Assembly (NCBI RefSeq): GCF_019195455.1
Contig: NZ_JAIMBW010000001.1
Location: 3,748,001 to 3,812,000 of the forward strand
Source: Gymnodinialimonas phycosphaerae
Lineage (GTDB): Bacteria; Pseudomonadota; Alphaproteobacteria; Rhodobacterales; Rhodobacteraceae
DNA: 64,000 nucleotides
Direction: 5' to 3'
Positions within the stretch are counted from its first letter, which is position 1; each line of letters starts with the position of its first letter. Positions 1-64,000 of the stretch are shown piece after piece. The notes under the pieces are model-generated. The model saw only the letters and a list, made by a program, of their open reading frames with translations. It was not told the DNA's origin and searched no databases. A program made the translations under genes and the position numbers.

Positions 1-162
1 TGCCTGTCGTGTTCATGGGCCTGCCTCGCACGTTTTGATTCTTGTTTGATCCCCGACGATGGCGAAACAATGTGGTCAAATTGGGGCGTTTGTTTCGATT
101 TGGTCCGCATTCCTTCCGTAAGATGCGTTGCGCAAACCACCGCAGCGCCCTAAGTCCGCGCC

Positions 163-645
163 ATGGAGATCGATATTCTGACAGAAGCGCCGCAGTGGGA
201 CGCGCTTGATCTTGAGGGGCTGGCGCAAGCGGCTTTCACCGAGGCATTGCGGGATCTGTCGCTTGATCCTGATGCCTTCGCGCTCTCGATCCTGGCCTGC
301 GACGATGTCCGCATCGCCACGCTGAACACCGAATTCCGCGGCAAGCCCACGGCGACAAACGTGCTAAGTTGGCCCACCGAGGACCGCGCGCCGGACGTTC
401 CCGGCACGATGCCTGATCTTGCTGGCCTTCTGGAAGAACTCGGCGATCTGGCGCTGGCCTATGAAACCTGCGCGCGCGAGGCGCGCGACGGCGGCAAACC
501 GTTTGCCGATCACGTGACCCATTTGCTTGTGCATGGCCTGTTGCATTGTCTTGGTTTCGACCACGAAACCGACCCGGACGCCACGCTAATGGAGGCGACA
601 GAGACGCGGATACTTGCCAGACTAGGGGTCCCTGACCCATATTGA
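163..645 (+). CDS. ybeY: Endoribonuclease YbeY
   Basis: YbeY is a zinc-dependent endoribonuclease acting in 16S rRNA maturation and ribosome quality control. The 160-aa product carries the family signature HGLLHCLGFDH (HxxxHxxGxDH) near residues 124-134, whose three His bind the metal, and the upstream TNVLSWP block. Length is typical. It opens the ybeY-corC-lnt run; the usual upstream partner phoH is not visible in the first 162 bases. The ATG is the first in frame, with no strong Shine-Dalgarno sequence. Confidence 0.95.
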   Translation: MEIDILTEAPQWDALDLEGLAQAAFTEALRDLSLDPDAFALSILACDDVRIATLNTEFRGKPTATNVLSWPTEDRAPDVPGTMPDLAGLLEELGDLALAYETCAREARDGGKPFADHVTHLLVHGLLHCLGFDHETDPDATLMEATETRILARLGVPDPY

Positions 646-691
646 ATGTGTAGGGGCGATTTCGGCCCGGTTTTACTTTTGGAAAGGAGCC

Positions 692-1600
692 ATGAGCTCA
701 AACCCTGATCCGTCGTCTCCCGCGGCGCGTGGCGCGCCACCCAGCGAATATGAGACCGACGAAGATTCCCCGGCCCAGAGGCCCGGGTTTTTCGCCCGTT
801 TTTTCGGCGCCGAAACGTCGGGGACAGACCCCGATGACGAGGTTCTGCCCGATGATCCATCTACCCCTCAAACGCTCGGCCCCCGGTTGCCCGGCATCTC
901 CAACCTGCGACGGATGCGGGTGGAGGATGTGGCGATTCCACGGGCCGAGATCACCTCGGTTGCCAGTGATACAAACCTGCCCGATCTGGTGCAGGTGTTT
1001 CGCGACAGCGGCCTGACGCGCCTGCCGGTCTACGACGGGACGCTGGACGAGCCTATTGGCCTGGTCCACCTCAAGGACATCGCGTTGAGCTATGGGTTCA
1101 ACGGCGGCGATGAGCCCTTCATCCTGTCCGAAAGCTTGCGGCCCGTGCTTTATGTGCCGCCCTCGATGCCCATCGGTGTGCTGCTGACCAAGATGCAGGC
1201 GGATCGGATCCACATGGCGCTGGTGATCGACGAATACGGCGGTGTGGACGGTCTGCTGACCATCGAGGATCTGATCGAACAGGTCATTGGCGAGATCGAG
1301 GATGAACACGACATCGAAGAGGCGCAGCCTTGGATCAAGGAAGAAGATGGCGCCTTTCTGGCGCTGGCACGCGCGCCGCTTGATGAATTCGAATCCGAGA
1401 TCGGGCTGGATCTGGTTGATGAGGAGGAAGAGGAAGAGGTCGACACCCTTGGCGGCCTCGTATTCCTTCTGACGGGCCGCGTGCCTGCGCGGGGAGAGGT
1501 CGTGCCACATCCCTCAGGCGTGGAGTTCGAGGTGATCGATGCAGATCCCCGCCGCATCAAGCGCCTGCGCGTTCGGCTGCCGTCCGAGGCCGCTGAGTGA
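692..1600 (+). CDS. CorC/HlyC-type CBS-domain protein
   Basis: Soluble hemolysin/CorC-family protein of 302 aa: an acidic variable N-terminus (about 1-70), a CBS-domain pair (about 75-205, containing LVIDEYGGVDGLLTIEDL) and a C-terminal transporter-associated CorC_HlyC domain. In enterobacteria CorC is linked to Mg/Co efflux; the role in alphaproteobacteria is less certain. The ATG follows AAAGGAG with good spacing. Its stop overlaps the GTG start of lnt, which implies translational coupling. It sits downstream of ybeY as in most alphaproteobacteria. Confidence 0.9.
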   Translation: MSSNPDPSSPAARGAPPSEYETDEDSPAQRPGFFARFFGAETSGTDPDDEVLPDDPSTPQTLGPRLPGISNLRRMRVEDVAIPRAEITSVASDTNLPDLVQVFRDSGLTRLPVYDGTLDEPIGLVHLKDIALSYGFNGGDEPFILSESLRPVLYVPPSMPIGVLLTKMQADRIHMALVIDEYGGVDGLLTIEDLIEQVIGEIEDEHDIEEAQPWIKEEDGAFLALARAPLDEFESEIGLDLVDEEEEEEVDTLGGLVFLLTGRVPARGEVVPHPSGVEFEVIDADPRRIKRLRVRLPSEAAE

Positions 1601-3093
1601 CATCACTCGGTCGCTGGCAGGCCCGCGCGCTGGCGGTCTTCGCGGGGGGCGTGGCGGCGTTGGCCTTGCCGCCGTTCAATGCGTGGTACGCGATCTTTGC
1701 TGCCTTCGCGCTGATCGCGGCGCTTGTGGCCACGGCCGAGACGCCGCGCGGCGCGGCTTGGCGGGCGTGGGCCGCTGGCGTGGGGTGGTTTGGCGTCTCG
1801 ATGCATTGGATCGTGCAACCGTTTTTCGTGGATGCCGCCGTAACGGGCTGGATGGCCCCCTTCGCCCTCGTCCTGTTGGCGGGGGGCTTGGCGCTGTTCT
1901 GGGGGCTGGCCGGATGGGCCGCGGCACGGGTCAGCGAAGGCCCCGGGCGCGCGTGGGTCTTTGCCGGGCTATTGACTCTTTTGGAGGCGCTTCGCGGTCA
2001 CATCTTCACGGGACTGCCATGGGCGCAGCCCGGCCACGGCTTGATCGACAGCCAGGCGCTGGCCCTGTCGGCCCATGTGGGTCCGCATGGATTGACGCTA
2101 CTGGTCCTGTTTGTGTCGGCAGCCTCTGCCGTGATCTACCTCTACAAGGGGCCGACGTGGGCGGGGGTGCCGCTTGCCTTCGGGCTGGCTCTTGGCCTTG
2201 TCCCCATGGCCGCCCCCGCGCCCGCGCCCGCGGCGGAAGCCCCCGTTTTGCGTATCGTGCAGATCAATGCCCCCCAGCATCTGAAATGGCAGCGCGACAT
2301 GGTCCCGGTGTTCTTTGAGCGTGGCCTGACACTCACGGCCAGCGCGCCGGGGCCGCTTGGCGCACCGGATCTGGTGATCTGGCCCGAGACCAGCCTGCCC
2401 GAGATCCTGGACCGCTCCGACCTCGCGCGCGCGCGGATCGCGGAGGCCGCTGGCGGGGCCGAGGTGTTGATCGGCGGTCAACGCTATGCGGGGCTGGAGC
2501 CACGCAACATGCTGGCGTATCTGGCGGCGGATGGCGGTATCGCCAGCGTTTACGATAAGCACCACCTTGTGCCCTTCGGCGAATACCTGCCCCTGCGCGG
2601 ACGGGCGGAGGCCCTTGGCCTGCAAGGCCTCGCTCAGCAGCTGTCGGGGGGGTATCGTCCGGGGGAGGGTCCGGGCGTGATGGATCTGGGCCCGCTTGGG
2701 CGCGCCTTCCCGATGATTTGCTACGAGGCGATTTTTCCGGGCTACATCCGTGCGGTCGCCCGCCCTGATTGGATGGTGCAGGTTACCAATGATGCCTGGT
2801 TCGGCAGTTTCGCCATGCCCTACCAACACCTCGCGCTGGCGCGCCTGCGCGCGGCGGAACAGGGCTTGCCCCTGATCCGGGCCGCCAACACGGGCGTCTC
2901 GGCTGTGATCGATGCGCGGGGCGAGGTGACCCATTCCCTGCCAATGGACACCCAGGGTACCCTTGACGCCCGTCTGCCACCTGCCTTGCCGCCAACGCTT
3001 TATGCCCGAACAGGCGACCTGCCAGCGCTGATTCTTGCGATATTTGTCACATTGTCCGGACTAGCCGTCGCGCGCGCCCGTTCGCCCCATTGA
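1597..3093 (+). CDS. lnt: Apolipoprotein N-acyltransferase
   Basis: Lnt transfers the third acyl chain onto lipoproteins at the periplasmic face of the inner membrane. The 498-aa product has about six hydrophobic N-terminal segments followed by a nitrilase-fold domain (about 215-470). The catalytic Glu (WPETSLPE), Lys (YDKHHLVPFGEY) and Cys (MICYEAIFPG) are all present. It starts at a GTG that shares GTGA with the corC stop. The gene ends 85 bases before metK, and the metK riboswitch lies in that gap. Confidence 0.95.
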   Translation: MTSLGRWQARALAVFAGGVAALALPPFNAWYAIFAAFALIAALVATAETPRGAAWRAWAAGVGWFGVSMHWIVQPFFVDAAVTGWMAPFALVLLAGGLALFWGLAGWAAARVSEGPGRAWVFAGLLTLLEALRGHIFTGLPWAQPGHGLIDSQALALSAHVGPHGLTLLVLFVSAASAVIYLYKGPTWAGVPLAFGLALGLVPMAAPAPAPAAEAPVLRIVQINAPQHLKWQRDMVPVFFERGLTLTASAPGPLGAPDLVIWPETSLPEILDRSDLARARIAEAAGGAEVLIGGQRYAGLEPRNMLAYLAADGGIASVYDKHHLVPFGEYLPLRGRAEALGLQGLAQQLSGGYRPGEGPGVMDLGPLGRAFPMICYEAIFPGYIRAVARPDWMVQVTNDAWFGSFAMPYQHLALARLRAAEQGLPLIRAANTGVSAVIDARGEVTHSLPMDTQGTLDARLPPALPPTLYARTGDLPALILAIFVTLSGLAVARARSPH

Positions 3094-3126
3094 TTGCGGC
3101 GTGAAAGGCGCGTAAGCGGCGGATAA

Positions 3127-3178
3127 CCCCTCCACAACGGCTTCCTGGCGTGGGGGAAATATTAATGGAGCACTCCCC
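3127..3178 (+). promoter_or_regulatory. SAM/SAH riboswitch in the metK leader
   Basis: The leader directly before metK matches the SAM/SAH riboswitch class of Rhodobacterales. A stem CCTCCAC/GTGGGGG (3129-3135 with 3150-3156) encloses the loop AACGGCTTCCTGGC, followed by a short A/T linker and ATGGAGCA (3164-3171). The CTTCC of the loop can pair with GGAG to form the pseudoknot. GGAG is also the metK Shine-Dalgarno sequence, so ligand binding would hide it and repress translation. Class and gene position agree with the published family; the pairing was done by eye. Confidence 0.9.
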
Positions 3179-4360
3179 ATGGCGCGTAATAACTACCTGT
3201 TCACCTCGGAATCCGTGTCCGAGGGCCACCCCGATAAGGTCTGCGACCGGATTTCCGACGCAATCCTCGATGCATTCCTGTCCGAAGAGCCCGAAGCGCG
3301 CGTCGCGTGTGAGACCTTCGCCACCACCAACCGCGTTGTCATCGGCGGTGAAGTGGGGTTGAGCGATCAGGACAAGTTGCACGAATACATGGGCAAAGTG
3401 GACCCCATCGTGCGCGCCTGCATCAAGGAAATCGGCTACGAGCAGGACAAGTTTCACCACGAGACGGTGGAAATCACCAACCTGCTGCACGAGCAATCCG
3501 CCCACATCGCACAAGGCGTCGATGCGGCCGACAACAAGGATGAAGGCGCTGGCGACCAGGGTATCATGTTTGGTTATGCCGTGGCCGAGACGCCCGAGTT
3601 GATGCCCGCCCCGATCCACTACGCCCACGCAATTCTCAAGCGGTTGGCGGATGTGCGCAAATCGGGTGAGCAGGCGGTCCTTGGCCCAGATGCGAAATCT
3701 CAGCTATCGGTGCGCTACGTGGACGGGATGCCTGTGGGTGTCAGCTCTATCGTTCTGTCGACCCAGCATCTGGACGAGTCGCTGACATCGGCGGACGTGC
3801 GCGCAATCGTGGAGCCTTACATCCGCGAGGAATTGCCCGAGGGTTGGATTTCCGCCGATACCGAATGGCACGTGAACCCCACGGGCAAGTTCGTCATTGG
3901 CGGGCCCGATGGCGACGCGGGCCTGACGGGCCGCAAGATCATCGTGGACACTTACGGCGGTGCCGCGCCCCATGGGGGCGGTGCGTTCTCGGGCAAGGAT
4001 CCGACCAAGGTGGACCGCTCGGCGGCTTATGCCGCGCGCTATCTGGCGAAGAACGTGGTGGCTGCGGGCCTGGCGCATCGCTGCACGATCCAGCTGAGCT
4101 ATGCCATCGGCGTTGCCAAGCCGCTGTCGATCTATTGCGACACGCATCAGACCGGGCAGGTCCACGAAGCCGAGATCGAGCGCGCCCTGGCCGAGGTCAT
4201 GGACCTGACGCCGCGCGGGATCCGCACGCACCTTGGCATGAACCGCCCGATCTACGCGCGCACGGCGGCCTACGGCCACTTTGGCCGCGCCCCTGAGGCC
4301 GACGGCGGCTTCTCGTGGGAAAAGATCGATCTGGCCGACGCGATCAAGGCGGCGCTTTAA
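3179..4360 (+). CDS. metK: S-adenosylmethionine synthetase
   Basis: MetK makes S-adenosylmethionine from methionine and ATP. The 393-aa product has the N-terminal [11 protein letters not shown] motif, the ATP-binding motif [12 protein letters not shown] (about 122-133) and the loop [19 protein letters not shown]. Length is normal. The ATG lies 8 bases after the GGAG that belongs to the SAM/SAH riboswitch, so expression is probably feedback-controlled at translation initiation. A strong terminator follows 30 bases after the stop. Confidence 0.98.
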
Positions 4361-4375
4361 GCGCGGCTACATTCG

Positions 4376-4834
4376 GTGGTGGAACAAGAGAAGCCCCAGC
4401 TCTGGCGCTATGGATTGCGCCATGTGCTGGGGCTTTTTCTTTCAACGGTTCTGTTGGTGATCTATCTGTTCCTGGTGACGATAGCCGATGGCTGGGGCTC
4501 GCGCTTCGGGAACGGGTTCGGCGGCGGCGTTGCGCTTCTGGTTTGGGCGATTGTCCCGACAGTAGCTGTGGGGCGTTTGTTCGCGCGGCGGGAAGCCCGT
4601 ATGATGGGATGGGGCGAGGCGCTGCGTATCGCGTTCCCTGCCTCGGTTCTGTTGAGCGTTTTCATTATCTGGACCGGGTTGGGGATGCGCAGCGATCGGC
4701 CTGAATTGCGCCTGAGTGACGGGCAGTTCTGGCTGCTGCATGTCGGATACATTGTCGTGGCATTCGGGTTCTTCACAGGCGCTTTGTGGCTACGGGCGCG
4801 TTTGGAGGCGCGCCGCTTGCGCGGTGAGGCTTGA
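4376..4834 (+). CDS. Small integral membrane protein of unknown function
   Basis: Open frame of 152 aa with a GTG start (4376 or 4379) and about four hydrophobic segments (roughly 17-37, 50-67, 84-102, 120-140). No family recognised. It lies between metK and trmB on the same strand. Its first 20 codons coincide with the strong metK terminator hairpin, so it is either made from read-through transcripts, starts at a later GTG (4424), or has its own downstream promoter. Codon use resembles its neighbours and the hydrophobic pattern is coherent, so it is probably real. Confidence 0.6.
   Translation: MVEQEKPQLWRYGLRHVLGLFLSTVLLVIYLFLVTIADGWGSRFGNGFGGGVALLVWAIVPTVAVGRLFARREARMMGWGEALRIAFPASVLLSVFIIWTGLGMRSDRPELRLSDGQFWLLHVGYIVVAFGFFTGALWLRARLEARRLRGEA
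4391..4441 (+). terminator. Rho-independent terminator after metK
   Basis: Perfect 10-bp outer stem AAGCCCCAGC (4391-4400) with GCTGGGGCTT (4426-4435). An inner 6-bp stem TGGCGC/GCGCCA (4403-4408 with 4417-4422) lies inside, and the run TTTTTCTTT follows. It lies 30 bases after the metK stop. It also falls inside the first codons of the next open frame, which starts at 4376. Confidence 0.88.
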
Positions 4835-4868
4835 GCCGGGGACAGGATCAAGCTACTCCGCCGCCATC

Positions 4869-5582
4869 ATGACTGACCCGCATCCCAACCGCCCGCACCG
4901 CAATTTCTATGGCCGCCGCAAGGGCCATGACCTCCGCGATAGCCAAGAACGTTATCTGGCAGAGGATTTGGCACGCCTGTCGCCCGGCGCGGTTGATTGG
5001 GACGTGAACCCTGACCGGGTACCGTTGGACCTCGACAAGCGGTTCGGCGGCAAGGATGTGTGGCTGGAGGTCGGCTTTGGCGGCGGCGAGCATATGGTGC
5101 ATCAGGCTGCCAGCAATCCGGACGTCGCGATCATCGGGTGTGAGCCGTACATCAATGGTGTCGCCATGCTGCTTGGGAAGATCCGGGAAGCGGGGGTTTC
5201 GAACCTTGCCGTCTATCCGGGCGACGCGCGCGATTTGTTTGATGTCTTGCCGGAAGGGTCAATCTCAAAGGCGTTCCTGCTGTATCCTGACCCCTGGCCC
5301 AAGGCGCGCCACCATCGTCGTCGCTTCGTGACGGCGGAGCATCTGGAGCCGCTTCACCGGGTGTTGAAAGAGGGGGCAAAATTCAGGGTCGCGACGGACA
5401 TCAAGGACTACGTGCGCCAGACCATGGAAGAGGTCCCGAAGGCAGGGTTCGAGTGGTTGGCCGAGACCGCGCAGGATTGGCGGGAGCCTTGGGGCGACTG
5501 GTTGTCGACCCGCTACGAGCAGAAGGCGCTGCGCGAGGGCCGGGCGCCCCATTACATGACGTTTCGAAAAACGCGCGGCTAG
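4869..5582 (+). CDS. trmB: tRNA (guanine-N7-)-methyltransferase
   Basis: TrmB methylates G46 of tRNA using SAM. The 237-aa product has the SAM-binding motif VGFGGGEHMV, the CEPYINGV segment and the family signature LLYPDPWPKARHHRRRF. The start was set at the ATG of MTDPHPNRPH because the upstream in-frame extension lacks similarity and overlaps the previous gene. The first motif of a duplicated palindrome begins 7 bases after the stop. Confidence 0.95.
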   Translation: MTDPHPNRPHRNFYGRRKGHDLRDSQERYLAEDLARLSPGAVDWDVNPDRVPLDLDKRFGGKDVWLEVGFGGGEHMVHQAASNPDVAIIGCEPYINGVAMLLGKIREAGVSNLAVYPGDARDLFDVLPEGSISKAFLLYPDPWPKARHHRRRFVTAEHLEPLHRVLKEGAKFRVATDIKDYVRQTMEEVPKAGFEWLAETAQDWREPWGDWLSTRYEQKALREGRAPHYMTFRKTRG

Positions 5583-5589
5583 ACTGGGC

Positions 5590-5605
5590 TGCTCAAGCTT
5601 GAGCA
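5590..5605. repeat. 16-bp perfect palindrome, copy 1
   Basis: TGCTCAAGCTTGAGCA is a perfect 16-bp palindrome, 7 bases after the trmB stop. A near-identical element (TGCTCAAGGTTGAGCA) lies at 9371-9386 after cmk. No T-run follows, so it is unlikely to be an intrinsic terminator. Both copies lie just upstream of AT-rich promoter-like stretches. A dimeric regulator site is the simplest reading, but the regulator is unknown. Confidence 0.6.
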
Positions 5606-5645
5606 AGGACGTAAGCCACGGAAAAATAGCGAAAAATAGAATCTG

Positions 5646-5661
5646 TTAAGACCCCGTTAAC
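5646..5661 (+). promoter_or_regulatory. CtrA-type box TTAA-N7-TTAAC upstream of aroA
   Basis: TTAA (5646-5649), seven bases, then TTAAC (5657-5661) matches the full consensus TTAA-N7-TTAAC of the alphaproteobacterial response regulator CtrA. It lies about 165 bases before the aroA start in an AT-rich part of the gap. Occupancy cannot be judged from sequence alone. Confidence 0.5.
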
Positions 5662-5702
5662 CCCTTATCACACCTTTGCCCACGGTTTTGGCGCAGGTCG
5701 GT

Positions 5703-5792
5703 GGCCTTCGGGGCCGGGGAGAGCTGAAAGCCCGTTTGGGGAGTGGACGCCCCTTGGCGTCGAAGGTATCAGGCCGATAGGTAAGTGGGCTT
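5703..5792 (+). promoter_or_regulatory. Possible structured leader of aroA
   Basis: Three stems can be drawn between the CtrA-type box and the aroA start: GGCC/GGCC (5703-5706 with 5712-5715), the tight hairpin GACGCC-CCTT-GGCGTC (5746-5761), and an outer stem AAGCCC/GGGCTT (5728-5733 with 5787-5792) enclosing it. No known leader class was recognised. GC-rich sequence folds easily, so this is only suggestive. Confidence 0.3.
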
Positions 5793-5824
5793 GACGCCTT
5801 GCCACACGAGAGGGAGAGACGGAT

Positions 5825-7177
5825 ATGTCCAGCCATGGTGATCCCAAACCGATGACATCCCGCAAGGGGGGAGCCCTGAAGGGCGTGGCGGAGGTGCCGG
5901 GCGACAAGTCGATCTCGCACCGGTCTTTGATCTTCGGCGCCATGGCCGTTGGCGAGACCCGCGTGACGGGGCTTCTGGAGGGGCAGGACGTGTTGGACAC
6001 GGCCAGTGCCATGCGGGCGTTCGGGGCGCAGGTCACGCGCGAGGATGACGGAACCTGGTCGATCCATGGTGTCGGCGTCGGTGGCTTTGCAGAGCCGGAA
6101 GACGTGCTCGATTGCGGTAATTCGGGCACCGGGGTGCGCTTGTTGATGGGCGCGATGGCCACGACGCCGATTTCCGTGACGTTCACCGGCGATGCGTCTT
6201 TGCGCTCGCGCCCCATGGCGCGGGTCACGGATCCGTTGGCGCTGTTTGGCACGCAAGCCTATGGACGCGCGCAGGGCCGCTTGCCCATGACCTTGGTCGG
6301 TGCGGCGCAGCCGATGCCGGTGCGCTATGCGACGCCGGTGCCCTCGGCGCAGGTCAAATCCGCGGTATTGCTGGCCGGTTTGAATGCCCCCGGTGAGACC
6401 GTGGTGATCGAGGCGGAAGCCACGCGCGACCACAGTGAACGGATGCTGGCAGGCTTCGGTGCGACGATCTCCACCGAGGTGACGGATGAGGGCCGGGTGA
6501 TCACGTTGCAGGGCCAGCCAGAATTGCGCCCGCAGGTCATCGCGGTGCCGCGCGATCCCAGTTCGGCCGCCTTCCCGGTTTGCGCGGCGCTGATCACAGA
6601 AGGGTCAGACGTGTTGGTGCCCAACATCGGCCTCAACCCAACGCGGGCGGGTCTGTTCGAGACCCTGCGAGACATGGGCGCGGACCTGACCTACGAGAAC
6701 CCGCGTGAAGAGGGCGGTGAACCGGTGGCAGATTTGCGCGCGCGTTTCTCGCCCAACATGAAGGGCATCGAGGTACCGCCAGAGCGCGCCGCGAGCATGA
6801 TTGACGAATATCCTATCCTGTCGATCGTTGCGGCCAATGCCGAAGGGCAAACGGTGATGCGGGGCGTCAAGGAGTTGCGGGTGAAGGAAAGCGACCGGAT
6901 CGCCGCCATGGCGGACGGCTTACGCCTTAATGGTATCGAGGTTGAGGATGGCCCCGATTGGTGGATCGTTCACGGGCGTGGCCCCGGCGGTGTGGCGGGC
7001 GGCGCGACCGTTGCCACCCATCTGGACCACCGCATCGCGATGTCGTTCCTCTGCGCGGGCTTTGCCAGCCAGAAGGGCATCACCATCGATGATTGCGGCC
7101 CCATCGCCACCTCTTTCCCGATTTTCGAGCCGCTCATGAAGGCGCTTGGCGCGCGGCTGGAGCTTTCGAACCGCTGA
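5825..7177 (+). CDS. aroA: 5-enolpyruvylshikimate-3-phosphate synthase
   Basis: EPSP synthase, sixth step of the shikimate pathway. The 450-aa product begins with the substrate-binding [11 protein letters not shown] and contains [46 protein letters not shown] and [11 protein letters not shown]. The overall sequence resembles the class II enzymes of alphaproteobacteria. At the position where Agrobacterium CP4 has the glyphosate-tolerance Ala (GNAATG) this protein has Gly (GNSGTG). The ATG follows AGAGGGAGAGA. Its usual partner cmk is displaced 1.5 kb downstream. Confidence 0.97.
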
Positions 7178-7199
7178 CCGGAAGGCGCGCCGGGGGGTG

Positions 7200-7896
7200 T
7201 TACTCTGCCGCGATGGTGTGGGCGTGGTGGTTGCTTGCATCTACCGGGACGCGCGCCAGACCGTCGCGGGCGGGCTCGGACGCGGGGCCCTTCACGTCGC
7301 ACGCCGCCGATGGCGAACAGAAGTGTCGCCAGGGGAAGCTGCTGCCGGCGCCATGTGGCCTCCAGCCAGCGGTAGAACGGGTCGTTCGTCACGCGGTCCT
7401 CGATGTGCAGCGCGGGCGGATGGTCCAGGCGCTGTGCACAATGCATCTGCCACAGGGCATCGCACCAGAAGCCCACGTCATGTTTGGCGAAGGAATGGCA
7501 ATCGGGTTGTTGCTGCTGCTGCTCGCGCATCTCGTGGATGTGGAACATCCCGATGGGGCCCGCCATGTCGACCAACGTGCCGAGATAGACCAGCGTGTAT
7601 TCCAGCCAGCGCGGGGCGGCGAAGCTACGGTGGATCAGTAAGCGGTGCATGCCGACGGAATGCCCAAGGCACAGCGTCAGCAGCATCAGGACGAAGGTCA
7701 CGCCCGCCACCGCCCATGACGGGAAGGCCACCACGCCGATGATCCCGGCCAGCGCCATGGAGCTGAACCACAGGGATTTCGTGGGGGCCCAAACGACGCG
7801 CCCTGCAACGGCAGAGCTGCCTCGCAGGGGGGCACGCGATCCGTCGCTTTCAGCATTCCTCCGTCGGCCATCCCTTGCACTTCCTCTATTCAACAT
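7200..7896 (-). pseudogene. Fatty-acid desaturase remnant with internal out-of-frame deletion
   Basis: On the minus strand the frame starting near 7896 reads as an acyl desaturase: WAPTKSLWFSSM, the first histidine box GHSVGMHRLLIH, MAGPIGMFHIHEMR and LDHPPALHIEDRV. Near 7300, after LLFAIGG, this frame turns into nonsense and runs on into antisense of aroA. A second frame takes over at about 7305 and reads as a normal C-terminus (DVKGPASEPARDGLARV) ending at a TAA at 7200-7202. The central-to-C-terminal stretch with the later His boxes is missing. An out-of-frame internal deletion explains this; enzyme activity is not expected. Confidence 0.7.
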
Positions 7897-8116
7897 TCAT
7901 TCGTCGATCCTCGAATCGGCGGGCTTGATCTGGCGCAAGCGCGAGGGGCAGTTCATTCTCTACGGGATGGAGCAGGAACAACTGGCCGGGCACTTGTGGA
8001 CGTTCATGCAAGAGGTCTGCCCGCCGTCGCGCGCGCTGCGTCGTGAGGTGCGCCAAGAGATGGACGCCAGCGCTGCGCCCGATGACGCGGCTTCGCCTGA
8101 TCCCACCGCTCCTTGA
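7868..8116 (+). pseudogene. ArsR-type regulator remnant (C-terminal part)
   Basis: From about 7890 the plus-strand frame reads SSILESAGLIWRKREGQFIL followed by YGMEQEQLAGHLWTFMQEV. This looks like the recognition helix, beta wing and C-terminal helix of an ArsR-family winged-helix repressor. The N-terminal half is absent, and the frame upstream is antisense to the desaturase remnant. A TSSIQHS-like piece in another frame near 7878 suggests a frameshift at the junction. It ends in a Pro/Asp/Ala-rich tail at the TGA at 8114-8116. Confidence 0.5.
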
Positions 8117-8235
8117 CGCTTTCCGCGTCGCCTCGCAGGATGGGCGTTGCGCACAGCGGGAGCGATAGCCATGACCGAACGGAGCGGAGCCTGCCCCCGT
8201 GGGGCGTATCACGTCATGACGGCACGCGTGTTGCC

Positions 8236-8727
8236 ATGACCGGCACACGCGCAATCAAGGGCCTCGCGCTGTTGACGGGCATTCTTTACAGCGGCTTGGC
8301 CTGGCTTTGGTATGTGGAGCTGATCCCCGGCGCCGGGGGCCTCCACCCTTTCGACTCGCGCTTTTTCGGCTACACGGCGGCGGAAGGGCAGGCCTTTCTA
8401 AGCGCCCTCTCGGATGAGGCGCGGCAGGTCTACTTGGCTGATGTGCGTCTGCTCGATACGATCTTCCCGATCTGTTTGGCGGCGCTTCTGTCATGGCTGA
8501 TGCTGCGCCGCGCGTCCGGACCCTGGAGGGCGCTGGCGATCCTGCCCGTCGCCTATCTGGCGACGGATCTGTTGGAGAACGCGCGCGTGGCCGCGATCCT
8601 GCTGCACGCGGCGCCGACGGACGAGATGATTGTCGCGGCCAGTCAGGCAACGGTGGCGAAATATGGATTTTTGATAATCAGCGCGATTGCACTGGGGGCC
8701 ATATTTGTGACAACCAAGCGTCCATGA
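8236..8727 (+). CDS. Small integral membrane protein, unknown family
   Basis: 163-aa product with about four hydrophobic segments (roughly 7-27, 80-97, 105-120, 140-158). No family recognised. The chosen ATG ([13 protein letters not shown]) begins directly before the first membrane segment; upstream codons look non-coding. Its stop overlaps the cmk start as ATGA (8724-8727), so translation of cmk is probably coupled to it. It lies where aroA and cmk are normally adjacent, downstream of two decayed genes. Confidence 0.65.
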
Positions 8728-9338
8728 GGTTTACAGTCGCCATTGATGGGCCCGCCGCGGCGGGCAAGGGAACGATCGGGCGCGCGGTCGCCGATCACTT
8801 CGGGTTTGCACATCTGGATACGGGGCTTTTGTACCGTGCCGTGGGGGCGCGCATGTTGCGGGGCGAGCGGGCCGAAGATGCCGCCCTTGCCCTGACGCCC
8901 GAGGATCTGGCCGATCCCGACGCCCTGCGCGCGCCCGATGTGGCGCAGGCCGCCTCCAAGGTCGCGGTGATCCCCGAGGTGCGCGATGCCCTGCTGGCGT
9001 TCCAGCGCGCCTTTGCCCACCGCATCGGCGGCGCGGTTCTGGACGGGCGCGACATCGGCACCGTCATCTGCCCCCGTGCCGAGGTGAAGCTGTTCGTGAC
9101 CGCCAGCGCCGAAGTGCGCGCGAAGCGCCGCTTGGACGAGCTGATGGGTCGCGGGCTTGAGGCCGAATACGACACCGTTCTGGCCGATGTCCGCGCCCGC
9201 GATGCCCGCGACACGGAACGCGCCACGGCGCCGATGATCGCCGCCGACGATGCCCTGACGCTCGACACCAGCGAAATGTCTGCGGAGGCTGCGATTGCGG
9301 CCGCGATTGCCGCCGTTCAGTCCAGAAAAAATGCGTGA
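8724..9338 (+). CDS. cmk: Cytidylate kinase
   Basis: Phosphorylates CMP and dCMP. The 204-aa product has the P-loop [17 protein letters not shown] at the N-terminus, the substrate-site motif [10 protein letters not shown] and [14 protein letters not shown]. Length is typical. The ATG is fixed by the P-loop position and overlaps the preceding stop as ATGA. In many proteobacteria rpsA follows directly; here a KAP NTPase gene intervenes. Confidence 0.95.
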
Positions 9339-9370
9339 GGCGGCGTAATTCGGCGTCCTGCGAGCAGGGG

Positions 9371-9386
9371 TGCTCAAGGTTGAGCA
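9371..9386. repeat. 16-bp near-palindrome, copy 2
   Basis: TGCTCAAGGTTGAGCA, 33 bases after the cmk stop, has 7-bp perfect arms and differs from the copy at 5590-5605 only at one central base. A markedly AT-rich stretch (about 9387-9440) follows, leading to the KAP NTPase gene. No T-run, so it is not an obvious terminator. Confidence 0.55.
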
Positions 9387-9552
9387 TGGTTGCTAAGTAT
9401 TGATTTGATTATATAAATTAGTTTTCTTAACCTTTTGTTGACGACTTTTCAGGGGGTCTAAAGACCTCAAAGGCAGACTGGCGCGGGGCTTGCCTGAGGC
9501 GTCTTGGTCTTCGTAATTTCGTCGGCCATCCAGACGACATGCGGGGCGCGGT

Positions 9553-10956
9553 ATGACTAAGAAAACCTTTGATGACGACCACCTGGGGTTTGAGGCCCTG
9601 GGAGAGACCTTCACCAAGCTGGTGCAGTCGATGGAGGGGCCGAAGGTCATCTCCATCGAGGCTGGGTTCGGACGGGGCAAGACGTTCTTTCGCAAGCGTT
9701 GGGCCGGGCAATTGCGCGAGGCGGGCGAGGTCGTGGTGGAGATTGACGCGCGGCAGTCGGACCACTCGGGCGATCCGGTGGTGACGTTCATCGGGGCGTT
9801 GGTGGGGGCATTGGGGGAGCCTGATGGCGCGCGGGCCAAAAAATTCTGGGACGAAACCAAGAAGTGGGGCGGGGTTGCAGCGCGGTCCGTTGGCGGCATG
9901 GTCATGGGTAAGGCCGTGGACGGCGTGATCGAGGCGGCGGACGGCATTCTAACTGATGATGACACGCCGGACTTGTTGGACGATCTGGTCGAGGGCGCGG
10001 GCGAAGGGTTGTCGAAAGCCGCCAAGAAGATGATCGGCGCGCAATTGGCGGCAGAGAAGGCGCGGCAGGAGTTGCCCGCGCAGCTCAAGGGCCTGCTGGA
10101 GGCTTTGACCGAGGGGAAACCCAATAAGCGCGTGGTGATCCTGATTGACGAATTGGACCGCTGCCACCCCGACTATGCGATTCAGTTATTGGAATCGATG
10201 AAGCTGGTGTTCGATGAGAAGGGCTATGTCTTCGTGCTCATGGTGAACGCCGAGCATCTGGAGCGCATCGCGGCGCATCGGTTTGTGGGGTGGCACGACG
10301 AGAAGGACGACGCGGCGCGGGAGCCGTATTTGGACAAGTTCGTGGACATGCGGCTGACGTTGCCCGCGCCGGAGGAGAAGATTGCCGAGGCGGCACGGGC
10401 CTTTGCGATGGAGTTGCCGAAGCCGGACGTACCGTTCGGCGAGGGGCCGGAGTTTACGATTGAGCGTGCGGCTCAGGTGGCGGCGGATCTCGCGCCACTG
10501 AGCGGGCTGTCGATGCGGCAGATCAAGGGGGTGTTGTTGCGGGTGGAATTGGCGGTGCGGGCGTATCAGGGGTTGCCAGTGGATGTGCCGTTGTTGGTTT
10601 GGTTGGGGTTTGTGAACGCTGTTGATGGACCACGATTTGCAGCCAACGAAGCCCTCCTTCGCGCACGTATCCATCCTGATATTGGCGAAGAAATTGAGAG
10701 GAATGTTCGGCAGGCTGCCGTTGGTGAAGACTGGGAAAACGATGTGGAGAAACATATCCGTCCCGCGATGGAACATTTCGTTGCACGTCATTGCATGGAA
10801 TTGAGCGAACTATCCGAACAAAGATATCGCCTTCCTGCACAACTTCGGCTTGGCGATTTGCTCAACACGACTGCAATAGTGTTTAGCCTCGCCCCTTGGT
10901 ACATCCCCAGGCACCAATCCATGCTCGATCACGTCCATAGCCTCGTCGCTGGCTAG
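9553..10956 (+). CDS. KAP-family P-loop NTPase
   Basis: 467-aa predicted NTPase of the KAP family (named after Kidins220/ARMS and the phage-exclusion protein PifA). Walker A is GFGRGKTF at residues 38-45 and Walker B is VVILIDELD at 194-202, followed by RCHPDYAIQLLESMK as in other KAP proteins. The long insert between the two Walker motifs is typical of the family, although here it is only weakly hydrophobic. The last 110 codons (from about 10620) are clearly less GC-rich than the rest. It sits alone between cmk and rpsA with its own AT-rich upstream region, which suggests an inserted accessory gene. Function unknown; phage defence is only one possibility. Confidence 0.8.
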   Translation: MTKKTFDDDHLGFEALGETFTKLVQSMEGPKVISIEAGFGRGKTFFRKRWAGQLREAGEVVVEIDARQSDHSGDPVVTFIGALVGALGEPDGARAKKFWDETKKWGGVAARSVGGMVMGKAVDGVIEAADGILTDDDTPDLLDDLVEGAGEGLSKAAKKMIGAQLAAEKARQELPAQLKGLLEALTEGKPNKRVVILIDELDRCHPDYAIQLLESMKLVFDEKGYVFVLMVNAEHLERIAAHRFVGWHDEKDDAAREPYLDKFVDMRLTLPAPEEKIAEAARAFAMELPKPDVPFGEGPEFTIERAAQVAADLAPLSGLSMRQIKGVLLRVELAVRAYQGLPVDVPLLVWLGFVNAVDGPRFAANEALLRARIHPDIGEEIERNVRQAAVGEDWENDVEKHIRPAMEHFVARHCMELSELSEQRYRLPAQLRLGDLLNTTAIVFSLAPWYIPRHQSMLDHVHSLVAG

Positions 10957-11319
10957 CTCACCCGGACCGGAACCAAGGCCCTTGGGCCGCCGGTCCATCC
11001 ATTGCCTGTCAGGCGATTTGGCTTTGTCAAATCTGCCGTTAGGGGCCGTCTCGCCCCCCTCGGGGCCCCTCTCGGCATCTTTTGCGCTGCAAAAGAGCCT
11101 GCCGGGCAACGGGCGATTTTGCTAGCGTCTCGCGTTGCCGTCCGGGCGGAGTGTGTTTGGCTGCCATAAAGTGCCTAGCGACTTGGCGTGGATCGCCGCC
11201 CCGCGCGACGACGCTGGACCGGCTACGCGAGAGTCCCGCGCCCCTTGCAAACAAGGAAAACCCCGGCTATACGCGCGCCAGCCCAAGGCGGTGTATAAAC
11301 CGGGGGCGGAGGATCAGGC

Positions 11320-11350
11320 AGGTGGGATGCGTTCCCACCTTCTTTCGTTT
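11320..11350 (+). terminator. Terminator-like hairpin in the rpsA leader
   Basis: AGGTGGGA (11320-11327) pairs perfectly with TCCCACCT (11333-11340) across the loop TGCGT, followed by the T-rich TCTTTCGTTT. It may end transcription coming from the KAP gene side or act as an attenuator upstream of rpsA; sequence cannot separate the two. Confidence 0.5.
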
Positions 11351-11375
11351 TCGGCGGCACCACAGGGGATTTCCC

Positions 11376-11405
11376 GCGCTCAAGTAGCCCGAAGGGCGGT
11401 AGCGC
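11376..11405 (+). repeat. Tandem leader hairpin, unit 1
   Basis: Outer stem GCGCT/AGCGC (11376-11380 with 11401-11405), internal loop CAAGTA opposite GGT, inner stem GCCC/GGGC (11387-11390 with 11394-11397) capped by GAA. The same architecture recurs at 11422-11451 with compensatory changes in both stems. Confidence 0.75.
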
Positions 11406-11421
11406 AATAAGACGACCAACC

Positions 11422-11451
11422 GCCCTCAAGTAGCGCGAAGCGCGGTAGGGC
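11422..11451 (+). repeat. Tandem leader hairpin, unit 2
   Basis: Outer stem GCCCT/AGGGC (11422-11426 with 11447-11451), internal loop CAAGTA opposite GGT, inner stem GCGC/GCGC (11433-11436 with 11440-11443) capped by GAA. Loops are identical to unit 1, while one pair in each stem is flipped (G-C to C-G outside, C-G to G-C inside). It ends 66 bases before the rpsA start. Confidence 0.75.
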
Positions 11452-11517
11452 AAATAAACCAAGACCGGCGGAGACAACCGCGCGGCCAGCATCAAATTGA
11501 TAGGAAACAGACGCCAC

Positions 11518-13194
11518 ATGGCAACAGCATCAATGGAGGAATTCGAAGCCCTCCTTAACGAAAGCTTCGAAATCGACACGCCGGACGAAGGCTCGGTGGT
11601 CATGGGCAAGGTTATCGCAATCGAAGCGGGCCAAGCCATCATCGACGTCGGCTACAAGATGGAAGGCCGTGTCGAGCTTAAAGAATTTGCGAATCCCGGC
11701 GAAGCACCCAACATCAATGTGGGTGACCAGGTCGAAGTGTTCTTGCGCAACGTCGAGAACGCCCGGGGCGAGGCCGTGCTGTCGCACGAAATGGCCCGCC
11801 GCGAAGCCGCCTGGGACCGTCTGGAGAAGGCCTATGCCGCAGAAGACCGTGTCGAAGGCGCGATCTTTGGCCGCGTGAAGGGTGGTTTCACCGTGGATCT
11901 GGGTGGCGCGGTTGCGTTCTTGCCGGGTTCGCAGGTCGATGTCCGTCCCGTCCGCGATGCGGGTCCGCTGATGGGCCTCAAGCAGCCGTTCCAGATCCTG
12001 AAGATGGACCGTCGCCGGGGCAACATCGTTGTCTCGCGCCGTGCGATCCTTGAAGAGTCCCGTGCCGAGCAGCGCGCCGAGGTGATCGGCAAGCTGAACG
12101 AGGGCGACGTCGTGGACGGCGTGGTCAAGAACATCACTGAGTACGGCGCCTTCGTCGACCTGGGCGGTGTGGACGGCCTGCTGCACGTGACCGACATGGC
12201 ATGGCGCCGCGTCAACGACCCCAAGGAGATCCTGACCATTGGCGAGACCGTCAAGGTGCAGGTGATCAAGGTCAACAAAGAGACGCACCGCATCAGCCTT
12301 GGCATGAAGCAGTTGCAGGACGACCCGTGGGATGCCGTCGCGGCCAAGTACGCGCTGGATACCGTCCACACGGGCCGCGTGACGAACATCACCGATTACG
12401 GTGCGTTTGTTGAGCTGGAAGCCGGTGTTGAGGGCCTCGTGCACGTGTCCGAGATGTCCTGGACCAAGAAGAACGTACATCCGGGCAAGATCGTTTCCAC
12501 TTCGCAGGAAGTTGAAGTGATGGTGCTGGAGATCGACACCGTGAAGCGTCGCGTCTCGCTTGGCCTCAAGCAAACCCAGCGCAACCCCTGGGAAGTGTTC
12601 GCCGAGAGCCATCCCGAGGGCACGCAGGTTGAAGGTGAAGTCAAGAACATCACCGAGTTTGGTCTGTTCGTGGGTCTTGAAGGCGAGATCGACGGCATGG
12701 TCCACCTGTCCGACCTGACGTGGGAAGGCCGTGGCGAAGACATGATCGGTGAGTTCCGCAAGGGCGACATCGTGAAGGCCGTCGTCACCGAGGTCGACAC
12801 CGACAAGGAGCGCATTTCGCTGTCCATCAAGGCAGTTGACGGCGATCCCTTCGGCGAGACCATCGAAGGCGTCAAGCGCGGCTCGATCATCACCGTCGAA
12901 GTGACGGCGATCGAAGAGGGCGGCATCGAGGTGGATTACGAAGGCATGAAGTCCTTCATCCGTCGTTCCGACCTGTCGCGTGACCGGTCCGAGCAGCGCC
13001 CCGAGCGTTTCCAGGTTGGCGACAAGCTGGACGTCCGCGTCACCAACATCGACGCCAAGTCCCGCCGTCTGGGTCTGTCGATCAAGGCGCGTGAGATCGC
13101 GGAAGAGAAAGAGGCCGTGGAACAGTTCGGCTCCTCTGACTCCGGTGCATCGCTGGGCGATATCCTTGGCGCGGCGCTGAAGCAGGACGACTGA
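11518..13194 (+). CDS. rpsA: 30S ribosomal protein S1
   Basis: S1 binds mRNA leaders on the 30S subunit. The 558-aa product contains six S1 repeats with recurrent signatures such as ITEYGAFVDLGGVDGLLHVTD, which fits the family length of about 557. The ATG of MATASMEEFE was chosen because it aligns with other alphaproteobacterial S1 proteins; the short upstream in-frame extension lies in the leader. The Shine-Dalgarno sequence is weak (AGGAAA about 10 bases upstream), as is common for S1. A strong terminator follows. ihfB, often found downstream of rpsA in proteobacteria, is absent here. Confidence 0.97.
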   Translation: MATASMEEFEALLNESFEIDTPDEGSVVMGKVIAIEAGQAIIDVGYKMEGRVELKEFANPGEAPNINVGDQVEVFLRNVENARGEAVLSHEMARREAAWDRLEKAYAAEDRVEGAIFGRVKGGFTVDLGGAVAFLPGSQVDVRPVRDAGPLMGLKQPFQILKMDRRRGNIVVSRRAILEESRAEQRAEVIGKLNEGDVVDGVVKNITEYGAFVDLGGVDGLLHVTDMAWRRVNDPKEILTIGETVKVQVIKVNKETHRISLGMKQLQDDPWDAVAAKYALDTVHTGRVTNITDYGAFVELEAGVEGLVHVSEMSWTKKNVHPGKIVSTSQEVEVMVLEIDTVKRRVSLGLKQTQRNPWEVFAESHPEGTQVEGEVKNITEFGLFVGLEGEIDGMVHLSDLTWEGRGEDMIGEFRKGDIVKAVVTEVDTDKERISLSIKAVDGDPFGETIEGVKRGSIITVEVTAIEEGGIEVDYEGMKSFIRRSDLSRDRSEQRPERFQVGDKLDVRVTNIDAKSRRLGLSIKAREIAEEKEAVEQFGSSDSGASLGDILGAALKQDD

Positions 13195-13215
13195 GCTTAG
13201 GCCACAGAATTGAAG

Positions 13216-13250
13216 AAGGCCCCACTGGAAACGGTGGGGCCTTTTTTGTT
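13216..13250 (+). terminator. Rho-independent terminator after rpsA
   Basis: AAGGCCCCAC (13216-13225) pairs with GTGGGGCCTT (13234-13243) across the loop TGGAAACG, and the stem runs into TTTTTTGTT. A close relative of this hairpin ends the atp operon at 46813. Confidence 0.93.
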
Positions 13251-13269
13251 GCTTGGGTGTCAAAGATTT

Positions 13270-13313
13270 ATTGCGTAAGAAAAATATAACATGTAAGAAA
13301 AATATGACGCAAT
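13270..13313. promoter_or_regulatory. Nested direct/inverted repeat operator before the HTH operon
   Basis: Outer inverted arms ATTGCGT (13270-13276) and ACGCAAT (13307-13313) enclose two direct repeats GTAAGAAAAATAT (13275-13287 and 13293-13305, 18 bases apart). The block ends 13 bases before the HTH start and overlaps the AT-rich promoter zone. Autoregulation by the HTH protein is the natural inference. Confidence 0.55.
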
Positions 13314-13326
13314 AGGATGCGCAGGT

Positions 13327-13662
13327 ATGATCCGTTCTGACACACTCCTTCCTCAGCTACAGGCCTTGGCCAATCCGGTGCGTTTGTGGATCGTGGCCCG
13401 CCTTCATCAGCACGGCCCGCACTACGTGAGCGAGCTTGCCCGCGCGGCGGGTATCAGCCGCCCTTTGCTGAAAATGCACTTGCGCAAGCTGGAGGACGCG
13501 CAACTTGTGACCAGCAAGACGGGCACGGCGGACAACGGCAAGTCTGCCAACTTTTTCCAGATCGTGTCCTTCGATCTCCCCCTGACACCTGCGGCGATTG
13601 CCGACACACAAGCAGGGTCCGAGTCCCCTGCCACCCGAAAAGATGGAGACTTTGATGCTTGA
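13327..13662 (+). CDS. ArsR-like winged-helix regulator
   Basis: 111-aa protein. Residues 5-75 form a winged helix-turn-helix: LANPVRLWIVARLHQHG, then YVSELARAAGISRPLLKMHL, then LEDAQLVTSKTG. No metal-binding Cys pair is seen, so it is not a classical metal sensor. It is the first gene of a tight four-gene operon; the next gene starts inside its last codons. The nested repeat just upstream is a likely operator. The ligand is unknown. Confidence 0.8.
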   Translation: MIRSDTLLPQLQALANPVRLWIVARLHQHGPHYVSELARAAGISRPLLKMHLRKLEDAQLVTSKTGTADNGKSANFFQIVSFDLPLTPAAIADTQAGSESPATRKDGDFDA

Positions 13663-13876
13663 GCGCAGCACGATGCCATTCACCATGACGATTATCATCC
13701 TCCTGGTGATCCTGGTGATCTTTGCCATGAAATACGGCGCGCAGTTGTTGCGCGACCGGGCCGAAGCGGCGCGGAGTACGGACATCGACGTCCGACTGAC
13801 CGCCCTGACCGAACAGAACCGGGACTTGGAAAAGCGCGTGTCCCATATTGAAGCTATGCTGCGCGAGGTGGAATGA
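13655..13876 (+). CDS. PspB-like small membrane protein
   Basis: 73-aa protein with a single N-terminal membrane helix (about 9-25) and a charged, probably coiled-coil tail ending ENRDLEKRVSHIEAMLREV-like (EQNRDLEKRVSHIEAML). This is the layout of phage-shock protein B, whose tail reads ERIQALEAIL at the same place. It overlaps the HTH gene by 8 bases and the next gene by 4. No pspA or pspF is nearby. The PspB assignment rests on length and layout plus weak similarity. Confidence 0.55.
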   Translation: MLERSTMPFTMTIIILLVILVIFAMKYGAQLLRDRAEAARSTDIDVRLTALTEQNRDLEKRVSHIEAMLREVE

Positions 13877-14172
13877 CCGGCGCGCAAGAGCTGCGCTATG
13901 CTGCCTTCGCAGAGGCGGTCACGCTGGCGTCGCTGATCTGCATCGCCATGCCGCTCAAACGACTGGCTGATATCCCCGCCGCGACCTCGATCATGGGGCC
14001 GATCCACGGGATCGTCTTCCTGTTTTTCATCTGGATCGTGATCCGATCCTGGGCGGAAGGGCTGGTCAACGGCTGGGGGGCGGGTCGGCTGGTTCTGGGG
14101 GCGATGATCCCGTTCGCGGGGTTCGTCAACGAAAGATGGCTGGCCCGAGGGTTCGCAGGTGAGGACACATGA
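13873..14172 (+). CDS. DUF3817 family membrane protein
   Basis: 99-aa protein with three hydrophobic segments; the motif GPIHGIVFLFFIW in the middle is characteristic of the DUF3817 family. ATGA overlap on both sides (13873 and 14169) places it firmly in the operon with the HTH regulator. Biochemical role unknown. Confidence 0.7.
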   Translation: MTGAQELRYAAFAEAVTLASLICIAMPLKRLADIPAATSIMGPIHGIVFLFFIWIVIRSWAEGLVNGWGAGRLVLGAMIPFAGFVNERWLARGFAGEDT

Positions 14173-14570
14173 CGCTTTATGACATCGCAAAAACCGTTCA
14201 CATCGTCTCGGTGATTGTCTGGATTGCAGGCATGACCGTGGCCGCCATGAGCCTGCGCACCCCGTCGCCCGCGGCGCTTCCCGCGATCACCGCCTTTGAT
14301 CGCCGGGTCACAACGCCCGCGATGTTGCTGGTCTGGGTGTTCGGCTTGACCATCGCGATCCAGGGGGGCTGGTTCGGCCAACCCTGGTTGTCGGCGAAGA
14401 TCTTTCTGGTGTTGATCCTGTCGGGTCTTCACGGGATGATCACAGGACGCTTGCGCCGCAAGGCGTGGGAAAACGGGTCGCACCCGGACAAGGCGACACG
14501 GTACGTATTTCCTGCGGGTTTGTGCCTTGTGGCGTTGGTCGTGCTTTTGGTCGTCACCAAGGCGATCTGA
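14169..14570 (+). CDS. CopD/HemJ-like small membrane protein
   Basis: 133-aa protein with about four hydrophobic segments. The N-terminus IAKTVHIVSVIVWIAGM resembles CopD-family and HemJ proteins, where the His in helix 1 may bind heme or copper; a second His lies in LSGLHGMITG. It is the last gene of the HTH operon and ends 14 bases before the convergent ADP-ribosylglycohydrolase gene. Substrate unknown. Confidence 0.6.
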   Translation: MTLYDIAKTVHIVSVIVWIAGMTVAAMSLRTPSPAALPAITAFDRRVTTPAMLLVWVFGLTIAIQGGWFGQPWLSAKIFLVLILSGLHGMITGRLRRKAWENGSHPDKATRYVFPAGLCLVALVVLLVVTKAI

Positions 14571-14583
14571 AAGGCTAGTTGGG

Positions 14584-15495
14584 TCAGCCGCTGAGATCCG
14601 CCGTCAGATACCCCACCCATTTTTGCGGGATGCCCGTTTCGGTCCCTTCCCCATGCAACGCACCCATGACGGCGCCCAGAAGGATCGCGCGGCCGCAGGT
14701 GTCGCCGCCGGCGTAGATGTTGCGGCGCACGGCCTCGGCGAAGCTTTGGGACAACAGGATGTTGTGCACGACCACGGGGAGGCCTGACGTCAGATAGCAG
14801 GCCATGCCAAAGTGTTCGGCCACGGGGTTGGAGGAGGTGCCTGTCATTCCCGCCGCCTCATCGATCAGGGCGGCGGCCTCGGACCCGGCTTGCGCACGGC
14901 CTGCGGCAACGACCTCTTCGGCGGACGCGCCGCGCCCTGCGGCGCGCATCATGGCGGCGGCGATGCGGCCATATTCACGCGATGTCTCGTTCTCGTTGGT
15001 GACGGCGACGGCGCTGTCGACGGCGGCGAAAAACGCCTTATCCGGGGCGTCCAGCATCGCGGCGACCAGCGGCGGCAGTTTGGCGATGGCGGGCAGTTGC
15101 ACATCGTCTGATCCCTTGGCGGTCGTCAGATCCTCCACCCCGATGGCGTTGTTGAGGCTTTCACGGGTGGCGCGGTCAATGTAGCCCACATAGGCCCCGC
15201 CATAGCCGAAATGGTTGTGGAAGGCGCGGGCGTAAGCCGCGTGGTCATAGGCCCCGTCCACAAGCGAGCGGTGCATCACAAGGACCTGCTCTCCGTATTG
15301 CGACTGGTCGCCGGAGCGGCGCGTGGGATGGGCGTAGTAGCCTTTGACGTTGTCGTAATGGGCGAGCGAGGGCTGGCGGAACTCGGGCTCGTGCGGGGCG
15401 ACGCGGGCGATCTGTTGCTGGTCGTAGATCCAGTGCAGGCCCATGGCGGCGGCATCGGCGACAAGGGCGCCAAGGGTCAGGGGATTAAGCGACAT
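14584..15495 (-). CDS. ADP-ribosylglycohydrolase family protein
   Basis: 303-aa protein of the DraG-like family, which removes ADP-ribose from proteins or related substrates using two Mg ions. Near the N-terminus it has LGALVADAAAMGLHWIYD and near the C-terminus GGDTCGRAILLGAVMGAL, where the family motif is usually GGDTDT; the second metal-binding Asp is replaced by Cys. That change may alter metal binding. No DraT-type transferase is seen in the window. Divergent from the metallo-hydrolase gene. Confidence 0.85.
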   Translation of the reverse strand: MSLNPLTLGALVADAAAMGLHWIYDQQQIARVAPHEPEFRQPSLAHYDNVKGYYAHPTRRSGDQSQYGEQVLVMHRSLVDGAYDHAAYARAFHNHFGYGGAYVGYIDRATRESLNNAIGVEDLTTAKGSDDVQLPAIAKLPPLVAAMLDAPDKAFFAAVDSAVAVTNENETSREYGRIAAAMMRAAGRGASAEEVVAAGRAQAGSEAAALIDEAAGMTGTSSNPVAEHFGMACYLTSGLPVVVHNILLSQSFAEAVRRNIYAGGDTCGRAILLGAVMGALHGEGTETGIPQKWVGYLTADLSG

Positions 15496-15617
15496 GGGGG
15501 TGAGTCCTTGGAATCGAAGCGGTTGCCAACACCATAAGCGGCGTGGTCCGCGAAGGCGAACACTTGCCCGCGCGGCATTCCGGTGTAGCCTGACCCCTCA
15601 ACCAAGGGAGCGCGCGC

Positions 15618-16469
15618 ATGCTGTGCAAAATCGGTGACGTCGAGGTCTGGCGTATTCTGGAGATGAACGGCCCTTTCCGGGAGGCGACGTCGCTGTTCCC
15701 CACGGCGGGTGAGGACGTGGCCGAGGTGATCGAGGCCTTGGCCCCCGGCGTGATCCAGGCGGACACGGGCCGGGTGATCCTGCCGGTGCAGGGGTTCGTG
15801 CTGAAGACGCCCGACGCGATCGTGCTGGTCGACGCCTGTGTCGGCAACCACAAGACCGCCACCTTCCCGGATTGGCACATGCGCGCGGATGGGCGGTTCA
15901 TGGCGGCGCTGATGGCGGCGGGGATCGGGCCGGACGATGTGGATTACGTCATGTGCACGCATCTGCATGCCGATCACATCGGCTGGAACACGCAAAAGGT
16001 CGACGGGCGCTGGGTGCCGACCTTCCCCAACGCCCGCTACCTGATGCCCGGCGCGGATATCGCCATGTACGAGGCTATGCCCGAGCCCCACGCCTCTTAC
16101 GCCGAAAGCATTCTGCCGGTGATCGCGGCGGGTCAGGCCGAGCAGGTCACGGCGGATCACAAGCTTGGTGATCTGATCGACCTGATCCCGACACCGGGGC
16201 ACACACCCGGCCACGTCAGCGTGCGCATCCGGTCGTGCGGGCAAGAGGCAGTGATCACCGGCGACGCGCTGCACATCACGCCGCAATGCGCCTATCCCGA
16301 ATGGCATTTCGTCTATGATGCTGATGCAGAACAGGCCGTAACCTCGCGCAGGCACTTGTTGGAGACGGTGTCGGACAGCGGCGCGCGCATCCTGGGGACG
16401 CACTTCCAGCTGCCGTCCATCGGGCGGATCCGTGCCAAGGGCGATGCCTTTGAGTGGGTGTCGGATTAG
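15618..16469 (+). CDS. Metallo-beta-lactamase-fold hydrolase
   Basis: 283-aa MBL-fold protein with the zinc motif THLHADHIGW (HxHxDH), a later His in PTPGHTPGHVSV and GDALHITP. Lactonase-like or glyoxalase-like members share this layout; the substrate cannot be told. ATG with GGGAGC upstream. Its last four bases overlap the end of the convergent AraC gene. Confidence 0.88.
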   Translation: MLCKIGDVEVWRILEMNGPFREATSLFPTAGEDVAEVIEALAPGVIQADTGRVILPVQGFVLKTPDAIVLVDACVGNHKTATFPDWHMRADGRFMAALMAAGIGPDDVDYVMCTHLHADHIGWNTQKVDGRWVPTFPNARYLMPGADIAMYEAMPEPHASYAESILPVIAAGQAEQVTADHKLGDLIDLIPTPGHTPGHVSVRIRSCGQEAVITGDALHITPQCAYPEWHFVYDADAEQAVTSRRHLLETVSDSGARILGTHFQLPSIGRIRAKGDAFEWVSD

Positions 16470-17497
16470 GACTTCTTCGCCTTGCGATATGCCGTTGGGG
16501 ACATGGCGAAGACGCGCTCGAACTCTCGGTAGAAATTGGATCGGGTGAGGAAGCCGGAGTGTTCGGTCACTTGGGTGACGGTCAGATCCGTCGTCGCCAG
16601 CAACTGCGCGGCGTGGGTCAGGCGAAAGCTGTTCACGTATTGCGAGACGTTCATATTCTGGGTCTGGTTGATCGCCTCCGACAGGGCGCGGGCGGGGACA
16701 TGCAGGCGCTTGGCCAAACGGTCCAGCGTCAGGTCGGTATCAAGGAACAGCCGCGTGTCGACCAACAGCTCTTTGGTGCGGTGCTCTAGTTGCCTGGCCT
16801 CATCCGGGACGGTGGCGGTTGGGGCGGCGGGGGGCGGGCTGATTGCGGCCTCGGGCGTGCGGCGATTGGAAAAGCTGATGATCGCGGCCAGCAGGCCCAG
16901 GGCCGAAACGACAGAGCCCGCCGAGATCAGCGTCAAAGCCTCCTCCCGCTGACCGGTGGCGAAGCTGACGGCGATGGCCGCGTCGAAGACCAACATCACC
17001 GCCAGCATCGACGCGGCCACCAGCATCCACACCCGCAAGCCGCGTGTCAGCTCCAACGGGGCCAGCGCCAGCGCGTCGGCCCCGCGCCTCCATATCTGCA
17101 GAATTCCGATGGCGGCGACCAGATAGCTGACCGCAATGGCCGCATCATAGCCGACCCGGACGGAGGGTATGACCTGCGGCAGGACCGCCACGATGGCCCA
17201 AATCGACAGATGCAGCACGATGGGGCGGCGCATTTGCGCAGGCGGGCGGGTGTAGGCGAGGAAGCCCAGATAGATCAGCGGCCCGATGAAAAGCGGGACC
17301 ACCCGTTGCACGGGCGCGAAGCTTTCGACGCCATAGCCGAAGCGCAGGCCGGTCAGCAGCGTTGTGGCGGCGATCAGGGCGAAGACGGCGGTGAACAGGC
17401 CGCGCGCAAGGGCGCTGCCGACCTCTAGCCGCCAGATCATCACGCAGGCGGCAGCGGACAGGACGAAGCTGAGGATCGGGAGCGGCAGGGCCTGCAT
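16466..17497 (-). CDS. AraC-family regulator with N-terminal membrane domain
   Basis: 343-aa protein: residues about 1-210 contain six to seven hydrophobic segments, then a linker, then an AraC-type double HTH (about 235-343) ending STRSNFYREF-like (FLTRSNFYREFERVFAM). Membrane-anchored AraC proteins of this type probably sense a small molecule or envelope state. It is divergent from the secreted hydrolase gene; three phased GTGTCC repeats lie between them and are candidate binding sites. Confidence 0.87.
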   Translation of the reverse strand: MQALPLPILSFVLSAAACVMIWRLEVGSALARGLFTAVFALIAATTLLTGLRFGYGVESFAPVQRVVPLFIGPLIYLGFLAYTRPPAQMRRPIVLHLSIWAIVAVLPQVIPSVRVGYDAAIAVSYLVAAIGILQIWRRGADALALAPLELTRGLRVWMLVAASMLAVMLVFDAAIAVSFATGQREEALTLISAGSVVSALGLLAAIISFSNRRTPEAAISPPPAAPTATVPDEARQLEHRTKELLVDTRLFLDTDLTLDRLAKRLHVPARALSEAINQTQNMNVSQYVNSFRLTHAAQLLATTDLTVTQVTEHSGFLTRSNFYREFERVFAMSPTAYRKAKKS

Positions 17498-17507
17498 GGG
17501 TCGCTTC

Positions 17508-17565
17508 GTGTCCTTAATCGCGCGCGGGGGTGTCCTTTATCGCGCCAGGGGTGTCCTGCATCAGG
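17508..17565. repeat. Three phased GTGTCCT repeats between araC-type and hydrolase genes
   Basis: GTGTCCTTAATCGCGC at 17508, GTGTCCTTTATCGCGC at 17530 and GTGTCCTGCATC at 17551 are direct repeats spaced 22 and 21 bases, about two helical turns. The first begins 11 bases from the AraC start codon; the last is about 95 bases before the hydrolase start. Direct repeats with this spacing are typical of AraC-family operators. Confidence 0.6.
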
Positions 17566-17659
17566 ATCCGGGACGCGATGCGAGGGCTCAACCCGTTGTT
17601 TTCAAGGGGAATGTGGTGACATTCAGCGCCATCATCCACCCAATCCCGGAGACTACCCA

Positions 17660-18694
17660 ATGCTGAGCCAAACGCCAATCCTTACCGCCGCCGTTCTTGC
17701 CGCCGCCGCCTTTTCAACCGCCGCCCACGGCACCGAGGTGTTCCGCACCGGCCTGATGGAGCTGCGCGTTGCCGATGACGCCCGCCCGCTGGACGGTTTC
17801 CTGTGGTATCCGACCGAGGCCGAGGACGGCCTGGTCCGCGCCCACGGCAATGCTGTGTGGGAAGCCATTCGCGTGATCCCCCATGCCGCCCCTGCCGAGG
17901 GGCTGAGGCCGCTGGTTGTCCTGTCGCACGGCATGTACGGCAACGCCCGCAATCAGGCGTGGCTGGCAGCCGAGCTGTCCCAGGCGGGCTATATCGTGGC
18001 CGCCATCGACCACCCCGGCACCTCCACCTTCCTGCGCGACCCCGACGATGCCCGCGAGATGTGGGAGCGGCCTCGGGACATCACCCGGACCATCGATCAT
18101 ATCCTTGCTGACGCTGCGGTCGGCCCGCAGGTGGACCCGGATCGGATCTACATGGCGGGCCACTCGTTGGGCGGTCTGACGGCAGTGATGCTGGCGGGTG
18201 CGCGCTATGACCCGGCGCGGATCGATGCCTTTTGCGCTGACGGCGCCGATGACCTGGTCTGCGGCATCCTTTCGATGTGGGACGTGGCGCAGTCCGAGGC
18301 GGATCGCGTGACCATTGCACAGGATTGCTCCGATCCGCGCCTTGCCGGGATCGCGGTGTTCGACCTTGGCGGCACGCAGGCGTTTGCGCCCGAAAGCTTC
18401 GCCACCATCGAGACGCCGATGCTGGTGATCGGCGCGCCGATTGCGAACTCGGGCCTGAATCTTGATCTGGAATCTCGCGCCTTGGTCGAGATGTTACCGG
18501 AGGGCACGCCGTATCTGGAGCCCGAGACCCTCGCGCATTTTGACTTCCTTGGGGTTTGCACGGCGCAGGGATTGGACATCCTGCGGGAAGAAGAGCCGGA
18601 TGATACGATGGTCTGCGAAGACGGCACCGATGCACGGCGCGCAGAGCACGCCATGATTGCGCAGGCGGTTATCAGTTTCTTCGAGGCCCATTGA
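17660..18694 (+). CDS. Secreted alpha/beta-hydrolase (dienelactone hydrolase-like)
   Basis: 344-aa protein with a signal peptide (about 1-24, ending AAHG). The alpha/beta-hydrolase core has the oxyanion strand LVVLSHGMYGN and the nucleophile elbow MAGHSLGGLTA. A probable His near the C-terminal third (LAHFDFLG) could complete the triad. It resembles predicted dienelactone or PAF-acetylhydrolase-like enzymes of the periplasm. Probably controlled by the divergent AraC regulator. Confidence 0.82.
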   Translation: MLSQTPILTAAVLAAAAFSTAAHGTEVFRTGLMELRVADDARPLDGFLWYPTEAEDGLVRAHGNAVWEAIRVIPHAAPAEGLRPLVVLSHGMYGNARNQAWLAAELSQAGYIVAAIDHPGTSTFLRDPDDAREMWERPRDITRTIDHILADAAVGPQVDPDRIYMAGHSLGGLTAVMLAGARYDPARIDAFCADGADDLVCGILSMWDVAQSEADRVTIAQDCSDPRLAGIAVFDLGGTQAFAPESFATIETPMLVIGAPIANSGLNLDLESRALVEMLPEGTPYLEPETLAHFDFLGVCTAQGLDILREEEPDDTMVCEDGTDARRAEHAMIAQAVISFFEAH

Positions 18695-18784
18695 ACAAGG
18701 GGCGGGTCGGGTTGCGGGCCGGGTTGCGGGATCACGGAAACTCGGCTACGCCGCTTGGCCCATCCCTGACGTTCGAGACCTCCT

Positions 18785-20035
18785 GTGATCCAGCCCGCCA
18801 CCAAGCCCGCCACCTTGGCCGTGGATTTCGGAACCTCCAATTCTGCCGCCGCCCTGATCCGGGATGGCGCATTGGTGCGCATCGCGGTCGAGGACGGTGA
18901 AGCGACCCTGCCGACGGCGGTGTTCTTCCCCGAAGGCGGCGGACGGATGCAGATCGGCACAAGCGCCGCGCAGGCGCTGATCGATGGGGAAGAGGGGCGT
19001 TACATGCGGGCGCTCAAGAGCATCCTTGGCGTGCCGCTGGTCCATGAGACGCGGTTGATCAGCGGGCGCAGGCGATCGGTGGCCGAGGTGATCACGGCGT
19101 TCCTGTCGGTGATCCGCGCGCGCGCGGAGGCGCAGACCGGCCTTGTCCTTACCCACGCCCTGTCGGGCCGTCCGGTGCATTTCCACAGCGACGATCCCTC
19201 CCGCGATGCGCAGGCAGAGGCTGACCTGCGGGGCTGCTATCATGCCGCCGGGTTCGACCACGTGGATTTCCTGCCCGAGCCAGAGGCCGCCGCGATTGCC
19301 TGCCAGGGAATGGGCGGGGGCATGGGCCTGATCGTGGATACCGGCGGCGGCACCTCGGATTTCTCGGTGTTCGAGGGCGGGGGCAATGGGTTCCGCATTC
19401 TGGCCAGCCATGGCATCCGTCTGGGGGGCACGGACTTTGACCATGCCGTCTCCATGGCCCACGCGATGCCGGTGTTGGGCCTTGGCGGAAAGCTGCGCCG
19501 CACGATGGGCGCGGGCCTTCTGCCGGTGCCCCGCGCGCCCTACGTGGAGCTGTCGACCTGGGCGCAGATCCCGTTCCTCTACACCCAGGACACCCGCCGC
19601 CTGGTTGCCGACATGGCCCGCCACGCGGTCGACAAGGCCGCCATGGACCGTTTCAAAGAGGTGCTGGAGCTGGAGTTGGGCCACGAACTGGCCTTCGCGG
19701 TGGAACGCGGAAAGATCGCTGCAAACGACGGCGGGGCGGGTGCCGCGATCGACATGGGCATGGTGGAACGGGGTATGCACGTGGCGCTGGACCGCGGCGG
19801 GTTGAACGCCGTCCTGGCGCCCACGCGGGACCTGCTGCGCGACGCGATGGCCGAGACGCTGGCCCAGGCCGGGGTCGATGGCGAGGACATCGGGCGGATC
19901 ATCCTTGTGGGCGGCTCCAGCCTGATGGGGTTCATCGCCGAGGAGGCGCAGGTGACGTGCAGACGCGCGACGGTCTTGCGCTCCAACGCTTTCACGGCGG
20001 TGGTCGATGGTCTGGCCCTGGCGGCGGCAGGGTAG
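18785..20035 (+). CDS. Hsp70-like (YegD-type) chaperone protein
   Basis: 416-aa actin-fold protein with phosphate-1 motif LAVDFGTSNSAAAL, phosphate-2 LIVDTGGGTSDFSVF and the adenosine motif IILVGGSSLMGF. It lacks the C-terminal substrate-binding domain of DnaK, as in YegD. The GTG at 18785 was chosen because MIQPATKPATLAVDFG follows directly. Upstream of it a short direct repeat CGGGTTGCGGG occurs twice. It ends 75 bases before the TPR regulator gene. Confidence 0.88.
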   Translation: MIQPATKPATLAVDFGTSNSAAALIRDGALVRIAVEDGEATLPTAVFFPEGGGRMQIGTSAAQALIDGEEGRYMRALKSILGVPLVHETRLISGRRRSVAEVITAFLSVIRARAEAQTGLVLTHALSGRPVHFHSDDPSRDAQAEADLRGCYHAAGFDHVDFLPEPEAAAIACQGMGGGMGLIVDTGGGTSDFSVFEGGGNGFRILASHGIRLGGTDFDHAVSMAHAMPVLGLGGKLRRTMGAGLLPVPRAPYVELSTWAQIPFLYTQDTRRLVADMARHAVDKAAMDRFKEVLELELGHELAFAVERGKIAANDGGAGAAIDMGMVERGMHVALDRGGLNAVLAPTRDLLRDAMAETLAQAGVDGEDIGRIILVGGSSLMGFIAEEAQVTCRRATVLRSNAFTAVVDGLALAAAG

Positions 20036-20110
20036 CGATCAAGTTTGACAGGCCTCCCCTTGCCATGCATCGCTGGCGGGACCCTTTGTGCAACGCGGCG
20101 GCCCCGGCAA

Positions 20111-21604
20111 ATGAAGCTTGAGGTATTCGAGGACCAACGGCGCGTAACGCTTGACGGGGAAGACGTGGTGCTTGGGGCGAGGGCGTTCGATGTGCTGGCC
20201 TACCTGCACGCCAACGCGGACCGCGTCGTGTCCAAGGCGGAGCTTTTGGACCATGTCTGGCAGGGCATGGTGGTGGAAGAGGGCAACCTGTCGGTGCAGA
20301 TCACCGGGTTGCGCAAGGCGCTGGGGCGCGAGGCGATCAAGACGGTGCCGGGCGTCGGCTATCGGTTGACCATGGGTGCCGCGCCCGTGGTGGTGGAGGG
20401 GCCAGCGGTGCCCGCCATCCCTTCGCTGGCGGTTCTGCCCTTCGCGAACCTCACCGGCAGCGCCGACAAGGAATATCTGGTGGACGGCATCGTCACCGAG
20501 ATCACCTCGGCCCTGGGGCGGGTGGGGTCGTTCTTCGTGACGTCCTCGACCTCTACCTTCACCTACAAGGGCCGCGCGGTGGATCTGGCGGAGGTCGGCC
20601 GGGAATTGGGCGTGCGCTATGTGCTGGAGGGCAGCATTCAGGCGGCGGGCGACCGGATCAGGATCTTCACCCAACTGGTGGAGGCCGAGACGGGCCGTAT
20701 GATCTGGCAGGACCGTTTTGACGGTGAGATGGGCGATATTTTCGACCTCCAGGACCGGGTGGCCGAAAGCGTGGCGGGCGCGTTGGAGCCGAAGCTGATC
20801 TGGGCGGAGGCGGTGCGTGCCACAGGCAAACCAACAGCCAGCCTGAGCGCCTATGAGCTGTGCCTGCGCGCGGCCCCCATGGTCTGGAAACTGAACGCCT
20901 CACACAACTTGATCGATGGGTTGGATTTGCTGCACCGCGCGTTGGAACTTGATCCAGACTACCTACAGGCGAAAGCGTTGGTCTGTTACGCCCATACGGC
21001 GGCCTTTGCGACGCGGTTCTGGACGTTTGAGAAGGCGCAGGCCGCATTGCCACAAGCGCGGCAGGTGCTGGATTCGGGAACCAATGACCCGTTGGCTCTG
21101 TGCTATGCGGGCCATTACATCGCCTATATCGGGCGCGCCTATGAGGAGGGTCTGGCCGCCTTGCAGCGTGCCGAAGTTCTGAACCCCAACTCGGGCACGG
21201 TCGCAATGCTGCTGGGTTGGGTCCATGTCTACATGAACCAGGACGATGCCGCGATTGCCAGCCTTGAGCGCGCCAAGCGGTTGAGCCCGCTGCACCCCCA
21301 TATCGCGGTCATCAACTGCGGCATCGCCAATGCCCTGATGCAGAAGGGCGATCTGGAGGCGGCCGTGCTTTTGTACGAACAGGCGCGGGCGGAGTATCCG
21401 GAATTCGCGTCCAACCAGATCGGGTTGATCGGTGCCTATTGGGCGCTGGGGCGGCGCAAAGAGGCGCAGGAGATGGCGGATTGGTTGCGCCGCAGAGTGC
21501 CTGATATGTCGGTTTCAACGTTCCGAAGCACGCGTCCGCAGCACAGTGCAGCCTATCACGCGCTGATCTGTGACGCGCTGACGGGTTGCGGGTTTCCAGA
21601 CTAA
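20111..21604 (+). CDS. Winged-HTH regulator with TolB-like and TPR domains
   Basis: 497-aa protein in three parts. Residues about 1-95 are an OmpR/CadC-type winged HTH (LGARAFDVLAYLHANADRVV, then GVGYRL). Residues 105-240 are a TolB-N-like domain (SLAVLPFANLTGSADKEYL, FVTSSTSTFTYKG). Residues 250-490 carry TPR-like helices. This layout is shared with proteins annotated as adenylate cyclase-like or CadC-family regulators, but no cyclase domain is present. The ATG of MKLEVFEDQ follows a non-coding stretch. The stop overlaps the stop of the convergent small ORF. Confidence 0.85.
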   Translation: MKLEVFEDQRRVTLDGEDVVLGARAFDVLAYLHANADRVVSKAELLDHVWQGMVVEEGNLSVQITGLRKALGREAIKTVPGVGYRLTMGAAPVVVEGPAVPAIPSLAVLPFANLTGSADKEYLVDGIVTEITSALGRVGSFFVTSSTSTFTYKGRAVDLAEVGRELGVRYVLEGSIQAAGDRIRIFTQLVEAETGRMIWQDRFDGEMGDIFDLQDRVAESVAGALEPKLIWAEAVRATGKPTASLSAYELCLRAAPMVWKLNASHNLIDGLDLLHRALELDPDYLQAKALVCYAHTAAFATRFWTFEKAQAALPQARQVLDSGTNDPLALCYAGHYIAYIGRAYEEGLAALQRAEVLNPNSGTVAMLLGWVHVYMNQDDAAIASLERAKRLSPLHPHIAVINCGIANALMQKGDLEAAVLLYEQARAEYPEFASNQIGLIGAYWALGRRKEAQEMADWLRRRVPDMSVSTFRSTRPQHSAAYHALICDALTGCGFPD

Positions 21605-21771
21605 CGCAGCAGATGATCGACGCGGGCGCGGGCCGCTTCGTGGCGGCTTTGGGCGGCAAGAAGCTGTTGCGCCGTTTTGGGCGTCGGCTTGAGGTTTTGG
21701 GCCAGACGCGCGAGGGCGGCAAGCAAGGGGCGGGCGGAAATCTGGGTGGTGTTGGTTGAAAGCGTGGCCAT
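21601..21771 (-). CDS. Small basic protein of 56 aa, hypothetical
   Basis: Reads MATLSTNTTQISARPL, then LLAALARLAQNL and a basic helical tail RHEAARARVDHLLR. AAGGA lies about 9 bases before the ATG. Predicted all-helical and soluble. Its TAG (21603-21601) shares bases with the TAA of the convergent TPR regulator gene. No family recognised; coding status rests on start signal, composition and position. Confidence 0.42.
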   Translation of the reverse strand: MATLSTNTTQISARPLLAALARLAQNLKPTPKTAQQLLAAQSRHEAARARVDHLLR

Positions 21772-21837
21772 GGGACGGGGTCCTTATTGGATGTGATCTG
21801 ATGCACCCGTTATGGCCGGACCCGGTCTTGTACGTCC

Positions 21838-21863
21838 TTAAGAGGCGCCTTAAACGTTGTTAA
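21838..21863. promoter_or_regulatory. Cluster of three TTAA motifs
   Basis: TTAA at 21838, 21850 and 21860 are separated by 8 and 6 bases, close to but not equal to the CtrA spacing of 7. They lie between the small minus-strand ORF and the GbsR gene. A weak or degenerate CtrA site is possible. Confidence 0.25.
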
Positions 21864-21937
21864 ACGCCCCTAAACCGGCACGGGACCAGAATGTCGCACC
21901 GATCTGCGTTGCCTTTGCACCTGCAAGAGTTACTTCA

Positions 21938-21980
21938 ATTTCAGAAATTACTGAAATGTCCGACATGACTGATGTCCGAC
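21938..21980. promoter_or_regulatory. Inverted and direct repeat operator before the GbsR gene
   Basis: ATTTCAG (21938-21944) and CTGAAAT (21951-21957) form a perfect 7-bp inverted repeat with a 6-base centre. Directly after it TGTCCGAC occurs twice (21957-21964 and 21973-21980), 16 bases apart. The block ends 15 bases before the regulator start, so it could control the regulator and the cydAB genes behind it. Confidence 0.55.
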
Positions 21981-21995
21981 GCGAGAAGGTGGCAC

Positions 21996-22544
21996 ATGAA
22001 CCTTACGAATCTACAGCAGGAGTTCGTCCTGCACTTTGGCGAAATGGGCAGCCGGTGGGGGATCAACCGCACCGTGGGGCAGATCTATGCCCTGCTTTTC
22101 CTGTCGTCCAAGCCGCTGAACGCGGAGCAGATCACCGATGGGCTGGGGGTCAGCCGCTCGAACACCTCGATGGGGCTGAAGGAGTTGCAGGCCTGGAACC
22201 TCGTGCGGTTGCGCCATGTCCCCGGTGACCGCCGCGACTATTTCACCACGCCCGAGGATCTGTGGGAAATCACCCGCATCCTCATCGCCGAGCGCAAGAA
22301 GCGCGAGATCGACCCGACCCTGACCAAGCTGCGCGAGTTGGAGATGACCGGGCCCAAAGGCGACGACTACGCCGAGGCGCGCATCGCCGAACTTCGCGAA
22401 ATGATCGAGCTGATGACCGGCTTCTACGACGACATGGAGAAGCTGGAGACCGAACGGCTTGTGAAGATGATGACCCTGGGCAGCAAGATTGCCGGGTTGA
22501 TCGACAAGACCAGCGGCGCTTTCGCCCTGACCAAACGCAAGTAA
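21996..22544 (+). CDS. GbsR/MarR-family transcriptional regulator
   Basis: 182-aa protein with the GbsR signature FGEMGSRWGINRTVGQIYALL, an HTH EQITDGLGVSRSNTSMGLKE and the wing VRLRHVPGDRRDYF, followed by a helical dimerisation region. The start was set at MNLTNLQQ, preceded by GAGAAGG. It lies 13 bases before cydA on the same strand, so it is probably co-transcribed and likely controls the oxidase genes. The inverted repeat upstream is a candidate site. Confidence 0.88.
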   Translation: MNLTNLQQEFVLHFGEMGSRWGINRTVGQIYALLFLSSKPLNAEQITDGLGVSRSNTSMGLKELQAWNLVRLRHVPGDRRDYFTTPEDLWEITRILIAERKKREIDPTLTKLRELEMTGPKGDDYAEARIAELREMIELMTGFYDDMEKLETERLVKMMTLGSKIAGLIDKTSGAFALTKRK

Positions 22545-22557
22545 GAGGACACAGAAT

Positions 22558-23994
22558 ATGGAAGCCCTCGACGCCCTCATTCTCAGCCGCATTCAATTCG
22601 CGGCCAATATCTCGTTTCACATCCTGTTCCCGACGATCACGATCGCACTGGGGTGGGTGCTGCTGTTCTTCCGGGTGCGCTTTGCGCAGACCGGCGACGA
22701 GAAGTGGATGAACATCTACCGCTTCTGGGTGAAGGTCTTCGCCCTGTCGTTCGCCATGGGCGTGGTCAGCGGCATTACCATGTCGTTCCAGTTCGGCACT
22801 AACTGGCCGGGCTTCATGGAAACCGTCGGCAATATCGCGGGGCCGCTTCTGGCCTACGAGGTGCTGACAGCGTTCTTCTTGGAAGCCGCCTTCGTCGGCA
22901 TCATGCTGTTCGGGTTCTCTCGCGTGCCCGCTTGGTTGCACATGCTGGCGACGTTCCTTGTGGCGTTCGGCACGACCGTGTCGGCGTTCTGGATCATCGT
23001 GCTCAACAGTTGGATGCACACGCCGCAGGGGTTCGAGATGGTGGACGGCGTGGCCTTTGCCACCGATTGGTGGGCAATCATCTTCAACCCCTCCATGCCC
23101 TACCGCTTTGCCCACATGCTGCTGGCAAGCGGCCTGACGGTGGCGTTCCTGATCGCGGGCGTCTCGGCGTTCCGCTGGTTGATCGGCGATCGGTCGCGCG
23201 ATGCGCGCACGGCGTTGAAGGTGGGCGTGACCATCGGCGCCTGCCTGATCCCGGTGCAGATCTACATGGGCGATATGCACGGGTTGAACACGCTGGAGCA
23301 TCAGCCCCAGAAGATCGCCGCGATGGAAGGGATCTGGGAAACCGGCCCGAACCAGCCGCTTCTGCTGTTCGCGATCCCCGACGAGGCGGCGCGCGAGAAC
23401 CGGTTCGAGGTGGCGATCCCCAACCTCGCCTCGATCATCCTGACGCACCATGCGGGCGGCGTCGTGCAGGGCCTGAACGACTTCGTGGCCGAGGATGGCA
23501 CGGTGATGCATCCGCCCGTCCTGCCGGTGTTCTGGTCGTTCCGCACGATGATCGGCACGGGCGTCGCGATGCTGCTGTTGTCGTGGGCCACGGTCTTCAT
23601 GATGTGGAAGCGCCGCCGGATGCATGTCGACCCGGCTGCCGGCCATTGGCTGGCGGTGGAGGGCCTGCCCAAGCCGTTCTTCTGGGCGCTGGTGCCGATG
23701 GCCTTCAGCGGCTGGGTTGCCACGCTGGCGGGCTGGTACACGACCGAGATCGGCCGCCAGCCGTGGCTGGTGCAGGGCGTGATGACGACCGAGATGGCCG
23801 TGGCCGATGTGCCCGCACCGATGGTCGCCGGGACGCTGATTGGCTACCTCGTGGTCTACGGCCTGCTGCTGTTCGCCTATATCAGCGTTATCGTCTACCT
23901 CGCGCGCAAGGCCGCGCGGGGCGACGATGGCCGCGCGATCGACATGTCCCATTCGGGCAAGGCGCAGGTCGCCATGCTGCAACCGGCGGAGTGA
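22558..23994 (+). CDS. cydA: Cytochrome bd-type quinol oxidase subunit I
   Basis: 478-aa integral membrane protein of the CydA family, the heme-binding subunit of a bd-type quinol oxidase. It has the N-terminal RIQFAANISFHILFPTITIA with the axial His, the GRQPWLVQG segment and a short Q loop. Length and short Q loop point to the CioA (cyanide-insensitive oxidase) branch. The start is 13 bases after the GbsR stop with AAGAGGA upstream. Downstream cydB starts 4 bases after its stop. Confidence 0.93.
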   Translation: MEALDALILSRIQFAANISFHILFPTITIALGWVLLFFRVRFAQTGDEKWMNIYRFWVKVFALSFAMGVVSGITMSFQFGTNWPGFMETVGNIAGPLLAYEVLTAFFLEAAFVGIMLFGFSRVPAWLHMLATFLVAFGTTVSAFWIIVLNSWMHTPQGFEMVDGVAFATDWWAIIFNPSMPYRFAHMLLASGLTVAFLIAGVSAFRWLIGDRSRDARTALKVGVTIGACLIPVQIYMGDMHGLNTLEHQPQKIAAMEGIWETGPNQPLLLFAIPDEAARENRFEVAIPNLASIILTHHAGGVVQGLNDFVAEDGTVMHPPVLPVFWSFRTMIGTGVAMLLLSWATVFMMWKRRRMHVDPAAGHWLAVEGLPKPFFWALVPMAFSGWVATLAGWYTTEIGRQPWLVQGVMTTEMAVADVPAPMVAGTLIGYLVVYGLLLFAYISVIVYLARKAARGDDGRAIDMSHSGKAQVAMLQPAE

Positions 23995-23998
23995 TCTG

Positions 23999-25012
23999 AT
24001 GTTCCCTGATTTCGCAAACCCCGCCGAGTGGCTGCCCTGGGCGTTTGCCTCGCTGATGGGGTTCTCGATCCTTGTTTACGTGGTGCTGGACGGCTTCGAC
24101 CTTGGCGTCGGCATCCTGTTTCCCTTCGCCGGAGATGTGGAAAAGGACCGCATGATCGGCTCCATCGGGCCGTTCTGGGACGCCAACGAGACGTGGCTGG
24201 TGCTGGCGGTGGGGCTGCTTCTGGTGGCCTTCCCCACGGCCCACGGGATGATCCTGACGGCGCTGTACCTGCCGGTGTTCCTCATGCTGATCGGGTTGAT
24301 CCTGCGCGGCGTGGCGTTTGAGTTCCGGGCCAAGGCCCATGCGAAACACAAGGCGTTGTGGAACAACCTGTTCTTCGTGGGCTCTACCATGACGGCCTTG
24401 TCCCAAGGCTTCATGCTGGGGCTTTACATCATGGGGTTGGAGCAGACATGGGCCACCTACGCCTTCGCAGGCCTCACGGCCGTGTTCCTGACGGTGGGAT
24501 ACAGCTTCATTGGCGCGACGTGGTTGATCCACAAGACGGAGGGCATGTTGCAGATACGCGCGGTCCGGTGGGCGCGCGAAAGCCTTTGGGGCGTGATCCT
24601 TGGCATCGGCGCGGTATCCTTGGCGACGCCGCTGGTGTCGGTGCGGATCTTTGACCGCTGGTTGCAGTTTCCCGAGGCGCTATGGCTGGCGCCGATCCCG
24701 ATCATCTCGGGCCTTTTGGTCGCGTGGCTCTGGCGGATGGTGCGGCAAATGCCGTTCGCGGGCGATGTGCGGTCGTGGCAACCGTTTGCGGTGGCGACGG
24801 GGTTGTTTTCACTGGCTTATGTGGGGCTGGCCTACAGCTTCTACCCCTACGTGGTGCCCGAGCGGCTGACGATCTACGAGGCCGCCGCCGCGCCCGAAAG
24901 CCTGCTGATCATCCTTGTGGGTGCCTGCTTCGTGGTGCCGGTGATCGCCGGGTATTCCGTTCTGGCCTACGTGATCTTCCGCGGCAAGGCGACCGAGCTG
25001 CGCTACGACTAG
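23999..25012 (+). CDS. cydB: Cytochrome bd-type quinol oxidase subunit II
   Basis: 337-aa subunit II with about eight to nine membrane segments: LDGFDLGVGILFPF, then DANETWLVLAVGLLLVAFP, and the conserved FRAKAHAKHKALWNN. It partners CydA. The ATG of MFPDFANPAEWLP was chosen; the longer in-frame extension is antisense-like sequence over cydA. No cydX or cydCD follows. The next gene is convergent and overlaps by four bases. Confidence 0.94.
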   Translation: MFPDFANPAEWLPWAFASLMGFSILVYVVLDGFDLGVGILFPFAGDVEKDRMIGSIGPFWDANETWLVLAVGLLLVAFPTAHGMILTALYLPVFLMLIGLILRGVAFEFRAKAHAKHKALWNNLFFVGSTMTALSQGFMLGLYIMGLEQTWATYAFAGLTAVFLTVGYSFIGATWLIHKTEGMLQIRAVRWARESLWGVILGIGAVSLATPLVSVRIFDRWLQFPEALWLAPIPIISGLLVAWLWRMVRQMPFAGDVRSWQPFAVATGLFSLAYVGLAYSFYPYVVPERLTIYEAAAAPESLLIILVGACFVVPVIAGYSVLAYVIFRGKATELRYD

Positions 25013-25680
25013 GCGCGTTCCACCACGAACACCCAGGCCTTCATGCGGTTGTTCTGCTTCTCGCCCACCTCAAGGATATCGGCCAGCTTGTAGAGGCCAC
25101 GGCCCCAGGTGAACAACAGGTAGGGCATGGCCATGGGATGGGCTCCGAACGGGTCCATTTCACCCGCACCAGAGGGCGAATGGGCCATGGTGTGTTCGAT
25201 ATAGATGCGGCCCTTGGGCGTCAGTTGTTGCACCCACGACTCGAGGGCGCGTTGTGGCTCCATCGCCTGATCCAGCGAATTGGTGTAGATGAAGTCGAAC
25301 TTGTTGGCCCACTCCGGGTTCACGTCCTGAAAATCCCAGACATGCATGTTGGGGAACTGCGTCGCGGTGTCCGAGATGTCGGTGCCGATAACGTCGCCAT
25401 CCAATTCCTTGCGGAGCCATTCCACCTCGTACCCGTTGCGCGCGCCGTGGCACACGCCCGTCGCCCCAAGACCGTGGGCTTTCAGGTCAGCGGCGATCGC
25501 AGACAGGGTGATGTCATCGGCCCAGACATTTTCCAACTTGCGCTTGTTGTGATGGATTTGAGTGGCACGATACTCGTCATAGCCGCCGCTGTAGTCGTGC
25601 TGATATACCATCTCGGCCTGATGGGCCTTGATGACCTTTAGCCCAAAAGGTCGTACTAACCGATCCAGAACCTTGCGCAT
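25009..25680 (-). CDS. SAM-dependent methyltransferase-like protein
   Basis: 223-aa protein. The middle resembles a Rossmann-type methyltransferase: GATGVCHGARNGYEVEWL, VIGTDISDTA and FDFIYTNSLDQAM. A basic N-terminus (MRKVLDRLVRPFGLKVIK) resembles proteins encoded near polysaccharide genes. The start was placed at this ATG because the upstream frame is low-complexity. Substrate unknown. Confidence 0.72.
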   Translation of the reverse strand: MRKVLDRLVRPFGLKVIKAHQAEMVYQHDYSGGYDEYRATQIHHNKRKLENVWADDITLSAIAADLKAHGLGATGVCHGARNGYEVEWLRKELDGDVIGTDISDTATQFPNMHVWDFQDVNPEWANKFDFIYTNSLDQAMEPQRALESWVQQLTPKGRIYIEHTMAHSPSGAGEMDPFGAHPMAMPYLLFTWGRGLYKLADILEVGEKQNNRMKAWVFVVERA

Positions 25681-25745
25681 GTCTTCCCTCCGACGCCCTG
25701 CGTGCCGCCATCGCATACGCGGTCGGGTAGGGAAGGCGCAAGCGT

Positions 25746-26555
25746 CTAGAAGTCTGGCGTGACGCCGGGCAGGTTCAGGGCGGTGATCAGATCGCGCAAT
25801 TCCTGGCGGGCGGCGACGTTGGAGATGTTCATTCGTTCCACCCCCATGTCGCGCAGGTCCAGCAGGGTCATGCCGGTGGGGAAAAGCTCGCGGAAGATGA
25901 CCCGCTCGGAGAAGCCGGGGGCGACGCGGAAGCCGATGCGCTTGGAGAGTTCCTCCAGCGCGCGGCCCATCTTGGCCTTGTTGTGCATCTGTTGCGCGGG
26001 CAGGCGATTGCGAACCACGACCCAATCGGTGGGTTGCAGGCCTGCTTTCGCGCGCAATTGGCGGGCGTGCCAGACCATCTCGGAATAGACCGACGGACCT
26101 TTGAGGGCATAGGTTTCCGGGTCGATCTTCGCCAGAAGGTCGAAATCCACGAAGCTGTCGTTCAGGGGCGTCACGAGGGTATCGGCAAGGCTGTGGGCGA
26201 CCTGGGACAGGCGCGTGTGGCTGCCGGGGCAGTCGATGACGATGAAATCGCAGCGGCTTTCCTGCTCGGCCACGGCGGCGGACAGGCGGTGGTCGTAGAT
26301 GTTGACGCCTTCGGGCAGATCCTCGGGCGAGGCATCGGGTAGGTCGAGGATCAGCGGGCAGGCAAGGTCCAGCCCCTTGCGCTCGGCCGTGGCGCGGCGG
26401 TTGTCGAGGTAGCGATGGAAGCTGCGCTGCCGCAGGTCCAGATCAAGCCCGCCGACCACATGGCCCAAGCGCGCAAGCGCCGTCGCGATGTGCATGGAAG
26501 TGGTGGATTTGCCTGAACCGCCCTTCTCGTTCCCGAGAACAATGATATGCGCCAT
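25746..26555 (-). CDS. mipZ: Division-plane positioning ATPase MipZ
   Basis: 269-aa ParA/MinD-superfamily ATPase. The deviant Walker A GNEKGGSGKSTTSMHIA (Lys11) and the MipZ hallmark FIVIDCPGSHTRLSQVA followed by LADTLVTPLNDSFVDFD are present. MipZ forms a bipolar gradient through ParB and inhibits FtsZ away from midcell in alphaproteobacteria. The start was fixed at MAHIIVLG. It is divergent from the TPR gene. No parB is seen in the window. Confidence 0.92.
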   Translation of the reverse strand: MAHIIVLGNEKGGSGKSTTSMHIATALARLGHVVGGLDLDLRQRSFHRYLDNRRATAERKGLDLACPLILDLPDASPEDLPEGVNIYDHRLSAAVAEQESRCDFIVIDCPGSHTRLSQVAHSLADTLVTPLNDSFVDFDLLAKIDPETYALKGPSVYSEMVWHARQLRAKAGLQPTDWVVVRNRLPAQQMHNKAKMGRALEELSKRIGFRVAPGFSERVIFRELFPTGMTLLDLRDMGVERMNISNVAARQELRDLITALNLPGVTPDF

Positions 26556-26717
26556 GCCTGTGTCCCGCTTTGCTGCCGTGCGGCCTCGTTTCAATTGGGC
26601 CGTCCTGCACGTATATAGGCCGCGCGCGACGGCATTGTTAAGCGCAAAGCCGAGTTTGCTGGACGGATCGCCTTGTCCGTGCGACCCTTTTGCCGCAACG
26701 CGCAGGAGGGCACGGGT

Positions 26718-27998
26718 ATGCAGCAGGACCGCTATGGGAACACCTTGAGCACATCCAGCGCAGCTGCGGCCACCGCCTACGACGTGGGTGTGGACCACAT
26801 TCTGGCCGCGACCGAGGGCGCGCAAGCCGCCTTCGCGGAGGCCATTGCGGCGGATGAGGGCTTTGCGCTGGCCCATGTGGGCGCGGCCCGTGCGGCGATG
26901 TATGCGGGCGACATGGGCGCGATCAAGCCACTGATGGCACGCGCCACGGCGCTGGCAGACGGCGTGTCAGAGCGCGAGAAAGCCCATATCGCCATGTTCG
27001 ACCTGCTGTTCGCAGGCAAACCGGTTGAGGCGCGCGCGGCGGTGGAGGCCCACGTGCTGGACCACCCCCGCGACGCCATGGTGGCGCAGGTCTGCACCAA
27101 TATCTTCGGGCTGATCGGGTTTTCCGGCGAACCGGGGCGCGAGGCGGCGCTGCTGGCCTACACCGGCGCGCTGCTGCCGCACTATGGCGACGATTGGTGG
27201 ATGGGGTCGATGCATGCGCTGTCCCTGACGGAAGTGGGCCAGACGGGTGCCGCGTTGGAGATGATGGAGGCGTCGCTGGCCCGCAACAACGCCAATGCAA
27301 ACGGCTCTCACTTCAAGGCCCACGCCCTGTATGAGGAGGGGCGCACCGCAGAGGGGCGCGCCTATCTGGACGATTGGATGGACGGCTACGCGCCCGAGGC
27401 GGTGCTGCACGGGCATTTGTCATGGCATCAGGCGCTTTGGGCGTTGCAGGACGGCGATTGGGACGCGATGTGGGGCCATTACCGCCGCGATATTGCCCCT
27501 GAGGCGAGCCACGCCTTGCCGATCAATGTGTTGACCGACGGGGCGGCGCTGCTTTGGCGGGCAGAGATGGCCGGGGCGGCGGTGGAGGCCGAAGATTGGC
27601 GCAAGCTCAGCGCCTATGCGACGCAGTATTTCCCCAACCCGACGCAAAGCTTCGCCGATATGCACGCGGCGCTGGCCCATGCGATGGCGGGCGAGGGGGC
27701 GGCATTGGCCAAACTCACCGAAGCCTCCAAGGGCTATGCGGCCGAACTGGTGCAGCCTGTGGCGCGGGCCTGGGGCGCAGTGGCGCGCGGCGACTGGGCG
27801 GGTGCGGTGCAGGATCTGACGCCGGTGATGGCCGACCACGCGCGCTTGGGTGGGTCGAAGGCGCAGCGGGACCTGTTGGAACTGACGTGGCTTCTGTGCC
27901 TGATGCGCAGCGGCGCCAAGCAGGAGGCCCGCCGCGCGGCGGCCACGCGCCGTCCGCTGTTTGCCAAGGCGGCCCCGGTTCAGGGCTTCGCCGCATGA
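26718..27998 (+). CDS. TPR-repeat protein (TTC38-like)
   Basis: 426-aa predominantly helical protein with TPR-like repeats over most of its length (for example AFAEAIAADEGFALAHVGAA and TGAALEMMEASLARNNAN). The overall pattern resembles tetratricopeptide repeat protein 38 homologues. GGAGG is correctly spaced before the chosen ATG (MQQDRYGNTLSTSS). Its stop overlaps the next start as ATGA. No enzymatic motif seen. Confidence 0.75.
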   Translation: MQQDRYGNTLSTSSAAAATAYDVGVDHILAATEGAQAAFAEAIAADEGFALAHVGAARAAMYAGDMGAIKPLMARATALADGVSEREKAHIAMFDLLFAGKPVEARAAVEAHVLDHPRDAMVAQVCTNIFGLIGFSGEPGREAALLAYTGALLPHYGDDWWMGSMHALSLTEVGQTGAALEMMEASLARNNANANGSHFKAHALYEEGRTAEGRAYLDDWMDGYAPEAVLHGHLSWHQALWALQDGDWDAMWGHYRRDIAPEASHALPINVLTDGAALLWRAEMAGAAVEAEDWRKLSAYATQYFPNPTQSFADMHAALAHAMAGEGAALAKLTEASKGYAAELVQPVARAWGAVARGDWAGAVQDLTPVMADHARLGGSKAQRDLLELTWLLCLMRSGAKQEARRAAATRRPLFAKAAPVQGFAA

Positions 27999-28921
27999 GG
28001 GGCTTGCCCGCGACACCGGACCTGTTTCTCGCCTACCTTGGCATGGAGACGGACCTGATCTTCACCCACGGCCATGAGTTGCCGGGATTTGCCTCTTTCC
28101 CGATGGTGGAAACACCTGCGGGGCGCGCCCTTCTGCGCCGCTACTATGACGACATGATCGCCTTGGGGCGCAGGTCCGGCCATGGCGTCATCCTGGAAAG
28201 CCCCACCTGGGTCGCGAACCGCGACCGTGCGGCGCCCCTGGGCTACGGGCCAGAGCACCTGGCGCAGATCAACCGCGATGCCGTGGCCGGTATGGCAGAG
28301 GCGAAAGCCGGGGCCCCGGACGTGCCCCTCTGCCTCAGCCTCAACATTGGCCCCCGCTCGGATGCCTATGCGCCGGACGCGCAGATGACCGTGCCCGAGG
28401 CGGAAGCCTACCACGCCGAGCAAATCGCCGCCGTGGCGCAGACACCGCCCGACATGGTCAGCGCCTACACGCTGGCCTACGCGGCAGAGGCCATCGGCAT
28501 CGCGCACGCGGCCAGGGCCCATGACCTCCCCGTTGTCATCGCCTTCACCGTCGAACGCGACGGCCGCCTGCCCACCGGCATGACCCTGCCCGATGCCATA
28601 ACCCAGGTCGACGCGAAGACCGATGGCACCCCCGCCTACTACATGATCAACTGTGCCCACCCCGATCACTTCACCGATACCCTCCACGCAGCCCCCTGGA
28701 TGGACCGCATCGGCGGTCTGGTCGCCAATGCCTCGCGCTGTAGCCACGAAGAACTGGACAACGCCGAAACGCTCGACGACGGCAACCCGGCGGAACTTGG
28801 ACAGCAACTCTCGGCCCTGCGCCAGAGGTTCACACAGATCCGCGTTCTCGGCGGATGCTGCGGCACCGATATGCGCCACTTGGCGGCGATCGCAACGGCC
28901 TGCCGCCAAGGCGAGGCCTGA
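27995..28921 (+). CDS. Homocysteine S-methyltransferase family protein
   Basis: 308-aa protein of the pfam02574 type. The zinc ligands are the Cys in MINCAHPDHF and the two Cys of VLGGCCGTDMRH near the C-terminus; ILESPTWVANRDRA lies near the N-terminal part of the barrel. These enzymes move a methyl group from S-methylmethionine or betaine-like donors to homocysteine. The exact donor is unknown. It is translationally coupled to the TPR gene by ATGA. Confidence 0.88.
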   Translation: MRGLPATPDLFLAYLGMETDLIFTHGHELPGFASFPMVETPAGRALLRRYYDDMIALGRRSGHGVILESPTWVANRDRAAPLGYGPEHLAQINRDAVAGMAEAKAGAPDVPLCLSLNIGPRSDAYAPDAQMTVPEAEAYHAEQIAAVAQTPPDMVSAYTLAYAAEAIGIAHAARAHDLPVVIAFTVERDGRLPTGMTLPDAITQVDAKTDGTPAYYMINCAHPDHFTDTLHAAPWMDRIGGLVANASRCSHEELDNAETLDDGNPAELGQQLSALRQRFTQIRVLGGCCGTDMRHLAAIATACRQGEA

Positions 28922-28948
28922 CGCCAGCCGCCGCGCGCTCCGCCTCCC

Positions 28949-28972
28949 TTCATCTTGCCAGATACAACTCAA
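28949..28972 (-). repeat. Dispersed intergenic repeat, copy A
   Basis: On the minus strand it reads GAGTTGTATCTGGCAAGATG followed by AAGG. This is one of five copies in the window (others at 33274, 41068, 49891 and 62942). It lies in the convergent gap between the homocysteine methyltransferase and rpmE genes. Confidence 0.65.
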
Positions 28973-29020
28973 TCCCCACATCGCCCCACGCGCGGCGTCT
29001 GACAATGACGCCCGCCAGCA

Positions 29021-29056
29021 CAACAAAAAACGCCGCCCCCGGAGGGAGCGGCGCTT
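29021..29056 (-). terminator. Rho-independent terminator after rpmE
   Basis: Read on the minus strand, CGCCGC (29053-29048) pairs with GCGGCG (29036-29031) through a GC-rich inner part, followed by TTTTTTGTTG. It lies 25 bases after the rpmE stop and would end the trmD-rplS-rpmE transcript. Confidence 0.8.
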
Positions 29057-29080
29057 TCATTCCGACATGTCCAAAGGCTT

Positions 29081-29302
29081 TTAGAAGCCCAGACCTTCGT
29101 ACTTTTTCTTGAACTTCGACACACGGCCGCCGGTGTCCAGAAGACGGGCGCCGCCGCCGGTCCAGGCGGGGTGCACCGTGGGGTCGATGTCGAGCGCCAG
29201 CGTGTCGCCTTCAGCGCCCCAGATCGAGCGCATTTCAACGATGTCACCGTTGGTCATCTTCACGTTGATCACGTGGTACTCGGGATGCAGGTCCTTTTTC
29301 AT
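29081..29302 (-). CDS. rpmE: 50S ribosomal protein L31
   Basis: 73-aa protein starting [14 protein letters not shown], with HPAWTGG and the C-terminal [13 protein letters not shown] of L31. The zinc-binding Cys residues are absent, so it is the zinc-free type usual in alphaproteobacteria. It lies 12 bases after rplS. Confidence 0.95.
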
Positions 29303-29314
29303 CTCGTGATCTCC

Positions 29315-29698
29315 TTATGCAGATGCGCTTTTGCGCGGCTTGTAGGTGGTGTCCTCGGCGATACGCGCAGACTTACCGCGACGGGTGCGCAGGTAGTACA
29401 GCTTGGCGCGACGCACACGGCCACGGCGGACAACGGTGATGCTGTCGATGTTGGTGGAATGCAGGGGGAACACACGCTCCACGCCCTCACCGAAGGAGAT
29501 CTTGCGCACGGTGAAGGACCCGGCGATGCCGTGGCCGTTCTTGCGCGCGATGCAGACGCCTTCGTAGTTCTGCACACGGGTACGTGTGCCTTCCGTCACC
29601 CGGAAGCCGACGCGAACGGTGTCGCCCGCCTTGAAATCCGGAATGTCGTGGCCGAGCGCTGCGACTTGCTCGGCTTCCAGTTCTGCGATCAGGTTCAT
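29315..29698 (-). CDS. rplS: 50S ribosomal protein L19
   Basis: 127-aa protein with the L19 core [31 protein letters not shown] and [19 protein letters not shown]. It normally follows trmD directly; here a 630-base insertion separates them. GGAGCG lies at proper distance before the ATG. Confidence 0.96.
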
Positions 29699-30328
29699 CT
29701 GAAACGCTCCTTATGTATCGCGGTTTGACCGCTTGATTTTTCGTCTGCCCTAGAGCTCTGATTTTCGACCGGGTCCATGTGTCTCGCGACAGATGCCCGC
29801 CAGAGGTGGCGCATGCTTCATTCGTTGGGTGGTGCCGAGGCTATCGCCCGCGCCGAAACTTCGCGGATCACCCATAGCACCAAGGTCCACAGGCTGATTC
29901 CAACCGCGAACAGGCCGCGTATAAGCGCGGTGGGGGTGTGGGGCAAGGGGTTAAGGCATGGGAGTCTGGCGCCGCACAGGGCATTTGGCCCTAGGTCTGC
30001 CTCACTTGGACTCTGCCGTTTTGAATAGCCGTTCAAAGTAGCCCTCTGCGCCGTGTCGTTGTGCAATTTCCATCATCGTAACTTTGATTTCATTATTGGG
30101 CCTCCTAGCTGCTATATTGGCGGGAACATTGTGAACGACGTCTGCCAAAATGCGCGCTTTTTGATGTCCTCTGTGGCCCGGATTTCTAACACTACGATTC
30201 CCAGAACCCAGAGAACTTCCCCATAGTCGTTGATAGTGCTTTTCCAATTGCTATCATTTTCGAGGCGCACAGACTGCCGCATCAGGTGAGTGCGACGGTA
30301 GAGCCAAGAAAAAAGTCCCGCACTGCAC
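29699..30328. other. 630-base gap inserted between trmD and rplS
   Basis: The trmD-rplS junction, normally tight, is opened here. The part next to rplS (29699-30000) shows no gene or clear signal. The part from about 30002 to 30348 is AT-richer than the surroundings and carries a broken minus-strand frame listed separately. Confidence 0.5.
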
Positions 30329-30348
30329 TTACTGATCCGTTTCAGCAC
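30002..30348 (-). pseudogene. Decayed accessory ORF, frameshifted
   Basis: Two overlapping minus-strand frames each look coding for part of their length. The upstream one (30348 to about 30170) reads LFSWLYRRTHLMRQSVRLEN and WKSTINDYGEVLWVL. The other (about 30180 to 30002) reads ILADVVHNVPANIAARRPN and GAEGYFERLF. A single frameshift near 30180 would join them into one protein of about 110 aa. Base composition is below the local GC level. No family recognised. Confidence 0.4.
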
Positions 30349-31075
30349 TTGGTGTGTGTGCCGCCCATAAATCCGGTCGCCGCGCCTGGGTCAGCGCCTC
30401 GGCCTGTTCTTTCCGCCACGCCGCGACTTTCCCGTGGTCACCTGACAGCAACACCGGTGGGATCTCATGCCCGCGCCAGTTGGCAGGCTTGGTGTATTGG
30501 GGGTGTTCGAGCAGGCCGTCGGAGAAGCTCTCTTCTTGTGTCGACTCCGCATTGCCCAACACGCCGGGGATCAGGCGGGTGGTGGCGTCGAGGACCAGTT
30601 GCGCGGCGATCTCTCCGCCCGTGAGCACGGCGTCACCGACGCAGATTTCTTCCATGCCGTAGTGGTCAATCACCCGTTGGTCGAGGCCTTCGAAGCGGCC
30701 GCAGACCAGCGTCATGCCTTTGCATCCCGCGAACCGCTCGGCATCGGCTTGGGTGAAGGGTTTGCCGCGTGGCGTCAAATAGACAATCGGCCACTCGGCC
30801 CGATCCGCAGGCGTGCCAGCCCCGGCCATATCCAGCGCGCGCGCCATGACGTCGGGCTTCAGGACCAGACCCGCGCCGCCGCCGGCGGGGGTGTCGTCCA
30901 CCTGCCGATGCTTGCCGACACCAAAGGTGCGCAAATCCACCGTCTCCAAGGCCCACAGGCCCTTTTGCAGGGCCTTGCCCGTCAGGGACGCGCCAAGGAC
31001 GCCGGGGAACGTCTCCGGGAAAAGCGTGATGACCTTGGCGCACCAGGCTTTGGCAAGGCGGGGGCGGTCGGTCAT
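30329..31075 (-). CDS. trmD: tRNA (guanine-N1-)-methyltransferase
   Basis: TrmD makes m1G37 in tRNA. The 248-aa product has VITLFPETFPGVLG, the trefoil-knot SAM site LTPRGKPF and VCGRFEGLDQRVI, and AVLTGGEIAAQLVLDA. The start was set at MTDRPRLAKAW; upstream residues (Pro/Ser-rich) look non-coding. It belongs with rpsP, rimM and rplS, although the ABC-2 exporter pair separates it from rimM here. Confidence 0.95.
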   Translation of the reverse strand: MTDRPRLAKAWCAKVITLFPETFPGVLGASLTGKALQKGLWALETVDLRTFGVGKHRQVDDTPAGGGAGLVLKPDVMARALDMAGAGTPADRAEWPIVYLTPRGKPFTQADAERFAGCKGMTLVCGRFEGLDQRVIDHYGMEEICVGDAVLTGGEIAAQLVLDATTRLIPGVLGNAESTQEESFSDGLLEHPQYTKPANWRGHEIPPVLLSGDHGKVAAWRKEQAEALTQARRPDLWAAHTPSAETDQ

Positions 31076-31194
31076 CAACTCGCGCGGTTTCAGGCTGGCC
31101 GATTGGGACAGCCGTCCATGAGATCTGGAGGGGGGGGGTTTGGCAGGAGGGTGTGTCATCCCGCCCGTCTACGCGGGCGGGCGGGGGCGATCAA

Positions 31195-31284
31195 TTACTT
31201 CTCGTCTCTGGCCTTCATGGCGCGCATGACAAGCAGGGTGATGACGGAAACGACGGCGCCGACGGCGGCATAAACGAAAAGCAT
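31195..31284 (-). CDS. 29-aa single-helix membrane peptide, hypothetical
   Basis: MLFVYAAVGAVVSVITLLVM followed by RAMKARDEK: one membrane helix and a basic tail. AGGAA lies 7 bases before the ATG on the minus strand. It lies upstream of trmD on the same strand. Short size limits certainty. Confidence 0.4.
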   Translation of the reverse strand: MLFVYAAVGAVVSVITLLVMRAMKARDEK

Positions 31285-31458
31285 TCTGAAATTCCTATGC
31301 AGAGGCAAGTGAGGCTGTCTGTGTAAGCCCCGGGGGCTGGACGCCAAACGGAGAGAAACCCGCAGTCCGTGCGTTTGCGCGCAGATGTATCGCATAGGTG
31401 CACCTTGTGGCACGCGGTGTAGCGCCCTAGATTGCTCGCTCGCGCAAGGAGGCCTCCC

Positions 31459-32391
31459 ATGACATCCATCCTATCAGTTGATCGCCTGACCAAGACCTAC
31501 GACGGCGGCTTCACGGCGCTGGATGCGGTGTCGCTGGAGATCAACGAGGGCGAGATCCTGGCCCTGCTCGGCCCCAATGGTGCGGGGAAAACCACCCTGA
31601 TTTCAACGATCTGCGGGATCGTGCAACCCACATCTGGCACGGTGTCCGTGGGGGGGCACGACACGCAGGAAAACTACCGCGAGGCGCGCAAGCTGATTGG
31701 CCTCGTGCCACAAGAGATCAATCTGGAGCCGTTTGAAAAGGTGATCAACACGGTCCGTTTTTCGCGCGGGTTGTTCGGGAAGCCGCGCGACGATGCCTAT
31801 CTGGAAAAAATCCTGCGGCAGCTGTCTTTGTGGGACAAGAAGGACGACGCGATCCGTACGCTGTCGGGCGGCATGAAACGGCGGGTGCTGATCGCAAAGG
31901 CGCTGTCCCACGAGCCGCGCGTGCTGTTCCTGGATGAGCCGACGGCAGGTGTCGACGTGGAATTGCGCCGCGACATGTGGGAAATCGTGCGCGACCTCAG
32001 CGACAGCGGCGTCACGATCATCCTGACAACCCATTACATCGAAGAGGCCGAGGCGATGGCCGACCGGGTTGGCGTGATCAACAAGGGCCGTATCCTGCTG
32101 GTGGAAGAGAAGGGCGACCTGATGGCGCGGATGGGCCAGAAGGAATTGCGCCTTGATCTGACCGATGCCGTCGATACCGTTCCCGCGGCGCTGACCAGCT
32201 TCGATCTGGAGCTGGAGCCGGGCGGCACCCGCCTGATCTACCGCTATGACACGCGCGCAGAGCGCACCGGGATCGTCCGGCTTCTGACCGCCTTGCAGGC
32301 CGAGGGCTTGCACGTGTCCGACGTGGAAACCAAGCAGAGCAGCCTGGAGGAAATCTTCGTGGGCCTCGTCAAGGAAGGAGAGGGCGCATGA
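31459..32391 (+). CDS. ABC-2 type transporter ATP-binding protein
   Basis: 310-aa ATPase with Walker [15 protein letters not shown], signature [17 protein letters not shown] and Walker [13 protein letters not shown]. It has the C-terminal extension common to drug or polysaccharide exporters (NodI/CcmA-like). AAGGAGG is ideally placed before the ATG of [10 protein letters not shown]. The permease gene follows with ATGA overlap. Substrate unknown. Confidence 0.92.
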
Positions 32392-33149
32392 ACCTTCAAG
32401 CCATTCGGTCCATCTACGTCTTCGAGATGGCGCGCACGTTCCGCACGCTGGCGCAATCCATCGTCTCGCCGGTCCTGTCCACGTCACTTTACTTCATCGT
32501 GTTCGGCACGGCGATCGGGTCGCGCATCGACCAGGTCGAAGGCGTCAGCTATGGCGCGTTCATCGTGCCGGGCCTGATCATGCTAACGGTGTTGACCCAG
32601 TCGATTTCCAACGCCAGCTTCGGCATCTACTTCCCCAAGTTCATCGGCACGATCTACGAGCTGCTGTCCGCGCCCGCGAGCTTTCTGGAGATCACGGCGG
32701 GCTACGTGCTGGCGGCGGCGACCAAGAGTTTCACGATCGGGTTGATCATCCTCGGCACCGCGTTCTTCTTTGTGGATTTGCAGATCATGCATCCCCTGTG
32801 GATGCTGACGTTCCTTGTCCTCACCTGCCTGAGCTTCAGCCTGTTTGGCTTCATCATCGGCATCTGGGCGCAGAATTTCGAGCAGTTGCAGCTGATCCCG
32901 CTGCTGGCCGTCACGCCCCTCGTGTTCCTTGGGGGGGCGTTCTACTCCATCTCGATGCTGCCTGAATCCTGGCAAACGGTGACGCTGTTCAACCCGGTGG
33001 TCTACCTGATCTCGGGGTTTCGGTGGAGCTTCTTCGGGGTGGCCGACGTGGCACTGGGGTGGTCCATCGTGGCGATCCTGGGCTTCACGGGGACCTGCAT
33101 CTTGGTGATCGGCTGGATCTTCAAGACCGGCTGGCGCATTCGGGCCTAA
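32388..33149 (+). CDS. ABC-2 type transporter permease
   Basis: 253-aa permease with six hydrophobic segments; [19 protein letters not shown] and [15 protein letters not shown] are typical of the NodJ/ABC-2 membrane family. It works with the upstream ATPase as an exporter. A 13-bp tandem repeat begins at its stop codon region. Confidence 0.9.
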
Positions 33150-33226
33150 ACGGTAGGCGTAAGCGGTTGGCCTGAGCGGTTGACGTGAGGGATTGGCGTG
33201 AGCGGTTGGCGTGAGGGATTGCGCCG
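33150..33226. repeat. 13-bp tandem repeat, about 5.9 units
   Basis: Consensus GCGGTTGGCGTGA. Units begin at 33150, 33163, 33176, 33189, 33202 and 33215 (last one incomplete), each with zero to four differences. It sits between the exporter permease and rimM, ending 48 bases before dispersed repeat copy B. Confidence 0.8.
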
Positions 33227-33246
33227 CCTGCGGCGTCGCCAGAGCA

Positions 33247-33295
33247 AGGGGGTTTTACCCCCTTGGACCCCCAGAGTTTTCAGGCAAGATGAAAG
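33247..33295 (+). repeat. Dispersed intergenic repeat, copy B
   Basis: Hairpin AAGGGGG-TTTTA-CCCCCTT-like (33247-33264) followed by the core GAGTTTTCAGGCAAGATGAA (33274-33293). It lies in the convergent gap between the exporter permease and rimM. Confidence 0.7.
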
Positions 33296-33321
33296 GGACC
33301 CCCGTGGAGACTGGGTGTGCC

Positions 33322-33885
33322 CTAGTCGAAGTCCTGGCCCAGTGGCGGGGTGCTGGGCGTGTCCGGTTTTTCGCCGCCGATCAGCCCCTCGGGCATGTCG
33401 ACGATTGCCCGGCCCGCGGCGAGGTCCACGGTGGGAACGGCGGCCAGCGTGAAGGGGACCAGGAGGCCAGAGCCAAGGCCCGGTCCGCTGATCTCGATGA
33501 TGTCGCCTGCGCCGTGATTGGCCACCGAGGCGATCTTGCCCAGGATCTCACCGCCGGTGTCGAGGACCGTAAGGCCGACAAGGTCGGCGTGGTAGAATTC
33601 ATCATCGGGAAGTGACGGCAGGGCCGCGCGGGGGGCGTAAAGCCGAACGCCGCGCAGGGCGTCGGCGTCTTCCTTGGTTTTCACGCCCGACAGCATCGCC
33701 GCATAGCCGGATTTCACCGGGCGCGTCAGTTCGACGGTATAGGAGGCCGCGCCATCCTCGGTCGAGAGGGGGCCGTAGGAGGCGATGTCAGACGGCTCGG
33801 CGCAGAAGCTTTTCAGGCGCACTTCGCCGCGCACACCAAACGATCCGGAGATCGCGCCAACACAAACGTGGTCGGGATTGGCCAT
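33322..33885 (-). CDS. rimM: 16S rRNA processing protein RimM
   Basis: 187-aa 30S maturation factor with N-terminal [20 protein letters not shown] and a C-terminal PRC-barrel ([29 protein letters not shown]). The start was set at [10 protein letters not shown], preceded by GGAGGTT on the minus strand. It lies in the rpsP-rimM cluster with a small membrane gene between. Confidence 0.95.
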
Positions 33886-33899
33886 GGGAACCTCCGGTG

Positions 33900-34103
33900 T
33901 CAGGTGACGGTATGGGTCTGGGGGCCGCGGACCTCTGGCAAAGGGGGCGGACGAGATGAGAGGCGCAGGACGACAGTCATGCCGATAAGGGCCGGCAGGG
34001 ACAGGGCGCAAAGCCCCGCCCCCAGCCAGCGGATCGTCTTTCGCCCGGAGGCCACCATCAGGACCAGCCCGATGGTGACGCCAAGGCCAAGAAGCCCCAG
34101 CAC
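33900..34103 (-). CDS. Small two-helix membrane protein, hypothetical
   Basis: 67-aa frame with GTG start and two hydrophobic stretches ([15 protein letters not shown] and [20 protein letters not shown]). It is squeezed between rpsP and rimM with 6 and 14-base gaps, so it is probably translated with them. No family recognised. Confidence 0.55.
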
Positions 34104-34109
34104 GTGGGC

Positions 34110-34529
34110 TTACTCTTCTGCGGCGGCTTCTTCGGCTGCTGCAGGCTCTTCTGCCGGGGCCTCTGCCGGGGCGGCGGCGGCCTCAGCGGCGGCGGCTGCC
34201 TTGGCGGCTTTCTCTTCGGCACGCTCGACGGCTTTCTTGCCGGGCTGCGCTTTCTTCATGTTGGCGCGCTCTTTCTTGGGCGTGACGCCAGCGGCTTCCA
34301 GGAAGCGGCTCACGCGGTCGGTGGGCTGTGCGCCCTGGTCCAGCCAATGCTGCACGCGCTCCATGTCCATTTTCACGCGCTCTTCGCTGTCCTTGGGCAG
34401 AAGGGGGTTGTAGGTGCCGAGCTTCTCGATGAAGCGGCCGTCGCGGGGCATGCGGCTGTCGGAGGCGACGATGCGGTAGAACGGACGCTTCTTGGAGCCG
34501 CCGCGGGCGAGACGAATTTTCATGGCCAT
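34110..34529 (-). CDS. rpsP: 30S ribosomal protein S16
   Basis: 139-aa protein with the S16 core [36 protein letters not shown] and [19 protein letters not shown]. After residue 85 it continues as a Lys-, then Ala/Glu-rich tail of about 50 residues, longer than in E. coli S16 (82 aa) but seen in alphaproteobacteria. GGAGAA is correctly placed before the ATG. Confidence 0.95.
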
Positions 34530-34569
34530 TGTGTAGTTTCTCCTAGTGAATTTGATCGGGCTCTGGCCC

Positions 34570-34869
34570 TCAGGATTGGTGTTGTTCGTGGTGTCGAATG
34601 ACTTCATCGATGACGAAGCGCAGGAGTTTTTTGGCGAATTCCGGGTCCAGATCGGCCCGGTTTGCCAAATCTTCTAACCGCGCGATCTGGGTCGCTTCAC
34701 GCGACGGATCGGACGGGGGAAGGTCGTGTTCGGCCTTGAGGCGGCCGACCGCTTGGGTGTGCTTGAACCGCTCACCCAGGGTGTAGATCAGGATCGCATC
34801 AAGGCGGTCGATGCTTTCGCGGTGGCCGCGCAAGATCTCGGCCGCGCGGGCGGCGGTGTCTTGGGTCAT
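34570..34869 (-). CDS. Chorismate mutase (AroQ type)
   Basis: 99-aa all-helical AroQ-fold protein: [39 protein letters not shown] and [16 protein letters not shown]. It converts chorismate to prephenate. The ATG at 34869 overlaps the stop of the upstream GNAT gene as ATGA; an upstream ATG at 34881 is the alternative. Confidence 0.9.
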
Positions 34870-35330
34870 GATGCTCTCCATAGGTGGTCCCAGACGTCGC
34901 AGGTGGCACTATGAGCTGCGGCTTGGCCCGTAGGCACGGCCCCCAGCTTCTGGGCCACGCGCTGGGACGCGGTGTTGGTTCGGGTGATGTAGCTGACAAG
35001 GCGGGGCGCATGCACATGGGCAATCGCCCAGTCGCGTACGGCGCGCGCGGCCTCGGGCGCGTAGCCCGCGCCGCGGTGGCCGTCATAGGTGTTCCATGCC
35101 AGTTCCAGATCGGCGTGTTCGGGGCGGTAATGCACGGCGACATTGCCCACCGCCGTGTCGCCTTTGCGGGCGATGAACCAGCCGAAGCCCTTCACGACCC
35201 AGTGGCCGATGTCGCCGGTGAACGCGTCCCACGCCTTGCTGGCATCGTCGCCGTGCCAACGCTCATAGAGGGGCCAATCGGCGGCGCTGACGGGGCGCAG
35301 GGTCAGGCGATCTGTGGTGAGCGTTGTCAT
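34866..35330 (-). CDS. GNAT acetyltransferase (RimJ/RimL type), 4th of array
   Basis: 154-aa GNAT-fold N-acetyltransferase. LTTDRLTLRPVSAADW is the RimJ/RimL-type N-terminus; the acetyl-CoA loop region reads HRGAGYAPEAARAVRDWA, and NTASQRVAQKLGAV closes the fold. It is the last gene of a four-gene array, with ATGA overlaps both upstream (35327) and to chorismate mutase (34866). Confidence 0.88.
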   Translation of the reverse strand: MTTLTTDRLTLRPVSAADWPLYERWHGDDASKAWDAFTGDIGHWVVKGFGWFIARKGDTAVGNVAVHYRPEHADLELAWNTYDGHRGAGYAPEAARAVRDWAIAHVHAPRLVSYITRTNTASQRVAQKLGAVPTGQAAAHSATCDVWDHLWRAS

Positions 35331-35833
35331 GCCGCGACCTCCGCCGGGGCCGGGTGCCGGAAGACCAGCGCATCGGGGTTGGGGTGGAGTGCTTCCGCAT
35401 CGCGGGTGCAGCCAAGACGCTCGGCCAGCGCGATGGAGCGGGCGTTGTCGCGGTGGATGTAGCTGACGGCGGTGGACCATCCGAGCGGGCCATAGCATTG
35501 CATGCGGACGGCGCGCGCCGCCTCGAACGCGTAGCCCTTGCCCTCATATCCGTCCCAGATCAGCCAGCCGATTTCCTTCTCGGGCCAGCCCGCCGGATAC
35601 CAGCAGCCGACAAGCCCTATCGGCGTACCCTCCAGCGTCACCGTCCACATGCCGAAGCCATGCAGGGCCCAGTGGCCGAACTCGGCGGCGAAGACCATCC
35701 ACGCCTGTTTTTCGTCCTTCGGCCCGCCGGTGTAGGCAGCCCGCTCGCTTGCGAAGTAATCGCGGAAAGCGGGCCAGTCCGCTGCCTCGGGGCCGCGCAG
35801 GGTCAGCCGCTCTGTGTGCAACACGGGGATCAT
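35327..35833 (-). CDS. GNAT acetyltransferase (RimJ/RimL type), 3rd of array
   Basis: 168-aa GNAT protein: LHTERLTLRGPEAADWPAF, YEGKGYAFEAARAVRMQC (acetyl-CoA loop) and NARSIALAERLGCTRD. Clearly paralogous to its neighbours; ATGA overlaps on both sides. Confidence 0.9.
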   Translation of the reverse strand: MIPVLHTERLTLRGPEAADWPAFRDYFASERAAYTGGPKDEKQAWMVFAAEFGHWALHGFGMWTVTLEGTPIGLVGCWYPAGWPEKEIGWLIWDGYEGKGYAFEAARAVRMQCYGPLGWSTAVSYIHRDNARSIALAERLGCTRDAEALHPNPDALVFRHPAPAEVAA

Positions 35834-36354
35834 GCCAGCACCTCCTCGGGGGAGGGGTGGCGCCAGATGTCCATGGTCCCAAAGACACCGTGTTCAAACG
35901 ACCCTTCGCGGTGGCAACCAAGCTTTTCGGCCAGCGCGATGGAGCGGCTATTCGCAGCGTTCACGAAGCTTGCGGCGGTCGTCCAGTCCAGCGTCTGGTA
36001 GGCGAAATCGCGCGCCAGCAGGGTCGCCTCGTAGGCGTATCCCTCGCCTTCGCCGGCCTCGAACATCGTCCACGCGATCTCGGGCTCGGGCCAGTCGACG
36101 GGGCAGAGCGGGCCGACAATGCCAAGGGCCACGTCTTCATTCCCGGTCTCGGCCACGATCCAGCGGCCATAGCCGCGCAGGTGCCAATGGCCGATCATCG
36201 CGGCAAGGTATTGCCAGCTTTGCGCCTCGGTCGAGGGGCCGCCGACGAAGGCCGCGCGGTCCGACGCGCGGAAGGCGGCGATGGCCTCGAAATCCCCGAG
36301 GGAGGGCGCGCGGAGCGTCAGGCGCTCGGACAGGAGGGTGGGGATCATCATCAT
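35830..36354 (-). CDS. GNAT acetyltransferase (RimJ/RimL type), 2nd of array
   Basis: 174-aa GNAT protein: LLSERLTLRAPSLGDFEAI, GEGYAYEATLLARDFAY and NSRSIALAEKLGCHREG. ATGA overlap with the upstream paralogue at 36351 and with the downstream one at 35830. The target substrate is unknown. Confidence 0.9.
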   Translation of the reverse strand: MMMIPTLLSERLTLRAPSLGDFEAIAAFRASDRAAFVGGPSTEAQSWQYLAAMIGHWHLRGYGRWIVAETGNEDVALGIVGPLCPVDWPEPEIAWTMFEAGEGEGYAYEATLLARDFAYQTLDWTTAASFVNAANSRSIALAEKLGCHREGSFEHGVFGTMDIWRHPSPEEVLA

Positions 36355-36884
36355 GCCGACACCTGCCGGGGCAGAAGATAGACGTCGCGCGTGACGCCAT
36401 CGGGGAAGACCACGCGCCGGTCAAGCGTACCGCCGAGGCGTTTGGCAAGCGCGTGGGCTGCCGAGTTGCCATCGCGCATGTGGGTCTCGACCCGCGGCCA
36501 GCCAAGCACCGTGTAGGCCCACTCGATGATCGCGCGGCTCGCCTCGGTCGCGTAGCCGGTCCCGCGTGCGTCGGGCATCAGCCACCAGGTCAATTCGTGG
36601 CTTGGCCAATCATCGGGGTGCGCGAGGCCCGCGCCACCCACGAAGGCGCCGTCGCCGGTCCGACGCACGGAGAATACCCCGAAACCCTTGTTCGCCCAAT
36701 GGGTGATATTGCGGTCAAGGATGCCCGCCACCTCGGCGTCGCTGCGTCCGCCGCGATAGTTCCCGACCAACACGTCGGATACGGCGTAGAAACGGCGATA
36801 GTCGACAAGGTCCGCCGCCACGGCAGGGCACAGGGTCAGACGCTCGGTCGTGAGCGTGAAGTTATCCACAAGGTGAAGGGTCAT
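36351..36884 (-). CDS. GNAT acetyltransferase (RimJ/RimL type), 1st of array
   Basis: 177-aa GNAT protein: LTTERLTLCPAVAADLVDY, RGTGYATEASRAIIEWAY and NSAAHALAKRLGGTLD. The start was set at MTLHLVDNFTL. It heads the array, 97 bases after ffh's minus-strand end, so transcription may continue from ffh. Confidence 0.9.
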   Translation of the reverse strand: MTLHLVDNFTLTTERLTLCPAVAADLVDYRRFYAVSDVLVGNYRGGRSDAEVAGILDRNITHWANKGFGVFSVRRTGDGAFVGGAGLAHPDDWPSHELTWWLMPDARGTGYATEASRAIIEWAYTVLGWPRVETHMRDGNSAAHALAKRLGGTLDRRVVFPDGVTRDVYLLPRQVSA

Positions 36885-36981
36885 GGCCGCACCTCGACAG
36901 ATATCGCCAAAGTGCAATAGTCCACGCATGGTGCTGCGGATAACCCTGTGGATTGGGTTGATATGTGCAGGTGCACGGCTG

Positions 36982-38490
36982 TCACTTCTTCTTGCCCAGC
37001 CCGCTCAGGTCGCCGCCCAAACCACCGGGGCCGCCCAGGCCCGGCAAACCGCCGCCTGCGCCCATCTGCTTGGCCGCCTTCTCCAGCGCGCGTGCGTCCA
37101 TGCCGCCCATGTCGCCCATGCCCGCAGGCATGCCGCCACCCTTGCCCATGAGCGCGCCGAGGCCGCCGCGCATCAGGCCTTTCTTGCCCATCTTGCCCAT
37201 CTTCTTCATCGCGTCCGCCATCTGGCGGTGCATCTTCAGCAGCTTGTTGAGGTCAGACACCTCTTGACCCGCGCCCTTGGCGATGCGCTTCTTGCGCGAG
37301 GCCTGCAGCAGGGCGGGATTGGCGCGCTCGCGTTTGGTCATGGACTGGATCAAGGCGATCTGACGGACGATGGTCTTGTCGTCAAAACCGGCCTCTTCGA
37401 TCTGCTTCGACATCTTGGCCATGCCGGGCATCATACCCATCATGCCCTGCATGCCGCCCATCTTCTGCATCTGGTCCAGCTGCCCCTTCAGGTCGTTCAT
37501 GTTGAACTGACCCTTCTGGAAGCGCTTCATCATGCGCTCGGCCTGTTCGGCCTCCAGGGTTTCCTGCGCCTTCTCGACCAGCGCCACGATGTCGCCCATG
37601 CCAAGGATGCGGCCCGCGATGCGTTCCGGCTCGAACGTTTCGATGGCGTCCATCTTCTCGCCGAGGCCGACGAAGCGGATCGGCTTGCCGGTGATCTCGC
37701 GCATCGACAGCGCCGCACCGCCGCGCCCGTCGCCGTCCATCCGCGTCAGCACGACGCCGGTGACGCCGATCTTGTCGTCGAATTCCGTGGCGACGTTCAC
37801 CGCGTCCTGACCGGTCAGACCGTCGACGACCAGAAGCGTCTCACGCGGGTTGGCCACGTCGCGTACCGCCGCCGCCTGCGCGATCAGTTCCGCGTCGATG
37901 TGCAACCGGCCCGCCGTGTCGAGCATATAGACATCGTAGCCCGCCAGCGAGGCCTGCGTCTTGGCGCGCTTGGCGATTTGCACGGGGTCCTCGCCGGGGA
38001 CAATCGGCAGGGTGTCAACGCCGATCTGCATACCCAGAATGGCCAACTGCTCCATCGCCGCCGGGCGGTTGGTGTCAAGCGACGCCATCAACACCTTCTT
38101 GCCCTCACGCTCTTTCAACCGCTTCGCAAGCTTGGCCGTCGTCGTCGTCTTGCCCGAGCCTTGCAGGCCGACCATCAGGATCGGCGCGGGGGGATTGTCG
38201 ATCTTCAACGCGCCGGGGTCGCCCTCACCACGCAGGGTGGCGATCAGCTCGTCATGGACGATCTTGACGACCTGTTGGCCGGGCGTGATCGACTTGGTGA
38301 CAGCAGCGCCCGTGGCCTTCTTCTCCACGTTCTTGATGAAGCTGCGCGCGACGGGCAGGGAAACATCGGCCTCCAGCAGGGCCACGCGCACTTCGCGCAG
38401 GGCGGTGCGGACGTCATCCTCGGACAACGCACCCTGCTTGGTGAGGCGGTCGAAGACGCCGGAAAGGCGTTCAGAGAGGTTCTCAAACAT
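36982..38490 (-). CDS. ffh: Signal recognition particle protein Ffh
   Basis: 502-aa SRP54 GTPase: N domain, G domain with GLQGSGKTTTTAKLAKRL (about 107-124), DTAGRLHIDAEL and TRMDGDGRGGAALS, then a Met-rich M domain (from about 330) for signal peptide and 4.5S RNA binding. The C-terminus is Gly/Leu-rich. It heads the cluster with the GNAT array, chorismate mutase, rpsP and rimM. Confidence 0.97.
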   Translation of the reverse strand: MFENLSERLSGVFDRLTKQGALSEDDVRTALREVRVALLEADVSLPVARSFIKNVEKKATGAAVTKSITPGQQVVKIVHDELIATLRGEGDPGALKIDNPPAPILMVGLQGSGKTTTTAKLAKRLKEREGKKVLMASLDTNRPAAMEQLAILGMQIGVDTLPIVPGEDPVQIAKRAKTQASLAGYDVYMLDTAGRLHIDAELIAQAAAVRDVANPRETLLVVDGLTGQDAVNVATEFDDKIGVTGVVLTRMDGDGRGGAALSMREITGKPIRFVGLGEKMDAIETFEPERIAGRILGMGDIVALVEKAQETLEAEQAERMMKRFQKGQFNMNDLKGQLDQMQKMGGMQGMMGMMPGMAKMSKQIEEAGFDDKTIVRQIALIQSMTKRERANPALLQASRKKRIAKGAGQEVSDLNKLLKMHRQMADAMKKMGKMGKKGLMRGGLGALMGKGGGMPAGMGDMGGMDARALEKAAKQMGAGGGLPGLGGPGGLGGDLSGLGKKK

Positions 38491-38576
38491 GGGCGCGGCC
38501 CCTTTTCTACGATCCGGTCAAACCCATGAAGTGGGGCTTTGCGGCCAAATCCCCAAGTCCCAGGCGGGCGTCAAAT

Positions 38577-38615
38577 GCAAAACAACCCCCGTGGGCGAAA
38601 CTCGCTGACGGGGGG
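38577..38615 (-). terminator. Probable terminator between the secreted protein gene and ffh
   Basis: On the minus strand CCCCCGT (38614-38608) pairs with ACGGGGG (38592-38586), followed by TTGTTTTGC. It would end transcription from the gene at 38761-39267 before ffh. Confidence 0.5.
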
Positions 38616-38760
38616 CGATCCTACGAACGCGCGCGGGACCGGGAAGCTTGGCTTTCCGGCTATTGTGGCGGGGGATAGGGGCAAACGCGGGGGGAGTCAA
38701 TCATTCGGACGCCCGGCCTATCGGGTCTGCGGGCGGTCCATCCGGTTCGGGGACGCACCC

Positions 38761-39267
38761 TCAGATACACTCGACCGTCAGGTCAATCACATCGCCCGCC
38801 AGCATATCTCCATCGGCATGGAGCATGAACGCACGGCGCAGATTCATCTCGTCCCATTCGACCTGCATGACCGGGGGCGTCGCGGTGGGGCGCGTGCCGG
38901 GCGGGCCAAACAGGGTCAGGGCCATCGGGCCGTCAAAATCCTGACCCGCGAAAGAGAAGCCTTCGACGTCATGGGCATAGACGCCCACCAGATCGGCCGC
39001 CGACCCGCGCGAGGTGGTGATAAGCGTCCAGATCTCGCCGGTGATCCCGTCACCGATGGTCATCTGACCGGTCGCGTAATGGGCCATCGTGCCGCCTTCT
39101 TGCCGAAACGTCTGACCGCTGGTCACGAATTCCGCCGATCCGGGCAGTTCCGTGCCCGGGCGGATCAAGCCCACGCCCTGGGTGACCTCGATGGTGAATT
39201 CCAAGGTGCAGGTCTGCGCGCTGGCCGGCGTCGCGAGGCAGAGGGCGATGAGAGCGAAGATGCGCAT
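38761..39267 (-). CDS. Secreted protein of unknown function
   Basis: 168-aa protein with a signal peptide (about 1-18, ending PASAQ) and a beta-rich body. One Cys lies after the signal peptide and one at the C-terminus (LTVECI), possibly a disulfide. The start is MRIFALIALC. No family recognised. It ends 271 bases before ffh starts. Confidence 0.65.
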   Translation of the reverse strand: MRIFALIALCLATPASAQTCTLEFTIEVTQGVGLIRPGTELPGSAEFVTSGQTFRQEGGTMAHYATGQMTIGDGITGEIWTLITTSRGSAADLVGVYAHDVEGFSFAGQDFDGPMALTLFGPPGTRPTATPPVMQVEWDEMNLRRAFMLHADGDMLAGDVIDLTVECI

Positions 39268-39346
39268 GGCCTCGACGCTAGCATACGAGATGCAGAGCGC
39301 AAAGCGCGGGGAACGACAGGTCCCCCGCGCCGCCGCCATGGGTGGA

Positions 39347-39925
39347 CTACGCCGCCAGCGCGCCGATTTGGTCTTGGGCGGTTTTCATCGCCGCGTCTGC
39401 GTCAACCATCAGGCGGTCGGCTGTTACGACATCGATGGCGGTGATGCCGATGAACCCCAGCACATGGCGCATGTAGTTGGTGGCGAAATCGATGTCAGAA
39501 CCCGATTCCGTGCCGCCCGATGCAATGACCAACACCGCGCGTTTGCCTTCCAGCAGGCCCTTTGGCCCGGTCTCGGAATACTGGAAGGTGACGCCCGCGC
39601 GGGCGACCTGATCCACCCAGGCTTTCAGGGCGGCGGGGACGCCGAAATTGTAGATCGGCACGCCGATCACCAGCGTGTCAGCGGCCTTGATCTCGGCCAC
39701 CAGCGTATCGGACAAGGCCAGCGTCGCGGCTTGTTCGGGCGTGCGTTGGTCGGCAGGCGTGAAGTTGGCACCGATCCACGCCTCCTCAAGTAGCGGGATG
39801 CCTGTGGCAAGGTCACGGGTGGTGACAGTGGCGGCGCCCATCTGTGTGATGATCTGGTCCGTCAGATCGCGGGAGACAGAGCCCGCCCGGCGGGCGGAGG
39901 CGTCGATGCGAAGAATATGGGTCAT
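39347..39925 (-). CDS. azoR: FMN-dependent NADH-azoreductase
   Basis: 192-aa flavodoxin-like quinone/azo reductase: ILRIDASARRAGSVSRDLTD, PIYNFGVPAALKAWVDQVAR and ASGGTESGSDIDFATNYMRH. It detoxifies quinones and azo compounds with NADH. The start was set at MTHILRIDAS. Divergent from a LysR gene, which probably controls it. Confidence 0.93.
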   Translation of the reverse strand: MTHILRIDASARRAGSVSRDLTDQIITQMGAATVTTRDLATGIPLLEEAWIGANFTPADQRTPEQAATLALSDTLVAEIKAADTLVIGVPIYNFGVPAALKAWVDQVARAGVTFQYSETGPKGLLEGKRAVLVIASGGTESGSDIDFATNYMRHVLGFIGITAIDVVTADRLMVDADAAMKTAQDQIGALAA

Positions 39926-39987
39926 GGGGGTTGGATCCTGTTGCGTCAGTGAAGTCGATAGAAATCGATGTGGACCTTCACTTTGGT

Positions 39988-40002
39988 TCACACAATCTGT
40001 GA
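39988..40002. promoter_or_regulatory. LysR-type T-N11-A site between azoR and lysR-type gene
   Basis: TCACA-CAATC-TGTGA (39988-40002) is a perfect 5-bp inverted repeat of the T-N11-A kind recognised by LysR regulators, 62 bases before the azoR start and 115 before the regulator start. Confidence 0.5.
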
Positions 40003-40116
40003 TTTTGCGAATGTTCTGCGCGTAAATGCACAGACCAGCGACCCATTGCTTTTGCGGAGCCATGCACGCATTGTGGCCGTAACGCTGGAATTGGTGATGG
40101 AGCGCACAAAAAGCCG

Positions 40117-40995
40117 ATGGACAATTGGGATGAAGTGCGCACCGCTTTCCAGGTTGCGAAAGTCGGCACCGTTTCCGGCGCTGCCGAAGCCCTGGGCGTG
40201 CACCACGCAACGGTGATCCGCCATATCGACGCGCTGGAGCAGCGGCTTGGTGCAAAGCTGTTCCAACGCCATGCGCGCGGGTACACGGCGACAGAGGCGG
40301 GCCAGGACTTGCTGGCCGTGGCCGGCCAGACTGACGACCAGTTCACCCAGCTTGCGGGCCGGATCAAGGGCCGGGGCGATGAGGTGACGGGCGAGTTGAT
40401 CGTGACGTCGCTTGACGCGCTTTCGCCGCTTCTGGTGCCCACCATTGGTCTATTCCAGGAACGCCACACCGACCTGAGGGTGCGGCTGGTAAGCGATACA
40501 CGTCTGTTCCGGTTGGAATACGGCGAGGCCCACGTGGCGATCCGCGCGGGCAAATTGCCCGATCAGCCCGACAACATCGTGCAGCCCTTCTTCACCCAAA
40601 CCCTGCGGCTGGTGGCCAGCAAAGGGTATGTGGAGCGTTTCGGGGTCCTGACCGGGGACAACCTGGCCGATCATCGTTTCGTGGGCTCTACCGAAGAGAC
40701 GCCCCGCGCCCCCTATTTCAAGTGGCTGGCGGACACGGTGCCCACGTCGTCGATCTATTTCCGGGCGTCCTCCATGTCAGCCGCGAAAGAGGCGGTCGTG
40801 GCGGGCATCGGCATCGGTTTCGTAGCGTCCTGGGACCGGGAGCGCACCGCCGATCTGGTCGAGGTCTTGCCCCCGTTGGAGGACTGGACCGCAAAGATCT
40901 GGCTTGTCACGCACATGGACCTGCATCGTACCGCAAAGGTTCAGACGTTCGTGCGTCACCTCAAGGAGCAGGTGAAGACCTGGGATGTGGTGTGA
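40117..40995 (+). CDS. LysR-family transcriptional regulator
   Basis: 292-aa protein with an N-terminal HTH (AFQVAKVGTVSGAAEALGV, TVIRHIDALEQRLGAKLFQR) and a LysR substrate domain. Divergent from azoR with a T-N11-A palindrome between, suggesting control of azoR. The inducer is unknown, perhaps quinones. Confidence 0.92.
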   Translation: MDNWDEVRTAFQVAKVGTVSGAAEALGVHHATVIRHIDALEQRLGAKLFQRHARGYTATEAGQDLLAVAGQTDDQFTQLAGRIKGRGDEVTGELIVTSLDALSPLLVPTIGLFQERHTDLRVRLVSDTRLFRLEYGEAHVAIRAGKLPDQPDNIVQPFFTQTLRLVASKGYVERFGVLTGDNLADHRFVGSTEETPRAPYFKWLADTVPTSSIYFRASSMSAAKEAVVAGIGIGFVASWDRERTADLVEVLPPLEDWTAKIWLVTHMDLHRTAKVQTFVRHLKEQVKTWDVV

Positions 40996-41023
40996 CGCGA
41001 TCCCATGGGGTCGAGGTCGGTAG

Positions 41024-41090
41024 GGGGCGCTGCCCCCGCCCGCGCCCCAGGGGGCGCGACCTCCCCCGGAGTTTTCTGGGCAAGATGAAG
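41024..41090 (+). repeat. Dispersed intergenic repeat, copy C
   Basis: GGGGGCGCTGCCCCCG-like and CGCGCCCC-AG-GGGGCGCG-like hairpins (about 41024-41058) precede the core GGAGTTTTCTGGGCAAGATG plus AAG (41068-41090). It sits between the LysR and EamA genes and ends 14 bases before the latter. Confidence 0.7.
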
Positions 41091-41104
41091 TCGGAGCGTC
41101 GTTC

Positions 41105-41995
41105 GTGGTGACGGCGGCCATCGGCTCGGCGCGCGGGGGACATCTGGCGATGCTGGTGTTCTCGGCGCTGGTGGCGGGGTCGTTCTCGCTTGGCGGTCAG
41201 GTGGCGGACGAATTGGCCCCGACGGCCCTGAACGCGGTGCGGTTCGGGATTGCGGCCCTGATCATGGGGGCAGTGGTTTTCGCGCGCGGCGGCGTGCCAC
41301 GCGCGGCTTTGGGCGCGCCGTGGCGGTATCTGGTACTGGGCGGTATTTTCGCGTTCTATTTCGTGCTGATGTTCGAGGGGTTGAAGACGGCGCCGCCGGT
41401 CTCGGCCGCGGCTGTGTTCACGCTGACCCCGGTGATGAGCGCGTTTTTTGGCTGGCTGTTGCTGCGCCAGGTCGTCAGCCCGCGCATTGCGGCGGCTTTG
41501 GCGATCGGGGCGGCTGGGGCGGCTTGGGTGATTTTCCGCGCCGACCTGTCGGCGTTGATGGCGTTCGAGGTGGGGCGCGGCGAGGCGATCTACTTTGTCG
41601 GCTGCATCGGCCACGCACTCTACACGCCCTTGGTGCGGGTGCTGAACCGGGGCGAGCCGGTGTTGGTGTTCTCGTTCCTGACGCTGGTCGCCTGTGCGGG
41701 CGTCATCACGATCTGGGGGATGGGTGAGATCGCGGCGGCTGATTGGGCAGGCTTGCGCCCCATGGTCTGGATCGCGATCGCCTACACCGCCGTTTTCGCC
41801 AGCGCGGCCACGGTGTTTTTGATCCAGTTCGCCTCGCTCAGGCTGCCGTCGTCCAAGGTGATGGCCTACACCTACTTGACGCCGTCGTGGGTGATCTTGT
41901 GGGAGATCGCCCTGGGCCAGCCCGTCCCGGCGGGCCTGGTGCTGGTGGGTGTTGCGTTGACGATCACGGCGCTTTTGATGCTGCTCAAGGATTGA
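41105..41995 (+). CDS. EamA/DMT-family transporter
   Basis: 296-aa protein with ten hydrophobic segments in two EamA halves (GLKTAPPVSAAAVFTLTPVM; YTYLTPSWVILWEIALGQ). Members export small metabolites. The start is a GTG pair at 41105; no strong Shine-Dalgarno, and dispersed repeat copy C abuts it. Confidence 0.85.
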   Translation: MVTAAIGSARGGHLAMLVFSALVAGSFSLGGQVADELAPTALNAVRFGIAALIMGAVVFARGGVPRAALGAPWRYLVLGGIFAFYFVLMFEGLKTAPPVSAAAVFTLTPVMSAFFGWLLLRQVVSPRIAAALAIGAAGAAWVIFRADLSALMAFEVGRGEAIYFVGCIGHALYTPLVRVLNRGEPVLVFSFLTLVACAGVITIWGMGEIAAADWAGLRPMVWIAIAYTAVFASAATVFLIQFASLRLPSSKVMAYTYLTPSWVILWEIALGQPVPAGLVLVGVALTITALLMLLKD

Positions 41996-42052
41996 GGCGG
42001 ATCAAGGTCGGGCGTCGCCCGGTCGGGTAGGGTGTCCGAAAGGAGACCCGCC

Positions 42053-42535
42053 ATGCCCGCTGCCACCACCCACAAGGACCTTCTGGCCGTGACCGACCGC
42101 GAATGGGCCAAGCTGAGCGCGCTTCTGGACAAGGTGCCGGAAGACATCGCCTGTGCGCCCCAGGGCGAAGACCCATCGGTCCGCGATATCCTGTGCCACC
42201 GGGCCCATTGGGTCGGGCTGTTTTTCCAGTGGCTGGACGAGGGGGAGGCGGCGCAGATGCCGGACCACGGGGTGAAGTGGAACCAGCTCAAGCCGTATAA
42301 TGCGGGCCTGAGGGCGCGCTACGCGGATCTTTCGTGGACCGAGGCCCGCGATTGGCTGGCGCGCGAACAGGCGCGGTTGCGGGCGTGGATCGCGGCGGCG
42401 GATGACGCCACGCTTTATGGCGGGGCGATGCCCGGCGGGACAGGTTGGACCCGGGGGCGCTATGCCGAGGCGGCGGGGCCGAGCCATTGCCGCAGTGCCG
42501 CCAAGTATATCCGTGCCGTGCTGAAGGCGGCCTAA
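42053..42535 (+). CDS. ClbS/DfsB family four-helix bundle protein
   Basis: 160-aa protein of the DinB-like ClbS/DfsB family: THKDLLAVTDREWAKLSALL, VRDILCHRAHWVGLFFQW and the C-terminal HCRSAAKYIRAVLKA. Family members include colibactin self-resistance protein ClbS. AAAGGAG lies well before the ATG. Role here unknown. Confidence 0.85.
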   Translation: MPAATTHKDLLAVTDREWAKLSALLDKVPEDIACAPQGEDPSVRDILCHRAHWVGLFFQWLDEGEAAQMPDHGVKWNQLKPYNAGLRARYADLSWTEARDWLAREQARLRAWIAAADDATLYGGAMPGGTGWTRGRYAEAAGPSHCRSAAKYIRAVLKAA

Positions 42536-42536
42536 G

Positions 42537-43157
42537 TCATTCCGCCGGCGCGCCGCGCGCGAAGGGGAAAGCCGCCAGCGGCACACGGATCAGATCGTAG
42601 GTGATGGTGCCGATGGGCGCGGGCAGGGCCACGTTCTGCACCAGGTTGTCCCCGATACAGGTATAGGTGATCACCGGGTTGAAGGTGTTTTCCGGTATGG
42701 CGAACAGCGGCACGGTGGTGCTGGTGCCATCGGTGGTGACTGTCATCTCTCCGTTCAGGTTGCCTTGTGCGCCGGGCAGGTAGCACAGGTCCAGCGTGCC
42801 GCCGATGGCGCTGATGTAGCCTGCGGTGGTGACGGTCTGGCCGGTCATCTCGAATGTCGTCAGATCCCCGTCACTGTCCTGGAACTGGGCCGCGCCCTCG
42901 ACGCCCAGGGGGAACGTCTCGAAGAAGCCGTCGTCGTAGATGATCATGCCGACCGGCGCACCGATGCTGCTGAAATTGGCGCGCACGGCGTCGGGCATCG
43001 AATTCATCGCGCGTTGCAGCGCATCGGGGATGGTGGAGGACCCGACCCAGGCCCCCACAAGGCAGGTCTCGATCGGGCCGGTGGGCGCCTCGCAGGTGGC
43101 CTGCGCAAAGGCAGGGGCGGCTGCGAGTGACATCAACAAGGCAAGGGTGCGGGCCAT
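42537..43157 (-). CDS. Secreted protein of unknown function
   Basis: 206-aa protein with a signal peptide (about 1-19, AAAPAFAQA) and a beta-rich body with paired Cys. Similar in style to the secreted protein at 38761-39267 but not obviously homologous. The C-terminus ends one base after the convergent DinB-like stop. No family recognised. Confidence 0.65.
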   Translation of the reverse strand: MARTLALLMSLAAAPAFAQATCEAPTGPIETCLVGAWVGSSTIPDALQRAMNSMPDAVRANFSSIGAPVGMIIYDDGFFETFPLGVEGAAQFQDSDGDLTTFEMTGQTVTTAGYISAIGGTLDLCYLPGAQGNLNGEMTVTTDGTSTTVPLFAIPENTFNPVITYTCIGDNLVQNVALPAPIGTITYDLIRVPLAAFPFARGAPAE

Positions 43158-43315
43158 GGTAAGTTCCTTTCTGTAGCGCGCGGACGTGGACGCAGGTCAA
43201 AGGGCGCAAATCGGGCCAGGGGGCGGCCCCGTCGGGATTCAATCCGCCCGCGCAGGGAACCGGGGCGTGTTCAGCTTCGTTGTCCTAGTAGATCGTATCA
43301 AAAGGAGCGTCCGCA

Positions 43316-43390
43316 ATGCGTGGAATACTTACTATCATCGGCCTCATTGTTGTCGTCCTTGCCGTCCTGCGCCTTGCGGGCATCGCCTGA
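43316..43390 (+). CDS. 24-aa membrane microprotein
   Basis: MRGILTIIGLIVVVLAVLRL followed by AGIA: a single membrane helix with a short basic start. AAAAGGAG lies 7 bases before the ATG, one of the best Shine-Dalgarno sequences in the window, which supports translation. It lies in a gap between two minus-strand genes. Confidence 0.55.
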   Translation: MRGILTIIGLIVVVLAVLRLAGIA

Positions 43391-43411
43391 CGCCACCGGG
43401 GTCGTACGGCC

Positions 43412-43780
43412 TTAGGGCGCGGTCCCGTCGTCGACACCATCCACCTCGGACAGGCCCTCTTGTCCGAGCCAGCGTTCGAACGCGTCCACGTCGACGGGTT
43501 CGAATTGCCCAAACCCCTGCATCCAGACAGAAGCCACCTTCAGCGCGTCGGGCTCCAACTTGCACCACTTCACCCGGCCCCGCTTTTCCTGCGTGATCAG
43601 GCCCGCCGCCGTCAGCACGCCCAGGTGCTTGGAGATCGCGGCAAGCGACATCTCGAACGGTTCGGCCACATCGGTGACGGCCATGTCATCCTCCAGCAGC
43701 ATCGACAGGATTGCCCGCCGCGTCGGGTCGGCCAGGGCCGCAAAAGTCGTGTCGAGCGAGGGTTTGTAAGACAGGGCCAT
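43412..43780 (-). CDS. ArsR-family transcriptional regulator
   Basis: 122-aa winged helix protein: TTFAALADPTRRAILSMLLE, EPFEMSLAAISKHLGVL, then AAGLITQEKRGRVKWCKLE. It lacks metal-binding Cys clusters and belongs to the subgroup often paired with SRPBCC (AHSA1) proteins; no partner is seen here. A perfect TCAACC-N4-GGTTGA site 30 bases upstream suggests autorepression. Confidence 0.9.
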   Translation of the reverse strand: MALSYKPSLDTTFAALADPTRRAILSMLLEDDMAVTDVAEPFEMSLAAISKHLGVLTAAGLITQEKRGRVKWCKLEPDALKVASVWMQGFGQFEPVDVDAFERWLGQEGLSEVDGVDDGTAP

Positions 43781-43810
43781 GGGGCCAGTAGGGGGCACGA
43801 CGCGCAATCG

Positions 43811-43826
43811 TCAACCGTTTGGTTGA
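43811..43826. promoter_or_regulatory. ArsR-type operator TCAACC-GTTT-GGTTGA
   Basis: Perfect 6-bp inverted repeat with a 4-base centre, 30 bases upstream of the minus-strand ArsR start. This sequence type is a recurrent operator of SRPBCC-linked ArsR repressors. Confidence 0.7.
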
Positions 43827-43916
43827 ATATGCTGTTGTGCAGCATCGGGCGGCGCTTGGAGGTGGTCCCTGAAAAATAGCCATATATAACAGCATCTTAA
43901 AGGGCTTCATCCCGCG

Positions 43917-43945
43917 TTGACTCTGCCGCTCACCCGGCCTAGCTT
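43917..43945 (+). promoter_or_regulatory. Possible sigma-70 promoter of the atp operon
   Basis: TTGACT (43917-43922), 17 bases, TAGCTT (43940-43945), 27 bases before atpI. The -35 is strong, the -10 weak. Confidence 0.35.
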
Positions 43946-43972
43946 CCGCGCAACCTTCCCACCGGAGGCGAG

Positions 43973-44353
43973 ATGGTGATGGCCCAAAGCGACGAAGACC
44001 GCATGGCCGCGTTAGAAGCGCGGATCGCGGCGGCAAAGTCCCGGGCCAACCCAAACCGCACGAAGGCGGAAGAGCATCACTCCCAAGCGCAACTGGCGTG
44101 GCGGATGGTGATCGAGCTGGTGGCCGGATTGGGCATTGGCTTCGGCATAGGCTACGGGCTCGACACGCTGTTGGGCACCACACCGTGGCTGATGGTCGTG
44201 TTTGTCATTTTGGGGCTCATTGCCGGGATCAAGACGATGATCCGCTCGGCCAATGAACTTCAGCGAGACGCGCTGGAGCGCGAAGCACAGAAGACGCGCG
44301 CCGACGTGAAATCGGGCGCAGGACAGGAAACGGGGACGCGGGATGGCGACTGA
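43973..44353 (+). CDS. atpI: ATP synthase subunit I (AtpI)
   Basis: 126-aa protein with a charged N-terminus, two membrane segments (about 45-65, 72-90; [20 protein letters not shown]) and a charged C-terminus. AtpI assists assembly of the c-ring. ATG at 43973 or 43979. It overlaps atpB by 11 bases. Confidence 0.88.
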
Positions 44354-45191
44354 AAGCACCAACACGGACGCAAAAGGCGGCGCAGGCCGCATGGTCGCCT
44401 TTGTTCTGATCGGCCTTGCCGTTCTGGGCTTCATCGCCGCCTACCTCGACGACTACACCGGCGGTCTGGCGATCCACCCGATGGACCAGTTCGTGGTGTC
44501 GCCGCTGTTTGGTGACGGCCCGGTGGGCATGTTCACGATCACCAATGCAACGCTCTGGATGGCGCTGTCGGTCCTCTGCGTCATCGCGCTGATGGTCTGG
44601 GGCACACGCGGCCGGGCGGTGATCCCGTCGCGCAGCCAGTCGATGGCGGAACTGGCCTACGGCTTCGTGCGCCAGATGGTGGAAGACGTGGCAGGCAAGG
44701 ACGCGCTGCCCTACTTCCCCTACATCTTCACGCTATTCCTCTACATCCTCTTCGCCAACTTCCTGGGCCTGATCCCCACCAGCTTCACCACGACATCTCA
44801 CATCGCCGTAACGGCCGTGTTGGCCATGGCGGTGTTCTTGACGGTCACGATCCTGGGCTTCGTGAAGAACGGCATCGGGTTCCTTGGTCTTTTCTGGGTG
44901 TCCTCAGCGCCGCTGGTGCTGCGCCCGATCCTGGCCATCATCGAGCTGATTTCCTACTTCGTGCGCCCCGTCAGCCACTCCATTCGTCTGGCAGGCAACG
45001 TCATGGCAGGTCACGCGGTTCTGAAAGTGTTCGCCGGTTTCGCGGGTGCCCTTGGCCTTGCGGGTATCGCGCCGATCATTGGCGTGGTCGCAATCTACGG
45101 CCTTGAAGTCCTCGTGTCGGCCATCCAGGCCTACGTTTTCACAATCCTGACGTGCGTTTACTTGAAGGACGCGCTTCACCCCGCTCACTAA
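44343..45191 (+). CDS. atpB: ATP synthase F0 subunit a
   Basis: 282-aa subunit a with five to six membrane helices. The essential Arg lies in [20 protein letters not shown] (helix 4); [20 protein letters not shown] is the last helix. It forms the proton half-channels against the c-ring. Confidence 0.96.
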
Positions 45192-45259
45192 TTCAGACCG
45201 GGCGCGCTGCCCGGTCCGAGAGAACCAACTTCCAAAATAAAATCGTAAGGAGATACATC

Positions 45260-45496
45260 ATGGAAGGCGATATCGCACAAATGGGTCAATTCATCGGTGC
45301 CGGCCTGGCCGCCATCGGTTCTGGTGCCGCCGCTATCGGTGTGGGCCATGTTGCTGGCAACTTCCTCGCCGGCGCCCTGCGCAACCCGTCTGCGGCTGCT
45401 GGCCAGACCGCAACTCTCTTCATCGGCATCGCGTTCGCCGAGGCACTGGGCATCTTCGCCTTCCTCGTCGCCCTGCTGCTGATGTTCGCTGTCTAA
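45260..45496 (+). CDS. atpE: ATP synthase F0 subunit c
   Basis: 78-aa hairpin protein with [20 protein letters not shown] in helix 1, the loop RNPSA and the proton-binding Glu in [15 protein letters not shown] of helix 2. Glu rather than Asp is usual in alphaproteobacteria. AAGGAG precedes the ATG of MEGDIAQMG. Confidence 0.97.
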
Positions 45497-45613
45497 GACC
45501 TAGACCCCCGGTCCCCGATGGGGCCAAAATGCGAATAGACGATCCTTACGTTCGGCGCGCTATCCACGGGTAGCGCGCCACCGTAAAACCCCAAATCCGG
45601 TTGGAGGAACACC

Positions 45614-46213
45614 ATGGCTGACGAAGCCGAAAATGCAGGCCACGGCGATGACGCCCATGGCGGGCTTGAGGCCGGCCTTGAGGTTGCCATCGGCACGGAC
45701 CACGGTGCGACCGATGCGGCTGGCATGCCGCAGCTGGACATCGCGACATTCGACAATCAGGTTTTCTGGTTGGTGCTTACGCTTCTGGCGATCTACTTCA
45801 TCCTCGCCAAGATCGCGCTGCCGCGGATTTCCTCGGTCATCGCCGAGCGTCAGGGCACGCTGACCAACGACTTGGCCACCGCCGAAGACCTGAAGCGTCA
45901 GGCCGCGGAAGCCGAAGAGAATTATAACGCTGCGCTGGCCAACGCCCGGGCAGAGGCCTCCAAGATCGCCCAGGAAACCCGCGAGGAAATCCAGGCGTCC
46001 TTGCAGGTCGAGATCGACAAGGCTGACGCCCAGATCGCGGCCCGCGCCGCCGAAGGGGAAGCCCGCATCGCCGAGATCGAGGCAAGCGCCATGGCCACGG
46101 CAGAAGAAGTCGCCCGTGATGTCGCGACCGAGATCGTCCGCGCCCTCGGGCCGGGCAAGGATGTGGACGCCGCCGCCATCGCCAGCGCCGTTGCGAACCG
46201 AGTGAGAGGGTAA
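45614..46213 (+). CDS. ATP synthase F0 subunit b'
   Basis: 199-aa b-type stalk subunit with an acidic, His-containing N-terminal extension (about 40 residues), one membrane helix (VFWLVLTLLAIYFILAKI) and a long coiled-coil helix. Photosynthetic and related alphaproteobacteria carry two divergent b subunits; the next gene is the second. 117-base gap from atpE. Confidence 0.93.
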   Translation: MADEAENAGHGDDAHGGLEAGLEVAIGTDHGATDAAGMPQLDIATFDNQVFWLVLTLLAIYFILAKIALPRISSVIAERQGTLTNDLATAEDLKRQAAEAEENYNAALANARAEASKIAQETREEIQASLQVEIDKADAQIAARAAEGEARIAEIEASAMATAEEVARDVATEIVRALGPGKDVDAAAIASAVANRVRG

Positions 46214-46217
46214 GACC

Positions 46218-46793
46218 ATGCGTTATTTGACCATCCTTCTCACCCTCGCGGCCTCGCCCGCGCTTGCCGCAGAAGCCTATGACAGCCCCCACGGTCTGTT
46301 CGATCCGTCCTTGGGCAACACCGATTGGGTCGTCCTTCTGGGCTTCCTGTTGTTCCTTGCGATCCTGTTCTACTTCGGCGTGCCGAAGATGTTGGGCGGC
46401 ATGCTGGATCAGCGCGCCGAGGGCATCCGGTCCGAACTGGACGAGGCCCGCGCGCTGCGCGAAGAGGCGCAAACGCTTCTCGCCTCCTACGAGCGCAAGG
46501 CCCGCGAAGTGGAAGAGCAATCTGCCCGCATCGTGACCGAGGCCCGTGTGAACGCTGAAACGGCGGCACAGCAGGCGAAAGCCGAGATCGAACGCTCGAT
46601 CACCCGCCGTCTTGCGGCGGCCGAGGATCAGATCGCATCGGCCGAGGCGAAAGCCAGCCGGGCCGTGCGCGACAGCGCCGCCTCTGCGGCCGTGGCTGCC
46701 GCGGCCGAGGTTATTGCGGGTGGCACCAGCGCTGCCGATCAGAACAAGATGATCGATGAAGCGATCGACGAGGTCGGGCGCCAGCTGCACTAA
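46218..46793 (+). CDS. atpF: ATP synthase F0 subunit b
   Basis: 191-aa b subunit. An N-terminal signal-like hydrophobic stretch (ILLTLAASPALAAEAY) precedes the membrane helix WVVLLGFLLFLAILFYFGV and a coiled coil (EARALREEAQTLLASYERKA). It starts four bases after the b' stop and is followed by a terminator. Confidence 0.93.
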   Translation: MRYLTILLTLAASPALAAEAYDSPHGLFDPSLGNTDWVVLLGFLLFLAILFYFGVPKMLGGMLDQRAEGIRSELDEARALREEAQTLLASYERKAREVEEQSARIVTEARVNAETAAQQAKAEIERSITRRLAAAEDQIASAEAKASRAVRDSAASAAVAAAAEVIAGGTSAADQNKMIDEAIDEVGRQLH

Positions 46794-46812
46794 GCGTGTG
46801 TCACGGAATTGG

Positions 46813-46844
46813 AAGGCCCTGGCGGAAACGGCGGGGCCTTTTTT
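46813..46844 (+). terminator. Rho-independent terminator of the F0 operon
   Basis: AAGGCCC (46813-46819) pairs with GGGCCTT (46834-46840) around CTGGCGGAAACGGCG-type inner sequence, then TTTTTT. 20 bases after the atpF stop. Confidence 0.88.
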
Positions 46845-46873
46845 CGTGGGACATCGGCAGTGGGCGGTTTGCC

Positions 46874-47851
46874 CTACCCAAAGGTGGCGCGGTAGGTCGG
46901 GAGAGGGTCGGTGGCTGAGGGCGTCGCCTCGAACACCCCCCGCGCGATGGCACGCGACAGGCAAATCGCCGCCGCGTGCCCAAGCATCAGCGTATCGGCC
47001 TCTCCCTCAACCGTCCCCATCGCCGCCGCAAACACAAGGTCGCCGTCCATCGGCGTGTGGCTGGGGTAGATCGCGCGGGCCATGCCATCGTGGGCGGCCA
47101 CGGCCATGCGGGTGGCCTGGGCCTGAGTCAGCGCGGCATCCGTGGCAACAATCGCGATCGTCGTGTTCTGCGCCCTGCCTTTGACGGGCGGCATGACGTG
47201 GGGGTCAAAGGTTGGTGCGGGCCCGCGGCCGCCGAACTCTTTCCCCATCTCGAACGGAGCCGCCCAGAAATGCTTGCTGTCCCCCACCGTGACGCGCCCC
47301 AGCGCGTTCACCGCCACCAGCGCGCCCACGGTATAGGGCCCCACCCGCAAAGAAGCCGAGCCGAGCCCCCCCTTGAGATCCGCGATCAGCGCGCCGGTGC
47401 CCGCACCGACGCTGCCAAGCGCGAAATCCATGTCCGCGTTTGCCAAGGCCGCGCGCCCCAGCGCTTTGTAGGGGTTTTCCGTCCAGGTCTTGTCGCCGCC
47501 ATTGATCAGGTCGAACAGGATCGCGGCGGGCACGATCGGCACCACCTGATCCCCGACCGCAAAGCCGCGCCCCTGCGTGCGCAATCCGTCCGCTACGCCA
47601 GAGGCCGCGTCGAGGCCAAAGGCCGATCCCCCCGACAGTACCAGCGCATCGGCCTGTTGCACCGTCTTGTCGGGGGCCAGCAGGTCCGTTTCGCGCGTGC
47701 CCGGTGCCCCGCCCATGACATGGACGCCCGCCACGAATGGCGCGTCCCCGACCAGCACGGTCGCCCCGGTCTTGATGCCGTCGTCCTGGGCATTGCCCAC
47801 CCGCAGGCCCGCCACATCGGTGATCAAATTGCGCGGCCCCGGCACCATCAT
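46874..47851 (-). CDS. P1-family (DmpA/S58) peptidase
   Basis: 325-aa Ntn-hydrolase-like aminopeptidase/esterase: NLITDVAGLRVGNAQDDGIK at the N-terminus, VLSGGSAFGLDAASGVADGL, and the processing and nucleophile region DAALTQAQATRMAVAAHDGM with NTTIAIVATDAAL before it. Family members cleave N-terminal D- or L-residues or beta-peptides after self-cleavage. ATGA overlap with the upstream 110-aa gene. Confidence 0.88.
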   Translation of the reverse strand: MMVPGPRNLITDVAGLRVGNAQDDGIKTGATVLVGDAPFVAGVHVMGGAPGTRETDLLAPDKTVQQADALVLSGGSAFGLDAASGVADGLRTQGRGFAVGDQVVPIVPAAILFDLINGGDKTWTENPYKALGRAALANADMDFALGSVGAGTGALIADLKGGLGSASLRVGPYTVGALVAVNALGRVTVGDSKHFWAAPFEMGKEFGGRGPAPTFDPHVMPPVKGRAQNTTIAIVATDAALTQAQATRMAVAAHDGMARAIYPSHTPMDGDLVFAAAMGTVEGEADTLMLGHAAAICLSRAIARGVFEATPSATDPLPTYRATFG

Positions 47852-48180
47852 GGCGTGGCGCTCAGGTGCGGGACGGTCCCGCGGAAGCTGCCCAGGGGCG
47901 TCAGATGCGCGGTCTGTACCACGGGGCAGGCCACGCCCTCATGGGCCGCAGGCAGGATCAGGACGAGGGTGCGGCCCTTCGCGGCAAGCGACGCCACCGT
48001 CGCGCCCTCGAAATATGCCCCCAGACGCAGGCCATGGCTGCGCTGGATCACCTCCACATGGGTCAGGTCCAACCCCGGTGCGACGTCCAGCAGATGTGCG
48101 AAGACCAGCGGCTGGCTGGCGAAGTCACCGGCAAAGACGGCGATATCAGCAGGCAGATCCTGGCGCGTGATGCGGGTCAC
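47848..48180 (-). CDS. Conserved-looking 110-aa protein, unknown function
   Basis: 110-aa soluble protein (QDLPADIAVFAGDFASQPLV, HGLRLGAYFEGATVASLAAK). Tight coupling by four-base overlaps to the cupin gene before and the P1 peptidase gene after supports coding. No family recognised. Confidence 0.6.
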   Translation of the reverse strand: MTRITRQDLPADIAVFAGDFASQPLVFAHLLDVAPGLDLTHVEVIQRSHGLRLGAYFEGATVASLAAKGRTLVLILPAAHEGVACPVVQTAHLTPLGSFRGTVPHLSATP

Positions 48181-48527
48181 AGCGTGTCCTTTACAACGGC
48201 GGTCGCGGGGTCGCCCGTGTTCGGCGTGCCCGCGGGCTCGATCAGCAGCAGATGCGCCTCGGACCGTGCGACGGGGCGATGTTCCACTCCCGCAGGCACC
48301 ACGAACATCTCTCCTTCGCGAAGCGTCACCGTGCCGTCGCGCATCTCGATATCGATCTCGCCTTTCAGAACCAGAAACAGATCGTCCGTGTCAGGGTGCG
48401 AATGCCAGACGAACTCGCCTTCTACCTTCACGACCATCAGATCGTGGCCGTTGAACGCGCCCACGATCTTCGGGCTCCAGTGGTTGTTGAATTGCGCCAG
48501 CTTCTCCGCAAGATTGATCGCCTTCAT
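48177..48527 (-). CDS. Cupin-domain protein
   Basis: 116-aa single-domain cupin: VWHSHPDTDDLFLVLKGEID (motif 1, with His-x-His and Glu-like position) and GEMFVVPAGVEHRPVA (motif 2). The ATG at 48527 overlaps the SDR stop as ATGA; 48533 is the alternative. Substrate unknown; probably part of the catabolic locus. Confidence 0.86.
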   Translation of the reverse strand: MKAINLAEKLAQFNNHWSPKIVGAFNGHDLMVVKVEGEFVWHSHPDTDDLFLVLKGEIDIEMRDGTVTLREGEMFVVPAGVEHRPVARSEAHLLLIEPAGTPNTGDPATAVVKDTL

Positions 48528-49264
48528 ATGCATCGCCCCCCGTCCACTTCCAGCGCCACGCCGGTGATCATCGAGGCCGCGTCCGAGCATAGGAACGCCG
48601 CCGCCTCGCCCATGTCCTCGGGCTGGCTGAAGCGCCCCAGGGGGATCGTCGCCAGGAACTTGGCGCGGATTTCCGGCGTGTCTTCGCCCATGAAGCTCGC
48701 CAGCAGCGGCGTCTCGCCCGCCACGGGACACAACGCGTTCACCCGGATGCCGAAGGGCGCCAGTTCTACTGCCATGGTCTTCGTGGCCGTGATCATCCAG
48801 CCCTTGGACGCGTTGTACCAGTTCAGGTTCGGGCGCGGCGACAGCCCGGCGGTAGAGGCGATGTTCAGGATCGCGCCCGCCCGCGCCGCCTTCATGTGCG
48901 GCACGATCTCGCGTGCGGTCAGGTAGACGGACTTGGCGTTGACGGCCAGCACCCGGTCGAACTCTTCTTCGCTGACCTCCTCCAGCGGCGTCGGCAGATG
49001 GGTGATCCCTGCGTTGTTCACCACGATGTCGATCCGCCCCCATCGGTCCATCGCGGCCTGTGCCATGGCCGCCACATCCGCCCCCTTTGATACATCCGTG
49101 CGGATCGCCGCCCCGCCGATTTCATCGGCAATGGCGCTCGCGGCCGCCTCGTTAAGGTCGGCCACCATCACAGAGGCCCCCTCGCGCGCGAAAATCCGTG
49201 CGATGCCTGCGCCGAAGCCGGATGCAGCCCCGGTCACGATGGCGGTTTTTCCTTCAAGTCGCAT
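48524..49264 (-). CDS. Short-chain dehydrogenase/reductase (glucose/ribitol type)
   Basis: 246-aa SDR: cofactor motif TGAASGFGAGIA (TGxxxGxG), NNAG, catalytic Ser in NIASTAG and YNASK (Tyr-x-x-x-Lys). The start was set at MRLEGKTAIVTG. Asp at VMVADLN suggests NAD rather than NADP. Confidence 0.93.
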   Translation of the reverse strand: MRLEGKTAIVTGAASGFGAGIARIFAREGASVMVADLNEAAASAIADEIGGAAIRTDVSKGADVAAMAQAAMDRWGRIDIVVNNAGITHLPTPLEEVSEEEFDRVLAVNAKSVYLTAREIVPHMKAARAGAILNIASTAGLSPRPNLNWYNASKGWMITATKTMAVELAPFGIRVNALCPVAGETPLLASFMGEDTPEIRAKFLATIPLGRFSQPEDMGEAAAFLCSDAASMITGVALEVDGGRCI

Positions 49265-49808
49265 CAGAAGCCTCCTTCCGGGCACGGGCCGTATCTATCT
49301 TGCGCGCATGGCGCATCGGGAAAAACGCGGCGATCAGCCCAAGCGCGCCCGCAATGTAGCTGGCGTCGTGCATGAACCCCGCGCGCAGCAGGTCCTGACG
49401 TGTCGGACCATTGGGAAAGCGGATCATCTCGTCCAGCAGCCCCGTGCTGTCGGCGACCAACCCGCCCAACAACCCCGCCAGTGCGCCGAAGGTGGCCAGC
49501 AGAATGACAAGAAAGACAGCGCCCAACCCAGCCCCAAGATAGCTGCGCGCGTTCGGCACGGCAAAAAGGCCATAAAGAAACGCGGGCAGGCCGATCAAGG
49601 GCCCCATCCACCAACTGGCCAGCACGCCCACCACAGCCGCCCCAACGCGGGGCGACAGCGCCTCACCGATGTTGAACTGGATGAACTTGAATTCGGTGAA
49701 ATACGTGGGCCCCACGGTGTAGCTCAACTGGTTGTGCAACGCGCCAAACAGCGCCGCTGCCAGGGCCGCCATGACCAGCAGCAGAAAAAACGTTGGAAAC
49801 TTGCCCAT
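49254..49808 (-). CDS. Integral membrane protein, unknown family
   Basis: 184-aa protein with about five hydrophobic segments; the core (LSYTVGPTYFTEFKFIQFNI, RVGAAVVGVLASWWMG) recalls signal-less membrane proteins found across proteobacteria but no family name is certain. Overlaps the SDR start by 11 bases. Confidence 0.68.
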   Translation of the reverse strand: MGKFPTFFLLLVMAALAAALFGALHNQLSYTVGPTYFTEFKFIQFNIGEALSPRVGAAVVGVLASWWMGPLIGLPAFLYGLFAVPNARSYLGAGLGAVFLVILLATFGALAGLLGGLVADSTGLLDEMIRFPNGPTRQDLLRAGFMHDASYIAGALGLIAAFFPMRHARKIDTARARKEASDAT

Positions 49809-49890
49809 TCCGCCCCGATCTCCCTTTACCCAATATCAAGGTTAACCGCGCCCCCTCGGTCCGTCCATGCCCGATCAGGTGTGTGAGCGC

Positions 49891-49936
49891 CTTCATCTTG
49901 CCCGTACAACTCCGGGGGTTGGGGGGCTGGCCCCCC
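49891..49936 (-). repeat. Dispersed intergenic repeat, copy D
   Basis: On the minus strand: hairpin GGGGGG-CCAG-CCCCCC (49936-49921), then the core GGAGTTGTACGGGCAAGATG plus AAG (49914-49891). Between the aldehyde dehydrogenase stop and the membrane-protein gene, breaking the long minus-strand series. Confidence 0.7.
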
Positions 49937-49963
49937 ATGGCGACCTTGCCCCCCGCACCACCT

Positions 49964-51409
49964 TCAGCCGTGATGCGCCGCGACCGTCTTGAGGGTGGTG
50001 AACGCATACATCGCCTCGAACCCCTTTTCCCGCCCGTGGCCCGAATGGCCGACGCCGCCAAAGGGCAATTCAACCCCGCCCGCCGCGCCATAGTTGTTCA
50101 GGAACACCTGGCCCGCGTGCAGCCGCTTGGCCAGCCGCATCTGGCGGCCGCCATCGGCGCTCCAGACGCTGGCGACAAGCCCGTATTTCGTGCCGTTGGC
50201 GATCTGCACCGCGTCGTCTTCATCGTCAAACGGGATCAACACCTGCACGGGCCCGAAGATCTCGTTCTGGGCCAGCGGGTGATCCGGGGCGATGTTCCCG
50301 ATCAGCGTGGGCGCGACGTAATTGCCACCCTCGGGCAGGCCTTCGGGCACGGAGGCCTGGGCAAGGATCTGGTCCGGCGTGGCTTGCGCCAGAAAGCCCT
50401 CGACGATGGCCTTTTGCCGGGCCGAGACCAGCGGGCCGAGGCGGGCATCCTCCATCGCAGGGGCGATGGTGAGGGCGCTGATCTCGGCGCTGAGGCGCGC
50501 GGCCAGCTGATCGTGGATCTCGCGCTGCACCAGGATGCGGGAACCCGCCGAGCAGGTCTGGCCCGCGTTCTGGATCCCGGCGTTCACCAGAAACGGCAGG
50601 GCCTTGTCCAGATCCGCATCCGCAAACACGATCTGCGGGGATTTGCCGCCCAACTCCAGCGTGACGGGGACGATGTTCTCGGCGGCCGCGATCTGCACGC
50701 GCTTGCCCGTGGCGACGGAGCCGGTGAACGACAGATGCCGCACGTCCGGGTGGGCGGTCAGCGCCGCGCCCGCCTCTGTCCCCAGACCCGGCACAACGTT
50801 CAACGCCCCCGCAGGCAGGCCCGCTTGATGGGCGAGGTCGGCGAAGGCCAGCGCCGTCAGGCAGGCGTCCTCGGCGGGTTTCAGGACACAGGCGTTGCCG
50901 GTGGCCAGCGCCGCCCCGATAGAGCGCCCGATGATCTGCATCGGGTAGTTCCACGGGATGATGTGGCCCGTGACCCCGTGCGGCTCGCGCAGGGTGTAGA
51001 CGGTGTAGCCCTGCTGGAAGGGGATCGTCTGACCGGTCAACTTGTCGGCGGCCCCGCCGTAGAACTCGCAGTATCGCGCTAAGGCGATGACATCGGCTTT
51101 GGCCTGGGTCAGGGGTTTGCCGACGTCTGTGGCTTCCATCTCGGCCAATGCCTCGGCGTGGTCCAGAACCAGGTGGCTCAGACGCAACAGGATGCGCCCC
51201 CGCTCGGCGGCGGTCAGGGCGCCCCATGGGCCTGCCAACGCGGCTGAAGCGGCTTCGACGGCTGCGTCCACATCCGCGCCCCCGCCCCGCGCGATGCGCG
51301 CGAATTCCTCGCCGGTGGAGGGGTTGATGACGGGCAGGGTCTCTCCGCTGGCACAGGCGCGCCAGGTGCCGTTGATGAACAGGAGGGAGGGGTCAAACCA
51401 TGGTTGCAT
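49964..51409 (-). CDS. NAD-dependent aldehyde dehydrogenase (betaine aldehyde dehydrogenase-like)
   Basis: 481-aa ALDH: IPWNYPMQIIGRSIGAALAT, the Glu motif VTLELGGKSPQIVF, catalytic Cys in NAGQTCSAGSRILV and C-terminal PFGGVGHSGHGREKG. Related to gamma-aminobutyraldehyde and betaine aldehyde dehydrogenases. Overlaps the ABC ATPase end by 17 bases, so it is in the transporter operon. Confidence 0.92.
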   Translation of the reverse strand: MQPWFDPSLLFINGTWRACASGETLPVINPSTGEEFARIARGGGADVDAAVEAASAALAGPWGALTAAERGRILLRLSHLVLDHAEALAEMEATDVGKPLTQAKADVIALARYCEFYGGAADKLTGQTIPFQQGYTVYTLREPHGVTGHIIPWNYPMQIIGRSIGAALATGNACVLKPAEDACLTALAFADLAHQAGLPAGALNVVPGLGTEAGAALTAHPDVRHLSFTGSVATGKRVQIAAAENIVPVTLELGGKSPQIVFADADLDKALPFLVNAGIQNAGQTCSAGSRILVQREIHDQLAARLSAEISALTIAPAMEDARLGPLVSARQKAIVEGFLAQATPDQILAQASVPEGLPEGGNYVAPTLIGNIAPDHPLAQNEIFGPVQVLIPFDDEDDAVQIANGTKYGLVASVWSADGGRQMRLAKRLHAGQVFLNNYGAAGGVELPFGGVGHSGHGREKGFEAMYAFTTLKTVAAHHG

Positions 51410-52973
51410 TGCGGTCTCCGAGAGTGTCGGGCAGCCGGGGGGCGGCGGTCAGAAGGGTCTTGGTGTAGGGGTGTTGCGGGTCCGTGAACACGGCCTCGGT
51501 CGTGCCTTGTTCGACGATCTCACCCGCCTGCATGACCAAAACGCGGTCGGTGATCGCGCGCACGACGGTCAGATCATGGGAGATGAACAGGAAGCTGAGG
51601 CCGAAATCCGTCTGAAGATCAGCCAGCAGATCAAGGATCTGCGCCCGGACAGAGACATCCAGCGCGCTGACTGCCTCATCCAGCACCAGCAGTTTGGGCC
51701 GGGTGATCAACGCCCTCGCGATGGCGATGCGCTGACGCTGCCCGCCGGAAAACTCGTGGGGGTATTTCTGCGCATCCTCGGGCGACAGGCGCACGGCGCG
51801 CAGGGCCTCGGCCACGGCGGGGCCCCTCTCGGGCTTGGTGTCGAGCAGGTGGAACGGCTCGGTCACGATCCGATCCACGCGCCAGCGCGGGTTGAAGCTG
51901 CCGTAAGGGTCCTGGAACACCACCTGCACATCAGCGCGCAGGGCGCGGGGCATGGTCGGCGAGACGTCGTGGCCATTCAGCGTGATGGTCCCCGAGGTCA
52001 CGGGATCAAGGCCCAGAATGGCGCGGGTCAGGGTGGATTTCCCGCAGCCGCTCTCGCCCACCAGCCCCAGGCTTTCCCCCCGCCGTACCGCGAAGGAAAC
52101 GCCGTTGACGGCCGTGACGGGCGCGCCGCGGTGGAACCCTTGGCGGGGGCCGGGGTAATGGCGGTGGACGTTCTGGACCGAGAGGATCGCGTCGTCCGTG
52201 GCCTCTGCCGCGCGCTCGGGCTGGTGGGACGAGGCAGCAAACAGCGCGCGGGTGTAGGGGTGGGCCTTGTCGCGCAGGACCTGCGCGGTTGGCCCTTGCT
52301 CGACAATCTGGCCCTTTTGCATGACCGCAATACGGTCCGCCATGTCCGAGACAACGGCCAGATCGTGGGTTATCAGCAGCAGGGACATGTTTTCTTCGGC
52401 CACCAATTCCCTAAGCAAATCAAGGATCTGCGCCTGCGTGGTGACATCCAGTGCCGTCGTCGGCTCATCCGCGATCAACAGGCGGGGGTGCAGCGCGATG
52501 GCGCTGGCGATGCAGACGCGCTGTCGCTGGCCGCCCGACAACTCGTGCGGGTAGCGGTCCAGCGCGATGTGCCTCAGACCAACGCGATCCAGTCGGTCGC
52601 GGGCGATGCGCATTGCCTCCGCGCGGGGTGCCGCGCGGTGGATCAGCAGCGTTTCGGCCACCTGATCGCCGATGGTCTGCACCGGGTTGAGGGCGGTCAT
52701 CGGCTCTTGAAAGATCATCGCGATGTCGTTGCCACGCACCTTTTGCAGGTCCGGTTCATCCAGCGCGAGCATGTCCACGCCGTCAAGATGCGCCGCACCA
52801 TCGGTCACCGCGCGCCCGGGCAACAGCCCCATCAGCGCCAGCGCGGTCATCGACTTGCCCGAACCGCTTTCGCCGACCAGTCCAAAGATCTCACGCGGGG
52901 CGATGGAGAACGAGACCCCGTTCAGGATCTGCGTGCGCCCGATGTGCAGGCCAAGGCCGTCCACGTCGATCAT
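51393..52973 (-). CDS. Dipeptide-type ABC transporter ATPase, two fused domains
   Basis: 526-aa protein with two complete ATPase domains (DppD-DppF fusion). Domain 1: GLVGESGSGKSMTALALMG, LSGGQRQRVCIAS and LLIADEPTTALD. Domain 2: GLVGESGCGKSTLTRAILG, FSGGQRQRIAIARAL and LLVLDEAVSALD (Ala replaces the usual Pro after Glu). The start is MIDVDGLGLHIG. It energises the two permeases upstream with ATGA overlap. Confidence 0.94.
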   Translation of the reverse strand: MIDVDGLGLHIGRTQILNGVSFSIAPREIFGLVGESGSGKSMTALALMGLLPGRAVTDGAAHLDGVDMLALDEPDLQKVRGNDIAMIFQEPMTALNPVQTIGDQVAETLLIHRAAPRAEAMRIARDRLDRVGLRHIALDRYPHELSGGQRQRVCIASAIALHPRLLIADEPTTALDVTTQAQILDLLRELVAEENMSLLLITHDLAVVSDMADRIAVMQKGQIVEQGPTAQVLRDKAHPYTRALFAASSHQPERAAEATDDAILSVQNVHRHYPGPRQGFHRGAPVTAVNGVSFAVRRGESLGLVGESGCGKSTLTRAILGLDPVTSGTITLNGHDVSPTMPRALRADVQVVFQDPYGSFNPRWRVDRIVTEPFHLLDTKPERGPAVAEALRAVRLSPEDAQKYPHEFSGGQRQRIAIARALITRPKLLVLDEAVSALDVSVRAQILDLLADLQTDFGLSFLFISHDLTVVRAITDRVLVMQAGEIVEQGTTEAVFTDPQHPYTKTLLTAAPRLPDTLGDRNATMV

Positions 52974-53814
52974 TTGCCTGATCCTTCCCGGGCCCGCCGC
53001 AGGCGCGGGTCCAGCGCGTCGCGCAAGCCGTCGCCCATCAGGTTCAGGCCCAGAACCAGCAGCACGATCGACAGCCCCGGCAGCAGCGCCAGGTGCGCGT
53101 GGGAATAGATCATCGTCTGCGCATCGGCCAGCATCTTGCCAAGGGACGCCGTGGGCGGCTGCGCGCCAAGGCCGACGTAGGACAGGCCCGCTTCGGCCAG
53201 AATCCCCAGGGAGAACTGGATCGTGGCCTGCACGATCAACAGGTTGGCGATGTTGGGCAGGATATGCTCCGCGCTGATGCGGGCGCGGGTTTTTCCGGCG
53301 GTGCGTGCGGCCAGAATGTAATCCAGCGTCCAGATCGGCAGCGCGCCGCCCCGGGCGACACGGGCGAAGACGGGGATGTTGAAGATGCCGATGGCCAGGA
53401 TCGCGTTGGTGGCAGAGGGGCCGTAGATCGCCGTGATCAGGATCGCGATCACCAGCGAGGGGAAGGCGAAGATCAGGTCGTTGCCGCGCATGATCAGCTC
53501 GTCCAGCAGGGACGCGCGCCCCGAATTGTGAGATGCCGCCGCCGCAAGGCCCAGGGGCACGCCGACGCATACCCCGATGCCCACCGCCAACAGCGCCACG
53601 GCGATGGAGGTCTGGGTGCCCTCCATCAACATCGACAACAGGTCACGCCCGAATTGATCGGTGCCGAACCAATGGGCGGCAGAGCTTGGAAGCAAGCGGT
53701 CCGGGATCCGCAGACTGGCGGTGTCATAGGGCGTCCAGACCAGCGACAGCAGGGCCACGGCGATGAAAAACGCGGTGATGATCGTGCCGAAGATAAGGGC
53801 AAAAGGCACATGTC

Positions 53815-53818
<4 letters not shown>
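52970..53818 (-). CDS. Dipeptide-type ABC transporter permease (DppC type)
   Basis: 282-aa permease with an N-terminal helix, HWFGTDQFGRDLLSMLMEGT typical of DppC/OppC, and the EAA loop EHILPNIANLLIVQAT. Four-base overlaps on both sides. Confidence 0.93.
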
Positions 53819-54756
<938 letters not shown>

Positions 54757-54912
54757 GGGATGACGTTAAGCCGACAGCGGGCGATGGGCCATAGCCCTTG
54801 CCAGGGCGGCGCGTTTTTGGCTATGGCTTTGTCACGGCTGGGACGATGGCGTCGCTCCCATAGGCCATACTGCCCTGCACGCCCGGGCCTCTTGTAAAAA
54901 GGAGGGTCCGCC

Positions 54913-56118
54913 ATGCAGCGCCCCCAGTTCTATGAAATGCACAACGGCACCAAGGCGGCTTTGCCGTTCGATCTGGCCGAATACGACACGCGCCTGCGTG
55001 GGCTTCGCGCGATCATGGCGCGGGACGGCGTGGAGGTGGCCGTGCTGACCTCGATGCACAACATCGCCTATTATTCGGGCTTCCTTTATTGCGCGTTCGG
55101 GCGGCCTTACGGGCTGGTCGTTACCGCCGACCGCAGCGTGGTGATCAGCGCGGGCATCGACGCGGGCCAGCCCTGGCGCCGCTGCGCCCACGAGGCGCTG
55201 ACCTACACCGATTGGGAGCGGAACAATTATTGGCGCACCATTCGCCACGTCGCCGGGGAGGGCCGCGCCGTGGGGTACGAGGGCGATCACATGTCACTGG
55301 CGCAATTCGGGCTGATGGGCGACTTCCTCAAGCCCGCCAGCACGGTCGATATCGCGCCCGCCACCATGGTCCAGCGGATGATGAAATCCGATGCGGAGCG
55401 CGCGTTGATCCGCGCGGGGGCGGCCACGGCGGACGTGGGCGGCTATGCGATCCGGGACGCCGTGCGCGCAGGGGCGCGGGAAATTGACGTTTGCATGGCG
55501 GGCCGGGACGCGATGGAATTGCACATCGCCGATGAATTCCCCGACGCCGAATACCGCGACACCTGGGTCTGGTTCCAGTCCGGCCTCAACACTGACGGTG
55601 CCCATAACCCCGTCACCGCGCGGGCGCTTGGCCGGGGTGATATCCTGTCGCTCAATACCTTCCCGATGATCTCGGGCTACTACACGGCGCTGGAACGGAC
55701 GCTGTTCGTGGAAGAGGTCGACGCCGCCTCCCTCAAGATCTGGGAGGCCAATATCGCCGCCCATGAGTTGGGGATTTCCCTGATCAAACCGGGCGCGTCC
55801 TGCGCCCAGATCACCCACGGCGTGAACGCGCTGTTCGCGGAAAAAGACCTGCTGCAATACCGCTCCTTCGGCTACGGCCATTCCTTCGGCGTGCTCAGCC
55901 ACTACTACGGGCGTGAGGCGGGGCTGGAGTTGCGCGAAGACATCGACACGGTGCTGGAGCCCGGCATGGTGATCTCCATGGAGCCGATGCTGACCATCCC
56001 CGAAGGCCAGCCCGGCGCGGGGGGCTACCGCGAACATGACATCCTGATCGTGACCGAGGACGGGGCCGAGAACATCACCGGCTACCCCTATGGCCCCGAT
56101 TTCAACGTCGTGGGCTAG
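54913..56118 (+). CDS. Creatinase (creatine amidinohydrolase)
   Basis: 401-aa pita-bread-fold enzyme that hydrolyses creatine to sarcosine and urea. It follows Pseudomonas creatinase almost motif by motif: HNIAYYSGFLYCAFGRPYGL, the catalytic His231 in NTDGAHNPVT, YYTALERTLF, FGYGHSFGVLSHYYGREAGL and VISMEPMLTIPEGQPGAGGY. As in creatinase, the metal-ligand set of M24 peptidases is not retained. AAAAAGGAGG-type Shine-Dalgarno before the ATG. Neighbouring peptide-type transporter may import the substrate (inference). Confidence 0.93.
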   Translation: MQRPQFYEMHNGTKAALPFDLAEYDTRLRGLRAIMARDGVEVAVLTSMHNIAYYSGFLYCAFGRPYGLVVTADRSVVISAGIDAGQPWRRCAHEALTYTDWERNNYWRTIRHVAGEGRAVGYEGDHMSLAQFGLMGDFLKPASTVDIAPATMVQRMMKSDAERALIRAGAATADVGGYAIRDAVRAGAREIDVCMAGRDAMELHIADEFPDAEYRDTWVWFQSGLNTDGAHNPVTARALGRGDILSLNTFPMISGYYTALERTLFVEEVDAASLKIWEANIAAHELGISLIKPGASCAQITHGVNALFAEKDLLQYRSFGYGHSFGVLSHYYGREAGLELREDIDTVLEPGMVISMEPMLTIPEGQPGAGGYREHDILIVTEDGAENITGYPYGPDFNVVG

Positions 56119-56121
56119 AAG

Positions 56122-56141
56122 ACCGCGCCGGGGGGCGGTCC
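56122..56141. terminator. Hairpin between creatinase and the acidic repeat protein gene
   Basis: GACCGC (56122-56127) with GCGGTC (56135-56140) around a G-rich centre lies in the 39-base convergent gap. No T-run, so termination would be weak or rho-aided. Confidence 0.35.
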
Positions 56142-56157
56142 CCCGGCGCAACGCCCG

Positions 56158-57564
56158 TTAATCCGCGTCGATCGTCGCGCCGTCGGTTTCGATCCCGTCG
56201 GCGATTTCACTGTCGATGACGTAGACGTTGCCCACGCCCTCGTCGTCCTGCACCGCTTCCACGCCCAATTCGCCGCCGTCGTTCCCGGCGGTGGCCGAGC
56301 TGATCAGCGCCATGAACAGATCGCCCCGGTCCTCCTCCTCGGCGACGATTCCGATGCCGCCGTTGGAGGACGCTTCCACCGTCGTCGCCGTCACGTACAC
56401 GCTGCCCGGCCCTGCCTCGCTCAGCTTGATCGCGTCGTCGATGTTGCCGTTGGCGATGATGCCGGTGAAAACCACGTCGATGTCGCCGGGACCGGCCTCG
56501 TCGAAGTCGAAGCCTTCGTCGAAGTTGGCCAGCATCTGCCCGATGGAGAAGGTCGCGATGATGCTGCCGGGGCCCGCTTCGTCGATGTCCAACCCGTCGT
56601 CCACGTCGATCGAATATTCATATGCCTCGACGCTGCCGTCCTCAAAGATGTCCAGCTCCAACTCGAAACAGCTCATGTCGGGCGTGTCGGGGCTGGGTTG
56701 CGGCAGGTCGACGACGGCGATCTCGAGTTCCTGAAATTCGCCTTCCGATTGTTCCGGCAGATACGCCTCCAGCACGGCGGGGTCGCAATAGGTGCCGTTC
56801 TCGATGAAATCAGCGCGGATCATGTCGACGGTCACGTCGCCTTCCTGGCCCTCGTCCAACTCGATTCCGTCGGCGCCCACGCCGGTGGCCTGGAAATTGA
56901 CGCCGGTCAGGTCGATGCTGCCGGGGCCGCGTTCGTCGACGCGCAAGCCGTCGGCGTCGAAACTGCCCTGGCCCACGTCCGCGATGCGCACGCGGTTCAA
57001 TTCCACCCGGATCGATGCGTCCGAGCCTTCCCCCGCGCCGCCTTCGCCGCCGCCGCAGGCCTCTGCCAGCGTGCAGTCCGAGACGTGGACGCCATGCCCC
57101 GCCACGCCCGAGACGGCCACATTGGTCAGCACAAGGCTGACCACGCCCGCCGCGTCCTCGGCCACGTCAAGGAAGATGCCCCGGCCCGCCGCCGTGCCCT
57201 GATCGGCGATCGAATAGCCGCCCGGCCCGGTGAACTGCGTGGCGAAGATTGCCAGGACCTGCGGGCCGATGGCCGTCAGCAGGGTCACATCGTTGGGCGA
57301 GGCGATGGTGACGCCGTTGCCCATGATCACCACGGGGGCCGCGCCCTCATAGCGCAGGCCCGTCGGCGTCGTGATCGTGCCGTCCGCTTCAGTCACCAAG
57401 ATCACCGAACGTTCATTCGACGCCCCCGCCGCGTCCAGCGCCGCCTGCAACGACCCCGGCCCCGTGGGCGCGAAATTTGTCACCATAAAGGTCTCGGCAA
57501 AGGCGGGGGCGGTCAGGCAAAGCACCAACGCCGTAGCGGTCGAGAGGCGGGAGGTCAGCATCAT
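56158..57564 (-). CDS. Secreted acidic beta-helix-like repeat protein
   Basis: 468-aa protein with a signal peptide (about 1-24, LTAPAFAETF). N-terminal part resembles right-handed parallel beta-helix proteins (GPGSLQAALDAAGASNERS, TGLRYEGAAPVVIMGNGVTI). The C-terminal half is very acidic and contains the recurring motif [DS]E-AGPG-[SD]I/V (DERGPGSI, DEAGPGSI, DEAGPGDI, SEAGPGSV, then DDEGVGNV), spaced about 35-40 residues. AAGGAA precedes the double ATG. Function unknown; possible calcium binding or surface role. Confidence 0.7.
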   Translation of the reverse strand: MMLTSRLSTATALVLCLTAPAFAETFMVTNFAPTGPGSLQAALDAAGASNERSVILVTEADGTITTPTGLRYEGAAPVVIMGNGVTIASPNDVTLLTAIGPQVLAIFATQFTGPGGYSIADQGTAAGRGIFLDVAEDAAGVVSLVLTNVAVSGVAGHGVHVSDCTLAEACGGGEGGAGEGSDASIRVELNRVRIADVGQGSFDADGLRVDERGPGSIDLTGVNFQATGVGADGIELDEGQEGDVTVDMIRADFIENGTYCDPAVLEAYLPEQSEGEFQELEIAVVDLPQPSPDTPDMSCFELELDIFEDGSVEAYEYSIDVDDGLDIDEAGPGSIIATFSIGQMLANFDEGFDFDEAGPGDIDVVFTGIIANGNIDDAIKLSEAGPGSVYVTATTVEASSNGGIGIVAEEEDRGDLFMALISSATAGNDGGELGVEAVQDDEGVGNVYVIDSEIADGIETDGATIDAD

Positions 57565-57781
57565 GGCGAATTCCTTGGTAAGATCATGTTCACCCTTGGG
57601 GCTACACTGCCGAAATGACACCCCCATGACATAGCAAAACGGCGCTGATCTTATCCATGATGCGGCGACTGCTCAACGTTTGCGGAAAGGTGGAAGCAGC
57701 GGCGGTGCGGCTCCGGTGCCGCGTCTTGGCATCGGCGTGCAGAAGCGGGGGCAAGCCCCGAGGGACACCGGAGGCAAGCGG

Positions 57782-57804
57782 GCCGGGGGCGCGCGGCCCC
57801 CGGC
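57782..57804 (-). terminator. Strong GC hairpin after the solute-binding protein gene
   Basis: GCCGGGGGC (57782-57790) pairs with GCCCCCGGC (57796-57804) across GCGCG, eight bases after the gene end on the minus strand. No clear T-run, so it is a possible transcript-end stabiliser or a weak terminator. Confidence 0.4.
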
Positions 57805-57811
57805 GCGGGTC

Positions 57812-59278
57812 TTATTGGGTCCAGCGCACCGCCGTCAGATCGGTGGCCTGTGTCGGTGAGTTTTCCCACAGGCCCTCGATATTGGCGTTGGCCACGCCGG
57901 TTTTCGCCAGTTGGAACAGATAGGCGTTGACGTAATCGTCCGCGATCATCCGCTGCGCTTCCTGGTTGATGCGCGTGCGCTCGGCCGGGTCGGTGGTGAC
58001 GGAAAGCTCTTCCATCAGGGCCTGGAACTCGGCGTTGTCGTACTGGAAGTAGTATTCGGGGCGGGCGTAGATGTTGATGTCGGCGGGCTCTGTGTGGCTG
58101 ACGATGGTCAGGTCAAAGTCGTAGCCGCGAAACACCTGCTCCAGCCAGCCGGCCCATTCGAGGTTGGTGATCTCGGTATTGATGCCCACATCGCGCAGCT
58201 GGCTGGCGATGATTTCCCCGCCGCGCCGCGCGTAGGACGGCGGCGGCAGCATCAGGCGCAGGGTCAGGTCCTCGGCGCCCGCCTCGGCCAGCAATTCGCG
58301 GGCGCGCTCGGGGTCGAAGGCCGATTGCGCGGTCAGATCCACATAATCCGGGTTGTGGGGGGCAAAGTGGGTGCCGATGGGCGTGCCGTAGCCGAACATC
58401 GCGCCGTCGATGATGTCCTGGCGGTTGATTGCATGGGTAATGGCTTGGCGGACGCGGGGGTCTGTCAGCGTCTGGTTGTTCATCGCAAGGATCGTCTCGC
58501 CTTCGGTCGATCCGACGATGACGTTGAAGCGGGGGTCTGCCTCGAACTGCGCGAGGTTTTCAGGCGCGGGAAACACCGGGAAGGCGTCCACATCGCCCGC
58601 CATCATCGCCGCCAACGCGGCGTTGGGATCGCTGATGAAACGGAAGGTGACGTCGGTTAGCGCGGCGGGCTCGCCCCAGTAATTGTCGTTGCGGGTCAGG
58701 GTGATGCTGTCGCCCTGACGCCACTCGCCGAAGGCGAAGGCCCCGGTGCCGATGGGGTTGGTTGCGTTGGTCTCGGCGGAGGCCGGGTCCACGATCACCG
58801 CGTCGCCCCATGCCATGTCAAAAAGGAACGCGCCGTCGGGTCCGTCCAAAGTGACGACGACTGTCAGGTCGTCCATCGCTTCTACACTGACGATATTTTC
58901 GAACAGCGCGGCTTGCGCATTGGTCGATCCCTCCGCGCGCGCGCGGTCGAGGCTGAAGACCACGTCGTCGGCTGTCATTGCCGCACCGTCATGGAAGGAC
59001 ACGCCGTCGCGCAAGGTGAAGGTGTAGACCGTGCCATCCTCGGAAATTTCCCACGTCCCCGCGAGGCCCGGAATAACCGATCCGTCGGCGGCAAACCGGG
59101 TCAGCCCCTCGAACACGTTGGAATAGACCACCTCGTCAATCGCGGCGGCAGCACCGCCCGTGGGGTCCAGCATCGGCGGCTCCAGCTGCATCCCGATGGT
59201 GATGGAGGTCTGCTGCGCCATGGCGGCACCGGCGGTCAGCGCCAGCACAGCGGCGCCCAAGTGAAGGGCTTTGGTCAT
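57812..59278 (-). CDS. Family 5 solute-binding protein (peptide/nickel type)
   Basis: 488-aa periplasmic binding protein: signal peptide (about 1-21, TAGAAMAQ), YTFTLRDGVSFHDGAAMTAD, and GTGAFAFGEWRQGDSITLTR. It delivers substrate to a Dpp-type ABC transporter, most likely the one encoded at 51393-54756. The start is MTKALHLGAA with GGGAGAGA upstream. Located away from the permeases, with creatinase and the acidic protein between. Confidence 0.92.
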   Translation of the reverse strand: MTKALHLGAAVLALTAGAAMAQQTSITIGMQLEPPMLDPTGGAAAAIDEVVYSNVFEGLTRFAADGSVIPGLAGTWEISEDGTVYTFTLRDGVSFHDGAAMTADDVVFSLDRARAEGSTNAQAALFENIVSVEAMDDLTVVVTLDGPDGAFLFDMAWGDAVIVDPASAETNATNPIGTGAFAFGEWRQGDSITLTRNDNYWGEPAALTDVTFRFISDPNAALAAMMAGDVDAFPVFPAPENLAQFEADPRFNVIVGSTEGETILAMNNQTLTDPRVRQAITHAINRQDIIDGAMFGYGTPIGTHFAPHNPDYVDLTAQSAFDPERARELLAEAGAEDLTLRLMLPPPSYARRGGEIIASQLRDVGINTEITNLEWAGWLEQVFRGYDFDLTIVSHTEPADINIYARPEYYFQYDNAEFQALMEELSVTTDPAERTRINQEAQRMIADDYVNAYLFQLAKTGVANANIEGLWENSPTQATDLTAVRWTQ

Positions 59279-59345
59279 GATCTCTCTCCCTGAGGTCGAT
59301 TTTCCCCCATTGTGCCGCAGGGAAGGCGGGACGCCTACTGAAAAG

Positions 59346-60206
59346 TTACCCCCAGCTGTCGGGCACCGTGACGCCCAACGCGCGCAGCCCCTCGATCTGC
59401 TGGGCGACATCCTCGGCAAACCTCTCGGCGAAGCCTTCGGGCATCGGGTGCGAGGGGGAGGGGTTGACCACGCGTTCGATGATCGCGTCGGGCAGATCAA
59501 AGGGCGTGACCTCCAGAAACCGCTCGATATCCGCGATGAAGGCGCGGGGCGCGGACGGGATGCGGTCGAAGACGTCGATGTGCAGGCATTCCGGCGGCAG
59601 TGCGGCCTGCATCCGCGTGATCGCGGCGGCGTAGTCGTTATGTTGCAGGTAGTCGGCGCCCCGGCGCACGTGGTCCTCCAACTCATCCAGGGTCCATTCC
59701 TGAAGCTTCTCGCTGGCGTCTTGCATCTTCAGGTGGAACCTCACGTGGCTCCAGAGGCGATCCAACGGCTCGCGCAGGGTGTAGACGACGCGCAGCTTGG
59801 CCGTGCGGGCATGCAGCTTCGCCCACCCTTCTTCGGGCACCAGGGCGCCCATGTTTGAGAAATCCGCAACCCATGTCGCCGCGCCCTTGTGCAGGAACAG
59901 GCTGTTGAACCAGGCGTCGTTGACCGGGCCTTTCAGCCAGTTCGCCGTCCATTCCACCCGCTTTTGCAGCACCGGCATGGACGAGCGGTCGGGGTCGAAA
60001 TGCAGGTAGCCCCGCGCCCGCCGCATCCTTGCGTGATCGGACAGGATGCCGGGGTTCACATGCTGCGCGTAAAGGTAATGGATCTCTTTCTCGCGGCAAA
60101 AGTGGATGTCGGGATGCCGATGCAGCGCGTCGAAGATCCACGTCGTGCCCGCCTTCATCGCGCCAACGCCAAGCAGAAGGTGATCGAAGGTCTTGGACTC
60201 TGACAT
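59346..60206 (-). CDS. Sulfotransferase family protein
   Basis: 286-aa PAPS-dependent sulfotransferase-like protein: 5'-phosphosulfate loop GVGAMKAGTTWIFDAL (about 13-28) and the 3'-phosphate region VVYTLREPLDRLWSHVRFHL. Substrate unknown. It precedes the solute-binding protein gene by 67 bases on the same strand. Confidence 0.87.
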   Translation of the reverse strand: MSESKTFDHLLLGVGAMKAGTTWIFDALHRHPDIHFCREKEIHYLYAQHVNPGILSDHARMRRARGYLHFDPDRSSMPVLQKRVEWTANWLKGPVNDAWFNSLFLHKGAATWVADFSNMGALVPEEGWAKLHARTAKLRVVYTLREPLDRLWSHVRFHLKMQDASEKLQEWTLDELEDHVRRGADYLQHNDYAAAITRMQAALPPECLHIDVFDRIPSAPRAFIADIERFLEVTPFDLPDAIIERVVNPSPSHPMPEGFAERFAEDVAQQIEGLRALGVTVPDSWG

Positions 60207-60317
60207 CGGGGGCGATCCAATTCTTTTTGTGCGTCCGATGTTTAGCGGCCAACGCCCGAACCGCACAAGGTGCCCGGAATTTGGGCGAGGCCTGTGGGTA
60301 AGTCAAATTCGTTTCAG

Positions 60318-60335
60318 TTTCGTTACAAAACGAAA
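60318..60335. promoter_or_regulatory. Inverted repeat TTTCGTT-ACAA-AACGAAA
   Basis: Perfect 7-bp arms with a 4-base centre, 70 bases upstream of the small gene at 60406 and 112 bases upstream of the divergent sulfotransferase start. Candidate operator for either gene. Confidence 0.45.
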
Positions 60336-60405
60336 GACGGAGGGAGAGAATCGGGTTAACTTTTTCCCAAGCGCGACGGTCACTTTGTTGGGGGAGGGAT
60401 TACCC

Positions 60406-60597
60406 ATGCCAAGTCCGGAAGAGATTCTGTCGATCGACAGAGAGAAGATTGCAGCTTTCATTCAGGATCAGGCCTCGGCCAAGACCTTGAGCCCCTTGGT
60501 TAAACAGCTCAATGAGTTGTTGATCGCGGGTGACGAAGCGGCCAGCCACCTTGCCGCCCGCGCCTTGCGGCACCTTGGCTTTGCGGAATACGCGTAA
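60406..60597 (+). CDS. Small helical protein of 63 aa, unknown function
   Basis: MPSPEEILSIDREKIAAFIQ, then LVKQLNELLIAGDEAASHLA and LGFAEYA: soluble and all-helical. GGGGGAGGG lies 8-12 bases before the ATG. It has its own upstream region with an inverted repeat and converges on the M20 peptidase gene with a four-base gap. No family recognised. Confidence 0.65.
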   Translation: MPSPEEILSIDREKIAAFIQDQASAKTLSPLVKQLNELLIAGDEAASHLAARALRHLGFAEYA

Positions 60598-60601
60598 CTT
60601 C

Positions 60602-61873
60602 TTATAAAAGAAGCTCCGCCAGCGTCAGCGCCATGACCTTGGCGCTGTCCTCCATGTCCTGGACACCGACCCATTCGTCGGGTTGATGCGCAAGGTCCAG
60701 GATACCCGGCCCATACGCGATGCAGTTCTTCAGCGTGCCGATCCGGTCGATGTGTTTCTGGTCGTAGGTGCCGGGCGATACGACGAATTCTGCCTGCGTT
60801 TCCAACACTTTGGAAATTGCGGCCTCTACCGTTTTCACCACCGGCGCGTTGCGGTCCGTCATCGTGGGCGAGACGCTCCATAGCTCGTTCAACTCGTAGT
60901 GGAAATCGGGGCGCTCTGCCTTCACCTTCTCCAGCACGGCGATGATCTCGGCCCGCACCTCGCCCTCATTTTCTTCAATCAGGTAGCGGCGGTCGATGGT
61001 GATCTTGCAGCGATCCGGCACGCAGGCGGCGGGCAGGCCGGTGTAATCGGCCTCCTGCACCGGTTCCCCGCCGTGGATTGCATTGATGTTCATCGTCGAT
61101 TGTTTCGCGCCCTCGGGCACCACGGGCATGTCGGTGCGTTTGGTGGCGAGAAGGGGGAAAAGCGACGCCTCCATTTCCGCCAGAACGGCACCCATATGGC
61201 GCACGGCGCAATCGCCAAGGAACGGCATGGAGCCGTGGGCAATGCGGCCGTGGGTCTCGATCTCGGCCCACCAGACGCCGCGATGACCCAGGCAGATGCG
61301 ATCCTTGTTGAGCGGTTCGGGGATGATGACGTGCTGCACCCTGTCGGGATGGAAATACCCCTGCTCGGCCAGATAGGCGACACCGCCATAGCCGCCCGAT
61401 TCCTCGTCCGCCGTCGCTGAAATCTCGATCGCGCCGTTGAAGTCGGGGTGGGTGGCGATGAAGGCCTCGGCCGCGATGATGCTGGCCGCCAGCCCGCCCT
61501 TCATGTCGCAGGCCCCGCGCCCGTAGATCCTGTCGCCGTCCAATTCGCCGCCAAACGGATCACGGGTCCAGCCGTGGCCCACGGCGACGACATCGTGGTG
61601 GCTGTTGAAATGCACACATTCCCCGGGCCCCCGCTCCAGCCGAGCGACCATGTTCCAGCGCGGATAGGTGTCACTGTCGGCGATTGCCCCGTGGGCGCGG
61701 ATCATCTCCACCGTGAAGCCCTGGGCGCGCAGGCGGTCGGCCAGGTATTCGCAGATCTCAAGATACTGCAGCCCCGGTGGGTTCAGGGTCGGGAAACGGA
61801 TCAGGTCCTGGGTCAGCGCGATCAGCGCGTCCCGGCGGGCTGCAACGGCAGCAAGAAGGGCGGTGTCAGACAT
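60602..61873 (-). CDS. M20 peptidase (ArgE/DapE family deacylase)
   Basis: 423-aa zinc aminoacylase-type enzyme: HFNSHHDVVAVGHGWTRDPF, the bridging-metal Asp in GRGACDMKGGLAA and catalytic Glu in ATADEESGGYGG. The dimerisation domain contains HGRIAHGSMP. ArgE/DapE-type N-acyl amino acid deacylase; the exact substrate cannot be assigned. The start is MSDTALLAAV. Confidence 0.9.
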   Translation of the reverse strand: MSDTALLAAVAARRDALIALTQDLIRFPTLNPPGLQYLEICEYLADRLRAQGFTVEMIRAHGAIADSDTYPRWNMVARLERGPGECVHFNSHHDVVAVGHGWTRDPFGGELDGDRIYGRGACDMKGGLAASIIAAEAFIATHPDFNGAIEISATADEESGGYGGVAYLAEQGYFHPDRVQHVIIPEPLNKDRICLGHRGVWWAEIETHGRIAHGSMPFLGDCAVRHMGAVLAEMEASLFPLLATKRTDMPVVPEGAKQSTMNINAIHGGEPVQEADYTGLPAACVPDRCKITIDRRYLIEENEGEVRAEIIAVLEKVKAERPDFHYELNELWSVSPTMTDRNAPVVKTVEAAISKVLETQAEFVVSPGTYDQKHIDRIGTLKNCIAYGPGILDLAHQPDEWVGVQDMEDSAKVMALTLAELLL

Positions 61874-61971
61874 GGGCGCAGCTTGGCCCCCGCGCGAAGT
61901 CGCCGCAAGCCCTGCCATTCACCCGCGCCATGGCCTATATGTAGCAAAGCGCAAATAGGGAGACGCGAAAG

Positions 61972-62232
61972 ATGCTTGGATTGGGCCGGGTTGCGATCAT
62001 CATGATGGTGGCGTTGAGCGTCGTCTACATCTGCCTGTTCTTCTACCTTCGGTCCGGCGCGCGGATGACGTTGGAAGAGGACTGGGTGCGAGAGGGTCGC
62101 CCCGGCGACCGCGATGCCTGGGTGGATGAGCGTCTTGGCCTCAAGGTCTCTCGCATAAGGGTCTGGCTGGTTCTGGGCGTCTATGTCATGCCTTTGGTCG
62201 GACTCGTGGCCTTTGTCTGGCTGAGCAACTGA
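61972..62232 (+). CDS. Small two-helix membrane protein
   Basis: 86-aa protein with hydrophobic segments at about 5-24 and 62-83 separated by a charged loop (TLEEDWVREGRPGDRDAWVD). GGGAGACG precedes the ATG. 13 bases before the DUF1523 gene, so probably co-transcribed; this neighbourhood is common in Rhodobacteraceae. Confidence 0.75.
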   Translation: MLGLGRVAIIMMVALSVVYICLFFYLRSGARMTLEEDWVREGRPGDRDAWVDERLGLKVSRIRVWLVLGVYVMPLVGLVAFVWLSN

Positions 62233-62245
62233 AGGAAAGCTGCCG

Positions 62246-62887
62246 ATGCGCTGGCCCCGGATTATCATTCTGCTGATCGTGTTGTCGATTCTTGGGGCCT
62301 TCGCCCACTACACGCTGCCGCAGCGCGACATCGTTCGGATTACCGGCACTGAATCGGTGCGCGAGGAATTCACCTCGTGGAACCGCTGGTTCTATGCTGA
62401 TGGCGAGGGGGGCGCGCTTGCCGCCGCCGGAAGCAATCGCGATATCCGGTTCATCAACACCGTGTTCCCTGACGAGGTGAACGCCGCCGGAGAGGTCACC
62501 GAGCCCGGCCGCGTCATGGTCTATCGCAACGAGGATACCGGCTTTGGCTGGCCGCCCTACTTCAAACTGGATACGGCGGATTTGCAGGCAGAGGCAACGA
62601 ACCTGGTGTCGACCGCGGCGGACCCGCAGTGGGTTGCCATAACCCATTACGGCTGGAGGCTGCATTTCCCGACGGCCTACCCCAATGCCGTGTCCGTGCG
62701 CCCGGTCGATGGCCCGGACGTTCGCCTGATCCCCTGGACCAATATCGTGATCCTGCTGATCCTGGCGGCGCTGATCTTCTTGATCTGGCGTATGTGGGAG
62801 CGGTTCGAGGACCGCGTGATCGCGCCTCTCGTCGATGGCACGGCTGTGCGGTGGGCAAAGCTCAAGGATCGGCTCAGCGGGCGGTAA
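62246..62887 (+). CDS. DUF1523 family membrane protein
   Basis: 213-aa protein with an N-terminal helix, a periplasmic domain (QRDIVRITGTESVREEF, FINTVFPDEVN, MVYRNEDTGFGWPPYFKLDT) and a C-terminal helix. These are hallmarks of DUF1523. Function unknown. Confidence 0.85.
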   Translation: MRWPRIIILLIVLSILGAFAHYTLPQRDIVRITGTESVREEFTSWNRWFYADGEGGALAAAGSNRDIRFINTVFPDEVNAAGEVTEPGRVMVYRNEDTGFGWPPYFKLDTADLQAEATNLVSTAADPQWVAITHYGWRLHFPTAYPNAVSVRPVDGPDVRLIPWTNIVILLILAALIFLIWRMWERFEDRVIAPLVDGTAVRWAKLKDRLSGR

Positions 62888-62941
62888 CGCAGGCGGGCAC
62901 CCGGATTGGCGACGCCTGCGCGGGGGCCAGGCCTGGGGTTT

Positions 62942-62965
62942 GAGTTGTATTTGGCAAGATGAAGG
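62942..62965 (+). repeat. Dispersed intergenic repeat, copy E
   Basis: GAGTTGTATTTGGCAAGATG followed by AAGG, in the convergent gap between the DUF1523 gene and the aldehyde dehydrogenase gene. It is closest to copy A. Confidence 0.65.
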
Positions 62966-63013
62966 ACGGAGCGGTGCGCCCCGGGACCGAGCGGTGACGC
63001 GGGTTCCGGGGGG

Positions 63014-64000
63014 CTATTCGCCGTAGGGGATCCAGATGGTTTTGGTCTCCGTTCCCGCGTCAAGGAAAGGGCGCAGGTTGGGGGCGGTCCAGTCGGGGTT
63101 GCCGCCGGTGTTTGTCCAGGTGCGTTTGAGGTTGTTGGCAGAGGCCTTCTCAAGCGCTGTCGGATCCACGTGCGGCGAGAACGCCCAAAGCGCGTCGACC
63201 TCCATATGCCCAGCCAATGTCGGCGCGAGGTCCATGTGGTTTCCGGTCACGATATTGACGACGCCCGCGGGGACATCTGACGTTTCCAGCACCTGGTAGA
63301 GGTCCGTCATCACCAGGGGGGCTGCCTGTGACGGTGCCAGCACGATCCGGTTGCCCATCGCCAGCGCCGCTGCGAGGAGCGTCGTAGACGCGAGGAGGGG
63401 CGCGTCGTCGGGCGCGAGGGCGCCGACGATGCCGACAGGCTCTTTCATGGCCAGCGCCACGCCCCGCAGCGGGACGCCCTTGGTGGACCCGTCGAACTTG
63501 TCGGCCCAGGCGGCTGCGGTGAACAGCTGGTCGATGGTGGCCGTCACCTCTGCCGTGGCCTTGCCGTGCGAGGTGCCGATGGAGGTGCCGATCCGGTCGG
63601 CGAATTCATCCGCGCGCGCCGACAGGTTCTCGGCCAGGTAATAGAGGATCTGCGCCCGCAGATGCCCCGTGGACCCGCTCCATTTGGCGGCCCCGCGCGC
63701 GGCCTCCACCGCGTTGCGGATGTCCTTGCGGTTGCCTTGGCCGGTATGCCCCAGAAGCACGCCCTTGCGCGAGTAGTGGGCCGTTGAATAGCCCCCATCG
63801 GGCCGCGCCTGCTTGCCGCCGATATACATTTTCGCGGTCCGGTCGAGGTCCGCGACTGCGGACGTCGCGGGTGCCTCCGGCACTGCGATGGCCTTTGCCG
63901 CCGTCAGTTTCGCGTCGCTCTTCAGGTAAGCGCCAAGGCCTTCCCATCCGCCTTCACGCCCGAAGCCGCTTTCGCGGACGCCGCCGAAGGGGGCCGCCGC
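63014..64000 (-). CDS. Two-module aldehyde dehydrogenase, C-terminal part (runs off window)
   Basis: 329 in-frame codons, open to the right edge. The first residues APFGGVRESGFGREGGWEGL are the C-terminal signature of one ALDH module. A linker of about 40 residues follows, and then a second ALDH-like module (KMYIGGKQARPDGGYST, MKEPVGIVGALAPDDAPLL, PAGVVNIVTGNH). The second module stops before the catalytic-Cys region and has no ELGGK Glu motif, so it is probably non-catalytic. Many Rhodobacteraceae have such tandem ALDH proteins near deoC. A GTG at 63883 could be misread as a separate start. Confidence 0.85.
   Translation of the reverse strand, partial: AAAPFGGVRESGFGREGGWEGLGAYLKSDAKLTAAKAIAVPEAPATSAVADLDRTAKMYIGGKQARPDGGYSTAHYSRKGVLLGHTGQGNRKDIRNAVEAARGAAKWSGSTGHLRAQILYYLAENLSARADEFADRIGTSIGTSHGKATAEVTATIDQLFTAAAWADKFDGSTKGVPLRGVALAMKEPVGIVGALAPDDAPLLASTTLLAAALAMGNRIVLAPSQAAPLVMTDLYQVLETSDVPAGVVNIVTGNHMDLAPTLAGHMEVDALWAFSPHVDPTALEKASANNLKRTWTNTGGNPDWTAPNLRPFLDAGTETKTIWIPYGE

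Follow-up and report, generated by a model that had tools for sequence, protein, structure and literature searches.

The two adjacent hairpins that precede the rpsA gene in the window (the whole 64,000-nt stretch of Gymnodinialimonas phycosphaerae DNA analysed here) were found to be one site of many in a dispersed hairpin family, which is patchily distributed across other Alphaproteobacteria. The pair is probably a tandem occurrence of an alphaproteobacterial repeat that is read as a DNA hairpin and is a passenger at rpsA.

Results

Hairpin pair and rpsA leader

Copy 1 has the arrangement GCGCT-CAAGTA-GCCC-GAA-GGGC-GGT-AGCGC, in which an outer stem (GCGCT/AGCGC) is followed by the internal loop CAAGTA/GGT, an inner stem (GCCC/GGGC) and the cap GAA, and copy 2 reads GCCCT-CAAGTA-GCGC-GAA-GCGC-GGT-AGGGC, with GCCCT/AGGGC as the outer stem and GCGC/GCGC as the inner one. 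By direct reading, both stems differ between the copies at their third pair, which in the outer stem is G-C (copy 1) or C-G (copy 2) and in the inner stem C-G (copy 1) or G-C (copy 2); the loops do not differ. This bears out the initial annotation, which had described tandem 30-nt hairpins with a common CAAGTA/GGT loop and GAA cap and one pair flipped per stem; its distance of 66 bases to the S1 start is also correct, 66 nt lying between copy 2 and the rpsA ATG (11518). The pattern TCAAGTAGNNCGAAGNNCGGTA, allowing up to 3 mismatches, occurs in the window only at these two sites, with 0.00 occurrences expected from 100 shuffles (Table 1). Folded alone, each 30-mer forms the hairpin, with an RNA energy of -12 kcal/mol for both. 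The minimum-energy fold of the 191-nt leader, in which parts of the two copies pair with each other, is no stabler than those of shuffled sequences (z -0.74) and is uninformative.

Table 1 Features of the rpsA leader in the window and loci of the tRNA-linked composite in other stretches
Feature	Position or locus	Strand	Evidence
Conserved rpsA leader structure, outside the repeat family	11268..11351	+	10-leader alignment, model R2, terminator scan
Hairpin copy 1	11376..11405	+	sequence; model R1, 55.6 bits
A-rich tail of copy 1, AATAAGACGA	11406..11415	+	positional A enrichment across the family
Hairpin copy 2	11422..11451	+	sequence; model R1, 55.0 bits
A-rich tail of copy 2, AAATAAACCA	11452..11461	+	positional A enrichment across the family
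rpsA, ribosomal protein S1	11518..13194	+	ORF; protein start common to relatives
tRNA-linked composite, some loci repeated, some with diverged module	L029, L030, L037, L038, L147, L214, L025, L046, L079, L109, L158		

The conserved structure upstream of the pair includes a -10-like TATACG, a small stem and a terminator-like hairpin (11320-11340) with a T-rich tail. In an alignment of 10 of the 13 genus leaders, near-identical ones being left out, 4 of its 15 predicted pairs were doubly changed, and the covariation term was small. A covariance model of this structure (R2), itself built from rpsA leaders, matched once each in 11 genomes out of 41 from the family, and 10 of these matches lie upstream of rpsA; the other 30 genomes scored below the cut-off, and the weakest match was not at rpsA. 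The structure is a candidate attenuator and, on these predictions, would be a better candidate than the hairpin pair for rpsA-specific control.

The reading frame downstream of the pair is taken to be rpsA, following the initial annotation. A gene for a KAP-family P-loop NTPase (9553-10956) lies between it and the reading frame at 8493-9338, presumably cmk. Elsewhere in the window, a SAM/SAH riboswitch (3126-3172) and an ffh sRNA (38578-38629) scored above the Rfam gathering threshold.

Copy number and distribution of the family

A covariance model of the hairpin unit (R1), built from 62 copies, gave 54 matches in the genome of the window when 150 candidates were scored per genome, and matches were obtained in 12 of the 13 genomes of the genus, the 12 other than that of the window carrying 0 (G296) to 38 each. 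With strict filters and 30 candidates scored per genome, 12 of 240 genomes sampled from the class were positive, that of the window among them. A search of this kind had been proposed in the initial annotation as a check for clustering at rpsA; the matches are scattered well beyond rpsA, and the paired substitutions that it foresaw are present.

The strict loop pattern matched 49 times in the 13 genus genomes, against 5 matches for the reversed control, with nine of the genomes positive and the matches often in direct tandem. A looser pattern, run over 295 genomes of the family, located seven copies resembling the hairpin in the genome that contains the window; on the same strand of that genome it matched 6 times and its reversed control 6 times, so that it served as a lead only. 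The exact-pattern scan covered at least 120 stretches, of which 80 were listed, and took in metagenome-assembled genomes labelled only as bacterium; among the matches listed were Brevundimonas, Erythrobacter and allies, Methyloceanibacter, Roseibium/Labrenzia, Roseicyclus, Rhodospirillales and others. One of these matches is in a metagenome-assembled genome labelled Bordetella (L107), where the copy precedes a Brevundimonas-like rpmI.

With one 31-nt variant as the query, a plasmid search matched a single Roseibium record, and a phage search gave one partial match, to a Thermus phage at an E value of 0.2. On a 16-kb second contig, a four-copy array (L235 3939-4070, G000:C2) extends over the end of a gene for a replication initiator (RPA), so that the repeat is present on an apparent plasmid too.

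Anatomy and covariation of the unit

The repeated unit consists of the 30-nt two-stem hairpin, with the asymmetric internal loop TCAAGTAG / CGGTAG, and an A-rich tail of about 10 nt, which together account for the array period of about 40 nt. Among 193 copies standing last in their array, A is enriched at set positions over about 10 nt and then stops sharply; in each context examined, the tail is found, be the next feature a start codon, the end of a gene or a tRNA, and also where no feature follows within 30 nt. The loop, TCAAG[T/C]AG / CGGTAG, is nearly invariant, and most of it was the search key for the copies (CAAG[TC]A...G[GT]TAG), so that its invariance is partly imposed; the stems were not selected in this way.

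Stem letters vary freely among copies while pairing is retained. In 62 distinct copies, a subset chosen by the authors from the 112 distinct copies of 31 nt, 95.7% of the pair cells are standard, compared with 75.1% in shuffles (0 of 500 reach this value), and the covariation score is 0.451, compared with 0.111 for shuffled copies and at most 0.067 with slid partners. For all 112 copies, 956 of 1008 pair cells (94.8%) are standard. The stem cells of the same 112 copies include 14 G-T and 20 A-C cells; as G-T does not exceed A-C, neither strand is favoured. RNA-level constraint usually favours the wobble pairs of one strand over those of the other. Of the initial proposal of a covarying conserved RNA structure, the structure and its strong paired substitutions are upheld.

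Genomic placement and orientation

For 39 of the 54 matches, forming 21 clusters, the surrounding sequence was fetched and classed with script-made gene calls; a further four matches in these stretches, weak ones with E values of 0.005 to 0.09, were not included. All 21 clusters are intergenic, two of them reaching into the last codons of a gene. Eleven contain more than one copy, and the copies of a cluster, grouped by strand, are in direct repeat. Relative to their two neighbours, 9 clusters are oriented opposite/opposite, 7 same/same, 3 same/opposite and 2 opposite/same. Among the genes beside them are gap, pth, pyrB, pdxJ, a glutamine synthetase-like gene, polysaccharide genes and a plasmid replication gene. 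A tRNA 3' end is found at a distance of 8-59 nt from 7 of the 21 clusters, and one cluster is separated from the end of gap by 6 nt.

In a wider set, some clusters overlap called genes, and 97 of 119 clusters were counted for orientation: 36 are same/same, 26 opposite/opposite, 22 same/opposite and 13 opposite/same. Although the 3' side is close to gene boundaries in the window's genome, the distance to boundaries is not significant in the wider set (Wilcoxon p 0.83), and no claim is made from it. A mobile gene common to the surroundings of the copies was considered as well; clustering of 608 called proteins near copies showed host families, which are taken to be rpmI/rplT, ffh/rpsP, fabI and similar, and no transposase was recognised on reading through the protein clusters shown.

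Conservation at rpsA and rpmI

Copies are present in 6 of the 13 rpsA leaders of the genus, two each in G000, G297 and G301, one in G302 and short forms in G300 and G305, and none was seen in the other 7. Some copies are degenerate, and those of G297 are changed in the loop; the variable zone that contains the copies is bounded on one side by the conserved structure and on the other by a ribosome-binding region that is also conserved. G301 has two copies and G302 one, with 3' flanks that are 98% alike, which shows gain or loss of a unit of about 40 nt. Identity of the hairpin exceeded that of the rest of the zone in all six pairs among four genus genomes: 55/59 versus 29/46 for G000-G297, 53/60 versus 35/44 for G000-G301, 27/30 versus 24/34 for G000-G302, 48/60 versus 29/43 for G297-G301, 25/30 versus 19/34 for G297-G302 and, with a small difference, 27/30 versus 27/34 for G301-G302. 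The stem type of orthologous copies is kept in some pairs and swapped in others. In a check for a miniature inverted-repeat element (MITE), the arms are inverted repeats, and the leaders with and without copies, compared by eye, are too diverged here to show a duplication.

A second orthologous site was found ahead of rpmI (L35) in Brevundimonas. Out of 61 genomes matched, 60 leaders were fetched and 59 read; 29 carry a full-length hairpin by pattern, of which 27 distinct ones were compared, and in the other 30 the full-length form is absent, with a shorter-stem form in at least four. Mean pairwise identity of the 27 is 0.86 for the hairpin, 0.35 for the 5' flank and 0.52 for the 3' flank; within the hairpin it is 0.84 for stem columns and 0.89 for loop and cap, two of the stem columns and some of the loop having been fixed by the search pattern. 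Two inner-stem pairs alternate between C-G and T-A (12/7 and 13/6) with few broken cells, and the wobble cells are 2 G-T and 0 A-C. The covariation score of 0.212 is above all 500 shuffles, and a slide of +3 also gives 0.212; pairs changed on both sides number 2, against 1.8 in shuffles (423 of 500 reach it), which is no excess. The hairpin is retained in some rpmI lineages, whereas others have a decayed or shortened form or none. Sequence comparison at the two orthologous sites, rpsA and rpmI, shows a hairpin that is better conserved than its flanks in the lineages that retain it.

Copies linked to tRNA genes

Several copies form part of a composite that, on the tRNA strand, runs from the CCA end of the tRNA through a T-rich tail and the hairpin to a module that contains GTTC and ends in CACCA (Table 1). 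Some copies are orthologous, so that counts over the 258 copies are not independent; within them, CACCA occurs at most 24 nt upstream of the hairpin in 26 (control 2.3%), and a downstream CCA-ended module occurs in 10 (control 0.5%), all ten being among the 26. In G305, near-identical composites follow tRNA-Leu(tag), tRNA-Leu(gag) and a partial tRNA-Thr(tgt), and in G304 the composite follows Leu(tag) and Thr(tgt), the module after Leu(gag) being diverged. Counted over the genus, 3 of the 12 Leu(tag) loci read and 2 of 13 full Thr(tgt) genes are followed by an intact hairpin.

In G305, the partial tRNA-Thr (L329, G305:C3, near 61432) lies about 12 kb from the full one (G305:C3:49524-49599). 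The fragment would be consistent with an island integrated at the tRNA end, with the hairpin beside its far end. It is conceivable, if rather unlikely, that the family represents an undescribed mobile hairpin class, read as DNA by a non-RAYT protein, and that its composite form, some 78 nt long, spreads by being copied to CCA ends in various tRNA genes.

Relation to known repeats and mobilising enzymes

No Rfam family matched the hairpins at or above its gathering threshold, and at E values up to 10 a single sub-threshold match was obtained, elsewhere in the stretch; the first impression that the hairpins belong to no recognised class held. A literature search by topic and by stretches of the sequence itself turned up no paper judged to describe the element.

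A RAYT was considered as mobiliser and rejected, since PF01797 (Y1 transposase) had no match in the window's genome; this profile scored above its cut-off in 1 of the 13 genus genomes and in 1 of the 19 carrier genomes searched. A reverse transcriptase was likewise rejected, none being found in the window's genome; 4 of the 13 genus genomes have one. In a genus mate (L065), a RAYT-like gene (PF01797 at 1501-1740) has GTAGACCGGGC-type palindromes within its own reading frame, which are a different repeat from the hairpin family.

Several features of the family recall known small repeats. Some of its copies follow a tRNA gene and repeat jointly with a module resembling a tRNA 3' end, as do the tRNA-linked tyrT/rtT units of E. 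coli; compared by description, the CCA-ended module pattern is found in only 10 of 258 copies, and the window pair has no adjoining tRNA. Rickettsia palindromic elements and other short repeats are likewise small, palindromic and alphaproteobacterial, but appear to differ in loop, size and tail. Ribosomal-protein leader elements, such as the E. coli rpsA leader, have the same position, in the 5' leader; the hairpin family, in contrast, is not gene-specific, and the gene-linked structure of this leader lies elsewhere, at 11268-11351.

The closest likeness is to the REP/RAYT system, whose repeats, as described by Nunvar et al. 2010 (PMC2817692), are short interspersed extragenic palindromes, usually present in over 100 copies and in arrays of alternating orientation, with sequences that start with GTAG or similar. 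Some enterobacterial REPs also appear, on the authors' reading of the sequences tabulated in that source, to have two stems around an internal loop. By comparison, the hairpin family lacks a 5' GTAG foot, beginning instead with the outer stem and having GTAG inside the internal loop, and it shows 54 matches, direct tandem arrays, an A-rich tail and no RAYT in the window's genome. Judged from sequence features, the family matches none on file and seems REP-like but distinct.

Discussion

Stems that vary yet stay paired, an asymmetric loop that is conserved and the lack of a preferred orientation would fit best with a hairpin that is read as DNA. The hairpin may form on single-stranded or extruded DNA and may be recognised in that form by a protein that depends on stem pairing as well as on the internal loop; such recognition would leave the stem letters free, allow either orientation to genes and give no preference for G-T over A-C. 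By analogy with REP sequences, the unit could be an intergenic binding site, spread by a DNA-processing enzyme and served by a different partner protein, although the searches for such a protein or a mobilising enzyme yielded neither. At rpsA, it is most likely a passenger between the attenuator-like structure of the leader and the ribosome binding site.

The evidence that hairpins in the rpsA and rpmI leaders are kept above their flanks would also suit an element acting at the RNA level, namely a site at which a protein or sRNA binds numerous mRNAs and tRNA precursors, with effects on stability or translation, so that the copies would form a regulon and not a repeat. The double changes in the rpmI inner stem, where G-U is the only wobble, and the sites near rpmI, near tRNA genes and near a gene presumed to be rpsP point the same way. 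The mixed orientation of the 21 placed clusters, the G-T cells that do not outnumber A-C over the 112 copies and the varying presence at a given site within the genus argue against it, and an RNA-level role is considered unlikely. Template switching between arms during replication, known as quasipalindrome correction, could keep the arms of a neutral repeat complementary and so produce covariation without function, in keeping with the high Watson-Crick pairing, the lack of wobble preference and the local likeness of stems inside arrays. Such a process leaves unexplained why the rpmI hairpin is conserved so far above its flanks (stem 0.84 and loop/cap 0.89, against 0.35 for the 5' flank), nor does it account for the recurrence of the loop in distant orders, for which the loop also served as search key; a neutral origin is judged improbable.

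Two narrower explanations fare worse. A transcription terminator or 3'-end protector would account for the clusters just past tRNA genes and gap; in these copies, however, an A-rich tail follows the hairpin, or a T-rich one precedes it on the other strand, in place of a hairpin followed by a T-run, the terminator scan lists other sites and not these hairpins, and several copies lie between two genes of the same strand, after the stop codon of one and before the start codon of the other, which makes this role very improbable. The initial annotation had proposed an rpsA-specific two-site leader element for autoregulation by S1. The position of the pair just ahead of the rpsA start and the hairpin conservation above flanks in the six genus pairs would suit such an element, yet 54 matches genome-wide, beside many unrelated genes, and copies in only 6 of 13 rpsA leaders, with none seen in 7, speak against it, and the proposal is scarcely tenable.

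The reading as a DNA hairpin remains the preferred one. The case also shows that covariation between two neighbouring hairpins may stem from a dispersed repeat family and does not have to imply a gene-specific switch. A loop-conserved and structure-constrained repeat that occurs in several alphaproteobacterial groups and for which no Rfam family or mobilising enzyme was found points to a hairpin-reading protein, and the tRNA-linked composite offers a testable case of a repeat spreading to tRNA 3' ends.
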